DNA of 50,571 nucleotides from Acidiferrobacter sp. (GTDB taxonomy: Bacteria; Pseudomonadota; Gammaproteobacteria; Acidiferrobacterales; Acidiferrobacteraceae). Every line of letters begins with the position of its first letter. Positions within the stretch are counted from its first letter, which is position 1. The translations under genes and the position numbers were made by a program. Where the stretch lies: the NCBI GenBank assembly GCA_027449165.1, contig DAIDMD010000016.1, forward strand, positions 1-50,571, written 5' to 3'. The notes beneath the pieces were generated by a model. The model saw only the letters and a list, made by a program, of their open reading frames with translations. It ran no database searches and was not told where the DNA came from. Positions 1-50,571 of the stretch are shown here, one piece after another.

Positions 1-57
1 TGCCTCGTACTCGGCAAAGAGCTCTAGCCAAGCCTCATTACTGCGGATCTTCGCCAT
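1..57 (-). CDS. IS66-family accessory protein (TnpA-like), N-terminal fragment cut by window edge
   Basis: Only the first 19 codons are in the window. They read MAKIRSNEAWLELFAEYEA, which resembles the start of the small TnpA/Orf1 accessory proteins of IS66-family elements (typically an M-x-K-x-R-x-x-E-x-W opening). An ATG at 57-55 is preceded by GGAG with normal spacing. The placement, about 80 bp inside a GTAAGCG-type terminus ending at 140, is what an IS66 element would show. The rest lies to the left, outside the window, so identity rests on a short stretch. Confidence 0.6.
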   Translation of the reverse strand, partial: MAKIRSNEAWLELFAEYEA

Positions 58-140
58 ACATCCGTCTCCATCAATGTGATGGATCGAAGCGTAGGCGACT
101 TAGGGGATCACGGGCAGGGTGCGGTTGCTGGAGCGCTTAC
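1..140 (-). mobile_element. Terminal end of an IS66-family insertion sequence
   Basis: Read on the minus strand, the element begins at 140 with GTAAGCGCTCC, matching the conserved GTAA(G) terminus of IS66-family inverted repeats. About 80 bp of leader follow before the first ORF starts at 57. IS66 elements usually make 8-bp target duplications, so the outside copy would be ACACCGTG at 141-148. The other end and the transposase genes are beyond the window, so neither the duplication nor the family can be confirmed here. Confidence 0.6.
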
Positions 141-230
141 ACACCGTGGGCCTCGGCGTGAAGCGCGGCGACACGACGCGCGAGGTGGCCGCGACCTTGC
201 AACCGGGGATGTGAGGGTCATGAAAGGCAA

Positions 231-254
231 GGCGCCACCCGAGGAGGTGGCGCC
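231..254 (-). terminator. Hairpin terminator after the small heat-shock gene
   Basis: A perfect 9-bp stem GGCGCCACC / GGTGGCGCC encloses a 6-nt loop. It lies 20 bp downstream of the hsp20 stop codon. On the minus strand it is followed by TTGCCTTTCAT, a weak T-rich run, so it is a plausible intrinsic terminator for that gene. Confidence 0.6.
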
Positions 255-274
255 GCCGGACGAGGCCGTTCCGT

Positions 275-856
275 TCAACCGTTGATTGGGATACTGCGGC
301 CGCGCGGGCTGGCGGCCTGGGCGCGCTTGTCGATGGTGACGGTGAGCACGCCGTTCTTGAACGAGGCCTTGAACGCGTCCTGATCGGCATCCGCCGGCAC
401 GTTCAGTGCGCGCTGGAAGCTGCCGTAACTGCGCTCAATGCGGTGATACTGGGCGTCTTTGTGTTCTTGCTCCTGACGCTTCTCGCCGCGGATGTAGAGC
501 ACATCGTCTTCCAGAGTGAGCTGGATGTCCTTTCCCTCGACGCCCGGCACCTCCAGCGTGATGCGGTACTGCTTGTCGGTTTCCTGGATGTCGAGCGATG
601 GACGCAGCAGGCCCTGCCATTCGGGGGCCACTCTTGGCCAGGTCAGCCGTGGCCAGGAAAGTCCGAAACCGCGGAAGGCATCATCGAACAATCGATCCAC
701 CTCACGGTGCAATTGCAGCAACGGATCGAGGGCGGTCGACGGCACGCTTGCCGGCGCAGTTGCTTTCGTCATGGGCAAGCTACTTGCGTCCTGCTGAGCC
801 TCCTGTTCCTTTTTGAACCAGTTCCACGGTGCCCATTTCTTCAAGTCGATGTTCAT
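275..856 (-). CDS. Hsp20/alpha-crystallin small heat shock protein
   Basis: ATP-independent cytosolic holdase chaperone of 193 aa. After a variable N-terminus there is an alpha-crystallin domain at about residues 75-180, with the typical LDIQETDKQYRITLEVPGV start, a DDVLYIRGEK strand and the FKNGVLTVTI (GVL) motif. The C-terminus ends RSIPING and contains the I-x-I motif that docks neighbouring dimers. I chose the ATG at 856 rather than the upstream in-frame ATG at 907 because GGGAGAAGAAC sits directly before it. A CTTGAA box 57 bp upstream suggests sigma-32 control, and a hairpin terminator follows. The gene is monocistronic, beside an IS66 end. Confidence 0.93.
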   Translation of the reverse strand: MNIDLKKWAPWNWFKKEQEAQQDASSLPMTKATAPASVPSTALDPLLQLHREVDRLFDDAFRGFGLSWPRLTWPRVAPEWQGLLRPSLDIQETDKQYRITLEVPGVEGKDIQLTLEDDVLYIRGEKRQEQEHKDAQYHRIERSYGSFQRALNVPADADQDAFKASFKNGVLTVTIDKRAQAASPRGRSIPING

Positions 857-889
857 GTTCTTCTCCCAATCGTTGACTGGATGAAGCGA

Positions 890-918
890 ATGTAAGGTCC
901 GACGCATGGGAGTTCAAG
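890..918 (-). promoter_or_regulatory. Candidate sigma-32 (heat shock) promoter of hsp20
   Basis: On the minus strand a perfect CTTGAA (918-913) is followed after 15 bp by CCTTACAT (897-890). The sigma-32 consensus is CTTGAA, 11-16 bp, CCCCATnT. The -35 matches fully and the -10 only partly (about 5 of 8). Its position 34 bp before the start codon of a small heat-shock gene supports the call. Confidence 0.5.
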
Positions 919-997
919 GCCCCGATCATGCTTGCGCGAACCGCGCTGGGTGCTCTTTCACCGGCTTTCGAACCGCAAGCGTGCTCAAAGCCGCAGG

Positions 998-1020
998 CAG
1001 TGAAGCTCCAGTCTTCACTG
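998..1020. repeat. Small perfect stem-loop in the hsp20-fic spacer
   Basis: CAGTGAA and TTCACTG form a 7-bp stem around a 9-nt loop. It lies between divergent hsp20 and the Fic remnant. No T-run follows on either strand, so its role is unknown. It may be debris from the rearrangement that truncated the Fic gene. Confidence 0.4.
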
Positions 1021-1088
1021 GTTCAAGGTCTCGCGTTGATGGCAACCCTCGCGCCAGCGCCTAGATCTGCTGCAGCGCTTCGACCGAT

Positions 1089-1574
1089 ATGCAGCCCTTT
1101 GCCGACGTCAACAAACGGACCTCGCGGCTTGCGGCAAACCTGCCGCTGATTCGCGCCAATCTGTGTCCGCTGACCTTTCTCGACGTGCCGGAACAGGCGT
1201 ACAGCCGCGCCGTGCTCGGGGTCTACGAACTGACCAGGATCGAGCTGTTGCGCGACCTGTATGTCTGGGCTTACGAGCGCTCGACCCAGGAGTACCTTGC
1301 CCTCAAGCAGGGTCTCGCCGAGCCTGACCCGCTGCGGCTGGCCTGGCGCGAGGTGATCAAGCGGTCAGTGCGCGAAGTCGTCCGCCAGCCCGAGCGGGCG
1401 CCGCTGGATGTCATCGCGGAATGTCTGTCGCAACATGACCTTGGCGCCGACAAAGACAACGTCGAGGCCCTGGTGATCGAGGAGCTCCGATGGCTGCACG
1501 AGGGTGTGCTGGCACGCTACGGGCTGCGTCCGTCCGAACTTAGCGAATGGCAGTCGCGCCAGCGGCCCGCGTAA
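1089..1574 (+). pseudogene. Fic-family protein, 5'-truncated remnant (C-terminal part)
   Basis: The 161-residue reading frame starts right at the Fic core, QPFADVNKRTSRLAANLPLI, and continues with NLCPLTFLDVPEQAY and a helical C-terminal half. Fic proteins transfer AMP or other nucleotides to target proteins. In this subfamily I recall Q instead of the catalytic H in the H-P-F-x-D-x-N-x-R motif, so the Q alone is not proof of damage. The N-terminal half (several hundred bp in relatives) is absent: upstream codons do not continue the family, and there is no Shine-Dalgarno at the ATG. It is best read as a decayed gene, though a short expressed protein is not excluded. Confidence 0.65.
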
Positions 1575-1926
1575 CCCCGCTCCCGCATTGTCCCAGACAG
1601 CCGAAATGGGGCCGAAGGCGGCGACCCGGCCACCATGCCACGAGCGCGGTTCCCCAGCCGGGGATCGAAATCGGACTGACAGGGCGCGCGAGTTTCCGTA
1701 TATCGCCTCCAAAAACGGTCGACGGCCTGTCGGGGGTGGCGCCCGAGGGCTCGTTACGGCGTCCAGGCAATTTCGTAGCGATCTTTCGGGAGACGCTCGA
1801 CCGCCGGGTCACCGGGCCCTCCTACCGGATCGATCGCCGCCGACTGCCCATCGTCATGTTCCGGCAGGGCCGGGGGCTCGTTGGGCACAATTCCGCGGGA
1901 CCGGGATAGGCGCAGGGCGCCGGCCC
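1575..1926. other. 352-bp spacer between the Fic remnant and ppa
   Basis: No tRNA, strong promoter or known gene is seen here. The only protein-like reading is the short minus-strand frame at 1754-1888, listed separately. The rest looks like decayed or non-coding GC-rich DNA, consistent with the neighbouring truncated gene. Confidence 0.4.
1754..1888 (-). CDS. Possible 44-aa small protein or C-terminal remnant
   Basis: A minus-strand frame from a GTG at 1888 encodes 44 aa beginning VPNEPPALPEHDDGQSAAID and ending RYEIAWTP. Its composition (acidic, proline-rich, with a defined C-terminus) is more protein-like than the arginine-rich shadows around it. There is no clear Shine-Dalgarno, and the upstream frame degenerates into R/G/A-rich sequence, so it could equally be the tail of a lost gene. 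I do not recognise a family. It would be read in the same direction as ppa, 38 bp beyond its stop codon. Confidence 0.25.
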   Translation of the reverse strand: MPNEPPALPEHDDGQSAAIDPVGGPGDPAVERLPKDRYEIAWTP

Positions 1927-2475
1927 CTAGAAACGGGGCTTGTGACGCGACTTCCGGTAGCGCTCCACGCCGTTTACGATCTCGGCGTGCACCGGCTCGC
2001 CGTCGACCCACCCCTCGATGCGCACCCACTTGCCATCCTCGAGGTCCTTGTAGTGGGCGAAGAAATGGCTGATCTGGTCGAGCAGGTTCTTCGGAATATC
2101 CGCGAGGGTCTGAAAGTGCCGGTAGGAGGCGCAGAGCTTGTCCGCAGGGACCGCGAGGACCTTCATATCAAGCCCCGCCTCGTCGGTCATCTTCAGCATG
2201 GCCACCGGCCGGCAACTGATCACCGAGCCGCTGATGAGCGGGACCGGGGTCAGCACCAGGACATCCACGGGATCCCCGTCGTCCGACAGGGTATGGGGGA
2301 CGTAACCGTAATTGCAAGGATAGTACATGGCGGTGTTCATGAACCGGTCGACGAACATGGCGCCCGTCTCCTTGTCCATCTCGTACTTCACGGGCGGCCC
2401 GTGCGCGGGGATCTCGATGATGACATTGACGATCGCCGGGGCCTTATCGCCCGGGCCCACTCGATCCAAATTCAT
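1927..2475 (-). CDS. ppa: Inorganic pyrophosphatase (family I)
   Basis: Hydrolyses pyrophosphate released by biosynthetic reactions; cytosolic and Mg-dependent. The 182-aa product matches the bacterial family I length (about 175-180). It shows the N-terminal [18 protein letters not shown] substrate-binding segment, the [18 protein letters not shown] stretch and the signature [11 protein letters not shown], whose aspartates bind metal. The C-terminal K-x-VRIEGW and RYRKS are also family-typical. The ATG at 2475 is preceded by GGAGTG. It lies downstream of the minus-strand mechanosensitive channel gene but 75 bp apart, so co-transcription is possible and not certain. Confidence 0.97.
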
Positions 2476-2550
2476 GACATGACACTCCTTGAAAATCCTT
2501 TGAGTTGCGCCTACCGAACCTGGCGCGCCGACCCGCCACCGGCAGGCGCG

Positions 2551-3579
2551 TCAGACGGACTTCGCAGGATACACGATGGGCAGGATGTCGGTGAAGAAAT
2601 CCGCCTTGGCGCGCTCCCGCAAATATTGGGGAACGGAGGCGCGCACCTCAAGGCTGAGCGCGGTAAGCGAGATGTCGACGATCAGGACCGATGGCGGGTC
2701 CCAGCCAAACGGCGGCGCGACCGCCGTGCCCGCCCCGTCCGCCTCGGGGGACTCCGGTGGCGGGACCGGATCCTCCGGGCGCGGCCGGAAGTGGCGGTGC
2801 GCGGCCTCCTCGAGCTTGTGGGTCGTCTCGGCCGGATTGGCCGGAACCGCCACGTCGAACCGAAAGACGATGCGCGCCCAGTCGTTCGGAAGGGACCGTA
2901 TGAGGCCGCCGGTTATGACGATCCCGTTGGGAACGCAAAAGAGCTGCCCGTCGTCCAAGCGCAACTCCGAGTAGAAGAGATTGATGTCGCGCACCACGCC
3001 CCGATAGCCCTGGGCGCGCAATTGGTGCGGATAGGTCTCCGGCATCATCGGAAACTGCCAGGCGACGATCTGCACATGGTCGCCGACGTCGAAGGGCTTG
3101 AAAAGCGCCACCGCAAGGCCGCCGAAGAAGTTCCCGAAAAACGACTGGCCCGCGACCCCGAGCACGACCGAGAGCATGGTGCCCCCGACCACGATGCCGC
3201 TGAACGTACCGCCGACCACGAAAATGACGAGCAGCACAAGGCCTGCATAGAGCAGCAGGCGGATGAGATAGATGCCGGTGACCGAGTCCTGCCAGGCCAA
3301 CTGATAGGCCTGTCCGGCGCGCCCGATCTGCTCGAGTCTGCGGGCCCTGTGCCGGGTCATCGCGCCTTCGATACCGCGGATGACGCGCAGCCCGGCAAGC
3401 GCCACCACCAGTACGCGCAGGACGCTCACTTCTTCGGGCGGCAGCTTATAATGCTGGGCCGCGAAATCGATGCCGAACAAAAGCGCCGCCGCCAGAACGA
3501 GCCAGAGCGCGGTCGTCCAGGGGAGCGCGCGCAACAGGCGCCGCGCCTGCCACTTGTCGGGGGTTCGTCCGTCTGCCAT
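2551..3579 (-). CDS. MscS-family small-conductance mechanosensitive channel
   Basis: Inner-membrane channel of 342 aa that opens under membrane tension to release solutes during osmotic downshock. Hydrophobic segments lie near residues 20-40, 50-65, 100-120 and 125-150. The last is the pore helix, rich in G and A, leading into GQSFFGNFFGGLAVALFKPFDVGDHVQI, the hallmark of MscS. A beta domain follows (VVRDINLFYSELRLDDGQLFCVPNG) and then a cytoplasmic alpha/beta domain with a proline-rich insert near 265-290. I start at the ATG at 3579 because TATAAT lies 7 nt upstream. Longer in-frame extensions would run through that promoter and into xseB on the other strand. Confidence 0.88.
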   Translation of the reverse strand: MADGRTPDKWQARRLLRALPWTTALWLVLAAALLFGIDFAAQHYKLPPEEVSVLRVLVVALAGLRVIRGIEGAMTRHRARRLEQIGRAGQAYQLAWQDSVTGIYLIRLLLYAGLVLLVIFVVGGTFSGIVVGGTMLSVVLGVAGQSFFGNFFGGLAVALFKPFDVGDHVQIVAWQFPMMPETYPHQLRAQGYRGVVRDINLFYSELRLDDGQLFCVPNGIVITGGLIRSLPNDWARIVFRFDVAVPANPAETTHKLEEAAHRHFRPRPEDPVPPPESPEADGAGTAVAPPFGWDPPSVLIVDISLTALSLEVRASVPQYLRERAKADFFTDILPIVYPAKSV

Positions 3580-3586
3580 TGCGGGG

Positions 3587-3592
3587 ATTATA
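3587..3592 (-). promoter_or_regulatory. Perfect TATAAT -10 box 7 nt before the MscS start (leaderless)
   Basis: TATAAT on the minus strand ends 7 nt before the ATG at 3579, so transcription would begin at or next to the start codon. No Shine-Dalgarno is present, and the -35 (TTTTCG or GTTTTC) is weak. The arrangement predicts a leaderless mRNA. Confidence 0.55.
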
Positions 3593-3694
3593 CCGAACTG
3601 CCGATCGTCGAAAACCCCGACCGCGGCCGGCGGCGCGCAATTGACGGTTTCGGGACGTTGCAGTAGGGTGACAGACCACAGACGAGGATGACCT

Positions 3695-3940
3695 GTGACG
3701 GAAAACACACCGCTTCCCAACTTCGAGGCCGCGTTGGCCGAGCTCGAACAGATCGTGCAGCAAATGGAAAACGGCCAGCAATCGTTGGAGGAGGCCCTGT
3801 CCACCTTCCAGCGGGGAATGGAGCTCTCTCGGCTGTGCGAGGCGGGCCTGAAAAACGCCGAGCAACGCGTAGAGCGGCTCGTGTCCGAAAACGGAAGCTA
3901 CCGCGTGGAACCCTTCAAAGCCGGCGAACAGGACGAGTGA
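3695..3940 (+). CDS. xseB: Exodeoxyribonuclease VII small subunit
   Basis: An 81-aa subunit that joins XseA to form exonuclease VII, which trims single-stranded DNA ends. The family core is complete: NFEAALAELEQIVQQMENGQ, then SLEEALSTFQRGMELSRLCEAGLKNAEQRV, a two-helix coiled coil. The start is GTG at 3695, preceded by GAGGA. It is the first gene of xseB-ispA-dxs, a common proteobacterial order. Its stop overlaps the GTG of ispA as GTGA, so translation is probably coupled. XseA itself is not in the window. Confidence 0.96.
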   Translation: MTENTPLPNFEAALAELEQIVQQMENGQQSLEEALSTFQRGMELSRLCEAGLKNAEQRVERLVSENGSYRVEPFKAGEQDE

Positions 3941-4815
3941 GCGCGGTGTCAAACGATGATCTGAAGCGCTACCGCGCGCGCGTGGAGGAGGTGCTGGCGC
4001 GCGTCCTGCCGCCGCCACGGACCCGGCCGACCGACCTGCACGAGGCGATGCGTTACGCCACCCTCGGGGGCGGCAAGAGGCTGCGGGCCTGCCTGGTCTA
4101 CGCCACCGGCGAGGCCCTGGGGGCGCCGGCCGAGGCACTCGATCCCCCCGCCGCGGCGGTCGAGCTGATCCACGCCTACTCCCTCGTGCACGACGACCTC
4201 CCATGCATGGACGACGATGACATGCGCCGCGGGCAACCCAGTTGCCACAAGGCATTCGGCGAGGCCACGGCCCTGCTCGCGGGGGACGCCCTGCAGACCC
4301 AGGCCTTCGCGGTCCTCGCGGCGGCGCAACCCTTGTCGGCGCATGCCCGGATCCGCATGGTCGAGGAGCTCGCCCTGGCCTCTGGATCGCTCGGCATGGC
4401 CGGCGGCCAGGCCCTTGACCTCAAGGCCGGGCCCGAGGCCACCGTCGAGATCCTGGAGGAACGGCATAGCCGCAAGACCGGCGCCCTTATACACGCTGCC
4501 GTGCGCCTGGGCGCGCTGGCCGCAAGCCCCGAGATCCCCTCAGCCCTGGACGACTACGGCCGGGCCTTGGGGCTCGCCTTCCAGATCGCAGACGACCTGC
4601 TCGACGTCGAAGGCGTGGCGCTCGTGGTCGGCAAGACCGTGGGGGCGGATGCCGCAGCCGGCAAGGCGACCTTCGCGTCGGTCCTCGGCGTCGCCCAGGC
4701 GCGGGGGCGCGCACGCGCCCTCTATGACAACGCCCTCGCCAGTCTGCGCTTTTTGGGAGATAATGGTCGGCTCCTTGCGACCATCGCCCACTACGCCGTC
4801 GAACGGGATCACTAG
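3937..4815 (+). CDS. ispA: Farnesyl diphosphate (polyprenyl) synthase
   Basis: Condenses isopentenyl diphosphate with dimethylallyl and geranyl diphosphate to make farnesyl diphosphate for quinone and undecaprenyl synthesis. The product is 292 aa (E. coli IspA is 299). The first aspartate-rich motif is in HDDLPCMDDDDMRRG and the second is DDLLD near residue 225. GGGKRLR near residue 45 binds the diphosphate. The GTG at 3937 overlaps the xseB stop, and a second in-frame GTG at 3946 is an alternative start. It is followed 3 bp later by dxs, so isoprenoid precursor supply and chain elongation are co-expressed. Confidence 0.95.
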   Translation: MSAVSNDDLKRYRARVEEVLARVLPPPRTRPTDLHEAMRYATLGGGKRLRACLVYATGEALGAPAEALDPPAAAVELIHAYSLVHDDLPCMDDDDMRRGQPSCHKAFGEATALLAGDALQTQAFAVLAAAQPLSAHARIRMVEELALASGSLGMAGGQALDLKAGPEATVEILEERHSRKTGALIHAAVRLGALAASPEIPSALDDYGRALGLAFQIADDLLDVEGVALVVGKTVGADAAAGKATFASVLGVAQARGRARALYDNALASLRFLGDNGRLLATIAHYAVERDH

Positions 4816-4818
4816 ACA

Positions 4819-6699
4819 ATGACGAAGACCGGGCACACGCTGCTGCGTTCTATCGATTCACCCGCGGACCTCCGGCGGCTGCCCGAGAACGCGCTCCCGC
4901 GACTTGCCGACGAATTGCGGGACTATCTCATCACGAGCGTGAGCCAAACCGGCGGCCATCTTGCAGCTGGGCTTGGCACCGTCGAACTGACCATCGCGCT
5001 CCATTACGTGTTCAACACCCCCGAAGATCGTCTCGTGTGGGACGTCGGCCATCAAACCTACCCGCACAAGATTTTGACCGGCCGGCGCGACCGCATGGCG
5101 ACGCTGCGCAAGGCCGGGGGTCTCTCCGGCTTTCCCAAACGCTCCGAGAGCCCTTATGACACCTTCGGCGTCGGCCACTCCAGCACCTCGATCAGCGCGG
5201 CGCTCGGCATGGCGGTGGCGGCCAAACGGGCGCGGCAGGCGCGCGAGGTCGTGGCGGTCATCGGCGACGGCGCGCTCACCGCGGGCATGGCCTTCGAGGC
5301 GCTGAACAACGCCGGCAGCTTGGACGCCGACCTGCTCGTGGTCTTGAACGACAATGACATGTCGATATCGCCCAATGTGGGGGCGCTGTCGAGCTATTTG
5401 GCGCGCATCCTTTCGGGACGCGCCTACACGAGCGTGCGCAGCGGCAGCAAGACGGTCCTCAGCACGGTGCGGCCGGTATTCCAGTTCGCCAAGCGCATCG
5501 AGGAGCACATGAAGGGCATCATCATGCCCGGAACCCTGTTCGAGGAGCTCGGCTTCAACTACATCGGCCCGATCGACGGGCATGACCTGGCGAGCCTCAT
5601 TCCCACGCTTCGGAACATGCGCGACCTGAAGGGTCCGCGTTTCCTGCATGTCGTGACCCGCAAGGGCAAGGGCTACCGGCCGGCCGAGGGCGACCCTTGC
5701 GTCTACCATGGCGTCACGCCCTTCGACCCCCAAACCGGCAAGATGGAGGTCAAGGCCTCGGGCAAGACCTACACCCAGATCTTTGGGGAATGGCTGTGCG
5801 ACATGGCGGCGGAGGACCCGAAATTGATCGGCATCACGCCGGCGATGCGCGAAGGGTCGGGGCTCGTGGAATTCTCCGAACGCTTCCCCGACCGGTATTT
5901 CGACGTCGGGATCGCGGAACAGCACGCCCTGACGTTCGCTGCGGGGCTGGCCTGCGAAGGCCTAAAGCCCGTGGTCGCGATCTATTCGACCTTCCTGCAG
6001 CGCGGCTACGACCAGGTCGTGCACGACATCAGTTTGCAAAATCTCCCGGTCATGTTGGCCATAGACCGGGGCGGTCTCGTGGGCGCCGACGGGCCGACCC
6101 ATGCCGGAAGCTTCGATTTGAGTTTCATGCGCTGCCTGCCGCACTTCGTCATCATGGCCCCGAGCGATGAAAACGAATGCCGGCAGATGCTCTACACGGC
6201 CTACCAGCACGACGGGCCGACCGCGGTCCGTTACCCGCGCGGGTGCGGGCCGGGCGCGGCGGTCGAACGAGCCATGACCGCGCTGCCGATCGGTAAGGCC
6301 GAGGTCCGCCGTCACGGGGCACGTGTCGCCCTGCTCGCCTTCGGCACGCTCCTTGGCCCCGCCCTCGCCGCCGGCGAGGCCCTGAACGCCACGGTGGTCA
6401 ACATGCGTTTCGTGAAGCCCTTGGACGAGGCGCTGCTGATCCGGCTCGCACGCTCCCACGAGCTCTTCGTCACGATCGAGGAGAATGCCGTCGCCGGGGG
6501 CGCGGGCAGCGGCGTGGGCGAACTCGTGGGCCAGCTCCAGCTACCGGTGCGGGTCCTGAATCTGGGGCTGCCGGACAGCTATATCGAGCATGGGGCCCCC
6601 GCCCAGATGCTGGCCGACTGCGGCCTCGATACGCCCGGCATCATCCGTCAGGTGCAAAACGCCATGCCCAAGCTTGCCCGGGCCTCCGAATCGGCCTAA
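4819..6699 (+). CDS. dxs: 1-deoxy-D-xylulose-5-phosphate synthase
   Basis: First enzyme of the MEP isoprenoid pathway. It uses thiamine diphosphate to join pyruvate and glyceraldehyde 3-phosphate. At 626 aa it has the full family length. The TPP-binding motif is [18 protein letters not shown] near residue 150. The transketolase-type pyrimidine domain carries [10 protein letters not shown] (catalytic Glu) near 375, and there is a C-terminal transketolase domain. The ATG at 4819 follows ispA after 3 bp. The 3' end overlaps an inverted repeat and a candidate promoter for folE2. Confidence 0.97.
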
Positions 6700-6702
6700 A
6701 AT
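6674..6702 (+). promoter_or_regulatory. Candidate sigma-70 promoter for folE2 inside the dxs 3' end
   Basis: TTGCCC (6674-6679), a 17-bp spacer and TAAAAT (6697-6702). The -35 matches 4 of 6 and the -10 matches 5 of 6. Transcription would start near 6709, about 35 nt before folE2 and just before the IscR-like site. Confidence 0.5.
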
Positions 6703-6711
6703 ACCGATTCG
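6687..6711. repeat. Inverted repeat spanning the dxs stop codon
   Basis: CGAATCGG and CCGATTCG form a perfect 8-bp stem around a 9-nt loop that contains the dxs stop and the TAAAAT box. It may be an attenuator or terminator for the upstream operon. No long T-run follows (only TTGAC). Confidence 0.45.
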
Positions 6712-6729
6712 TTGACTAAATTACTCAGG
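6712..6729 (+). promoter_or_regulatory. IscR-like (Rrf2 family) operator upstream of folE2
   Basis: TTGACTAAATTACTCAGG matches the core of the E. coli IscR type-1 site (YYGACTRWWWYAGTCRR, as I recall it) at all but one position. It lies just downstream of the predicted start of transcription, where bound repressor would block folE2. The regulator itself is not in the window. Confidence 0.4.
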
Positions 6730-6743
6730 ATTAGGGCCCCGTT

Positions 6744-7559
6744 ATGACCGCTGCACCCCCCGGCGCACGAACCGACCGGATCGCCGATGTGCAAAACAGC
6801 GCCGACTCCCGTCAGATCGCCATAGACAAGGTCGGCATCAAGGATATCCGCCACCCGGTGCGGGTCAAGGACCGGAGCCAGGGCGAACAACACACCATTG
6901 CGATCTTCAACATGTATGTCGAGCTGCCCCACAACTTCAAGGGCACGCACATGTCGCGTTTCGTGGAGATCCTGAACCATTACGAGACCGAGATATCGGT
7001 CGAGTCCTTCCAGGACATGCTGGCCGAGATGGTGTCGCGCCTGGAGGCCGACGCCGGCCATATCGAGATGAGCTTCCCCTATTTCGTGACCAAGACCGCC
7101 CCGGTCTCGGGTGTGCGCAGCCTCATGGATTACGAAGTGAGCTTCCTCGGCGAGATCCGCAACGGCCACAGCGTAACCACGATCCGGGTGGTGGTCCCGG
7201 TGACGAGTCTGTGTCCGTGCTCGAAGGAGATCTCGGAGCGCGGGGCGCACAACCAGCGATCGCATGTGACCCTGACGGTGCGCACCAACCAGTTCGTCTG
7301 GGTCGAGGACCTGATCGATCTCGTGGAAAAAAAGGCGAGCTGCGAACTCTACGGGCTCCTGAAGCGCCCCGATGAAAAGTTCGTGACCGAGCGCGCGTAC
7401 GACAACCCGCGATTCGTGGAGGACATGGTCCGCGAGGTTGCCGGCGCCCTGAACGACGACCCGAGGGTCGACGCCTACACCGTGGAGTCGGAAAACTTCG
7501 AATCGATCCACAACCACTCGGCCTACGCCCTCATCAAGAAGGACAAGACGGCCACCTGA
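6744..7559 (+). CDS. folE2: GTP cyclohydrolase FolE2 (type IB)
   Basis: Converts GTP to 7,8-dihydroneopterin triphosphate, the first step of folate and queuosine/pterin synthesis. FolE2 can use metals other than zinc, unlike FolE. The 271-aa product shows the family signatures: [12 protein letters not shown] near residue 30, a conserved [16 protein letters not shown] segment, and the metal-ligand cysteine in [11 protein letters not shown] near 155. The ATG at 6744 lacks a strong Shine-Dalgarno. FolE2 genes are often zinc-controlled by Zur, but here I see an IscR-like site and no Zur box, suggesting iron or Fe-S control instead (inference). Confidence 0.96.
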
Positions 7560-7571
7560 CCTTTCGGGATC

Positions 7572-7600
7572 TTGCGCGCACCCATCCCATCTGTTAGCCT
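7572..7600 (+). promoter_or_regulatory. Candidate promoter of the marR-emrAB operon
   Basis: TTGCGC (7572-7577), 17 bp, then TAGCCT (7595-7600). It is only moderately close to consensus, but it directly abuts the palindrome at 7601-7613, as expected for an autoregulated MarR operon. Confidence 0.35.
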
Positions 7601-7613
7601 CCTAACGATTAGG
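7601..7613. promoter_or_regulatory. Palindromic MarR-type operator
   Basis: CCTAA-CGA-TTAGG is a perfect 5-3-5 palindrome, 18 bp before the MarR start codon and at the predicted transcription start. This is the position from which a MarR repressor would block its own operon. Confidence 0.5.
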
Positions 7614-7630
7614 TCAAGAAGGAGTGGGGT

Positions 7631-8059
7631 ATGGGGCTTCCTCAGGAATCGTTTGCGGGGATACTCCACGAGACGGCACGGCTGTGGCGCACCGAACTCG
7701 ACCGGCGTCTGCGGCCACTTGGCCTAAGCCAGGCCAAGTGGCGCATGCTGGTCCACGTCGCCTGCAGCGAAGACTGCACACAGGCCGAACTGGCGGCGCG
7801 GCTTGGAGTCGAGGCACCGACCGTCGTGGGCCTGCTCGATCGGCTGACCGCCGACGGTCTGGTCGAGCGGCGAGAGTCGCCCCACGACCGCCGCAGCAAG
7901 ACCGTCCATCTGTGCGAGGGCGGTCGGGCCCTGATGCGGCCCATCGGCGAGATCGCCGAGGATCTGAACCGCGAACTCCTGGCGAACCTCACTCCGGAAG
8001 AAGTGGCCGCGAGTACCGCGGCCCTCAAAAAGATTCGTGATCGCCTCCTGTCCCTCTAG
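7631..8059 (+). CDS. MarR-family transcriptional regulator of a multidrug efflux operon
   Basis: A 142-aa winged helix-turn-helix repressor. The DNA-binding region at about residues 45-105 includes CTQAELAARLGVEAPTVVGLLDRLTADGLVERRESPHDRRSKTVHL, ending in the D-x-R wing typical of MarR. Flanking helices give the dimer interface. The ATG at 7631 has AAGGAG at normal spacing. It is the first gene of marR-emrA-usp-emrB and has a perfect palindrome just upstream, so autorepression relieved by a small hydrophobic ligand is the likely mode. This resembles MprA (EmrR) control of emrAB. Confidence 0.92.
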   Translation: MGLPQESFAGILHETARLWRTELDRRLRPLGLSQAKWRMLVHVACSEDCTQAELAARLGVEAPTVVGLLDRLTADGLVERRESPHDRRSKTVHLCEGGRALMRPIGEIAEDLNRELLANLTPEEVAASTAALKKIRDRLLSL

Positions 8060-8082
8060 ACTTCATGTAGGTTCCGCCAACC

Positions 8083-8970
8083 ATGTCCCGACTGTCGCAG
8101 ATGGCCCGCGCCTTGCTCCGCCAAAAGGCCTTGCTCGCCTTCATCGCCGTCCTGGCCGCCTACGGGCTGTATGTCTACTGGCGCAGCCTCCAGGATTACG
8201 TCAGCACGGATGACGCCTATGTGGGCGCCCACGTGGTGTCCATGGCCGCGCAGGTCGCGGGGCCGGTGGCGCAGGTCTTCGTCCACGACAACCGGCCGGT
8301 TCGCGCCCATCAGCGCCTCTTCGAGATCGACCCGCATCCCTACAAGATCGCCGTCGAGGCGGCGCGCGCCGCGGTCCAGGAACGCCAGGCCCTGCTCGCC
8401 AACGCCGAGGCCATAAGCGGCCGCACCCAGCGCATGGCCGCGCACCGATTCTTGTCGTCGCAGGCCTCCGAAACGGCGCAAACCACGGTCAAGGCCGACC
8501 GCGCGGCCCTGGCCGCGGCCCGGGCGGCGCTCGCCCGCGCCCAGCTGAACCTCGCGCACTGCCTCGTCCGCGCCCCGACCGATGGCTACCTGAGCGAAAT
8601 GAAGCTGAGGCCCGGCGCCTACGTCCAGGCCGGCCAGCCCCTGTTCGCCCTGATCGCGACCCACTCGTACTGGGTGACGGCCAACTTCAAGGAGACCTCG
8701 CTCAGCCATATCGCCCTGGGCGACCGCGCCCACATCCATGTCGACATGTACCCAAATCACCTGTTCCGGGGTAAAGTGATCGGCATCAGTGGCGGGAGCG
8801 GGACGGCCTTCTCGCTCCTCCCGCCCGAGAACGCCACGGGAAATTGGGTCAAGGTCACCCAACGCGTGCCGGTGCGGATATTGATCCTGGACCCGAACCC
8901 CCGCTGGCCCCTCAGGATCGGGACGAGCGCGGACGTTACGGTCTTCTTCCGCAAGACCCGTACGCACTGA
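8083..8970 (+). CDS. emrA: EmrA/HlyD-type membrane fusion protein
   Basis: Periplasmic adaptor linking an inner-membrane MFS pump to an outer-membrane channel. At 295 aa it is shorter than E. coli EmrA (about 390). Residues 15-33 form one N-terminal membrane anchor. STDDAYVGAHVVSMAAQVAGPV starts the lipoyl half-motif. An alanine-rich helical hairpin at about 85-150 is short, and the second lipoyl half carries LVRAPTDGYLSEMKLRPGAYVQAGQP. A beta-barrel domain follows. The short hairpin suggests a compact adaptor. It lies 23 bp after marR, and its pump partner is emrB one gene on. Confidence 0.92.
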   Translation: MSRLSQMARALLRQKALLAFIAVLAAYGLYVYWRSLQDYVSTDDAYVGAHVVSMAAQVAGPVAQVFVHDNRPVRAHQRLFEIDPHPYKIAVEAARAAVQERQALLANAEAISGRTQRMAAHRFLSSQASETAQTTVKADRAALAAARAALARAQLNLAHCLVRAPTDGYLSEMKLRPGAYVQAGQPLFALIATHSYWVTANFKETSLSHIALGDRAHIHVDMYPNHLFRGKVIGISGGSGTAFSLLPPENATGNWVKVTQRVPVRILILDPNPRWPLRIGTSADVTVFFRKTRTH

Positions 8971-8981
8971 AGGGGGCGCCT

Positions 8982-9437
8982 ATGGTCTTCCGTAAGATGC
9001 TCCTATGCTACGACGGCACGCGCGAGAGCCGGACGGCGCTCGCGCAGGGGGCCGAGCTGGCATCCGCCTGCGGCGCGTTCGTGCATCTCCTCGCGGTGGT
9101 CCGCACGACTGCGGCCGCGGTCGTCGGCGAATCCCTCTCGACCGACGCGCCGTTCGTGGAACAGACTCGGCACATCGAGGAGATCCTGAACGAGGGCGTC
9201 GCCAAGCTGATCGGGCGCGGCGTGAAGGCGCAAGGGCATGTGGCATTGGGCGAGCCCATAGACGAGATCGTGCGCGCCGCGAAGACCCTCGACGTGGACC
9301 TCGTCGTGCTTGGCCATCATACGCAATCGGCGTTCGCCCGATGGTGGCGCGGGTCGGTGGGCGTCACGCTCCTCGACCAGGTGACCTGCAGCATCCTCGT
9401 ATGTATCGAAAACCCGCCTTCTGAACCCGGGCCGTGA
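8982..9437 (+). CDS. Universal stress protein (UspA family) embedded in the efflux operon
   Basis: A 151-aa single-domain Usp. The N-terminus MVFRKMLLCYDGTRESRTALAQG has the phosphate-binding aspartate, and VVLGHHTQSAFARWWRGSVGVTLLDQVTCSILV carries the C-terminal ATP-loop region. The usual G-x2-G-x9-G(S/T) motif is only partly kept. The ATG at 8982 has AGGGGG before it, and the stop overlaps emrB's GTG as GTGA. Finding it tightly coupled between emrA and emrB suggests a role in pump expression or energy-stress signalling (inference). Confidence 0.9.
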   Translation: MVFRKMLLCYDGTRESRTALAQGAELASACGAFVHLLAVVRTTAAAVVGESLSTDAPFVEQTRHIEEILNEGVAKLIGRGVKAQGHVALGEPIDEIVRAAKTLDVDLVVLGHHTQSAFARWWRGSVGVTLLDQVTCSILVCIENPPSEPGP

Positions 9438-10951
9438 GCCCCCGGCAACGACTGCTGATCACGATCGCGGTCATGGCGACGACCGTGATGCAGGTGCTAG
9501 ACACCACCATCGTGAACGTGGCCCTCCCGCACATGGAAGGCCAGCTGGAGACCACGCCCGACCAGATCACCTGGGTGCTGACGAGCTACCTCGTGGCCTC
9601 CGCCATCTTCATGCCGCTTACCGGATTCTTCACGGACCGGCTCGGCCGGCGGCGTTACCTCCTCATCAGCATCTTCGGGTTTGTGCTGTTCTCGGCGCTC
9701 TGCGGGCTGGCAGCCTCGCTCGACCAGATCGTCCTCTTCCGGCTGTTGCAGGGGGCCTTCGGGGCCTCCCTGGTCCCGCTCTCGCAGGCCATCCTGGTCA
9801 GCGTCTACCCGATCGAGGAACGCGGGCGGGCGATGGCGATTTGGGGCATCGGGGTGATGATCGGCCCGATCCTCGGACCGACGCTCGGCGGCTATCTGAC
9901 CGAGGTCTTGAGCTGGCGATGGACCTTTTTCATCAATCTGCCGGTCGGTATCCTGTCCTACGTCCTGGCGCTCACGTCCGTGCCCGACACGCCGCGCCGG
10001 GATCGCGACATGGACTGGTGGGGGCTTGCCTACCTCGCCCTGTGCATTGGCGCCCTCCAGTTCCTGTTGGACCGCGGAAACGAATACGGTTGGCTCGGAT
10101 CCACCCGTATCCAGCTCGCGGCGGTGATCGCGCTCGCGGGCCTCGGGGCCTTTGCCGTCCACAGCCTCGGGCGGCACGGGGCCCGGCTCTTCGACCTGCG
10201 CATCCTCGCCGACCGGAACTTCACCGTGGCAAGCCTTTTGCTCGCGATCTTCGGGCTCGGCATGTATGGGTCCATGGTGATGCAGCCGCTATTCCTCGAG
10301 GAGCTTCTCCATTACCCCACCCTCACAACCGGTCTCGCCATGGCGCCGCGCGGCATCGTGAGCGCCGTCAGCATGTTGGTCGTCGGGCGCCTCATCACGC
10401 GCATGAGTCCGCGCATCCTGATTACCATCGGGATCGCCCTGAGCGGGTTCGGGACCTGGGCCATGACGCGTTATGACCTGCACATCAACGAATGGGACGT
10501 CATCTGGCCCGTGCTCGTTCAGGGCCTGGGCCTGGGCATGATCTATGTGCCGCTGTCCACGGTGGCCTTCTCGAGCCTCCCCCGCGAGTCGGCGCCCGAG
10601 GCCGCGGGACTGTTCAGCCTCATGCGGACGGTCGGCTCGTCCATCGGGATCTCGCTGGTCACGACCGTGTTTATCCGCCGCGGCCAGTTCGCCTGGAACG
10701 CGATAGGCGGACATATCACGGCGTTCGGCGAGGCCGCGGCCGCCTATCTGGCGCCGCTGCACCTGCTCCCGCAGACACCGCTCGGCGCCCAGGTATTGGC
10801 CGGCACCCTGGCGCGGCAATCGCAGATGGTCGCCTTCGACGCCGCATTCCTGTTCATCACGATGAGCTTCGTTGCCATGCTCCCGCTCGTCCTGCTCGTC
10901 GAAGGCCATCGGCTGGGCGGGGAATCGACCCCCGCCGTCGTGGCCGACTAG
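9434..10951 (+). CDS. emrB: DHA2-family MFS multidrug efflux pump (EmrB type)
   Basis: Proton-driven exporter of hydrophobic drugs in the inner membrane. 505 aa with about 14 transmembrane segments, as in the DHA2/DHA14 family. The N-terminal segment MQVLDTTIVNVALPHM is the family-specific D1 motif. GFFTDRLGRRRYLL is the A motif between helices 2 and 3. GVMIGPILGPTLGGYLTE is the C motif of antiporters. The start is GTG at 9434, coupled to the usp stop. Together with EmrA and an outer-membrane factor encoded elsewhere, it should form a tripartite pump under MarR control. Confidence 0.95.
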   Translation: MSPRQRLLITIAVMATTVMQVLDTTIVNVALPHMEGQLETTPDQITWVLTSYLVASAIFMPLTGFFTDRLGRRRYLLISIFGFVLFSALCGLAASLDQIVLFRLLQGAFGASLVPLSQAILVSVYPIEERGRAMAIWGIGVMIGPILGPTLGGYLTEVLSWRWTFFINLPVGILSYVLALTSVPDTPRRDRDMDWWGLAYLALCIGALQFLLDRGNEYGWLGSTRIQLAAVIALAGLGAFAVHSLGRHGARLFDLRILADRNFTVASLLLAIFGLGMYGSMVMQPLFLEELLHYPTLTTGLAMAPRGIVSAVSMLVVGRLITRMSPRILITIGIALSGFGTWAMTRYDLHINEWDVIWPVLVQGLGLGMIYVPLSTVAFSSLPRESAPEAAGLFSLMRTVGSSIGISLVTTVFIRRGQFAWNAIGGHITAFGEAAAAYLAPLHLLPQTPLGAQVLAGTLARQSQMVAFDAAFLFITMSFVAMLPLVLLVEGHRLGGESTPAVVAD

Positions 10952-11073
10952 GGCGCGCCCGCGCGGGCCGCTATAATAGGCCGCAGGTGCGAGCCGGTCG
11001 TCTGCGCGCCGCCGGCCCGCCCGGCGGGCGCCGGGACCGGGGCGCCGGAAACCAACGAGTCTAGGTCCTTCTG

Positions 11074-11778
11074 ATGAAACCTCTTGCGATCTTTCGACGC
11101 GCCCCGGGCGAGGGCCCGGGCTATCTGGCCGATGTCCTCAAGCGTCGCGGCCTGCCCTACACCCTGATCCGCGTCGATCAGGGCGATGCGCTGCCGGCGA
11201 CGGCCCGCGACTATTCGGGGCTCGTCTTCATGGGCGGGCCGATGAGCGTAAACGACCCCTTGCCCTGGATCCCGCAGTCCCTGGCGCTGATCCGCGAGGC
11301 CCAGCAAGCGGGGCAACCGCTTTTGGGCCATTGCCTGGGGGGTCAGCTGATCAGCAAGGCCCTGGGCGGGGAAGTCGGACCCAACCCCGTGAAGGAGATC
11401 GGGTGGGGGCCGGTCGAACGCGTGCCGGGGGCGGCGGGCGAGCGGTGGCTGGCGGGCCTCCCCGACCGCTTCGAGGTCTTCCACTGGCACGGCGAGACCT
11501 TCACAATCCCTAAGGGCGCCTCGCTCATCCTCACGGGCCGCTTCTGTCGCCACCAGGGTTTCGTCATCGGCCGGACCCTGGCCTTGCAGTGCCACATCGA
11601 AATGACCGCGACGATGATCGACGCGTGGGCGGGCGGTCCGGACGGCCGGGCGCTCACGGCCTCGCCCTCGGTCCAGACCGCATCCGTGATGCGCGAAGAC
11701 GTGGCTGCCCGGGTCGCGGCCCTGCACAAGGTCGCAGACGTCCTCTACACCCGCTGGCTCGACGGCCTGTGCGCATAG
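11074..11778 (+). CDS. Class I glutamine amidotransferase-like protein
   Basis: A stand-alone GATase1 domain of 234 aa. The nucleophile elbow is GHCLGGQ (Cys near residue 90), and the His-Glu of the triad is in LQCHIEMT near 172. These proteins (the GuaA-N-like or YfeJ-like group) hydrolyse glutamine or act on gamma-glutamyl compounds. The usual long synthetase partner is missing, so the substrate is unknown. An ATG with a modest AGG upstream starts it. TATAAT at 10972-10977 could serve as its -10, but no -35 is visible. Its end overlaps the sugar kinase gene by 10 bp, so they form an operon. Confidence 0.85.
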   Translation: MKPLAIFRRAPGEGPGYLADVLKRRGLPYTLIRVDQGDALPATARDYSGLVFMGGPMSVNDPLPWIPQSLALIREAQQAGQPLLGHCLGGQLISKALGGEVGPNPVKEIGWGPVERVPGAAGERWLAGLPDRFEVFHWHGETFTIPKGASLILTGRFCRHQGFVIGRTLALQCHIEMTATMIDAWAGGPDGRALTASPSVQTASVMREDVAARVAALHKVADVLYTRWLDGLCA

Positions 11779-12659
11779 GGATCGATCTCGGCGGCACCAA
11801 GATCGAAGGGATCGTGATCGATGGGTCGGGCCGGGAAATCGCCCGCAAGCGAATACCCACTCCGGCCTCCCAGGGCTACGAGGCGATCCTCGATGCGATA
11901 GCGGATGTGGCCGCGGGGCTCGAGACGGCCGCCGGGGGCGCCTGCACGGTCGGCGTCGGAAGCCCCGGCGCGATCTCGCGCACGACCGGGGCGCTCAAGA
12001 ACTCCAATACCGTCTGCCTTAACGGCCGCCCGCTGCGCGAGGACTTGGCGTCGCGCCTTAACCGGCCGGTCCGTCTCGAGAACGACGCCAATTGCCTGGC
12101 CTTGAGCGAGGCCCGCGACGGGGCGGGTCAGTCCATGCGCTGCGTCTTCGCGGTCATCCTCGGTACCGGGGTCGGCGGGGGCTTGGTCTTCGACGGCGCG
12201 CTATGGCCCGGACACCAGCACATCGCCGGCGAGTGGGGCCACAATGTCCTGGAGGCGGACGGCCCGGCCTGCTATTGCGGGCGCCGGGGGTGCGTCGAGA
12301 CCCTGCTCTCGGGCCCAGGGTTCGCCGCCAGCTACCGCGCCCTGGGCGGACAAGAGGGTCTGGCCGCCCACGAGATCGTAGCGCGCACCGGACATGACCC
12401 GATCGCACGGGCGGCGCTCGACCTTTATTGCGCGCGCCTGGGCCGGGCGCTTGCCACCGTGGTCAACATTCTGGACCCGGACGCGATCGTGTTGGGCGGC
12501 GGCCTGAGCGCGATCCCGGCCCTCTACACCCAGGCGCCGGCGGCCCTGGCGCAGGGGGCGTTCACCGACGACTTCGCCACACCCGTCCTACCCGCCCGCC
12601 ATGGCGCGGCCTCCGGCGTGCGCGGGGCGGCCCATCTGTGGCCCGCCCGCGCCCCTTGA
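11769..12659 (+). CDS. mak: ROK-family sugar kinase (fructokinase Mak-like)
   Basis: Phosphorylates fructose or a related hexose with ATP. The 296-aa product opens VRIGIDLGGTKIEGIVID (phosphate loop). The ROK zinc motif CYCGRRGCVETLLSGPGF is near residue 165. GEWGHN and NILDPDAIVLGGGLS are also conserved, and HGAASGVRGAAHLWP at the end matches E. coli Mak closely. The start is GTG at 11769, inside the 3' end of the amidotransferase gene, with no Shine-Dalgarno, so translation is probably coupled. Glucose or N-acetylglucosamine kinase activity cannot be excluded from sequence. Confidence 0.88.
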   Translation: MRIGIDLGGTKIEGIVIDGSGREIARKRIPTPASQGYEAILDAIADVAAGLETAAGGACTVGVGSPGAISRTTGALKNSNTVCLNGRPLREDLASRLNRPVRLENDANCLALSEARDGAGQSMRCVFAVILGTGVGGGLVFDGALWPGHQHIAGEWGHNVLEADGPACYCGRRGCVETLLSGPGFAASYRALGGQEGLAAHEIVARTGHDPIARAALDLYCARLGRALATVVNILDPDAIVLGGGLSAIPALYTQAPAALAQGAFTDDFATPVLPARHGAASGVRGAAHLWPARAP

Positions 12660-12847
12660 GGCCCCCGGGGACGGGGATTTGCCTTGCCGATGGACGCGGT
12701 CCAAGCCCTGCGCCCCGCAAGACCCCGCTCGTTTGTCCGGTATTCGTATATCATTACGACAAGCGGTGCGCGAGATCGCAGGGGCCCGTCATCCGCCGCG
12801 GCGGCGCGACCCATAACCCGACCTATTGAAAGGACATTCGTAGACCC

Positions 12848-14548
12848 ATGCGTACACAGGCGCTACTGCTTGCCACCCTGAAGGAAACCCCGGCGGACGC
12901 CGAGATCGTGAGCCACCGGCTCATGTTGCGGGCGGGCATGATCCGCAAGCTCGCCTCGGGGCTCTACACCTGGCTCCCCATGGGCCTGCGCGTGCTGCGC
13001 AAGGTCGAGGCCGTGGTCCGCGCGGAGATGAACCGGGCGGGGGCGCAGGAGGTACTGATGCCGGCGGTCCAACCCGCCGAGCTCTGGCAGGAATCCGGAC
13101 GCTGGCAACACTACGGGCCTGAGCTCTTGCGGCTCTCCGATCGCCATGAGCGCGCATTCTGCTTCGGTCCGACCCATGAAGAGGTGATCACCGATCTGGC
13201 CCGGCGCGAGATCCGCAGCTACCGCCAGCTGCCCATGAACTTCTACCAGATCCAGACCAAGTTTCGCGATGAGGTCCGACCGCGGTTCGGGGTGATGCGC
13301 GCGCGGGAATTCCTGATGAAGGACGCCTACTCCTTCCATGCCGACCAGGCATCCCTGAAGGCCACCTATGAGGTCATGTACGAGACCTATCGGCGCATCT
13401 TCACGCGCCTTGGCCTGCGTTTCAAGGCGGTGCGCGCCGACACCGGCAGCATAGGCGGAGATGCCTCCCACGAGTTCCATGTGCTGGCCGATACCGGCGA
13501 GGACGCGATCATCACCTGCCCGGCCTGCGACTACGCCGCCAATGTCGAGCTGGCCCAAAGCGGCCCCGGGCCGTCGCGGGGCCCGGCTACGGCCGCGCTT
13601 GCGGAGGCGGACACCGGCGCCGCCCATACCGTGGAGGAGGTGGCGCGGGCCCTCTCCGTCCCGCCCGCGCGCATCCTGAAGACGCTGTTCATCAAGGGCG
13701 TCCACGGCCCGATCGCCCTGTTCGTGCGGGGTGACCGCGAGATTCACCCGGTCAAGGCCGCCAAGGTGCCAGGGGCCCTGAACCCCGTAAGCTTCGCGAG
13801 CGCCGCGGAGATTCACGCCGCGGGCGGCGTGCCGGGCACCGCCGGACCCCTGGGACTCACCATCCCGAGCTATGCCGACCCCGAGGCCCTCGCCCTCGCC
13901 GACTTCGTGTGCGGCGCCAACCACGCGGGCCGGCACCTCACGGGGGCGAACTGGGGACGCGACTTCCCGGAACCGCCGGCGTTCGATCTGCGCGAGGTCA
14001 TAGCCGGCGACCCCTGCCCGCAATGCGGGGCCGCCCTCGAGCGCGGCCGCGGTATCGAGGTCGGCCACATCTTCCAGTTGGGCACGAAGTACAGCGGCAA
14101 GATGGCGGCGGGCTTCCTGGACGAGGCCGGCCGCTCCCAGCCTTTCGTCATGGGCTGTTACGGTATCGGCGTCTCGCGGGTCGTGGCCGCCGCCATCGAG
14201 CAGAACCATGACGAACGCGGCATCATATGGCCGGCGCCGATCGCACCGTTCACGGTTGCCGTCGTTCCGATCGGCCTTCATAAATCCCCGGAGGTGGCGC
14301 AGGCCGCGCAACGGCTCTATGACGACCTGCGGGCCGACGGGGTCGACGTCCTGCTAGACGACCGCGACGAACGCCCGGGGGTACTGTTCGGGGACATGGA
14401 CCTGATCGGCATACCCCACCGGCTCGTGATCGGCGAGCGCGGCCTCAAGACCGGGACGATCGAATACAAAGGGCGCACGGACGCCGAGCCCGAACACTGG
14501 CCAATCGCGGATGCGCGCGCCCTGCTTGCCAAACGCCTGGCGCCTTAA
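12848..14548 (+). CDS. proS: Prolyl-tRNA synthetase
   Basis: Class II aminoacyl-tRNA synthetase charging tRNA-Pro, 566 aa, of the bacterial type with an editing insertion. Motif 2/3 regions are visible: [12 protein letters not shown] near 110, [34 protein letters not shown] near 130-165, and [17 protein letters not shown] near 440. The YbaK-like editing domain lies at about residues 225-385. A C-terminal anticodon-binding domain ends in LAKRLAP. The ATG at 12848 follows AAAGGA. The 188-bp leader holds AT-rich patches but no promoter I can assign. Confidence 0.97.
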
Positions 14549-15083
14549 CGCCCTGGGGCTCGCCCTCTGGGCGATGGCGACGACCGCGCATGCCGCCGCC
14601 AGTCCGGGACCTTGGGGACATATCCCTGTCCACCGCGATGCCTTCCCCAATCGCTTCGCCGCCGAGGTCTGGCTCGCCGACATGTCGCAACGCCTTTCGG
14701 TCCTCGTCCCGGGGCGCCGTTTCCGGCTGCGCCTGCTCGAGGACGTCCGCTACGCGGCGCTGCGCGAAGGGCTGCGGCCGCGCATCGTGCTGGCGGTCAT
14801 CGAGGTGGAGAGCGCCTTCAATCCCTATGCGATCTCGCCGAAGGGGGCGCAAGGCCTCATGCAAGTGATGCCGTTCTGGAGGAAGCGGCTCGGCGAACCC
14901 ACGGCCAATCTCTTTCGGATGCGCACCAACCTGCGCCTAGGCTGCCGCATCCTCCGGCACTACCTAAACCGCCACCGCGGCGACCTCTTCACGGCGCTCG
15001 CCGCCTACAACGGCAGCAACGGCCTGCCCTACTACCCGGACCGCGTCTACCGCGTGTTCCACGCCCGCTGGTTCCATCAATAG
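14511..15083 (+). CDS. Secreted lytic transglycosylase (SLT domain)
   Basis: Cleaves peptidoglycan glycan strands in the periplasm, leaving 1,6-anhydro ends. 190 aa: a signal peptide at about residues 1-28 (hydrophobic [14 protein letters not shown]), then the SLT fold with catalytic Glu in [25 protein letters not shown] near residues 98-120, and [20 protein letters not shown]. The ATG at 14511 lies inside the last 38 bp of proS. Later starts would remove the signal peptide, so the overlap is probably real. It is small for the family and has no extra domain. Confidence 0.9.
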
Positions 15084-15176
15084 GGGATTGCCGTACCCGC
15101 CGCGCAGGGGTACCCGGGGATCCGCCGCCTGGCACGCCCCTGCCGCGACCGGACCGGACCCGGCATCGAAGGACCA

Positions 15177-15461
15177 TCAGTCCTCGTCGTAGCGCACAAC
15201 AAAGCCCTCGGGCGCGTGCGGACTAGGCGCCGCGGGCCCCTTCTCCACGCCCGTCACGCGCGCAAGGGCCGGGCCCTTGGCGACCACCGCGGTCAAGGCC
15301 CGGAGCGATGCCTCCGGCCCGCAGGCCATGACCTCCACGGATCCGTCCGCACGGTTGCGGACCCACCCCGTGACGCCCAGGTCGCGCGCTACGGCGCGCA
15401 CGAAGGCACGGAAACCGACGCCCTGCACAAGCCCTCGAACCGTCAATCGGATGCACTCCAT
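15177..15461 (-). CDS. acyP: Acylphosphatase
   Basis: Small cytosolic enzyme hydrolysing carboxyl-phosphate bonds. 94 aa with the complete signature: RLTVRGLVQGVGFRAFVRAVARDLGVTGWVRNRADGSVEVMACG, including the catalytic Arg in VQGVGFR and Asn in WVRNRADG. The start at 15461 is preceded by GGAGG. It lies downstream of the NicO-like membrane gene on the same strand (131 bp gap) and converges with the lytic transglycosylase gene. Confidence 0.95.
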   Translation of the reverse strand: MECIRLTVRGLVQGVGFRAFVRAVARDLGVTGWVRNRADGSVEVMACGPEASLRALTAVVAKGPALARVTGVEKGPAAPSPHAPEGFVVRYDED

Positions 15462-15591
15462 ACGGTACCAGCCTCCGCAAGATCCCGGGCGCCCCGGGGC
15501 TCGCCGCCGATCCGCGCACAAGGATCGCCCGGCATCGGGCGGCACCCTCGCGCAGGACCCGCCCATGGGGCGCGCCGGGCCCCGGCGGCGG

Positions 15592-16476
15592 TCAGGGCGT
15601 TGCAGGAAACCGCTCGCGCGCCTCGCGCACGGACTTCCAGAACGCGTAGCCCGCTATCGGCACGAGCAGGACCACGACGAGCAGGAGGCCCACGTCCACA
15701 TGCGCCAGATTGTGGATGCGCAGGCCGGTCGCCCAGGACACCGAGGCCAGGCCGGGATCGGCAAGCCCCAGGGCGCCGACCAGCACGAAACTCGCGCCCC
15801 CGCCGCTCAAGGTCCGTCCGGCCATCTTGCGCGCCACGTAGACCCGTGCCCGGTCGTCGAGCTTGCGCCGCGCCATCCAGCCGCCGAACAGGGCGCCCAG
15901 GAGCATCTGCGTAACGGTCGTCCCGAGACCAAAAAGCAGGCCCGGCAGAAACCCCAGATAGGCGCTGTGCATGGCCGGCGCCAGGACCGTGTACACGATG
16001 ATCGCAAAGGCCCCCGTCCCCCAGCCGGCGAGAAAACCATGGACGAGCGGCATGTAGGTCGGCATGGCCGCGGGTTCGCGCTCGTCGCCCCCGCGTTCGA
16101 GCGCATGGCTGTGGAAGAGATGCGGGATCCGTCCCTTGCGCAATATGAAAAACCCCGAGGCCATCATGACCAGACCCACGACGACGTAGACGGCGAAATT
16201 CCAGCGGGCCCCCACCAAAAAATCCGTCATGGCGAAGTAGGCGAGCTCCGAGGCGATCGCGCGCTGGATGGTGAAGGTGAGCGAGAACAAGAGGCCGGCC
16301 TTAAGTCCCCCGCGGATCGAGTAGGATCCGATCGCGTAGTTGAACGTGATAGGCCAGGTGTGCTCGTCGGGCGTCACCCCGTGAATCATGCCGAGAAAGA
16401 ATGCGGTGGCCAGCGCTAGGCCGACGCTCAGGCCCGCAAGTCCCGGATTCCAAAAATTCCAATCGCCGATCGCCAC
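15592..16476 (-). CDS. Polytopic membrane protein, NicO/UreH-like metal-transporter superfamily
   Basis: 294 aa with about seven hydrophobic segments. The first helix carries FFLGMIHGVTPDEHTWPITF, resembling the H-x(3-4)-D-x-H metal motif of nickel/cobalt and UreH-type transporters. A loop HLFHSHALERGGDE adds further histidines near residue 125. On this basis a divalent metal transport role at the inner membrane is likely but unproven; sulfite-exporter-like proteins share part of the fold. It sits between epmB and acyP on the same strand, and nothing nearby identifies the metal. Confidence 0.6.
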   Translation of the reverse strand: MAIGDWNFWNPGLAGLSVGLALATAFFLGMIHGVTPDEHTWPITFNYAIGSYSIRGGLKAGLLFSLTFTIQRAIASELAYFAMTDFLVGARWNFAVYVVVGLVMMASGFFILRKGRIPHLFHSHALERGGDEREPAAMPTYMPLVHGFLAGWGTGAFAIIVYTVLAPAMHSAYLGFLPGLLFGLGTTVTQMLLGALFGGWMARRKLDDRARVYVARKMAGRTLSGGGASFVLVGALGLADPGLASVSWATGLRIHNLAHVDVGLLLVVVLLVPIAGYAFWKSVREARERFPATP

Positions 16477-16511
16477 TGCCCCGTGCCTCGCCCCTGCCGC
16501 AATCGGCTACT

Positions 16512-17543
16512 TTAACGGCAACCGGCGCCCGCGCCAACCGCGGCCACGGGGACCTTGGCGGCGGCACCCGCCTCCTCGCGCACGAGCCGAGGAACGAGAT
16601 ACCCCGGGAGCCGATCGCGCAACGTCTCCATGAGACCCGCGGCGCGGGCCTCGTCGACCGCGAAATGCGCGGCCCCCTCCACCCGATCGAGCATGTGGAG
16701 GTAATAGGGCAGCACACCGGCCTCGAACAGGCGCTCGCTCAACGCCGCCAGCGCATCGGCGTCGTCGTTGACGCCGGCCAGCAAGACCGCCTGGTTCAGG
16801 AGCGTGACCTGCGCCTTGCGCAGGCGCGCGCAGGCGCGCACCACCGCCTCGTCGATCTCCTGGGCATGGTTGGTGTGCAGCACCATGACGACCGCAAGCG
16901 GCGTCTCGGCAAGCCAGCCCAAAAGCGCGTCGTCCACACGGCTTGGAATCACCACCGGGACGCGGGTATGCAGCCGCAGCCGCTTGATGTGCGGCACGTC
17001 GCGCAGGGCCTCCACCAGGTCGGCGAGCCGGTCGTCGCTCAAGGTAAGCGGGTCGCCCCCGCTCAGGATCACCTCGCGCAGCGAGGCATCGGCGGCGAGA
17101 TGGGCGAGCGCCGAGCGCCAGCGATCCCGCGACGCGTTGGCCTCGGCGTACGGGAAATGGCGCCGAAAGCAATACCGGCAATGGACGGCGCAGGCCCCGG
17201 TCGCGGTCAGCAGCACGCGGCCTTCGTATTTGTGCAGGACCCCGGGCGCCACCTGGGCCGCGAGATCGCCGACCGGATCCTTCGAGAAACCGGGATGGGC
17301 GGCCTCCTCCAGGTCGAGCGGCAAGACCTGGCGCAGCAAGGGGTCCCCGGGGTCGCCGCGGACAATGCGCGCAAGATAAGCGGGGGGGACACGCACCGGG
17401 AAGCGCTCGTGGGCCCGGCGCGCGGATGCGAGCAGGTCCTCGGGCAGGCCCAGGACCCGCAAAAGCTCCCCGGGGTCGTTCACGGCCGCGGCGAGCTCCG
17501 CCCGCCAGGGCGCCTGCCGCGCGGGATCGGTTCGATGTATCAT
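16512..17543 (-). CDS. epmB: EF-P beta-lysylation protein EpmB (lysine 2,3-aminomutase-like radical SAM enzyme)
   Basis: Converts alpha-lysine to (R)-beta-lysine, which EpmA attaches to elongation factor P. 343 aa. The radical-SAM cluster motif C-x3-C-x2-C appears as [15 protein letters not shown] near residue 120. [13 protein letters not shown] and [12 protein letters not shown] follow the lysine aminomutase pattern. I start at the ATG at 17543 (MIHRTDP), because an in-frame upstream ATG would overlap efp. It is divergent from efp with a 76-bp shared regulatory space. The C-terminal 20 residues are low-complexity A/G/V. Confidence 0.95.
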
Positions 17544-17619
17544 AAGCGCGCACTGTCCGTGTTCGGCTCGTAAAAGGCAAGCGGCACCGGCCAGATTCCA
17601 CCCCAACCCCGAGATCGTC

Positions 17620-18189
17620 ATGACCACCTATAGCACCAACGAATTCAAGAACGGCCTCAAGATCATGCTGGACGCCGACCCCTGCTCCATCATCGAGAAC
17701 GAGTTCGTGAAACCCGGCAAGGGCCAGGCCTTCAACCGCGTCAAGATCCGCAACCTGAAGACCGGGCGGGTCGTCGAGCGGACGTTCAAATCGGGCGATA
17801 CGGTGGAAGGCGCCGATGTCGTCGACGTCGAGATGCAGTACCTGTATAGCGACGGCGAATTCTGGTATTTCATGTCGCCGGAGACCTACGAACAATTGGG
17901 GGCCGACAAGACCGCCGTAGGCGACGCCGCCAAGTGGCTGAAGGAACAGGCCTTGTGTCTCGTGACGCTATGGAACGGCGTACCCTTAAGCGTCGAGCCG
18001 CCGGTCCATGTCGTCCTCAGGGTCACGGACACCGACCCGGGCGTGCGCGGCGACACGAGCGGCGGCGGCGGAAAACCGGCGACCCTCGAAACCGGCGCGG
18101 TGGTGCGCGTGCCCTTGTTCATCAACATCGGCGACAGCCTGAAGGTCAACACCCAGACCGGCGAATACATTGCCCGCGCCAAGGAATAG
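17620..18189 (+). CDS. efp: Elongation factor P
   Basis: Relieves ribosome stalling at polyproline stretches by entering the E site. 189 aa with three domains: KOW-like N-terminal, OB and C-terminal. The modified lysine is in the loop [10 protein letters not shown] at about residue 34, the site beta-lysylated in gammaproteobacteria. The C-terminal signature [21 protein letters not shown] is intact. The gene is divergent from epmB and overlaps epmA by 20 bp, so substrate and both modification enzymes are encoded together. Confidence 0.98.
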
Positions 18190-19162
18190 CGGCGAGCCCG
18201 GACGCGAGGGCGACTGGCGGCCGCGGGCGCCCCTCGAGGCCCTGCGCCGCCGCGCCGCGCTGTTGGCCCGGGCGCGGGCGTTCTTCGGGGACCGCGGCTA
18301 TCTGGAGGTGGAGACACCGGTGCTGGGACGGGCCGGTGCCGCCGACGCGCAACTGGCCCAGTTTACCGTGGGCGACCCGGTCTCCGGCACCCTGTACCTC
18401 CAGACCTCCCCCGAGTACGCCATGAAGCGCCTGATCATGGCCGGTAGCGGCTCGATCTTTCAGATTACGAAGGCGTTTCGCCAGGGCGAGGCCGGGCGGT
18501 TCCACAACCCGGAATTCACGCTGATCGAATGGTATGGCCTGGGCTACGACCATCGGCGCCTCATCGAAGAGGCCTGCGCGCTGGTCGCCGAACTCGTTCC
18601 ACCCTTGCGGGGATCGGCACGTATCGTGACTTTTCGCCAAGCGTTTCGCGACGCCCTGAGCGTCGACCCCATCGAGGATCGGACCGAGCGCCTGCGGGCG
18701 ATCGCGTGCGCCCGTCTGCCGTCGGTACGGGGGTTGGCCCTGGACGATCGCGACGAGCTCCTGGATCTGCTCATGAGCCATGCGGTCGCGCCTGGCTTTC
18801 CGGCCGGAGGCCTGACCGTGGTAACGGACTACCCGGCAAGCCAAGCGGCGCTGGCCCGCATCAATCCCGGCGGGCTCGCCGACCGCTTCGAGATCTACTG
18901 CGGAGCGCTGGAACTCGCCAACGGATTCTACGAGGCGGCGCGCCACGCGGAATACGCCGAACGATTCGCCGGCGAGGAGCGCAAGAGACGCGAACGGTCG
19001 CTGCCGGCCGTCGCCCCGGACCGGCGCCTGCTCGCGGCGCTCGCCGAAGGCGATCTGCCCGAATGCGCGGGTTGCGCGCTCGGCCTCGACCGGGTCCTGA
19101 TGGTGGCCATGAAGGCCGCCCACATCCACGAAGTCCTGGCATTTCCCGCCGAATCGGCTTGA
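18170..19162 (+). CDS. epmA: EF-P--(R)-beta-lysine ligase EpmA
   Basis: A class II LysRS-like enzyme lacking the anticodon domain; it transfers beta-lysine to EF-P Lys34. 330 aa. Core motifs include [16 protein letters not shown] (motif 1), [47 protein letters not shown] (motif 2), and [12 protein letters not shown] (motif 3). The start appears to be TTG at 18170, inside the end of efp, because the family's conserved N-terminal W-x-P-x-A-P segment is encoded just after it and no ATG or GTG is available. A start this weak, coupled to efp, may keep EpmA scarce relative to EF-P. Confidence 0.93.
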
Positions 19163-19176
19163 TAATGGTTGATTAA

Positions 19177-20262
<1,086 letters not shown>

Positions 20263-20372
20263 CCCGCTGCACGGGAGACCCCGGCCTCTGAATGGCCGGC
20301 CCGGCCCGCAGCCGCCACATGCGCGGGATTTCGGCGCCTCGCGCCGCCCCCGAGTGCGGCGGCCGAGGCCCG

Positions 20373-20402
20373 TTGACAAACGCCGCCAAGGCGCCCTACA
20401 TT
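20373..20402 (+). promoter_or_regulatory. Strong sigma-70 promoter of the sulfur operon
   Basis: TTGACA (20373-20378), an 18-bp spacer and TACATT (20397-20402). The -35 is perfect and the -10 matches 4 of 6. Transcription would start inside the palindrome at 20402-20431. Confidence 0.7.
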
Positions 20403-20431
20403 AGTTAATGAATCTATAAACTCATGTACTA
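20402..20431. promoter_or_regulatory. ArsR-type operator (10-10-10 inverted repeat) overlapping the promoter
   Basis: TAGTTAATGA and TCATGTACTA are inverted copies matching at 8 of 10 positions, separated by an AT-rich 10-bp centre. The site begins at the last base of the -10 box, covers the predicted transcription start and ends 9 bp before the first gene. This AT-rich island stands out in GC-rich DNA. The likely ligand is the ArsR-family protein encoded second in the operon. Confidence 0.65.
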
Positions 20432-20440
20432 GGAGACCGC

Positions 20441-21178
20441 ATGTTCTTCAGACAGCGCCTAGGCGCCGATGGTACGCTTTCATACCTGTACGGCTGCGGC
20501 AGCAAGGGCTTGGCGGTGGCCGTGGATGTCGTGGCGAACGATGAAGACTGGTTTATGGACGAGGCCCGCAAGAGTCTGGTGCGTATCGCCTATGTCATCG
20601 ACACCCATGTCCATGCCGATCACCTTTCCGGGGGCCGGGCATTGGCCGCCAAGGCGGGCGGTTCTTATTGTCTTCACGAAAGCGATCGTGATGCAGTGGG
20701 TTTCCCGATCCACAGCCTGCGAGACGGCGACGTTCTGGAGACCGGCAACGTCGTCACGCGCGTTGTCCACACCCCGGGCCATACCCAAGACAGCGTCTGC
20801 CTACTGGTCGCCGACCTGCGCCGCAGTCCCGACCCCTGGTTCGTCCTGACCGGGGACACCCTTTTCGTCGGCGGGGTCGGCCGTCCGGACCTGGGCGGTA
20901 CGCCGGCGGAGATGGCCGCATGCCTCTACGACAGCGTCCATGAAAGGATCCTGCCTCTTCCCGACGACCTCGAGATCTTTCCCGGACACGCCGCCGGCAG
21001 CGTTTGCGGAGCAGGGCTTTCGGGCAAACCGTCGTCGACCCTCGGTTTCGAGAAACGCTTCGACCCATATTTGAATTTGGGGCGCAAGGACTTCATCGAA
21101 AGGCTCGTCGGGGAGACGCCGGTACGGCCGGCCGACATGGACCGTATTGTCGCCGCCAATCTGGGACGCACGGCATGA
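20441..21178 (+). CDS. MBL-fold persulfide dioxygenase-like protein
   Basis: 245 aa. Metal ligands are visible: THVHADH (His56, His58, Asp60, His61), HTPGHTQDS (His near 112), GDTLFVGGVGRPDLGG, and PGHAAGSVCGAGLSGKPSSTLGFEKRF. Family members (ETHE1/Blh/SDO) use non-haem Fe(II) to oxidise glutathione persulfide to sulfite and glutathione; ETHE1-type proteins bind one iron with two His and one Asp. The GVGRPDL and C-terminal GKPSST segments support this over glyoxalase II. It is first in an operon with an ArsR regulator and an MFS transporter, so sulfide or sulfane-sulfur detoxification is the likely role. Spacing: ATG 20441, AGGAGA upstream. Confidence 0.88.
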   Translation: MFFRQRLGADGTLSYLYGCGSKGLAVAVDVVANDEDWFMDEARKSLVRIAYVIDTHVHADHLSGGRALAAKAGGSYCLHESDRDAVGFPIHSLRDGDVLETGNVVTRVVHTPGHTQDSVCLLVADLRRSPDPWFVLTGDTLFVGGVGRPDLGGTPAEMAACLYDSVHERILPLPDDLEIFPGHAAGSVCGAGLSGKPSSTLGFEKRFDPYLNLGRKDFIERLVGETPVRPADMDRIVAANLGRTA

Positions 21179-21534
21179 ACGGCGAGCCGGTCCGGTTTGC
21201 GCTCTTCGCCGAGGTCTTCGCGGCATTGGCACACCCCAAGCGCCTGGAAATCATCCATCTATTGGGGGGCGGCGAATACACTGCGGGCGAACTCGTCGAC
21301 AAGACCGGGCTTTCCAAGGCCAACGTCTCCCAGCACGTCAACATCCTGAAGGCCCGAGGGCTGGTCCACTGCGAAAAGCGCGGAACCTTCTGCCATTATC
21401 GGCTGACCGATCCAAGCGTTCTGGAGACCTGCGAGCTGATCCGCCGGATCATCCTCGACCAGATGGAAGTCTCCTCCCGGCACCGCGCCGAACTCACCCG
21501 GGCGACCCCCCTGCGCCCACGGGCCAAGGCATGA
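21175..21534 (+). CDS. ArsR-family repressor, probable sulfur-responsive sensor
   Basis: 119 aa winged HTH. Residues 15-75 hold ALAHPKRLEIIHLLGGGEYTAGELVDKTGLSKANVSQHVNILKARGLV, a standard ArsR DNA-binding domain. Cysteines are at 66, 73 and 86. BigR and SqrR, which repress persulfide dioxygenase genes, sense persulfide through two cysteines, at different positions. Here the spacing differs, so a thiol switch is possible but not established, and the arsenic-type CVC motif is absent. The start overlaps the dioxygenase stop as ATGA. It probably binds the palindrome at 20402-20431 and represses its own operon. Confidence 0.9.
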   Translation: MNGEPVRFALFAEVFAALAHPKRLEIIHLLGGGEYTAGELVDKTGLSKANVSQHVNILKARGLVHCEKRGTFCHYRLTDPSVLETCELIRRIILDQMEVSSRHRAELTRATPLRPRAKA

Positions 21535-22784
21535 CCGGCGCCGCACACGCCCACCGCGGTATCGGCGTCAACATCGGCCAGTTCAGTCTCCAGACCGTCC
21601 AGGTGTTTTTTGTGGGTCTCATTATCGGTATGGAGCGTAACGTCCTGCCGGCGATGAGCCACCAGTTCGGAGTGAAGGCCCACGCCTTCCTTTTTTTGGC
21701 GTCGTTTGTCGTCTCTTTTGGTCTGGTCAAGGGCGCCTTGAATTTCGTGGCGGGCGGCCTGTCCGACAAAATTGGCCGTAAACGGGTGTTGCTCTACGGT
21801 TGGCTTGCCGGTATTCCAATCCCGATCCTGATCAACTTCGCGCCGAACTGGTGGTGGGTGATCGCCGCCAATGTCTTTCTTGGGGTTAACCAGGCCTTCA
21901 CCTGGACGATGACGGTCACAAGCCAGATCGATCTGGCCGCCAGCGACCAGCGGGGCCTGGCCGTCGGGATCAACGAAGCGCTGGGCTATATCGGCGTCGG
22001 CGTCGCCGGCCTGATCACGAGCTATGGCGCCTTTTCCTATGGGCCGCGCCTCACGCTGCTGGTCTTTGGTCTGGCGACGATCGCCTGCGCCTTGCTGCTG
22101 CTGACGCGCGTCGAGGACACGATTCGGTGGGTGCGGGCCGAACACGCCCAAACACCCGCCGCCCGCCTAGGCACCCGGCCCACACCGCTTTGGACAAGCT
22201 TCAAGATCGTCTCCTTTCGCGATCCGACCTATCGCGCCATTTGCCAGGGCGGGGTCGTCAACAAGATCGCCGATACCCTCGTCTGGGTGTTGTTGCCGAT
22301 CTTTTTCAAGACCCACGGGCTCGGGCTCGTGCGGATCGGTTGGATCACCGGCCTCTATGCGACGATCTGGGGACTCTCGCAACTCGTTACCGGACATCTG
22401 GCCGACCGCATCGGCCGCAAGATCCCGGTAGTGGCGGGCTTCGCACTGCTGGCGCTCGCGCTGGCGGGGGTCGCGTCCGTACAGTCGTTCGCAAGCTGGC
22501 TCGGCGCGGCCGCCGTCATGGGTATCGGGATGGCGCTCTTGTATCCGAATCTCATTGCGGCCATGTCGGATCGGGCGCCATCTCTGGAGCGTGGCCGCAT
22601 CCTCGGGGTCTACCGCTATTGGCGCGACACCGGTTACGCCATAGGCGGCATCGTGCTGGGCCTCGTTGCGCAGCTCACCCGGCAACTGGAACCGGCGATC
22701 TGGCTGACGGCAGCCCTGGTGGCGGCCTCCGGCCTGTGGATCACCCTCGCCGTCCACGAAACCTATAATCGGCCCCGCCCCTGA
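21531..22784 (+). CDS. MFS transporter of the ArsR-controlled sulfur operon
   Basis: 417 aa, about 12 transmembrane helices in two halves. The A-type motif GGLSDKIGRKRVLLYG lies between helices 2 and 3, and its mirror GHLADRIGRKIPVV between helices 8 and 9. The ATG at 21531 overlaps the arsR stop (ATGA), so the three genes form one translationally coupled operon. A plausible job is export of the sulfite or thiosulfate made by the dioxygenase, or uptake of a sulfur compound. The substrate cannot be read from sequence. An inverted repeat follows at 22788. Confidence 0.88.
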   Translation: MTGAAHAHRGIGVNIGQFSLQTVQVFFVGLIIGMERNVLPAMSHQFGVKAHAFLFLASFVVSFGLVKGALNFVAGGLSDKIGRKRVLLYGWLAGIPIPILINFAPNWWWVIAANVFLGVNQAFTWTMTVTSQIDLAASDQRGLAVGINEALGYIGVGVAGLITSYGAFSYGPRLTLLVFGLATIACALLLLTRVEDTIRWVRAEHAQTPAARLGTRPTPLWTSFKIVSFRDPTYRAICQGGVVNKIADTLVWVLLPIFFKTHGLGLVRIGWITGLYATIWGLSQLVTGHLADRIGRKIPVVAGFALLALALAGVASVQSFASWLGAAAVMGIGMALLYPNLIAAMSDRAPSLERGRILGVYRYWRDTGYAIGGIVLGLVAQLTRQLEPAIWLTAALVAASGLWITLAVHETYNRPRP

Positions 22785-22787
22785 TCC

Positions 22788-22826
22788 GGCCATCTCCTCC
22801 CGCGCCGTTTTATTAGGGAGACGGCC
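22788..22826. terminator. Imperfect hairpin between convergent MFS and DUF481 genes
   Basis: GGCCATCTCC and GGGAGACGGCC pair with one mismatch or bulge around a loop that contains GTTTTATTA. It starts 4 bp after the MFS stop codon. It may end transcription from both sides, but no clean T-run follows the stem. Confidence 0.4.
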
Positions 22827-22901
22827 ATCGCCATGACCACCCCGCGCGGCCGGCAAACGCTGCCTCGGCGACGCCGCTCTCGAACCCCCCGGGAGCGACG
22901 C

Positions 22902-23660
22902 CTAGCCCAGGTGGTAGACCAGGTTCAGGGTGGTGAAGGTCGTGGTGTGCGCGTAATGGACGAGGGCCGTGGACGGCAGGCTGGTGTAGTGGACGACCTC
23001 TTCGGAGAACTTGAGCGCCAAGTGGAACATGAGCGTGGTCGTCACCCCGGTCATCGATTCGACCAGGGTCCCGCTGCGCGCGCCCATGGTGCTTAAGCGC
23101 TCGCTGAAACGGGTCCCCGGACGAATATGCCACACATAGACCAGGACCGCATCGGCCGCCGGTTCATCCTCCGGCGGGCGCCCTCCCGGATAGTAGTTCT
23201 GCCGGGCGCCGATGCCGGCCTCGAGATTGAGATGCATGGTCCGGGTAGCGACCACCCTCTGGCCCGCGTTCAACATCTCGACGAAATAGTGGTCGTAACC
23301 ATCGAACAGGTTGTGGTCGTAGCGCACGCTCCCGACGACGAAGCTCACCGGGGCCGACTTCAGGGTGCGCCGCGCCTCGAGGGTGGTCACAAACCGGTTG
23401 ACGCCGACTATGCCGTTGTAGGAAAAGTAGTTGTAGCTCAGGTTGGCGCCGTAGCCCCATAAGCCGACGTTGTCGCGGATGCGATCCGTGGAATTGAGGC
23501 TGGTGGTGAGCGCAACCCCGGAAGACGACGAGAGACCGGCCCCGAGCGCGGCCTCCCAACCGGGCTTCGGGATGCCCTTGGCGCCATAGGCCGACCCCAA
23601 GCCGGCCGCGAACAGGAGACCTGCGGCCACGGCGAGCCGCCGACACGACCCCGCCGTCAT
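22902..23660 (-). CDS. DUF481-family outer-membrane protein (YdiY-like)
   Basis: 252 aa. Residues 1-26 look like a signal peptide ending SAYG-AKG. The mature part is a series of amphipathic beta strands ending in an aromatic-rich C-terminus (TTFTTLNLVYHLG). The pattern of alternating strands (WGYGANLSYNYFSYNG, VSFVVGSVRYDHNLFDGYDHYFVEMLNAGQRVV, MHLNLEAGIGARQNYY) matches the DUF481 salt-induced outer-membrane protein family. Members are predicted small beta-barrels of unknown function. A Shine-Dalgarno at its own ATG is weak, and a possible small ORF lies 43 bp upstream. Confidence in the family is moderate. Confidence 0.65.
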   Translation of the reverse strand: MTAGSCRRLAVAAGLLFAAGLGSAYGAKGIPKPGWEAALGAGLSSSSGVALTTSLNSTDRIRDNVGLWGYGANLSYNYFSYNGIVGVNRFVTTLEARRTLKSAPVSFVVGSVRYDHNLFDGYDHYFVEMLNAGQRVVATRTMHLNLEAGIGARQNYYPGGRPPEDEPAADAVLVYVWHIRPGTRFSERLSTMGARSGTLVESMTGVTTTLMFHLALKFSEEVVHYTSLPSTALVHYAHTTTFTTLNLVYHLG

Positions 23661-23703
23661 GCGCGGCGCGTAGGACGCAGCGCCGCTTCAAGGCGACCGC
23701 CCT

Positions 23704-23853
23704 TTAGCACGGCGCCCGCACCGCCGCCGCGTTCTCGACACGACCTCCGCCCGACACGGGCCCGCCCGGACGCCGCCGCGGGGACAGGGACCACGGCACC
23801 GGCCCTCGGGGAAGGACCACGGCCACGGCACCGGCACAAAGACGCCGGAACAT
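23704..23853 (-). CDS. Possible 49-aa small ORF upstream of the DUF481 gene
   Basis: An ATG at 23853 follows a strong AAGGAGATCGATCGT Shine-Dalgarno. The product begins MFRRLCAGAVAVVLPRGPVP, positively charged then hydrophobic, like a short signal peptide or leader. The rest is R/P/G-rich and ends VRAPC. It lies 43 bp before the DUF481 start on the same strand and could be a leader peptide. The Shine-Dalgarno is the main support; no family is recognised. Confidence 0.3.
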   Translation of the reverse strand: MFRRLCAGAVAVVLPRGPVPWSLSPRRRPGGPVSGGGRVENAAAVRAPC

Positions 23854-23902
23854 ACGATCGATCTCCTTGATGGCTTGCCGAATGGGCGGCTGTCTGTCTT
23901 AA

Positions 23903-23948
23903 ACGGTCGGACCACCCCTGGTGCCGGAGGTTCCCCGGGGCCGACCGT
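23903..23948 (-). terminator. Probable terminator of the response-regulator gene
   Basis: ACGGTCGG (23903-23910) and CCGACCGT (23941-23948) are perfect 8-bp inverted copies with a GC-rich partly paired middle. On the minus strand the stem is followed by TTTAAGACAG. It lies 63 bp after the stop of the response-regulator gene. Confidence 0.45.
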
Positions 23949-24011
23949 ACGGGCGCCCGCCATCCGGGTCGGACGCGGGATCGGCGAACCGGGTTCGGGA
24001 AGAGAGGTTGG

Positions 24012-25289
24012 TTATTGGATTTCGGTGCCGGGCCGAAGCGATTTGCGCAAGGCGGCGATCGCGGTGTCCAGACCGAGGCGGCGGCGCGTGTTCAGAAAGT
24101 CGAGCAATACCGTCACCTCCGATGTCAGGAGGTCCAGGAAGGGTTCGAGTTCCGCCCCGCGGCCATCGGCCACATAACAAAACGCCCGGTCGAGCCCCAT
24201 CAAGGTCTGGCGGGGGCCGGCGGCGGGCTCGGCCCCGGCGAAGACCCCGACGACCGCCGGCTCCGGCAGGAATTCCGGTTCGAAGGTGACCTCCGACCCG
24301 GCCTCCGCCTCGGACTCTGCCGACCCGGGGGGCGCGACGCCGTCCAGCACCAACTCCTCGGCCCCGCCCAGGGTATCGCTCAGGGCCGAACCGCTCGCCC
24401 GGTTGCCTCCCAGGGCGACCGCGCGTTTCAGACGCTCTTCGGCCATTTGGCGCAGCGCCTCGAAGGTCCCGGCCCCCTCCTCCGACGATGCCACCCCCAC
24501 GCTGATGCTGAGAACCTTGCCGTCATGGGCCGGGTGATGGGCAAAGGCGCCCACCAGGCGTTGCCCCAGGGCGAGGGCCTGGCCCTTCGATGCACCGTTC
24601 ACGAGTATGCCGAACTCGACCCCGGTAAGCCGCCCGACCGCCGCCGCCTCCTCCCCCGCCTCGTCCCGCAGCACGGTGGCGACATGCCGTACGATGGTCT
24701 CGATCTGTTCGTCGCCGTATTCCCGGTACAGGACGCGCACCCGGTCGAGGGTCGCGAGCAACAAAGTCAGCGGGTGCTGCGCCGACGCCCCGCGCCAGAG
24801 CGCCTCGCCCTGCTCCTCGAAGGCGCGCCGGCCGAGCAGACCCTCGTGGCTCGCGGCCTCCTCGGAGACCGGCCTCTCGAAACGCATATAGGCCTGGGTG
24901 CAGGCCTGGAGTTGCGCCAGATTGAGGGGCTTGGTGATGAAATCGGTGGCCCCGCAGGCGAACGCGCGGGTCTTGGTCTCGTCGTCGTCGGCGCCGGTGA
25001 TCACAATGATCGGGAGTTCGCGGATGCGCGGGTCGTCGCTGGCGCGTACCCGGCAGATGAAGGCGTAGCCGTCGAGCCGCGGCATCTCGATGTCGGTGAT
25101 CAGCACACCGACATCGGGGGCCTTCGTCAGCGCCTCCCAACCGGCCTCGCCGTCCCCGGCCACCGCGACGTCGAAGTCGACCGTCAGCATCTTGCTGATG
25201 GCCTGACGGATGACCGCGGAATCGTCCACCACGAGAACCCGGCCACCGTTGCGCGCCGTCAACACCGCCGTAGTTGCACTCACACTCAC
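24012..25289 (-). CDS. Response regulator with degenerate GGDEF domain
   Basis: 425 aa. The receiver domain covers about residues 15-135: VLVVDDSAVIRQAISKML, phospho-acceptor in VLITDIEMPRLDGY (Asp near 66), VITGADD and the FITKPLNL lysine. Residues 155-305 align to a diguanylate cyclase fold (LTLLLATLDRVRVLYREYGDEQIETIVRHVATVLR; LSISVGVASSEEG), but the catalytic GGDEF is replaced by TGVEF in GRLTGVEFGILV, so c-di-GMP synthesis is unlikely. A further 110-residue C-terminal region has an acidic linker and a helical end. Starts are GTG at 25289 or 25283. Probably a phosphorylation-driven adaptor without cyclase activity. Confidence 0.85.
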   Translation of the reverse strand: MSVSATTAVLTARNGGRVLVVDDSAVIRQAISKMLTVDFDVAVAGDGEAGWEALTKAPDVGVLITDIEMPRLDGYAFICRVRASDDPRIRELPIIVITGADDDETKTRAFACGATDFITKPLNLAQLQACTQAYMRFERPVSEEAASHEGLLGRRAFEEQGEALWRGASAQHPLTLLLATLDRVRVLYREYGDEQIETIVRHVATVLRDEAGEEAAAVGRLTGVEFGILVNGASKGQALALGQRLVGAFAHHPAHDGKVLSISVGVASSEEGAGTFEALRQMAEERLKRAVALGGNRASGSALSDTLGGAEELVLDGVAPPGSAESEAEAGSEVTFEPEFLPEPAVVGVFAGAEPAAGPRQTLMGLDRAFCYVADGRGAELEPFLDLLTSEVTVLLDFLNTRRRLGLDTAIAALRKSLRPGTEIQ

Positions 25290-25423
25290 CCCTAAGCTAT
25301 CGGCGGGGCTTTAAGGGCCGCACATCAAGACCTAGCCCCCGCTTGACCGTTCCTTTGACCTTAGAACGAAAATCCCCAAAGTCAATAAACGGCACGGGGG
25401 CAAAAGCCGCGCCCGCCCGCGCC

Positions 25424-25687
25424 TTAAGCGCCGGCCGCGCCCGCCCCCTGCCCGGCCTCGGCGACGAGATCCACGAGGCCGTTTACGGTGCGCGCCTCCA
25501 CGAACCGCGTGTCGTCTATGGCCCCGCCGAACCGGCCCTCGAGCGCCAACAAAATACTGATCGCATTGACCGACTCCACGCCGAGATCGCGATAGAGGTC
25601 CTTATCCGGCGGGATCGGCCCCGAAAGCTTCCCGCAGGTCGCGACGATCGATACCACATCCTTGCGTATAGCGCTGATATCCGGCAT
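25424..25687 (-). CDS. Acyl carrier protein (stand-alone)
   Basis: 87 aa. Helix 2 carries YRDLGVESVNAISILLALEGRFG with the D-x-G-x-E-S motif whose serine takes 4'-phosphopantetheine. The remaining helices fit the ACP fold. It differs from the housekeeping AcpP (D-S-L-D), and no ketosynthase, ligase or transferase lies next to it. A role in a specialised lipid or secondary pathway is possible. The ATG at 25687 has AAGGAG before it. The partner enzymes must be encoded elsewhere. Confidence 0.88.
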   Translation of the reverse strand: MPDISAIRKDVVSIVATCGKLSGPIPPDKDLYRDLGVESVNAISILLALEGRFGGAIDDTRFVEARTVNGLVDLVAEAGQGAGAAGA

Positions 25688-25743
25688 AAAGCGACTCCTT
25701 GTCTGATGGTTCTTGTCCGAGATTGCGTGTCGGCGGCGCGGCG

Positions 25744-25761
25744 CCCCGGGGATCCCCGGGG
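25744..25761. repeat. Perfect 18-bp palindrome
   Basis: CCCCGGGGATCCCCGGGG is fully self-complementary. It lies 52 bp after the stop of the small membrane protein gene (minus strand) and 57 bp before the ACP gene. It could form part of a terminator or be a protein-binding site. No T-run is attached. Confidence 0.6.
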
Positions 25762-25812
25762 TCCGGAAAACGCGGCCATTCTAGGAGGCGAACCGGGCCC
25801 CGGCAATCCGGC

Positions 25813-25959
25813 TCACAGGACATGCCCTTGGATCAGGTTCACGACCAAAAGCACCAGGGCAATCACAAGCAAAATGTGAATGAAGCCGCCGAGCGTGCGC
25901 GCACTCACGATGCCTACAAGCCACAGCACGAGTAGAATGACCAGGATGGTCCAGAGCAT
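25813..25959 (-). CDS. Small hydrophobic membrane protein, Lmo0937 type
   Basis: 48 aa consisting almost wholly of two hydrophobic stretches, MLWTILVILLVLWLVGIVSA and GGFIHILLVIALVLLVVNLI, ending QGHVL. This matches the Lmo0937/YqaE-like small membrane protein pattern (W-x-L-G-x-V-x-x-x-T-L-G-G-F-I-H-I-L-L). Function is unknown; such proteins are often stress-induced. Start: ATG at 25959, with GAGGA upstream. It is transcribed away from the divergent NifU-like gene. Confidence 0.75.
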   Translation of the reverse strand: MLWTILVILLVLWLVGIVSARTLGGFIHILLVIALVLLVVNLIQGHVL

Positions 25960-26070
25960 GGCAGCGTCCTCTGCACGGCTTGCGCCCCGCCCCGGGGTGC
26001 GGCGCAAGCGCGGCCGTTCGGTCCTTATAAACGGCCTATGCCGCGGCCGGGCGCGGCGGGATACGGCGTC

Positions 26071-26454
26071 ATGAGCGAGATAGACCCCAAGAAAACCATT
26101 CGGTTCTACACGGAACAGGAACTCGACGCGCTCGAGGAGACGGATCCGGACATGGCATACCGGATCGCGCGCGCGCAGGCGGTCATTGCGCGCGACCGAA
26201 CGGCGCCGGCCCCGGCCGGCCATGCCGGCCCCCCCGACCGCGGCGCCGTCGAACGCGCCGTCGCGGACGTGCGCCGGATCCTCCAGCGCGACGGGGGCGA
26301 TATCGAACTCGTGGCGATCGAGGGCGCGGTCGTCCGCGTGCGCATGAAGGGCGCCTGCGCCGGCTGCCCCAACTCGGTCCTGGACCTGCGCAACGTCGTC
26401 GAAAAGGTGGTATGCGCCGTGCCCGGCGTCTCCGCGGTGGTCAATAGCTTCTGA
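26071..26454 (+). CDS. NifU C-terminal domain protein (Fe-S carrier)
   Basis: 127 aa. Residues 65-127 form the NifU C-terminal domain: VRRILQRDGGDIELVAIEGAVVRVRMKGACAGCPNSVLDLRNVVEKVV, with the C-x-x-C (CAGC) pair that holds a transient [4Fe-4S] cluster at a dimer interface. The N-terminal 60 residues (charged, then A/P-rich) are unlike NfuA's degenerate HesB domain. It may deliver clusters to target apoproteins in the cytosol. I start at the ATG at 26071 over an upstream in-frame ATG at 26038, since the added residues are not conserved-looking. Confidence 0.85.
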   Translation: MSEIDPKKTIRFYTEQELDALEETDPDMAYRIARAQAVIARDRTAPAPAGHAGPPDRGAVERAVADVRRILQRDGGDIELVAIEGAVVRVRMKGACAGCPNSVLDLRNVVEKVVCAVPGVSAVVNSF

Positions 26455-26465
26455 GCGCAAGGCGC

Positions 26466-26494
26466 CTGACAGCACGCGCGGCCGGCGGTAGAAT
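26466..26494 (+). promoter_or_regulatory. Near-consensus promoter giving a leaderless mRNA
   Basis: CTGACA (26466-26471), exactly 17 bp, TAGAAT (26489-26494), each 5 of 6 to consensus. The ATG follows 5 nt later at 26500, so transcription should begin at the start codon itself. No Shine-Dalgarno fits in this space. Confidence 0.65.
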
Positions 26495-26499
26495 GGGCC

Positions 26500-26817
26500 A
26501 TGGAAAGCTACATCGATCCCAATGCGCGCTGTCCGGGCCCCGACTCCGTGCGACCCGACGCCATCATCGTCGAAGGCCGGACCCACAGCGGGCGCGCCTG
26601 CCGGATCGTGGATAACACCTGCTCGGTGGCACGCGAGGATCTGGCCGACGTCCTAGACGCACTCATCGCCGCCCGCCGCTTTGGCACCGCGGCGCTCTCG
26701 GCGCACGGCGGGCATACCTTGGCCATCGGGCGGCCGGAGGCCACCCATATCCAGTTCGGCGGTACCCTCTACCGCCTGCTCCTATACCCCTACGAGGCCC
26801 GGATCGAGCGCTTCTGA
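26500..26817 (+). CDS. Uncharacterised 105-aa protein on a leaderless transcript
   Basis: I do not recognise this family. The protein begins MESYIDPNARCPGPDSVRPD and is soluble-looking, with short strands (IIVEGRTHSGRACRIV), a helix (ADVLDALIAARRF) and a conserved-looking HGGHTLAIG. Cysteines lie near residues 11, 34 and 40. It has its own near-perfect promoter placed so close to the ATG that the mRNA should be leaderless. It converges on the Kdo hydroxylase gene, with only 5 bp between stop codons. Coding status is supported by promoter placement and normal codon use. Confidence 0.6.
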   Translation: MESYIDPNARCPGPDSVRPDAIIVEGRTHSGRACRIVDNTCSVAREDLADVLDALIAARRFGTAALSAHGGHTLAIGRPEATHIQFGGTLYRLLLYPYEARIERF

Positions 26818-26822
26818 GGGTC

Positions 26823-27707
26823 TCAAGCGGCCGCGAGCGGCCGCCCCAGAAGCCCCTCCAGCACGGAAAGCGGCGCACTCGCCGGGTCGTTCAGGGTATT
26901 CACGGGCACATGGAAGGTCTGTTCGAGCAGGTATTGGCCGGCCATCGCCGCGTGCGCCACCTGATCGGTGAAGACCATCCAGGTCGTGCCGGCCGGGAAG
27001 GCCACCTCGTATTGGGGACACTGGTGCTGATAACGGCTGTCGGCCTTCATGGCGTCGTGCAAGGCCAGCATGTAATGATCGTAGGCGGTCCGGTAGCCGC
27101 GGGTCAGCCGGCAGGCGCGCAACAACCAGCCCTGTCCGGGCAGGGGCGGGCGGATCGCCGGCAGAAAGCGCCGCGCGCAGGCCTCGAAGGGCTCGCCGAT
27201 GCGCCAGAGCCGGGCACGGCGGTCGGGGTTGACATTGCTGAAGACGCGCAATATGCGCCCTCCCCCGTTGGGGCGCGAGGGAAAGGCATCCACATGTAGC
27301 CGGCTATCGTCCTTGCGGTAGGATGACGGGCGGTCCTTGACCTCGATCGGCCGGTAACTGGTCCGCCCCATGCGCACATGGGCCTCGTAGGCCGGCAGGA
27401 GACCGCCGACCAGGGTGCGGGCGCTCTGCGCGAACCGGGCCACCATTCCCCGCAGGCGCTCGCGCTCCGGGCCCGCCAGGGCCGTCCCCTTCAGGACCTG
27501 GGACGACGGGTCGTAGCTGACGTTCTTGGCGCGGCCATCCGAGCAGCGCGGGTCGAGGAACCCCTGCTCGTCGGCATTCAACGCGAAGGAAAGGCGTGGA
27601 AAGAACAGAACCTTTCCGCCCTCCAGGGCCCGAATCGCCCGGTCTCGGACCGTCTCGGCAAAGCTCGCATCGAAACGGTCCCCGTCAATGTTCTCGAGTG
27701 GACCCAT
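26823..27707 (-). CDS. kdoO: Kdo 3-hydroxylase (Fe(II)/2-oxoglutarate dioxygenase)
   Basis: Hydroxylates the Kdo sugar of lipopolysaccharide inner core to Ko (D-glycero-D-talo-octulosonic acid). 294 aa. The iron ligands are visible as H-x-D in RLHVDAFPSRP near residue 138 and a distal His in DQVAHAAMAGQYLLEQTF near 265. The N-terminal KVLFFPRLSFALNADEQGFLDP matches Kdo hydroxylases. The ATG at 27707 was chosen for the conserved length; upstream codons are low-complexity. Ko is known from acid- and cold-tolerant Gram-negatives, so envelope hardening is a possible benefit (inference). Confidence 0.85.
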   Translation of the reverse strand: MGPLENIDGDRFDASFAETVRDRAIRALEGGKVLFFPRLSFALNADEQGFLDPRCSDGRAKNVSYDPSSQVLKGTALAGPERERLRGMVARFAQSARTLVGGLLPAYEAHVRMGRTSYRPIEVKDRPSSYRKDDSRLHVDAFPSRPNGGGRILRVFSNVNPDRRARLWRIGEPFEACARRFLPAIRPPLPGQGWLLRACRLTRGYRTAYDHYMLALHDAMKADSRYQHQCPQYEVAFPAGTTWMVFTDQVAHAAMAGQYLLEQTFHVPVNTLNDPASAPLSVLEGLLGRPLAAA

Positions 27708-27765
27708 AGCGCCCCCGCCATCCTTCCATGCCGCGCACCACCGTCCGCGGCCATCCGGCCGCGCC

Positions 27766-28419
27766 CTAGAGCCGGCACAGCCGGTACACCGTCTCCTCGC
27801 GCCACGCCAGGCCCTGCTCGGCAAGCTGCGGATCGTCGTCCGCCGTCCGGCGCTCGGACTCCACGATCTCGATCGAGAAATGCCCCCCGAAGATCTCCCG
27901 GATCTCCGACTGCGGCACGGCGAACGGCGGGCCGCTCTGCGGATCTTTGAGGGAAAAGGGAGCGACCAGGAGGACCGGGGTCCCGCGGCCCACCAGGCTC
28001 GCCATCTGATCGGCGTAGGCGCGCCGCATCCCAGGCGGCATGGCGATCAGCGCCGCACGATCGTAGACCGCCCCGACCGGCCCAAGCAGGGCCGCAGTCA
28101 ACCGGAAGTAATCGCCGAGCAGGATAGTGACGCCGGCGCTCTGGTACTCGAGGAACTCGCCGCGCCCGACCCGGTCGACCGGAATCTCTTGTTCGCGAAA
28201 AAACGCCTCCACGGCGAGCGGGCTCAATTCGATGCCTATGACCTCGCGGCCCTGCTCGGCCAACCAGCTCATGTCCCGGCTCTTGCCGCACAAAGGCACG
28301 AATACCGGACCTTCGGTGCCGAGGACCTGGATATGGCGACGCAGGAACCGGTTGATCTCGGCCTGATGGAAGCCGATCCGGTTCTCGTGCCACCGCGTAT
28401 GCCAAAATTCCGCCTTCAT
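27766..28419 (-). CDS. tpm: Thiopurine S-methyltransferase family protein
   Basis: SAM-dependent methyltransferase of 217 aa, the usual bacterial Tpm length. The opening MKAEFWHTRWHENRIGFHQAEIN and the SAM motif VFVPLCGKSRDMSWLAEQGREVIGIELS (residues 38-66) are diagnostic, and DRAALIAMPPGMRRAYA follows. Bacterial members methylate thiopurines and can volatilise selenium or tellurium oxyanion products. The ATG at 28419 overlaps the stop of the upstream phosphatase gene (ATGA), so the two are coupled. Confidence 0.93.
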   Translation of the reverse strand: MKAEFWHTRWHENRIGFHQAEINRFLRRHIQVLGTEGPVFVPLCGKSRDMSWLAEQGREVIGIELSPLAVEAFFREQEIPVDRVGRGEFLEYQSAGVTILLGDYFRLTAALLGPVGAVYDRAALIAMPPGMRRAYADQMASLVGRGTPVLLVAPFSLKDPQSGPPFAVPQSEIREIFGGHFSIEIVESERRTADDDPQLAEQGLAWREETVYRLCRL

Positions 28420-29222
28420 GACCCCTCCTCGCCAACCCCCAGCAAATCCTGGACGGCGGCTACGGCCGCCGGCCTCCCGAAAACGACCTGGTAGCGCCCG
28501 GGCGGCCCATCGAGGGCCACGAACGCGCCCCCCGCCTCGAGCGCGATCGCCCATGCCGCACACACGTCCCAGAGCCGCGCATGCCAATCGACGGCCACCG
28601 CCGCCGCGCCTTGCAGCACCGCGCTATGGGCATAACAGTCCCGATACACGCGCAGGTTGGGGAAGGCCCCAGCCAGCCGGCAAAAGAGTTCGGGCCGGCC
28701 GCCCTTGGCGAAGTTCTCGGGGGCCGTCGCCACGACCATCGGGGTCCCGCGCTCGGACCGGCCGGCGATCCGCATGTCCCGTCCGTTGCAGGAGGCCCCC
28801 AGCCCGCAGGCCGCGCTGACCCGCAGATCGAGCCGCGGGTGATCTATGACCCCAAGCACCGGGAGGCCTTCGTGGCGCAGGGCGATCAAGGTCCCGAAGG
28901 TCGGCACGCCGTGCACGAAATTATCGGTACCGTCGATCGGGTCCAGGACCCATTCCCAGGCGCTGCCGCGGGCCTCCGGCGGATACTCCTCGCCGACCAG
29001 GTCGTGATCGCCGAAATCCGCGGCGATGGCCTCCCGCCAGGCCGCCTCTATGCGCCGGTCGGCGGTGCTCACATACGACCCGTCGGCCTTGATCGCGATA
29101 TCGGACTCGCCGAGGGCGGTGTCCGCCAGCAGCCGCCGGGCCAGATCCGCCAACGACAGGGCGAAGCGGAGGAAGCGGCGGCCATCGGCGGCGCTTATGC
29201 GCGGGGCGGGGGCAGGTCTCAT
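28416..29222 (-). CDS. Inositol-monophosphatase-family phosphatase (possibly histidinol-phosphatase)
   Basis: 268 aa Mg-dependent, Li-sensitive phosphatase fold. Metal ligands are in GEEYPPEA (Glu near 78) and WVLDPIDGTDNFVHGVPTFGTLIAL (Asp-Pro-Ile-Asp-Gly-Thr near 93), and the second metal region is HARLWDVCAAWAIALEAGG near 220. The closest pattern I recall is the HisN-type histidinol-phosphatase subgroup, though inositol or fructose-1,6-bisphosphate could also be substrates. The ATG at 29222 is inferred; longer in-frame extensions run through GC-rich non-coding sequence and into aspA. Coupled to tpm. Confidence 0.88.
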   Translation of the reverse strand: MRPAPAPRISAADGRRFLRFALSLADLARRLLADTALGESDIAIKADGSYVSTADRRIEAAWREAIAADFGDHDLVGEEYPPEARGSAWEWVLDPIDGTDNFVHGVPTFGTLIALRHEGLPVLGVIDHPRLDLRVSAACGLGASCNGRDMRIAGRSERGTPMVVATAPENFAKGGRPELFCRLAGAFPNLRVYRDCYAHSAVLQGAAAVAVDWHARLWDVCAAWAIALEAGGAFVALDGPPGRYQVVFGRPAAVAAVQDLLGVGEEGS

Positions 29223-29261
29223 AGGACCGGACGATACCGGCTCCCCCGGCCGCAGACAAGG

Positions 29262-29290
29262 TTCGGCCCGGGGGTCGACTCGGTTATACT
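29262..29290 (+). promoter_or_regulatory. Possible promoter for aspA
   Basis: TATACT (29285-29290, 5 of 6) preceded after 17 bp by TTCGGC (29262-29267, weak). It would give a 5' leader of about 220 nt before aspA. The leader is GC-rich and I see no riboswitch in it. Confidence 0.3.
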
Positions 29291-29517
29291 GGGCCGTCCC
29301 GGGGACCGGATCAGGGCCGGGCGCGGCCACCGGACCGTAAAGCCGCCCGCGGGCCCAACCCAGAGGCCCTGGAACGGACCCGGACGGCCCCGCCCCGAGA
29401 GGGGACACCCAAATTCTGACGAGGAGGACGCGGAAACGCTGGCACGGCACGCCGGCCGTCTCCCAAGACGGTCCCAGTAGCCCGATGCGGACCTCTTGCC
29501 GGCGTTTCCCGCACAGC

Positions 29518-32209
<2,692 letters not shown>

Positions 32210-32296
32210 CCCGACCACGCGCCCCGGCGATCGCAGGCCCTCACGCGGCCGCGGGCCGGCGCGCCCAAGGCGGCCGCGAGGCCCGGAATCCGGCGT

Positions 32297-32866
32297 TCAG
32301 CCCCGTCTGGCACGGGGACCCGCCTCGATGTCTCGCACGATCCCCCAGGCCCAGAGATAGTGGCCGCCGCTTGCGATCGTCGTGACAAGGACCGCGAAGA
32401 CGAACGCCCCCTGGAGGTGTGCGACATGAAACGCGAAGGCGCGCTCGCCAAGAACGAAGACCACGAGCAGGATCTGCGTGAAGGTGTTGAACTTGCTCAC
32501 GCGGCTCGGCCGCATCGACACCGGGCCGTACAACGAGGTATAGACCAGGTAGCCGCCCACGATGAGCACGTCCCGGAAGGTCACCACCAGCACCAGCCAG
32601 AACGGCACAAGGGCCAGCACCGCCAACATGATGTAGGCGCTCACCAGCAGGATCTTGTCCGCCAGGGGGTCGAGGATGGCCCCTAATTGGCTTACGAAAC
32701 CGAACCGCTTGGCGATGTAGCCGTCGAGCCCGTCCGACACCCCGGCCACCAGAAAGACCCACAGGGCGTCGAGGTAGCGATGATCCTTCAGGACCAGGAT
32801 CAAAAGCGGTACCAGCGCCATCCGCGCCATGGTGATCATATTGGGCAGGTGCTGCAATCTCTTCAC
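32297..32866 (-). CDS. pgsA: CDP-diacylglycerol--glycerol-3-phosphate 3-phosphatidyltransferase
   Basis: Makes phosphatidylglycerol phosphate, committed step to phosphatidylglycerol and cardiolipin, in the inner membrane. 189 aa with about five transmembrane helices. The CDP-alcohol phosphotransferase motif is [28 protein letters not shown], with the metal-binding aspartates. The N-terminal [17 protein letters not shown] is typical of PgsA. The GTG at 32866 follows GAGGAGCG with ideal spacing, so I prefer it to the longer frame. Divergent from purM. Confidence 0.93.
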
Positions 32867-32943
32867 ACAGGCGCTCCTCGCATCGCGGCCCGCGCGGCGC
32901 GCGGGCATGCCCGTTTACCGTCCGGGCCGGACCGAAGTCAAGA

Positions 32944-32972
32944 TTTACTTGCGGGACCCCAGGCCCTAACAT
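32944..32972 (+). promoter_or_regulatory. Candidate promoter for purMN
   Basis: TTTACT (32944-32949), 17 bp, TAACAT (32967-32972), each 4 of 6. It lies 23 bp before the purM start. I see no PurR palindrome near it. Confidence 0.4.
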
Positions 32973-32995
32973 ACCGTCCAACCCGGAGCCCGCTC

Positions 32996-34033
32996 GTGAC
33001 AAAATCCAAGACGCCACCCCCTTTGAGCTATCGCGCCGCCGGCGTCGACATCGAGGCCGGCGATGCCCTGGTCGAGGCCTTAAAGCCGATTGCGGCGCGG
33101 ACCGCGCGGCCCGAGGTCCTTGCGGGCCTCGGCGGCTTCGGGGCGCTTTTCTCCCTAGCGGGCCGCTATCGCGACCCGATCCTGGTCTCGGGCACCGACG
33201 GCGTGGGCACCAAGCTCCTGCTCGCCATCGCGCTCGACCGGCACGACGACATCGGCATAGACCTCGTCGCCATGTGCGCCAACGACATCGTGGTTCAGGG
33301 GGCCGAGCCGCTCTTTTTTCTCGACTACTTCGCCTCGGGCCGGCTCGATACGAAGAAGGCCGAACGCATTATCGCCGGGATCGGGCGCGGTTGCGAGCTT
33401 GCCGGCGCGGCCCTGGTGGGCGGCGAAACCGCGGAGATGCCCGGTATGTACCGCGACCAGGACTACGATCTGGCCGGTTTCTGCGTGGGCGCGGTGGAGC
33501 GCGAGCGGCTGATCGACGGCAGCCGCGTCAAGGAGGGCGATGTCATCATCGGCCTGCCCTCCTCCGGGCTGCACTCCAACGGCTACTCCCTGGCGCGGGC
33601 GGTCATCGCCAGGCGCCAAAGCGACCTCGACGCCCCGCTCGCGGGCCGCCGCCTGGCCGACATCCTGCTGACACCCACGCGTATCTATGTGAAAAGCCTG
33701 CTGGCGCTCCATGCCGCGCTCGACGTCCACGCCATGGCCCACATCACGGGCGGCGGGCTCCCCGGGAACGTGCCGCGCGTGATTCCCGGTCCGTTGCGCG
33801 CGGTGATCGACCGATCGTCGTGGACGCGGCCGCCGATCTTCACGTGGCTTCAGGACGGTGGGAATATCCCCGAGGAAGAGATGTACCGGACCTTCAACTG
33901 CGGCATCGGGATGGTCGTCATCGTCGACGCCGCCGACGTCCCGGCGGCCGAGGCCATCCTCCGCGACCAAGGCGAGGACCCGTTCGTCGCCGGCCGCGTC
34001 GACGCGGGCCCCGGCGAATTCGCGTGGGCCTGA
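32996..34033 (+). CDS. purM: Phosphoribosylformylglycinamidine cyclo-ligase
   Basis: ATP-dependent closure of the imidazole ring to give AIR in purine synthesis. 345 aa. Conserved segments: [18 protein letters not shown] at the start, [63 protein letters not shown], and [14 protein letters not shown]. The GTG at 32996 has CGGAGC upstream. It overlaps purN by 10 bp, so both steps are co-translated. Divergent from pgsA, the usual gammaproteobacterial neighbourhood. Confidence 0.97.
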
Positions 34034-34614
34034 GGCCTCGGCTGAAGGTCGCGGTCGTCGTCTCCGGGCGCGGCAGCAATCTGCGGGCACTGCACGAGAA
34101 GGCCGCGGAATGCGGCTACGAGATCACCGGGGTCGTCAGCAATAATCCCGCGGCGCCGGCCGTCGACTATGCCCGCGCCCGGGGCCTGCCGGTCCGCCTG
34201 GTCGACCACCGCGCGTTTGCGACGCGCGCGCTCTTCGAAAAGGCCCTGGCGGGGGCGCTCGACCGCCTGGCGCCGGACGTCATCGCCCTCGCCGGCTTCC
34301 TCAGGGTCCTCGGAACGGACTTCGTCGGCCGCTATCGGGGCCGGCTGGTGAACATCCACCCCTCGCTTTTGCCCGCGTTTCCGGGGCTCGACACCCACCG
34401 CCGCGCCCTCGAGGCCGGGGTGCGCACCCACGGGGCGACCGTACACCTCGTGACCGATGCCCTCGACGGCGGCCCCATCATCGCCCAGGCCGGTCTTACC
34501 ATCGTGCCCGGGGAGACGGCCGAGGCGCTCGCCTCGCGCGTCCTCGCCCTCGAGCACGAGCTCTATCCCTACGTGCTGGAACGATGGTCGCGCGGCGAAC
34601 TCGCCCGGTACTGA
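34024..34614 (+). CDS. purN: Phosphoribosylglycinamide formyltransferase (folate-dependent)
   Basis: Transfers formyl from 10-formyl-THF to GAR. 196 aa. [10 protein letters not shown] binds the phosphate, and the active site is [46 protein letters not shown], holding the catalytic Asn, His and Asp. The start is GTG at 34024, inside purM. Upstream candidates would alter the conserved N-terminus [12 protein letters not shown]. The operon appears to end here. Confidence 0.96.
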
Positions 34615-34673
34615 CGGACCCGGCAGGAGTGCTTCCCCTGCGGTCGCGGCGGGCATAAACTGCCCCCCGTTTC

Positions 34674-34699
34674 GGAATAAATAACGATAGGGCATCGTC
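34674..34699 (+). promoter_or_regulatory. Candidate ECF-sigma promoter (autoregulatory) before the ECF gene
   Basis: GGAAT (34674-34678), 17 bp, CGTC (34696-34699). Many ECF sigma factors recognise a GGAAC/T-type -35 and a CGTC-type -10 with about this spacing, and often transcribe their own operon. A start near 34706 would leave a short leader with GAGGAG before the ATG. I saw no second copy upstream of other genes in the window. Confidence 0.45.
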
Positions 34700-34720
34700 C
34701 CACCACCCGAGGAGATCATT

Positions 34721-35269
34721 ATGCGGATAAGCCGGCTGTTGTGCCGTTCGCGGGAGTTCAAGAAAACCCTGGAGGCCAATCGCCCGCGCCTCTATCGCAT
34801 CGCCTACGCCTGGACCCACAACCCCTCCCTGGCCGACGACCTGGTCCAGGAAACGCTCACCAAGGCCTGGCAGAAATACGATCAGCTGCGCGACCCCGGG
34901 GCCGAGGACGCCTGGCTTTTCAGCATCATGACCAACTGCTTTCGCGACTATCACCGGCGCGAGCGGGCGGTCGAGGACATCGACGAGATGGAGATCCCGT
35001 GCGACCATTGCCTGGAGACCGAGCACATGCGCTCGGAACTCGCCGTCCGGGTCCGCGCGGCGATCGCCCGGCTCCCCCAGGGGCAACGGCAGGTCGTGAC
35101 CCTGGTTGATCTAGAAGGCTTCTCTTATAATGAGGTTTCGTCGATACTCGGGATACCGGGCGGGACGGTCATGAGCCGGCTGTGCCGGGCCCGGGCGGCC
35201 TTGAAGGCCATGTTGCTGCCGGAGATGGCGGCCACTACCCAAATACCAAGGATGCGGAGGGTAAAATGA
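34721..35269 (+). CDS. ECF-family RNA polymerase sigma factor
   Basis: 182 aa, RpoE-like alternative sigma factor. Region 2 at about residues 20-85 holds RLYRIAYAWTHNPSLADDLVQETLTKAWQKYDQLRDPGAEDAWLFSIMTNCFRDYHRR. Region 4 at about 110-165 holds IARLPQGQRQVVTLVDLEGFSYNEVSSILGIPGGTVMSRLCRARAALK. A linker with CDHC near residue 90 lies between them. The ATG at 34721 has GAGGAG. Its stop overlaps the next ORF, which has the size, single membrane helix and position of its anti-sigma factor. A candidate ECF promoter precedes it. Confidence 0.95.
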   Translation: MRISRLLCRSREFKKTLEANRPRLYRIAYAWTHNPSLADDLVQETLTKAWQKYDQLRDPGAEDAWLFSIMTNCFRDYHRRERAVEDIDEMEIPCDHCLETEHMRSELAVRVRAAIARLPQGQRQVVTLVDLEGFSYNEVSSILGIPGGTVMSRLCRARAALKAMLLPEMAATTQIPRMRRVK

Positions 35270-35988
35270 GTGAACCGGAAGGACCGCGGCTCTCGGATGA
35301 GTTTCTCAACGCCTTCGTCGACAACCAGATCGACGGCGACGAAAAGGGCCGCGTCTACCCACTCATAAACGGCGACCAGGATCTGAACCGCAAGGTCTGC
35401 GAATTGCGCAAGATCTCGGATCTGGTGCGGCTTGCCTACGACGCCCCGCCGTCGGCGGCGGACCGTCGCGAACGGCCGCGCAGGCACCTGGCTGCGCGTC
35501 TGGCGCCGCTGCTTGCGCCCATCGTCCTGCTGCTTGGGATGATGCTCGGCTGGTCGCTGCGCGCCCTCTGGGCGCCGGCCGTTCCGCACCCGACGACCAT
35601 GATCGCCTCGGCCGCCGGCCCCACGACCAAGGTCTTGTTCCACCTGGACAATGGTGATCGCGCCCATATGCGCCAGGTCCTCGAGGAGGCCCAACACCTC
35701 CTCGCCCGTTACCGTGCCGATCACAAACACGCCAAGGTCGAGATCCTGGCCGATGGCCCGGGGCTCACCCTCCTGCGCCGTCATCTGTCGCCGTACCCGG
35801 CGCGCATCGCGGCGCTGAAGGCCCGATACCCGAATCTGATATTCGCCGCCTGCCAGGATACGATCAACCGGCTCGAGCGCCGCAAGGGCATCGAGCCGCA
35901 CCTCTTGCCGCAGGCGGTCGTCGTCCCCTCGGCCATCGCCGAGATCGTGCGTCTCCAGCACCGCGGCTGGACCTATATCCGTGTCTAA
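35266..35988 (+). CDS. Membrane anti-sigma factor with periplasmic DsrE-like domain
   Basis: 240 aa with three parts. Residues 1-65 are a short charged cytoplasmic domain (LSDEFLNAFVDNQIDGDEKG...NRKVCELRKISDLVRLAY) like the sigma-binding domain of many anti-sigma factors, without the H-x3-C-x2-C zinc motif. Residues 79-103 are one membrane helix. Residues 121-240 resemble DsrE/DUF1791 sulfur-relay proteins: KVLFHLDNGDRAHMRQVLEEAQHLL, then KARYPNLIFAACQDTINRL with a single Cys196, and LLPQAVVVPSAIAEIVRLQHRGWTYIRV. Cys45 is cytoplasmic. The fusion suggests the periplasmic domain senses a sulfur species or protein partner and controls sigma release (inference). ATGA-coupled to the sigma gene. 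Confidence 0.8.
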   Translation: MSEPEGPRLSDEFLNAFVDNQIDGDEKGRVYPLINGDQDLNRKVCELRKISDLVRLAYDAPPSAADRRERPRRHLAARLAPLLAPIVLLLGMMLGWSLRALWAPAVPHPTTMIASAAGPTTKVLFHLDNGDRAHMRQVLEEAQHLLARYRADHKHAKVEILADGPGLTLLRRHLSPYPARIAALKARYPNLIFAACQDTINRLERRKGIEPHLLPQAVVVPSAIAEIVRLQHRGWTYIRV

Positions 35989-37150
35989 GCCGGGACGCGC
36001 ATCGACCCTTGCCGGCCGGCGAGGGATTGGTGCCGCCGCAGGTCTCGCCCTGGGTCTCGCAAGCGGGCTTGCGCAGGCGCACACCTTCGTCTACGTCGCC
36101 AATTACAATAACAGCACGATCGGGGTCTACGCCGAGCGGGATGGGGGGCGCCTGGCGGCCATCCAGACGATACGGACGCCCGGGGGACCCGAATCCATTG
36201 TCGCCGACACGCTGGGCTATGTGGTCACCGCCGACAGCCTCGCGCACGCCGTCAGCGCCTATCGCGTGGACCGCACCGACGGGCGGCTCACCCCCGCCGG
36301 GGTGCGCCTCGAGGGGCCGCGCGCCAATCCGTTCAGCCTGACCGCAAGCCCGAGCGGCCGCTTTCTGTATGTCGCCAATAGCGGCGACAGCACCATAGGC
36401 ATCTTTCGGCTGCGCCCCCGGGCCGGCGCACTGGTGCGGATCGGGCGCGCCCGCGAGGTGCCGGGCGCCACCCCTTACGCCATGGCACTCACGCCGAACG
36501 GGCGTTACGCCTATGTCGCGAACTTCGGAAACGCGACGATCGGCATGTACCGGCGCACGCCCGGCCACGGCCGCCTTACGCCGCTCGGGGTGTTTCATGA
36601 GCCGCCGGGCGATGGTCCCTACGGCATGTCGGTCGGACCCGACGGGCGTTTTCTGTATGTCGCGGACTTCCGGGCGAACGTCCTGCTGGTCCTTGCGATC
36701 GGCCCCGACGGCCGGCTGACCCTGAAGGACCGGGTGACCGAACCCTTCGACCACCACCCGGACTCGCTCGTCATAGACCCGAGCGGTCGCTATCTGTTCG
36801 TTGCGAACACCAGCGCCAACGACATCTCGGTCTTTAGGATCGACCAGGCCAACGGCCGGATCACGCACACCGGGCGCGTGCCGACCGGCGGCTACCCGTT
36901 CTCGCTGACCCTCGACCGCGCCGCACGGTTCGTCTTCGCGGTCAATTACGGCAGCAGCACGATCAGCCGCTACCGCCTGAATCGGCACAACGGCGCGCTT
37001 ACGGCGATCGGGACCACGCCCGAGGCCTCGGACGCGGACCCCTATGGCATCGCGGCCCTTACCGTGCGGGCGCCGGGCGCTCGCCGGACTCCCAAAACCG
37101 CCGGTAGTCCTCCAGTATCCGCGGGTGATCGAAAACGAGCGGCACCGTGA
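35981..37150 (+). CDS. Exported YVTN/lactonase-like seven-bladed beta-propeller
   Basis: 389 aa. The N-terminus has a signal peptide ending near GLAQA-HT (residues 1-33). Repeats of about 45 residues follow, with GRFLYVANSGDSTIGIFRL, GRYAYVANFGNATIGMY, GRFLYVADF, GRYLFVANTSANDISVFRI and RFVFAVNYGSSTISRY, the pattern of lactonase/YVTN propellers. It may be a periplasmic lactonase or a binding scaffold. The start is GTG at 35981, overlapping the anti-sigma gene by 8 bp, so it is probably part of the sigma regulon. Its last 92 bp are antisense to the Nudix gene; the tail past residue 360 is low-complexity. Confidence 0.88.
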   Translation: MSKPGRASTLAGRRGIGAAAGLALGLASGLAQAHTFVYVANYNNSTIGVYAERDGGRLAAIQTIRTPGGPESIVADTLGYVVTADSLAHAVSAYRVDRTDGRLTPAGVRLEGPRANPFSLTASPSGRFLYVANSGDSTIGIFRLRPRAGALVRIGRAREVPGATPYAMALTPNGRYAYVANFGNATIGMYRRTPGHGRLTPLGVFHEPPGDGPYGMSVGPDGRFLYVADFRANVLLVLAIGPDGRLTLKDRVTEPFDHHPDSLVIDPSGRYLFVANTSANDISVFRIDQANGRITHTGRVPTGGYPFSLTLDRAARFVFAVNYGSSTISRYRLNRHNGALTAIGTTPEASDADPYGIAALTVRAPGARRTPKTAGSPPVSAGDRKRAAP

Positions 37151-37496
37151 TGTCGCGGATGTCGGCGATAAGGCACGTTCGGGCATCGTCCCCGGCACGC
37201 GGCGCCCCCGAGGCCCGCGCGACATAGACAAGCGACACGGTGTGGCCGCGCGGATCGCGGCGCGGATCGGAATAACAGCCGAGCAGGACCTCGAGCGTGA
37301 CGGTCAGGCCGGTCTCCTCCCGGGCCTCGCGGCGCGCGGCATCCTCCACCCGTTCGCCTCGGTCGACGAACCCCCCCGGCAAGGCCCACCCGAGGGGCGG
37401 GTAGCGCCGTTCGATCAAAACCACCCCTTCCGGACGTCCGTCCGGGCGAATGATGATATCGACCGTCAGCAAGGGGGTCTTGGGGGTTGCGTTCAT
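37059..37496 (-). CDS. Nudix hydrolase (ADP-ribose pyrophosphatase-like)
   Basis: 145 aa. The Nudix box is complete: GGFVDRGERVEDAARREAREETGL, with the REEL-type glutamates that bind Mg (G-x5-E-x7-R-E-x2-E-E-x-G-L). The domain begins TVDIIIRPDGRPEGVVLIERRYPPLGWALPGG. It hydrolyses a nucleoside diphosphate linked to another moiety, with ADP-ribose or oxidised nucleotides as likely substrates. The ATG at 37496 lacks a clear Shine-Dalgarno. It converges on and overlaps the propeller gene by 92 bp. Confidence 0.92.
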   Translation of the reverse strand: MNATPKTPLLTVDIIIRPDGRPEGVVLIERRYPPLGWALPGGFVDRGERVEDAARREAREETGLTVTLEVLLGCYSDPRRDPRGHTVSLVYVARASGAPRAGDDARTCLIADIRDITVPLVFDHPRILEDYRRFWESGERPAPAR

Positions 37497-37512
37497 AAGG
37501 CCTACTTCGTGC

Positions 37513-37518
37513 TACAAT
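37513..37518 (+). promoter_or_regulatory. TACAAT -10 box 8 nt before a start codon (leaderless)
   Basis: TACAAT (5 of 6) is 8 nt before the ATG at 37527, with no Shine-Dalgarno between. The -35 is poor (TTCATA at 15 bp or TTGCGT at 20 bp). It lies just outside the Nudix start, with which it is divergent. Confidence 0.4.
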
Positions 37519-37526
37519 GCCTTGAC

Positions 37527-37721
37527 ATGGATCAGATTACCGCGCCATCGGGGCAAGTGATAGAGCTGCGCCAGGTCTTCCATGAGACCGGGGCCCGTCT
37601 CCTGCGGGTCATTATACGTGACGGGGCCAAATATTTTACGATCGATCTCGATGCCGCGACCGCCCACGACTGGGGAACCAAGATGCGCGACTGGGCGGTC
37701 GACAACGCCAAAGAGGCGTGA
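37527..37721 (+). CDS. Conserved small protein (64 aa) of unknown function upstream of the desaturase
   Basis: The protein begins MDQITAPSGQVIELRQVFHE, continues RLLRVIIRDGAKYFTIDLDAATAHDWG and ends RDWAVDNAKEA. The first half reads as beta strands and the last part as a helix. I know similar small proteins of unknown function but no role. The desaturase gene follows after 54 bp on the same strand, so they may be co-transcribed. The start lies 8 nt after a TACAAT box and has no Shine-Dalgarno, suggesting leaderless translation. Confidence 0.65.
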   Translation: MDQITAPSGQVIELRQVFHETGARLLRVIIRDGAKYFTIDLDAATAHDWGTKMRDWAVDNAKEA

Positions 37722-37775
37722 TGCCGCCCGGACCGAGCGGGTGCGGGCGTCCCAAATCATCTAGAGGAAGAAAGC

Positions 37776-38966
37776 ATGTTTCAGGGTCTTATCGTCTTGC
37801 CATGGTGGGGCTATGTGCTGGTGACGCTCGCGTTGACGCACATCACCATCGTATCGGTCACGATCTATCTGCACCGCCACCAGACGCATCGGGCGCTCGA
37901 CCTGCATCCGGCGGTCGCCCACTTCTTCCGTCTCTGGCTGTGGCTGACGACGGGCATGGTGACCAAGGACTGGGTCGCGATCCATCGCAAGCATCACGCG
38001 CGCTGTGAAACCGAAGACGACCCGCACAGCCCGCAGGTGCTCGGCCTGAAGAAGGTCCTGTGGCAAGGCGCCGAGCTCTATCGCGCGGAGGCCAAGAACG
38101 CCGAGACGCTCGCCAAGTTCGGGCACAACACCCCGGACGACTGGCTGGAGCGGCACCTGTACTCGCGATACAGCGCGACCGGCATCGTCATCACCCTGGC
38201 CATCGACGTGCTGTGCTTCGGCGCGATCGGTCTCACCATCTGGGCCGTCCAGATGGTCTGGATACCGTTTTTCGCGGCGGGCGTGGTAAATGGCGTGGGC
38301 CATTACTACTGCTACCGCAACTTCGAATGCCCGGACGCGGCAACGAATATCGTGCCGATCGGCATCCTTATCGGCGGCGAAGAGCTCCACAACAACCATC
38401 ACACCTACGCGAGCTCCGCCAAATTCTCCTGCAAGCCCTGGGAGTTCGACATCGGCTGGGGCTACATACGGGCCCTTGAGACCCTGGGTCTTGCCGTCGT
38501 CAAGAAGGTCGCGCCGGTACCCACCTACGCCGCGCCCAAGGAGACCTGCGACCTCGACACCGTCAAGGCGGTCATACACCATCGCTTCCAGATCATGGCG
38601 CGCTTTGCCCGCGAGGTCCTCCATAAAGTCCACGACGAGGAGGTCCAGAAGGCCGCGGCGGCCAATCGCCAGACCGCCAAGCTCCTGAAGGACGCCCGGC
38701 GCCTCATGGTGCGCGAAAAGACCCTCATAGGCGAGGCCGGACACCGGCAGCTGCAGGAGATCCTCGCCGCAAACAGCACACTACAGACGGTCTACACCAT
38801 GAAGGAGCGGCTCCAGGACGTGTGGCGGCGGTCGGCCACCACCCAGGAACAGCTCCTCGAGGCCCTTCAGGAATGGTGCCGCCAGGCGGAGGCGACGGGG
38901 ATACAGGCCTTGCACGATTTCTCGGCCGCCATCCGCACCTACGCGGCGACCTCGATCACGGCCTAG
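37776..38966 (+). CDS. desA: Acyl-lipid/acyl-CoA delta-9-type fatty acid desaturase with C-terminal helical extension
   Basis: Inner-membrane di-iron desaturase introducing a double bond into fatty acyl chains. 396 aa. Three histidine boxes: HRHQTH near 33, HRKHH near 70 and HNNHH near 208. About four hydrophobic segments surround them. The C-terminal part, about residues 270-396, is helical and charged (VREKTLIGEAGHRQLQEIL, then an LLEALQEWCRQAEATGIQALHDF stretch). It resembles the extension on proteobacterial DesA-type desaturases, which shares similarity with the C-terminus of ISL3-type transposases. The ATG at 37776 has AGAGGAAG. It controls membrane fluidity. Confidence 0.92.
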   Translation: MFQGLIVLPWWGYVLVTLALTHITIVSVTIYLHRHQTHRALDLHPAVAHFFRLWLWLTTGMVTKDWVAIHRKHHARCETEDDPHSPQVLGLKKVLWQGAELYRAEAKNAETLAKFGHNTPDDWLERHLYSRYSATGIVITLAIDVLCFGAIGLTIWAVQMVWIPFFAAGVVNGVGHYYCYRNFECPDAATNIVPIGILIGGEELHNNHHTYASSAKFSCKPWEFDIGWGYIRALETLGLAVVKKVAPVPTYAAPKETCDLDTVKAVIHHRFQIMARFAREVLHKVHDEEVQKAAAANRQTAKLLKDARRLMVREKTLIGEAGHRQLQEILAANSTLQTVYTMKERLQDVWRRSATTQEQLLEALQEWCRQAEATGIQALHDFSAAIRTYAATSITA

Positions 38967-39041
38967 GGGGGCCAAACAGCCCCTCGGGAGGGGGACGGCG
39001 GCGTGCCGCCGGGAACCCCCCGCCGCGGCCCGGCCGAGACC

Positions 39042-39653
39042 CTATCCGGCGATCGGCAGGCCGCGCGCCAGCCGCTCGTGCAGCGGGCTCGTGCGCGGGA
39101 AATGGGCCTCCAGGAACGCCATCTGATCGGCCAGCACCCGCCGGCCCTGCAAATAGATGTACTCGGCGTGCGTCGGGATGAAGGGGACCGCCAACAAGGC
39201 CATCCCGGCCTCCTCGGGCGTCCGCCCGGCCTTGTGGTTGTTGCAGCGCTTGCAGGCCGTCACCACGTTGTTCCAGATGTCCCCTCCGCCGCGACTCAAC
39301 GGCGTCACATGGTCGCGCGAGAGATCGCGAACCGGGAAATGCTCGCCGCAGTACAGGCACAGCCGCGCATCGCGGGCGAACAAGGCCGGGTTGCTGAGCG
39401 GCGGTACGTAGCGGTCCCGCTGCCGAGCCAACTGGCCGTTCTCCCCGTAGGTGGCCAGGATGGAGTTGACCTCGATGACGCTGCGCCGGCCGGTGGCGGC
39501 ATTGTAGCCGCCATGGATCCGGTACAGCAGAATGCCGCAGGTATACGCCACCTGTCCAAGATGACAGATGCGCACCGCCTCGCGATAGTCGATCCACTCA
39601 AGCGGCATGCCGGCGACATCGGTGCGCAACACTTGTTGGGTAAGGGGGTACAT
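39042..39653 (-). CDS. HNH endonuclease domain protein
   Basis: 203 aa. The zinc-binding HNH core is RLCLYCGEHFPVRDLSRDHVTPLSRGGGDIWNNVVTACKRCNNHKAGRT at about 95-145, with C-x-x-C pairs flanking the D-H-V and N-N-V catalytic segment. The C-terminal YIYLQGRRVLADQMAFLEAHF is common to this gammaproteobacterial family. The N-terminal 90 residues have an unassigned fold. It is not next to a restriction-modification or phage module, so a housekeeping DNA-processing role is likelier than defence. A strong promoter lies 65 bp upstream. Confidence 0.9.
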   Translation of the reverse strand: MYPLTQQVLRTDVAGMPLEWIDYREAVRICHLGQVAYTCGILLYRIHGGYNAATGRRSVIEVNSILATYGENGQLARQRDRYVPPLSNPALFARDARLCLYCGEHFPVRDLSRDHVTPLSRGGGDIWNNVVTACKRCNNHKAGRTPEEAGMALLAVPFIPTHAEYIYLQGRRVLADQMAFLEAHFPRTSPLHERLARGLPIAG

Positions 39654-39717
39654 GGCAACCTCGGGCGGCCCCGGCCGCCATCTGCAGCAATGGACCTCTC
39701 AACAGAGGGCTCCGACT

Positions 39718-39746
39718 AATATACCGGGCGGCGGGCGCAGGGACAA
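39718..39746 (-). promoter_or_regulatory. Sigma-70 promoter of the HNH gene
   Basis: On the minus strand TTGTCC (39746-39741), exactly 17 bp, TATATT (39723-39718). The -35 is 4 of 6 and the -10 is 5 of 6. The start site would be near 39711, giving a leader of about 58 nt. Confidence 0.6.
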
Positions 39747-39747
39747 G

Positions 39748-39786
39748 GGCGCCCGTCCTCTCTGCAATGCAGGAGGGGCGGGCGCC
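39748..39786 (-). terminator. Long hairpin downstream of rpmBG
   Basis: GGCGCCCG...CTCTGCA and TGCAGGAG...CGGGCGCC pair over about 18 bp with a few mismatches. It lies 78 bp after the rpmG stop and next to the HNH promoter, so it probably insulates the two. The T-run after it is short (CTTGTCC). Confidence 0.5.
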
Positions 39787-39863
39787 GCCGAAGGGGGGTC
39801 GTTACGCGGTGTCGTCCAGCGGCTGCCTCCTAACCGGCGCCGCAGGATCCGCAGGGGCGAGGC

Positions 39864-40019
39864 TTACTTGATCTTCGCCTCGCGGTACAGTACGTGTTTG
39901 CGGGCAACGGGATCGAACTTCTTGATCTCGAACTTATCGGTCATCGTCCGCTTGTTTTTCGTCGTCGTGTAAAAATGGCCGGTGTCGGCGCTCGACACGA
40001 GCTTGATCTTGTCGCGCAT
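39864..40019 (-). CDS. rpmG: 50S ribosomal protein L33
   Basis: A 51-residue protein. It begins [20 protein letters not shown], continues KNKRTM and ends [16 protein letters not shown]. All family positions are present, and it has no cysteines, so it is the zinc-independent (C-minus) form. The ATG at 40019 has TAGGAGG upstream and lies 9 bp after rpmB, its usual partner. It is a small ribosomal protein near the E site. Confidence 0.98.
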
Positions 40020-40028
40020 ATCCGCCTC

Positions 40029-40265
40029 CTAAACCGACTCGCCGCCGGCCCGCATCTCGGCCAGGACGACATCGATGCCCTTCTTGTCGATGGTCCGCAG
40101 CGCGTGATGGGACAACCTGAGCCGCACCCAGCGCCTCTCGCTCTCGACCCACAGCCTGCGGTAATGCAGGTTGGGCAGAAACCGCCGGCGCGTCTTGTTG
40201 TTGGCGTGCGACACATTGTTGCCGCTCATAGGCCGCTTGCCGCTGACCTGGCATACCTTGGACAT
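40029..40265 (-). CDS. rpmB: 50S ribosomal protein L28
   Basis: 78 aa, the standard length. It begins [20 protein letters not shown], followed by [43 protein letters not shown]. Only one cysteine (Cys5) remains from the zinc-type set, so it is the zinc-free form. Start: ATG at 40265, with AATTTGGGGGT-like leader and a strong promoter 25 bp upstream. Forms an rpmB-rpmG operon. Confidence 0.98.
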
Positions 40266-40289
40266 GGTGACCCCCAAATGAATCGCGCG

Positions 40290-40318
40290 ATTCTGCCACA
40301 GCCCGCGGCTCCTGCCAA
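40290..40318 (-). promoter_or_regulatory. Strong sigma-70 promoter of rpmB-rpmG
   Basis: On the minus strand TTGGCA (40318-40313), exactly 17 bp, CAGAAT (40295-40290). Both hexamers are 5 of 6 to consensus, and the leader before the rpmB ATG would be about 17 nt. Confidence 0.65.
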
Positions 40319-40420
40319 TCCCCCGGGCACGCACCGCGCGCGAGCCTGCGCGCATCCCCCGGGACCGGGGCAGGCCGAAGCCGGCCGGGGACGGGCCCGA
40401 ACCGGCCCGCGCCCGGGGGT

Positions 40421-41095
40421 CTAGAGCCAGCCGCGCTCCTTGAAGGAGACGATATGCCCATCGCCCACCACGAGGTGATCGACGACCCGAACCCCGATCA
40501 GCGCCAGCGCCTCGGCCAGCCGGGCGGTGAGATCCCGGTCGGCGAGACTGGGCTCGGCGTGTCCCGAGGGGTGGTTGTGGACGAGGATGGCGGCCGCGGC
40601 GTTGTGGAAGAGCGCGCGCTTGACGACCTCGCGCGGGTATACCACCGCCGCGTCGATCGTCCCTTCGAACAGGATCTCCTCCACGAGGAGCCGGTGACGA
40701 ACGTCGAGAAAGAGGCAGGCGAAGACCTCCCGGGGCCGATCGCGGAAGGCCGCGGTCAGGTAGCGGCGCGTCACCAGCGACGACGACAGGACCGTCTCGC
40801 GCCGCAGGGTCTCCCCGAGGTGGCGCCGCCCCATCTCCAGTACCGCGCGCACCAGCGCATACTTGGCGGGTCCGAGACCCGGGGCCTCGCAAAACACCCG
40901 CTGTTCGACGGTCAACAGGCCGCGCAATCCGCCGAACCGCGCGAGCAGCGCGCGGGCGAGATCCACGGCGGTCTTGCCGCTTACCCCGGTTCTTAGGACA
41001 ATGGCCAGGAGTTCGGCGTCCGACAGGGCCTCGGGGCCGTGTCGCAAGAGGCGCTCACGCGGGCGTTCGTCTACCGGCCAGGCGGAAATGGTCAT
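40421..41095 (-). CDS. radC: RadC-family protein (JAB/MPN domain)
   Basis: 224 aa. An N-terminal helix-hairpin-helix region (residues 20-95, with [18 protein letters not shown]) precedes a metallopeptidase-like JAMM core: [18 protein letters not shown] and [21 protein letters not shown], with the His-x-His and Asp ligands. Despite the name, a role in recombination repair is not proven. The ATG at 41095 has AAGGAG. Divergent from coaBC, the typical gammaproteobacterial arrangement next to rpmB and rpmG. Confidence 0.95.
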
Positions 41096-41184
41096 GGGGG
41101 GCTCCTTGCCGCTACGATAGCAGCAGGAAGCGCCGGGCGCCGTCCGGGAAATCACCGGCAGAGCAAAGGGATCGGGGAAACGAC

Positions 41185-42387
41185 ATGCAGGACATGCCCT
41201 CGCTGCAGGGCCGCCGTGTGGTGCTCGGCATTACCGGCGGCATTGCCGCCTACAAGACGCCGGAGCTGGTGCGCCGCCTGCGCTCCGGAGGCGCCGAGGT
41301 GCGGGTCGTGCTCTCCCGCGGCGGCGCGCGATTCGTGACCGCGGAGGCCCTGGCCGCCGTGGGCGCCGATGTGGCCGATGACGCGGGCCACGGGATGCCC
41401 CATATCGACCTCGCCCGCTGGGCCGATATCGTGGTGATCGCGCCGGCGACCGCCCACCTCATGGCGCGGCTTGCGGCCGGGGCCGCGGATGATCTCCTCA
41501 CCACCGTGTGCCTGGCCACCGAGGCCCCGGTGTGCGTGGCCCCGGCGATGAACCGCGCGATGTGGCAAAACCCGGCGACGCGGGCCAATCATGCGGCGCT
41601 TCTGGCGCGCGGGGTGCTGTTCGTCGGTCCGGGCGAGGGCTTACAGGCGTGCGGCGAGAGCGGGCCGGGGCGCATGAGCGAACCCGCCGAGATCGCAGCC
41701 TTCCTCGAACGCCTCTGGGGGGAGGCGGGGGCCCTGCGCGGCCTGCTGGCGGTGGTGACCGCGGGCGCTACCTATGAGGCCCTGGACCCGGCGCGCGGGT
41801 TCACCAACCGCAGCTCCGGCAAGATGGGATATGCCCTGGCCGCGGCGCTCGCCGACGAGGGCGCTTCGGTGGTCCTGGTGTCGGGTCCCACGACGCTTGC
41901 GGCCCCGCCCCGCGTCCAGAGGACCATGGTAATAAGCGCAATCGAGATGCGCGACGCGGTACTCGCCTACCGCGACACAATGCGCCTGTTCGTCGGCGCC
42001 GCGGCCGTCGCCGACTACCGGCCCGAGGCCGTTTCCCCGCGCAAGCTGAAGAAGGAGGCCGACACCCTGACGGTCACCTTCGTGCGCAACCCCGACATCC
42101 TGGCCGAGGTGGCGCGGCTGGCGCACCCGCCGTTTACCGTGGGATTCGCCGCCGAGACCGAGGATCTGGAGGCCCATGCGCGCGCCAAGCTCGAGGGCAA
42201 GGGCGTCGATCTCATCGTCGCCAATCCGATCGGCGAGGCCGGCGTGGGCTTTGGGGAAGACCGTAACCGCGTCATCCTGATCGACAAGGACCGGACCGTC
42301 GCCTGGGCCGACGCGCCGAAGACCGAGATCGCGCGGGGGCTCGTTCGGGAGATCATCACACGCCTGCGGAGGAACGCGCCGTCATGA
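41185..42387 (+). CDS. coaBC: Bifunctional phosphopantothenoylcysteine decarboxylase/phosphopantothenate-cysteine ligase
   Basis: Makes 4'-phosphopantetheine for coenzyme A. 400 aa. CoaC part (about 1-185): [22 protein letters not shown] (FMN phosphate loop), active His in [14 protein letters not shown], and [12 protein letters not shown]. CoaB part (about 190-400): [46 protein letters not shown] and [11 protein letters not shown]. The ATG at 41185 is preceded by a weak GGGGAA. The stop overlaps dut by 4 bp. Confidence 0.97.
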
Positions 42388-42845
42388 CCGGCCCTGTCGT
42401 CGACCTGAAGATCCTCGATCCCCGATACGGCCGGGAGTTCCCCCTGCCCACCTACGCGACCCCGGGCTCCGCGGCCGTGGACCTGCGCGCCTGCGTGCCG
42501 GAGACCTTGACGCTTGCGCCGTCGGACTGCCGGCTGGTGCCGGCAGGACTTGCCATCCACCTCGCCGACCGCTCGTTCGCCGCCCTGATCCTCCCGCGCT
42601 CCGGTCTCGGCCACAAGGGTCTGGTCCTCGGGAACACGGTGGGCCTGATCGATTCCGACTATCAGGGCGAGATCACGCTCTCGTGCTGGAACCGCGGCAC
42701 CGAGCCGTTCGCGATCGCCCCAGGAGACCGCGTCGCGCAGCTTCTGATCGTCCCCGTCGTCGCGGCGCACTTTCGCGTCGTCGAACAATTTCCCGAGGCG
42801 ACCGAGCGCGGCGCGGCCGGTTTCGGCCACTCGGGCATCCGTTAA
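42384..42845 (+). CDS. dut: Deoxyuridine 5'-triphosphate nucleotidohydrolase
   Basis: Removes dUTP and supplies dUMP for thymidylate. 153 aa, standard trimeric length. Motifs: [13 protein letters not shown] (I), [14 protein letters not shown] (II), [11 protein letters not shown] (III), [10 protein letters not shown] (IV), and [11 protein letters not shown] (V, P-loop-like). It overlaps coaBC by 4 bp and precedes algC. This genome also has dcd, so it can make dUMP from dCTP via dCTP deaminase plus Dut. Confidence 0.98.
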
Positions 42846-42880
42846 CCACAGGCCCGCGCGGGCCATCACAGGAGACCCCC

Positions 42881-44287
42881 ATGACCGACACGCCTTCCGC
42901 CCCGCGCTCAGGGCGCGCCGATCTTCCGCCGCCGGGCATTTTCAAATCCTACGACATTCGCGGCGTAGTCGATGTCGAACTGAAGCCCGAGCATGTGCGG
43001 GCCATCGGACAGGCGATCGGCAGCGAGGCGCGCGACCGCGGGCGCGCGACCGTGGTGATCGCCCGCGACGGGCGGCTCTCCGGACCCGGCCTGCTCGAGG
43101 CCTTGAGCGCCGGACTGACCGCGAGCGGCTGCGACGTCATCAATATCGGGCTGGTCCCGACCCCGCTGCTGTATTTCGCGACCTTGGCGTTCGAGACCGG
43201 ATCGGGCGTCATGCTCACCGGCAGCCACAACCCGCCCCAGTACAACGGCCTGAAGATCCTTCTGGGCGAAGAGACCCTGTCCGGCCCGCAGATCACGGCC
43301 CTCTACCAAAGGCTCGCCGAGAACCGGCTGCGCACGGGTCCCGGCAAAAGCCGCGCCGCCGACATCCGGCAGACCTATCTCGACCGGATCCTGGGCGATG
43401 TGCGGCTCGCCCGCCCGCTGAAGGTCGTTCTCGACTGCGGCAACGGCGCGACCGGGGAGATCGCCCCCGCCTTGTTCCGCGCGCTCGGCTGTTCGGTGAC
43501 CACCCTGTTCGGGGACATCGATGGGCGCTTCCCCAACCATCATCCGGATCCGAGCCAACCGGAAAACCTGAAAGATCTCCAAAAGCGCGTGGTCGCCGAC
43601 GGCGCCGATGTGGGGCTCGCGTTCGACGGTGACGGCGACCGGCTGGCGGTGGTGGCGCCCGACGGCGACATCATCTGGCCGGACCGGCAGCTCATCCTGT
43701 TCGCCCGCGACGTGTTGTCGCGCCACCCGGGCGGCCAGATCCTCTACGACGTGAAATGTTCGCGGGCCCTGGACGAGGCGATCCGGGAGGCCGGCGGCCG
43801 TCCGCTCATGTGGAAGAACGGGCACTCCGTCATCAAGGCCCGGATCCGCCAGGGCGACGTGCTGCTCGCGGGCGAGATGAGCGGCCACCTATTTTTCAAG
43901 GAGCGCTGGACCGGATTCGACGACGGCCTCTACGCCGGCGCGCGTCTTCTGGAGCTGCTCGCAAAGAGCCCCGTCTCCCCCGCCGCGCTGTTTGCGGCGC
44001 TCCCCAATACCGTCAATACCCCGGAGATCCAGATCCCGGTCGCCGAAAGCCCGCACGCGCTCGTGGATCTCCTGATCCGGGCCGCGCGCTTCCCGGACGC
44101 CAAAGTGACGACCATAGACGGGCTGCGCGTCGACTTCCCGGACGGCTTCGGGCTGATCCGCGCCTCCAATACGACCCCCATACTCGTTCTGCGCTTCGAG
44201 GGAACGACCCAGTCCGCGCTCGAGCGGATCCAGTCGCGTTTTCGCGAGCTTGTACGGGCGGTGCGGCCCATGCTCGCGGCCTGGTAG
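42881..44287 (+). CDS. algC: Phosphomannomutase/phosphoglucomutase
   Basis: Interconverts hexose 1- and 6-phosphates for lipopolysaccharide, exopolysaccharide and nucleotide-sugar synthesis. 468 aa (P. aeruginosa AlgC is 463). The phosphoserine loop is LTGSHNPPQYNGLK near residue 118, the metal-binding loop is AFDGDGDRLAVV near 250, the sugar loop is GEMSGHLFFKER near 335, and the phosphate loop is IRASNTTPILVLRFEG at the end. The ATG at 42881 has CAGGAGA, which rules out the longer upstream frame. Confidence 0.96.
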   Translation: MTDTPSAPRSGRADLPPPGIFKSYDIRGVVDVELKPEHVRAIGQAIGSEARDRGRATVVIARDGRLSGPGLLEALSAGLTASGCDVINIGLVPTPLLYFATLAFETGSGVMLTGSHNPPQYNGLKILLGEETLSGPQITALYQRLAENRLRTGPGKSRAADIRQTYLDRILGDVRLARPLKVVLDCGNGATGEIAPALFRALGCSVTTLFGDIDGRFPNHHPDPSQPENLKDLQKRVVADGADVGLAFDGDGDRLAVVAPDGDIIWPDRQLILFARDVLSRHPGGQILYDVKCSRALDEAIREAGGRPLMWKNGHSVIKARIRQGDVLLAGEMSGHLFFKERWTGFDDGLYAGARLLELLAKSPVSPAALFAALPNTVNTPEIQIPVAESPHALVDLLIRAARFPDAKVTTIDGLRVDFPDGFGLIRASNTTPILVLRFEGTTQSALERIQSRFRELVRAVRPMLAAW

Positions 44288-44322
44288 ACGGATCAGGGTC
44301 AGCGATTATTCCCGAACAATTT

Positions 44323-44345
44323 CCCCGACCGGGCCGCCTTCGGGG
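44323..44345 (+). terminator. Small hairpin after algC
   Basis: CCCCGA and TCGGGG form a 6-bp stem around 11 nt, followed by TTGTCAT. It lies 35 bp after the algC stop and is only weakly terminator-like. Confidence 0.3.
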
Positions 44346-44423
44346 TTGTCATCTCGGCGATTTGGCGCCATCCTGTAGGGCTGTAGGATGACCCGACAAC
44401 CGATAACGAGGAGAACCATCATC

Positions 44424-44930
44424 ATGCGCCGATTTCTCATCGGAGCCGCGTTCGCACTGGGGGCCGTCGGCACCTGCTACGCGCATAACCCGCTGAACGC
44501 GATCCAAGGACCGCACATCGATCTCGACAAGACGGTGATCAAGGTGCCGTTGGCCAAGGGCGTCTCTCCGAAAGACGCGGTGCAGGCGATGAAGATCGAG
44601 GCCGACACCGTCAACATGAAATACGTGGGCGACCTGCCGCTCTCGAAGCAGCTGAAGAACATGGGCATAAAATCGGGCATCCTGACCGTCTACGAGTTTT
44701 GCAGCCCCCCCATAGCCCATCTCATGGTGGATGCCGACCCGGCCTTTGCCGCCTACCTGCCCTGCCGGATCACAATGGTCGAGGCCGGCGGCCGCGTGTG
44801 GCTCGAGATGCTGAATCTCAACATGATCATCAGGGGCGCGCACCTCAAGGGCAAACTGCGGACCCAGGCCCTGCGCGTTCGCAACGACCTCGACTCCATC
44901 CTCTGGGCCGGCGCCCGGGGCAGCTGGTAG
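44424..44930 (+). CDS. Secreted DUF302-domain protein
   Basis: 168 aa. The signal peptide is about residues 1-20 (FLIGAAFALGAVGTCYA). The mature protein, IDLDKTVIKVPLAKGVSPKDAVQAMKIEADTVNMKYVGDLPLSKQL onward, fits the DUF302 domain, with EFCSPPIAHLMVDADPAFAAYLPCRITMVEAGG carrying two cysteines (about 93 and 114). DUF302 proteins are small periplasmic proteins often found near sulfur and metal genes; function unknown. I start at 44424 rather than the in-frame ATG at 44388 because GAGGAGAACC precedes it. It is followed after 5 bp by the DsrE-like gene. Confidence 0.85.
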   Translation: MRRFLIGAAFALGAVGTCYAHNPLNAIQGPHIDLDKTVIKVPLAKGVSPKDAVQAMKIEADTVNMKYVGDLPLSKQLKNMGIKSGILTVYEFCSPPIAHLMVDADPAFAAYLPCRITMVEAGGRVWLEMLNLNMIIRGAHLKGKLRTQALRVRNDLDSILWAGARGSW

Positions 44931-44935
44931 GGGCC

Positions 44936-45352
44936 GTGAAGATACCGGCCCTGCTGGCCGGCACCCTCGTCGTCCTTTTGGCCTGTCCGGCGCCGGGCCG
45001 GGCGGCGACGACGACGGGGGTGGTCTTTCAGATCAGCGCCAAGTCCCCCGCCTCCTGGAAGATCGCGGTCCACAATGCCCGCAATCTGGAGCAGGCGACC
45101 GGTACGCCGGGCCGGCGCATCGAGATCGTGGTCCTCGGCCGCGCGATCGGCATGCTCCTCAGGAACTCGCCGGTGGCCCGCAACCTGGAAGCGCTCCATG
45201 CCTCGGGGGTCGTGGTCGAGGCCGGCAAGGCGGCCGTGCGAAGGGCGGGGCTCAAGGCTGCGGCCCTGTTGCCGTTCGTGCGTTATGTCCGCTCGACCGT
45301 AGCCGAGATCGTGCGCCGCGAGCGCCAGGGCTGGGCCTATGTCCAACCCTGA
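44936..45352 (+). CDS. Exported DsrE-like protein (possible lipoprotein)
   Basis: 138 aa starting at GTG. The leader KIPALLAGTLVVLLACPAPGRAA has a lipobox-like LLAC (Cys17), or it could be a cleaved signal peptide. The rest is a DsrE-family fold: TTGVVFQISAKSPASWKIAVHNARNLEQA, RRIEIVVLGRAIGMLL, and a C-terminus FVRYVRSTVAEIVRRERQGWAYVQP that mirrors the end of the anti-sigma factor at 35266. No catalytic cysteine remains in the mature part. Secreted DsrE proteins occur beside sulfur oxidation genes. It is coupled to a DUF302 gene 5 bp upstream. Confidence 0.82.
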   Translation: MKIPALLAGTLVVLLACPAPGRAATTTGVVFQISAKSPASWKIAVHNARNLEQATGTPGRRIEIVVLGRAIGMLLRNSPVARNLEALHASGVVVEAGKAAVRRAGLKAAALLPFVRYVRSTVAEIVRRERQGWAYVQP

Positions 45353-45387
45353 TGCTATCGGGCCGCGCAGCCGGCCGTGTGCGGCCC

Positions 45388-46314
45388 CTAGGCGCGCAAC
45401 GGCGGCGCCCCCTTCGGGCCATCGTAGTGGTAGCGGCGCAGAATCGCCTGACCCTCCGGGGCGCGCAGCCAGGCGATGAAGCGATCGGCCGCCGTCCGGT
45501 TCCTGCTGGTCTCCAGGGCCGCCGCGTAGAAGACGAGCGGCGACGGTCTGTAGACCCGGCCCTTTAGCCGCAACGACACCGCGTCGTAGGCCTTCTCATA
45601 AGCGGCATCGCCGAGATTGATGGCAGGCGGCAAGGAGAGATACGGCAGGCCCAAGGCCGCCGGCTGGGTCTTGTAGGCCGAACTCGCCTCGAGCTGCCCG
45701 CCCTGGAGGCGCGCCATCACCTCGGGCTCCGGGAAGATCTGCCGATCGTTGACGACGGGACCCAGGATCCGGCGGGCGAGGCCGGGCTGGCGATAGTAGC
45801 GCGCGGCTAGCCTCATCATGAAGACGACGTTGAGACCCTGCGGGTCCGTCAGGGGGTCGGTGCGCCCGAACCGGACACCGGGCTTCTCCAGGATCTGCCA
45901 CCACGCCCTCTGCCCGGGCCGATCCGCCCCGCGAAAGGCCCGGCTGACGGGCGTCTGCGCGCCATAGGCGATCACGAGCTCGGTACTGGCGATCGCGAAG
46001 GCCTCGCGGGCCTTTCCGGCGCCCAGCACGATGTCCATGGGGCCGCGGGTGATCGATAGGAAAACATCCGGGTGGATGATGCCGCCCACGATCATATGGG
46101 CCAGTCCCAGCGCCCCCTGCGCCCGGCCTTCGACGCGCAGGGACAACTCGCGGGCCACGGCCGGCGCCACACCGCCGTGCATGACCGCCCCCATGGAGCC
46201 CGCGTAGGCGACATGCAGGCTCGTCCTGACCCGGGCCTCGCCCGGCATGGGCGCCGCGAGGGCCCCGACGCCAAGCGCTGCCGACTGCAAGAATTCCCTT
46301 CGCGTAAGACTCAC
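45388..46314 (-). CDS. Tat-exported extracellular solute-binding protein (ModA/WtpA-like)
   Basis: 308 aa. The N-terminus MSLTRREFLQSAALGVGALAAP has the twin-arginine motif and a hydrophobic stretch, so export is by Tat. The body follows the type II periplasmic binding fold: LHVAYAGSMGAVMHGGVAPAV opens it, and LGLPYLSLPPAINLGD and AADRFIAWLRAPEGQAILRRYHY end it. The pattern is closest to molybdate/tungstate binding proteins of the WtpA/ModA group. No ABC permease or ATPase genes are adjacent, so the transporter is elsewhere or the protein has another binding role. Confidence 0.75.
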   Translation of the reverse strand: MSLTRREFLQSAALGVGALAAPMPGEARVRTSLHVAYAGSMGAVMHGGVAPAVARELSLRVEGRAQGALGLAHMIVGGIIHPDVFLSITRGPMDIVLGAGKAREAFAIASTELVIAYGAQTPVSRAFRGADRPGQRAWWQILEKPGVRFGRTDPLTDPQGLNVVFMMRLAARYYRQPGLARRILGPVVNDRQIFPEPEVMARLQGGQLEASSAYKTQPAALGLPYLSLPPAINLGDAAYEKAYDAVSLRLKGRVYRPSPLVFYAAALETSRNRTAADRFIAWLRAPEGQAILRRYHYDGPKGAPPLRA

Positions 46315-46392
46315 GACCCCTCCATCCGGATTGCCGGGCGCGGCCCCGAAACCGCGGTTCGGCCCGTCCCTCTAAGAGCGGCGCCCATCCAC

Positions 46393-47691
46393 TCAGGTTT
46401 TGGGGAGGGTCACACCCTTCTGGCCTTGATACTTTCCGCCGCGATCCTTGTAGGAGGTCTCGCAGGGCTCGTCGGCCTCGAAGAAGATCACTTGCGCCAC
46501 GCCCTCGTTCGCGTAGATCTTCGCGGGCAAAGGCGAGGTGTTCGAGAATTCGAGTGTGACATGACCCTCCCACTCCGGCTCGAAGGGCGTCACGTTGACG
46601 ATGATGCCGCAGCGCGCGTAGGTGGAATTGTGGACGATGAGTCCGTTGGCCAGGAAGTTGTGCGGTCCCGGGACCTCGATGTCGTAGACCGGGGCCTCCC
46701 CGGCCGCGCGGATGGCGCTGACCCGGTCCCATTCGGTCGAGGCTCGGGCGCTGATCCCGTCTGTGCCGTTGCCACGATGTTCCAAGGCCTCCCCGCGCAG
46801 CAACAGACGGGCGGCGCGGCCCTCTTCGACCATGCGGCAGGCATACCCGAGGCGTGTGGCCAGGTGACGGATATCGTCTAATACCGACCGCGCGGCACAT
46901 AGACCCTCGGCGGCGCGGCCGCCCCAAACCGCCTCCAGAAAGGCCGCTATGTCGGCGCGCGGGGCCCGGAACACCGCCCTCGGGATCCCGTCGATCCCAC
47001 CGCCGTCCATCTGGTCCCGAACCCAGCGCCCGAGCCGGCCGGGCGCAGACAGCGGCTCCGCCCCGAAAAACGGCGCCGAGGCGGCGGCCGCGATGCGGTC
47101 GCCGACGGCGAGATCCGAAAGGGCGGCCCATCCCTTGGGCGTGAGCAGCGGATGGTTGGCGGTCGCGGTCAGCGCAAGACCGCTTTCTGTGGTAAGCCGC
47201 CAGACCGGCTTGGTCCCGTGGGCCGCAAGCGCCGATACCCGGGCCTTACGCAAACCCCCGGGCCCTAAGGCCGCGGTGCGCCGCGCGGACGTCCAGTTCG
47301 CGATCGGCAGATAGTCGCCGGTATCGGCGTCGAGCACCCGCGTGTCCCCCGTCACGCATTTGCCGAGGCAGATCGTCAGCACGTTGCGGGGGATGCGGAA
47401 ATACTCGACCGTGCGCGCCAGCGCGAAGGAATTGGGCGGTATGATGCAGACGTCGCCCCGAAAATCGACGAAGCTGTTGGCGTCGAAGTTCTTGGGGTCG
47501 ACGATCGCGGAATTGATGTTCGTGAAGATCTTGAACTCGTTGGAGCAGCGGATATCGTAGCCGTAGCTCGACGTGCCGAAGGAGACGAGGCGCTCGCCGG
47601 CGCGCGACTTGACCTGGCCCGGCTCGAACGGCTCGATCATGCCGTGATCCCGCGCCATACGCCGGATCCACTTATCCGATTTTATGCTCAT
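46393..47691 (-). CDS. dcd: dCTP deaminase interrupted by an in-frame intein
   Basis: Deaminates dCTP to dUTP for thymidylate synthesis. The precursor is 432 aa; removal of residues 112-355 leaves 188 aa, exactly the length of this Dcd family. The N-extein ends NVLTICLGK and the C-extein begins STYARCGIIVNVTPFEPEWEGHVTLEFSN. The extein junction serine aligns with the catalytic Ser111 of E. coli Dcd (RSSLAR versus KSTYAR), and Glu of HVTLEF aligns with Glu138. So the enzyme cannot work until the intein splices. The start at 47691 is ATG. It lies 45 bp downstream of apbC. Confidence 0.95.
   Translation of the reverse strand: MSIKSDKWIRRMARDHGMIEPFEPGQVKSRAGERLVSFGTSSYGYDIRCSNEFKIFTNINSAIVDPKNFDANSFVDFRGDVCIIPPNSFALARTVEYFRIPRNVLTICLGKCVTGDTRVLDADTGDYLPIANWTSARRTAALGPGGLRKARVSALAAHGTKPVWRLTTESGLALTATANHPLLTPKGWAALSDLAVGDRIAAAASAPFFGAEPLSAPGRLGRWVRDQMDGGGIDGIPRAVFRAPRADIAAFLEAVWGGRAAEGLCAARSVLDDIRHLATRLGYACRMVEEGRAARLLLRGEALEHRGNGTDGISARASTEWDRVSAIRAAGEAPVYDIEVPGPHNFLANGLIVHNSTYARCGIIVNVTPFEPEWEGHVTLEFSNTSPLPAKIYANEGVAQVIFFEADEPCETSYKDRGGKYQGQKGVTLPKT
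46627..47358 (-). other. Intein in Dcd (244 aa) with decayed homing-endonuclease region
   Basis: Intein residues 1-244 equal precursor residues 112-355. Block A is CVTGDTRVLD (Cys1). Block B is LTTESGLALTATANHPLLT, with the T-x-x-H. Block F is PVYDIEVPGPHNFLANG. Block G is LIVHN followed by Ser+1 of the extein, so the His-Asn-Ser end is intact. All residues for class 1 splicing are present. Between blocks B and F, about residues 120-190, IPRAVFRAPRADIAAFLEAVWGG and ARSVLDDIRHLATRLGYACRM resemble the second half of a LAGLIDADG endonuclease, but the catalytic Asp positions are missing (FLEAVWGGRAA). Homing is probably dead; splicing should work. Confidence 0.93.
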
Positions 47692-47736
47692 ATGCGTCCC
47701 GGACCGCGCCGGCCTCCCCCAAGGACCCTGACGCCG

Positions 47737-48828
47737 TCAGGTATTCTGAATGACGATGTTCGGGAAACTCGCCGAGAAGTCCTTTTTCATGAGCGCAAGC
47801 CGCCCCGCGACCCGCCGCGCGATCTCGCGGTAGATCTCCGCGATCCGCCCCTCGGGGTCGGCCACGACGGTCGGCCGCCCGCCGTCGGTGTCGGCGCGGA
47901 TACGCAGGTCGAGCGGCAAGGACCCCAGGAAATCGACGTCGTACTGCTCGGCCATCTTGAGTCCGCCGCCGGCTCCGAATATATGCTCCTCGTGGCCGCA
48001 CTGGCTGCAGATGTGGGTGCTCATGTTCTCGATGATGCCGATCACCGGGATCTCGACCTTCTCGAACATCTTAAGCCCCTTGCGGGCGTCCAGCAGGGCG
48101 ATATCCTGGGGCGTCGTGACGATCACGGCGCCGGTCACCGGCACCTTCTGGGCGAGCGTCAGCTGGATGTCGCCCGTGCCCGGAGGCAGATCGACCACGA
48201 GGTAATCGAGGTCCTGCCAGTTGGTGTCGCGCAGCAGCTGCTCGAGGGCCTGGGTGACCATGGGCCCGCGCCAGATCATCGGCGTCTCTTCGTCGATCAG
48301 GTAGCCTATCGACATCGACTGGAGGTGATAGCTCGGGACCGGCTCCATGCGGCGCCCGTCCTTGGACTCGGGCTTGGCCCGCGAACCGAGCATGCGCGGC
48401 TGGCTCGGACCATAGATATCCGCGTCCAGGATGCCGACTTGCGCACCCTCGGCCGACAGGGCCAGCGCGAGATTGACGGCCGTGGTGGATTTGCCGACGC
48501 CGCCCTTGCCGGAGGCGACCGCGATGATGTTCTTGACCCCGGGGATGGGCTTGACCCCCTTCTGGACGCCGTGGGTCGCGATCCGGGAATCGACCGTCAC
48601 ATTCGCGGTCTTGACCCCCTTGACCGCCAGCACCTTGTCCCGCAGACGGCCCGCCAGCGCGTCTTTCACGCCCTTGGCCGGATAGCCCAGAACGATCTCG
48701 ACCGAAACGGCGTCGCCGTCGATCTTGATCCCCTTGACCGCCTTCGCGGTGACCAGATCCTGCTCCAAAGACGGGTCAATGACCTCTTTCAAGGCCGTTT
48801 CCACCTGAAGCTGGGAGATTTCCGCCAT
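47737..48828 (-). CDS. apbC: Iron-sulfur cluster carrier protein (ApbC/Mrp)
   Basis: P-loop ATPase that carries and delivers [4Fe-4S] clusters. 363 aa. The N-terminal DUF59 domain is residues 1-90. The Walker A is ASGKGGVGKSTTAVNLALALS near 107-127, the switch is DADIYGPSQP, and DLPPGTGD follows. The cluster-binding C-x-x-C is in MSTHICSQCGHEEHIFG near residue 275. The start ATG is at 48828. The metG-apbC-dcd order is typical of gammaproteobacteria, with metG divergent. Confidence 0.96.
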   Translation of the reverse strand: MAEISQLQVETALKEVIDPSLEQDLVTAKAVKGIKIDGDAVSVEIVLGYPAKGVKDALAGRLRDKVLAVKGVKTANVTVDSRIATHGVQKGVKPIPGVKNIIAVASGKGGVGKSTTAVNLALALSAEGAQVGILDADIYGPSQPRMLGSRAKPESKDGRRMEPVPSYHLQSMSIGYLIDEETPMIWRGPMVTQALEQLLRDTNWQDLDYLVVDLPPGTGDIQLTLAQKVPVTGAVIVTTPQDIALLDARKGLKMFEKVEIPVIGIIENMSTHICSQCGHEEHIFGAGGGLKMAEQYDVDFLGSLPLDLRIRADTDGGRPTVVADPEGRIAEIYREIARRVAGRLALMKKDFSASFPNIVIQNT

Positions 48829-49030
48829 GTCGTCCTTCTCCTCGAAAGCCCTACCGCACCACTGGGTTTAGGGTCGGCATCGTACACCTTGTCGCCCGAA
48901 ACCGAAACCGGTCCCGGGCCGCTTGCGCGCGCGGGGACGGACCGCCGGGACCGGCATCCCCGGCCGCCGCGCCCGGCCTTGGCCGCGCCCCCCCAACCTG
49001 CTACCTTTCGGCTTCCTGAGGGAAAATCGC

Positions 49031-50571
49031 ATGCCGAACGACCGCAAAATCCTGGTGACGAGCGCGTTGCCGTACGCCAACGGGCCTATCCACCTCGGCC
49101 ACCTGGTCGAATACATCCAGACCGACATCTACGTCCGCTACCAGCGGCTGCGCGGCCGCGTGTGCTATTACCTGTGCGCCGACGACACCCACGGCACGCC
49201 GATCATGCTGAAGGCGCAGGCCGAGGGCATCCCCCCGGAGCGCCTGATCAGCCGGGTCGCCCACGAACACCTGCGCGATTTTACCGACTTTGGCATCTCC
49301 TTCGACCTCTTCGGCTCGACCCACAGCGACGAGAACCGCATCCTCTCCGAGCACTTCTACACCGCCCTGAAAGACGCCGGCCATATCGCGGCGCGCACGA
49401 TCGAACAGGCCTTCGATCCGACCAAGCGGATGTTCCTTCCCGACCGGTTCATCCGCGGCGAGTGTCCGCGCTGCCACGCCCCCGACCAGTACGGGGATTC
49501 CTGCGAGGTGTGCGGCGCGACCTACACGCCCGCCGACCTCATTCATCCGGTCTCGGCCCTGAGCGGGGCCACGCCTGTCACCAAGCGCTCCGAGCATTAC
49601 TTCTTCAAGCTCGGCGACTTCGCAGATGACCTGAAGACCTTCACGAACAGCGGCGCCCTGCCCAAAGAGGCGGCCAACAAACTGGCCGAGTGGCTGACCG
49701 AGGGGCTGAGCGACTGGGACATCAGCCGCGATGCGCCCTACTTCGGATTCGAGATCCCGGGTACGCGGGACAAGTATTTCTACGTCTGGCTCGATGCGCC
49801 GGTCGGCTACATCGCGACCTTCTGGCAGCTCCGGTCCCGGCTCGAAGGCCGGAACCTCGCCATCGAAGATGTTCGGACGCAGTGGTCGCAGTACACCATC
49901 CACCACTTCATCGGCAAGGATATCCTGAACTTCCACGGCCTCTTCTGGCCGGCGATGCTGAAGGCCGCCGGCTTCGCGCGGCCCGCCGCCATCCATGTCC
50001 ACGGCTTCCTCACGATCAACGGCAAGAAGATGTCGAAGTCGCGCGGAACCTTCATTACCGCCCGCCGCTACCTCGACTGTCTGCCGGCCGAATACCTGCG
50101 CTACTACTTCGCGGCCAAATTGAACAGCGCGATCGAGGACATCGATCTCAATCTCGACGACTTCCGCGCCCGGATCAATGCCGACCTCGTCGGCAAGCTC
50201 GTCAACATCGCCAGCCGCTCGGCGCAGCTGCTCGCCAAACATCTCGACAACGCCTTAGGCGACGCCCTGCCGGACGCCGCCCTCTATGGCGAGTTCCTGA
50301 AGGCCGGCGAGACCCTGGAGGCCTGTTACGAGACCTGCGAATACAGCCGCGCGGTCAAGACCGTCATGGACCTCGCCGACCGCGCCAACCGCTACGTGGA
50401 CGAGACCCGACCCTGGGAGATCGCCCGGGCGCCGGAGCGCCGCGGCGAGCTCCAGGCGGTCTGCACCCAGGCCCTGAACCTGTTCCGCGTGCTGATCGCC
50501 TACCTAAAACCCATCCTTCCGCAAACGGCGGCCAAGGTCGAGGCCTGGCTCGGGGGGCCCGAACTCAACTT
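49031..50571 (+). CDS. metG: Methionyl-tRNA synthetase, N-terminal part (truncated by window end)
   Basis: The first 513 codons are present; the gene continues past 50571. HIGH-type motif: [25 protein letters not shown] near residue 12. Zinc knuckle: [18 protein letters not shown] near 147-164. KMSKS loop: [19 protein letters not shown] near 333. An anticodon-binding helical region follows. It charges both initiator and elongator tRNA-Met. Start: ATG at 49031 with GAGGGAAA. Whether the C-terminal dimerisation domain is present cannot be seen. Confidence 0.97.

Follow-up and report, generated by a model that had tools for sequence, protein, structure and literature searches.

A secreted DUF302–DsrE gene pair and its possible link to an ECF sigma factor with a putative DsrE-type anti-sigma factor in Acidiferrobacter

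The DNA analyzed here ("the window," the whole stretch of 50,571 nt) is contig C16 of an Acidiferrobacter metagenome-assembled genome that consists of 171 contigs and is 77% complete. Two adjacent forward-strand genes encode a secreted DUF302 protein (44424..44930, +) and a secreted DsrE-like protein with a GTG start codon (44936..45352, +). An earlier note, made from the letters alone, had described two ORFs separated by 5 bp whose products are both exported, and this was borne out, the N-terminal signal sequences of both proteins being judged by reading their N-termini. The first protein matched the Pfam DUF302 model (PF03625) with 51.7 bits (8.3e-14) against a cut-off of 23, and its predicted structure matched 1q9u, 7tj1, and 1j3m in a fold search, so that it belongs to DUF302 by both family and fold. 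Its residues Cys93 and Cys114 were invariant in the alignments, both in 14/14 rows of the same family and in 11/11 rows of an alignment that included more distant relatives.

The assignment of the second protein was based on a match to the DsrE-like structure 1l1s (MTH1491; phmmer E-value 1.3e-9), an alignment, and a tree. Its Pfam DsrE score of 16.8 bits was below the cut-off of 22.7, whereas a relative encoded elsewhere (L031) passed the same model with 26.6 bits. The lipobox-like LLAC pointed out in the earlier note did not hold up as a lipoprotein signal: of 14 aligned family rows, just five had a Cys at that position (the window, L105, L106, L107, and L109; alignment A2), and the lipoprotein reading was therefore rejected. 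Because this Cys is unconserved and is followed by a small-residue site (GRAA), an ordinary secreted protein is likelier. The conserved Cys of DsrE proteins is a sulfur acceptor. It was present in all 16 family orthologs, and the window protein, alone among the 17 examined, has a GGC codon in its place (Gly97; 45224..45226, +; from the alignments) and thus lacks this hallmark of the DsrE family. With the Cys gone, the window DsrE may be decaying, or it could serve solely as a subunit that is not a carrier.

The DUF302–DsrE pair was kept in 16 of 17 genomes of the same family, the exception being G015, and in the aligned family rows the identity to the window proteins was 78–93% for DUF302 and 40–69% for DsrE. 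The block that runs from an ECF sigma factor gene and its anti-sigma factor gene, 9 kb upstream, through pgm to the pair was retained in 13 family loci, of which one (L113) was cut before the sigma gene, and in G003, G010, and G011 the two ends of the block were on different contigs. Since the pair forms the end of a conserved block of housekeeping genes, its nearness to the anti-sigma gene is weak evidence for a link between them. On the other side, the pair adjoins a reverse-strand gene for a TAT-type solute-binding protein of the tungstate/molybdate-like kind (45388..46314, −; Pfam SBP_bac_11), for which the NCBIfam TAT signal model was over its cut-off and WtpA was below; it is an uncertain member of the unit formed by the pair.

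The sigma factor (34721..35269, +) contains both region 2 and region 4 (Pfam Sigma70_r2, 62.8 bits; Sigma70_r4_2, 59.8 bits). The next gene (35266..35988, +) starts with a 4-base overlap that includes the sigma stop codon and encodes a membrane protein with a cytoplasmic N-terminus, a predicted transmembrane helix (residues 73–100), and a periplasmic domain (residues 120–240). Regions 2 and 4, an overlapping downstream transmembrane protein, and an autoregulatory promoter motif together make this an ECF sigma/anti-sigma pair. Inhibition of the sigma factor by the second protein is putative, the NCBIfam anti-sigma model giving weak matches, far below its cut-off, to two orthologs. Pfam alone gave no DsrE match in the anti-sigma factor. 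Its profile, by comparison, matched 1l1s over positions 123–240 (E-value 3.8e-14), and the structure prediction showed helix 73–100 and a confident alpha/beta domain at 120–240 (block pLDDT 83–96). With this domain as the query, the first nine Foldseek matches were all DsrE-like folds, including 1l1s (TMt 0.87), ST0148, DsrEFH chains, and YchN, five of them at E ≤ 0.001. By profile and predicted model alike, the anti-sigma factor thus has a DsrE domain as its periplasmic half, the presumed sensor. Its Cys196, in the sequence FAACQDT (codon 35851..35853, +), was invariant in the alignments, in 12/12 sequences and in 67/67 of a larger set. A weak NCBIfam match to thiosulfate dehydrogenase at the tail of the anti-sigma factor was absent from the two orthologs scanned and was not used. 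A short contig of this assembly (L123, G000:C75:977-1702) carries a second copy of the sigma/anti-sigma genes, 83% identical, which may come from a contaminating sibling genome.

The earlier note had also drawn attention to the C-terminus of the DsrE-like protein as a near copy of that of the anti-sigma factor. This likeness exists (8 of 14 anchored positions), but it is unspecific, being ordinary for DsrE proteins: compared with the same tail, seven rows of exported DsrE proteins labeled "pgmDsrE" averaged 7.7/14, and the 44 usable of 46 anti-sigma rows averaged 7.2 (range 4–9). As it is a DsrE-family signature, we rejected the C-terminal copy as specific evidence of a special contact. The resemblance extends over the whole periplasmic domain, a point absent from the earlier note, with residues 22–137 of the window DsrE sharing 30% identity with the anti-sigma domain (E-value 9e-5). 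The note itself suggested a shared ligand or a direct protein contact that signals to the sigma factor. In a more specific form of the contact reading, the anti-sigma DsrE domain would form a mixed oligomer with the exported DsrE, either alone or together with DUF302, as DsrE does with DsrF and DsrH, and this contact would control the sigma factor. Both proteins being DsrE folds, with DsrEFH chains among the fold-search matches, is in keeping with this, and an archaeal DsrE3A has been described as forming a complex with TusA in the available part of one article (PMC4175335). The unspecific tail argues the other way, as do the loci with no adjacent exported DsrE and the trees described below, and we regard a mixed oligomer as rather improbable.

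The neighborhood of the anti-sigma factor was followed beyond the family by taking the best 80 of 92 anti-sigma relatives and removing the nearest 14, from the window's own family (L124–L137). The 66 loci left (L138–L203) were placed outside the family by inference from their identity (46% or less). Because they were selected by anti-sigma similarity, neighbors of the anti-sigma gene are over-represented in them, and because some loci share genomes (L175/L182 and L173/L198; many are from the same genomes as our G handles), the counts are not independent. Named carriers among the best 80 of the 92 relatives are, for example, Sulfuricella, Sulfuritalea, Sulfurimicrobium, Thiobacillus, Halothiobacillus, Guyparkeria, and Sedimenticola, all of which we take to be sulfur oxidizers. 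An exported DsrE gene adjoined the sigma/anti-sigma pair in 48 of the 66 loci, in tandem in 18 and divergently in 30, an adjacency that would suit a mixed oligomer. The 18 loci that lacked one by the rule used speak against it, although two of them (L170 and L175) have one by eye; some of the 18 stop at a contig end, and several have a soxY, Sulf_transp, or DsbC_N gene at the promoter motif. DsrE matches numbered 52 in the 293 kb near the sigma/anti-sigma pair versus 17 in the 765 kb farther out, and the Cys was present in all 52 sigma-adjacent DsrE proteins. Within the family, G015 carries an exported DsrE gene in tandem, overlapping the end of its anti-sigma gene; this DsrE, like that of the window, has no Cys, and the order sigma–anti-sigma–DsrE recurs in other families of the order. 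In the window, a lactonase-like beta-propeller gene (35981..37150, +; Pfam Lactonase 3.2e-40) lies, by synteny, where other families in the order have the exported DsrE gene.

Two DsrE trees were built, the first mostly from loci around the anti-sigma gene and the second with other DsrE genes added; domains under 40 bits were left out of both. From the first, L007, L122, L123, L132–L137, and L141 were removed as duplicates or near-duplicates, and L124–L130 were not used. The second contained 45 anti-sigma loci, the window, and the extra DsrE loci, with the anti-sigma rows reduced from 46 to 25. Of the 21 rows of divergent, sigma-adjacent DsrE proteins, 15 fell into one clade with the window DsrE (38 rows, support 99/99), and the other six lay outside it. 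The window DsrE also grouped with DsrE proteins of other families whose genes lie next to pgm, dcd, or Sulf_transp. The "pgmDsrE" label of these rows is loose, since pgm is in view only in L037, while L031, L033, L035, L038, and L039 show dcd or mrp and L036 neither; the genes adjoining these relatives are dcd, Sulf_transp (by Pfam in L031 and L038), and a rhodanese gene (L036). Descent of the window DsrE from a relocated gene of the tandem arrangement was rejected, because G021 and G030 have both kinds and the tandem genes belong to another clade. In both trees, the exported DsrE proteins and the anti-sigma DsrE domains formed separate, long-diverged clades, which again argues against a mixed oligomer of the two.

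An ECF-type promoter motif, GGAATAA-N15-CGTC, lies before the sigma gene (34674..34699, +), where the family alignment showed it in 16 of 17 family genomes with a visible sigma upstream region, that of the window included; G015 has an N14 spacer, and the site in G008 is cut by a contig end. The motif has both the GGAAT and the CGTC elements of the ECF26 sulfite circuit. In the 1,058 kb of the 66 loci, the strict pattern GGAATAW-N15-CGTC matched 90 times, before 52 of 66 sigma genes, before 25 of 33 divergent DsrE genes, and at 13 other sites, whereas two control patterns gave no match in the same DNA. The 13 other sites preceded three second ECF genes, two DsrE genes, four SoxY-like genes, one Sulf_transp (YeeE-type) gene, two DsbC_N genes, and one GlnE-like ORF (identified by reading, approximately 230 nt downstream of its motif). 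The SoxY-like genes were over the Pfam SoxY cut-off in L168, L172, and L200 and below it in the L155 fragment. The two DsbC_N domains (L187:519-544 and L190:47-72) belong to secreted proteins. Approximately 1.7 kb upstream of the first pair, L142 and L143 carry another ECF gene, which has a motif of its own, and another gene for a protein containing DsrE; this suggests duplicated circuits.

A looser pattern matched 47 times in eight genomes of the window's own family, versus 8 times for a backwards control, and 30 of the 47 matches were examined as loci. Six were at sigma genes and four at DsbD genes (L204, L206, L210, and L213; Pfam DsbD confirmed for L206). Four were at SoxY genes, two identified by Pfam SoxY (L218 and L219, the latter followed by an ORF for SoxZ by Pfam) and two cut by contig ends (L221 and L225); L225, on contig C24, is from the window's own genome, where the motif precedes a truncated soxY (87% identity over 47 residues). 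Three preceded a CysQ-like gene (L214, L215, and L226; Pfam Inositol_P for L214, "CysQ" by reading), and five, in the form GGAATAA-N14-CGTC, preceded a gene for a TAT-exported DsrE between dnaJ and dapB (L207, L208, L211, L228, and L230; Pfam DsrE for L228). Three were reversed sites behind pgm (L212, L216, and L217), and five loci (L222, L223, L227, L229, and L232) showed none of the targets looked for. Our reading of these sequences is that the ECF factor and a DsrE-type sensor form a circuit that probably controls sulfur oxidation, although another ECF factor of the same specificity could use the motif sites.

A second GGAATAA-N15-CGTC motif lies in the gap between pgm and the DUF302 gene, pointing back into pgm (44287..44312, −). 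The alignment showed it in all 14 genomes of the genus, once as GGAATAT, always in the same orientation and with the exact N15 spacing while the spacer letters change; it was absent from all three genomes of the next genus, which has the same DUF302–DsrE pair. No motif was found behind pgm in 9 of 9 loci where the available stretch shows no DsrE match after it. Among 14 other exported-DsrE loci, a reversed motif was located upstream in G038, G041, and G050 (L037, L039, and L032) and in none of the other 11; G050 has a forward motif too, and the gene behind its reversed motif is not pgm. The reversed site therefore seems linked to some exported DsrE genes, yet it faces away from them. One explanation of its constant orientation would be that it drives an antisense RNA against pgm, with the DUF302–DsrE pair as a bystander. 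The absence of the motif behind pgm where no DsrE follows and the reversed motifs found upstream of DsrE, in one case with a different gene behind, count against this, and the fourfold sites at the 3′ end of pgm showed no clear extra conservation (0.60 over only four sites versus an overall mean of 0.51). We consider an antisense role very improbable. Upstream of the DUF302 gene in the forward direction, we saw in the alignment, by eye, a sigma-70-like promoter candidate, TTGTCA-N17-CATCCT (44346..44374, +). The strict pattern gave no match here, and the only trace of a forward sigma motif before DUF302 was a degenerate GGAAATT-like element whose −10 is not conserved, again by eye; a forward ECF motif driving DUF302 was rejected on these grounds.

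Outside the family, the DUF302 gene and the anti-sigma factor are not coupled. In 39 genomes of other families in the order, a strong match to the anti-sigma factor (E < 1e-25) occurred in 30 and one to DUF302 (E < 1e-20) in only 4; 26 of the 30 genomes with the anti-sigma factor had no DUF302 at this threshold. No DsrE gene stood next to DUF302 in the three readable cases (L061, L062, and L064) of these four genomes. Co-occurrence of the three genes, a check proposed in the earlier note, thus failed for DUF302, and its view of the pair as periplasmic partners of the sensor survives in part: the link holds for the exported DsrE family, through the 48 of 66 loci, the motif, and the clade, but it is only partial for this particular pair, in which DUF302 is mostly missing elsewhere, the Cys is lost, and the motif is reversed.

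Further indications of function come from contig C50 of the same genome (L122, G000:C50:36000-52000), where DsrE2–TusA is followed by a sox-like cluster with two exported DsrE proteins, SBP_bac_11, SoxZ, DUF302, and a 5′-nucleotidase-like protein that we read as SoxB. According to the accessible portions of the respective articles, soxA and soxB of Acidithiobacillia flank DUF302, for which a part in oxidizing trithionate has been guessed (PMC5037610), and the sox operon of T. thioparus is without DUF302 (PMC5248467). The presence of DUF302 and DsrE in a sox-like cluster, their sulfur-gene neighbors, and the published sox clusters with DUF302 make periplasmic sulfur handling the best reading of the pair. 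The pair could then simply be an ordinary periplasmic accessory operon of sulfur oxidation that has no particular connection to the anti-sigma factor; pair and anti-sigma factor would each just be common in sulfur oxidizers, and the DsrE fold would be shared by ancestry. The sox-cluster settings of DUF302, its rare co-occurrence with the anti-sigma factor outside the family, and the sigma-70-like promoter in place of a good forward sigma motif agree with such an operon. A sigma-type motif kept beside the pair throughout the genus with exact spacing, its absence behind pgm where no DsrE follows, and the membership of the window DsrE in a clade that is sigma-linked elsewhere are harder to accommodate, and we consider a plain accessory operon possible but doubtful.

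Known systems resemble the window circuit in part. In the available text of two articles, a −35 of GGAAT and a −10 of CGTC are reported for sulfite-responsive ECF factors (PMC6527743) and, taking the two together, for tetrathionate-responsive ones as well (PMC6527743 and PMC3511301). These ECF26-type circuits (RpoE4 of S. meliloti and SigE of Starkeya novella; RpoE1 with tetrathionate) share with the window an ECF factor with a cognate anti-sigma factor, the GGAAT/CGTC promoter, and sulfur targets (PMC6527743 and PMC3511301), a likeness to ECF26 in promoter consensus and circuit layout. Their targets in the same text are sulfite dehydrogenases, with no mention there of a DsrE domain, whereas those in the window's family include soxY, DsrE, and DsbD. 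ECF factors of Arcobacter affect sox genes, as we propose here, although the word DsrE is absent from the accessible text (PMC3445524) and relatedness to the window circuit is not implied. Compared with the DsrE/DsrF family (DsrEFH, MTH1491, ST0148, and YchN), the versions described here have the same fold and Cys loop, the Cys itself being lost in the window's exported DsrE, but are exported or fused to a membrane anti-sigma factor. The DUF302 protein of Acidithiobacillia, likewise from a sulfur oxidizer, is encoded in the sox cluster as far as the available text describes (PMC5037610), whereas that of the window is paired with a DsrE gene after pgm and is not part of a sox cluster. Finally, DsrE3A of Metallosphaera, which transfers thiosulfonate with TusA, takes it up from tetrathionate at its Cys and has no signaling role in the portion of the article available (PMC4175335); we set it beside the window proteins by description only. 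Among the literature matches listed, a scope that stops short of subscription papers and supplements, the text available held no description of a DsrE-type anti-sigma factor.

We propose that the DUF302–DsrE pair is a periplasmic sulfur-handling unit that shares a functional network with the ECF sigma factor and the DsrE-type anti-sigma factor, with no contact between them being required, a proposal to which we would give an even chance. A sulfur species in the periplasm, whether sulfane sulfur, tetrathionate, sulfite, or a form bound to a carrier, would modify or displace the anti-sigma DsrE domain at Cys196; the ECF sigma factor would then be released and turn on Sox, DsrE, and thiol-redox genes; and the pair would produce, carry, or remove the sensed species. 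The signal, any contact, and the regulation are what we infer from homology, the conserved Cys, the gene neighborhood, and the motif, which are read from the sequences themselves. In favor of the proposal are the DsrE-type sensor with its invariant Cys, the adjacent exported DsrE genes, the shared motif, the clade membership, and the soxY, dsbD, CysQ-like, and TAT-DsrE targets. Against it, the motif next to the pair points away from the two genes and is missing in the next genus despite the same pair, DUF302 is mostly missing outside the family, the window DsrE has no Cys, and some divergent DsrE rows are off its clade.

Because the window DsrE shares its fold with the sensor half of a regulator that apparently switches on sulfur-oxidation genes, this acid-loving bacterium may sense sulfur through a relative of its own sulfur-handling proteins. 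To our knowledge, how sulfur-oxidizing bacteria sense inorganic sulfur in the periplasm is poorly understood, and a sigma circuit whose sensor is related to sulfur carriers is testable, with its invariant Cys and likely targets named. A more general version, in which the invariant anti-sigma Cys receives sulfane sulfur or thiosulfonate from exported DsrE carriers and the ECF sigma factor is thereby released to turn on soxYZ, DsrE, and periplasmic thiol-redox genes across sulfur-oxidizing Proteobacteria, is a tentative idea that we hold more likely wrong than right; if true, a sigma factor would have a sulfur relay as its input.

Two other genes of the window have unusual structures. The dCTP deaminase gene (46393-47691, −) contains an in-frame intein (Pfam DCD and Intein_splicing), and the dcd ORF of G021 (L031) seems, by reading, to carry an insert at a different place. 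A fatty-acid desaturase gene (37776-38963, +) encodes a protein whose C-terminal third matches the DDE domain of ISL3 transposases (Pfam 5.2e-13), and similarly long ORFs occur in other families of the order.
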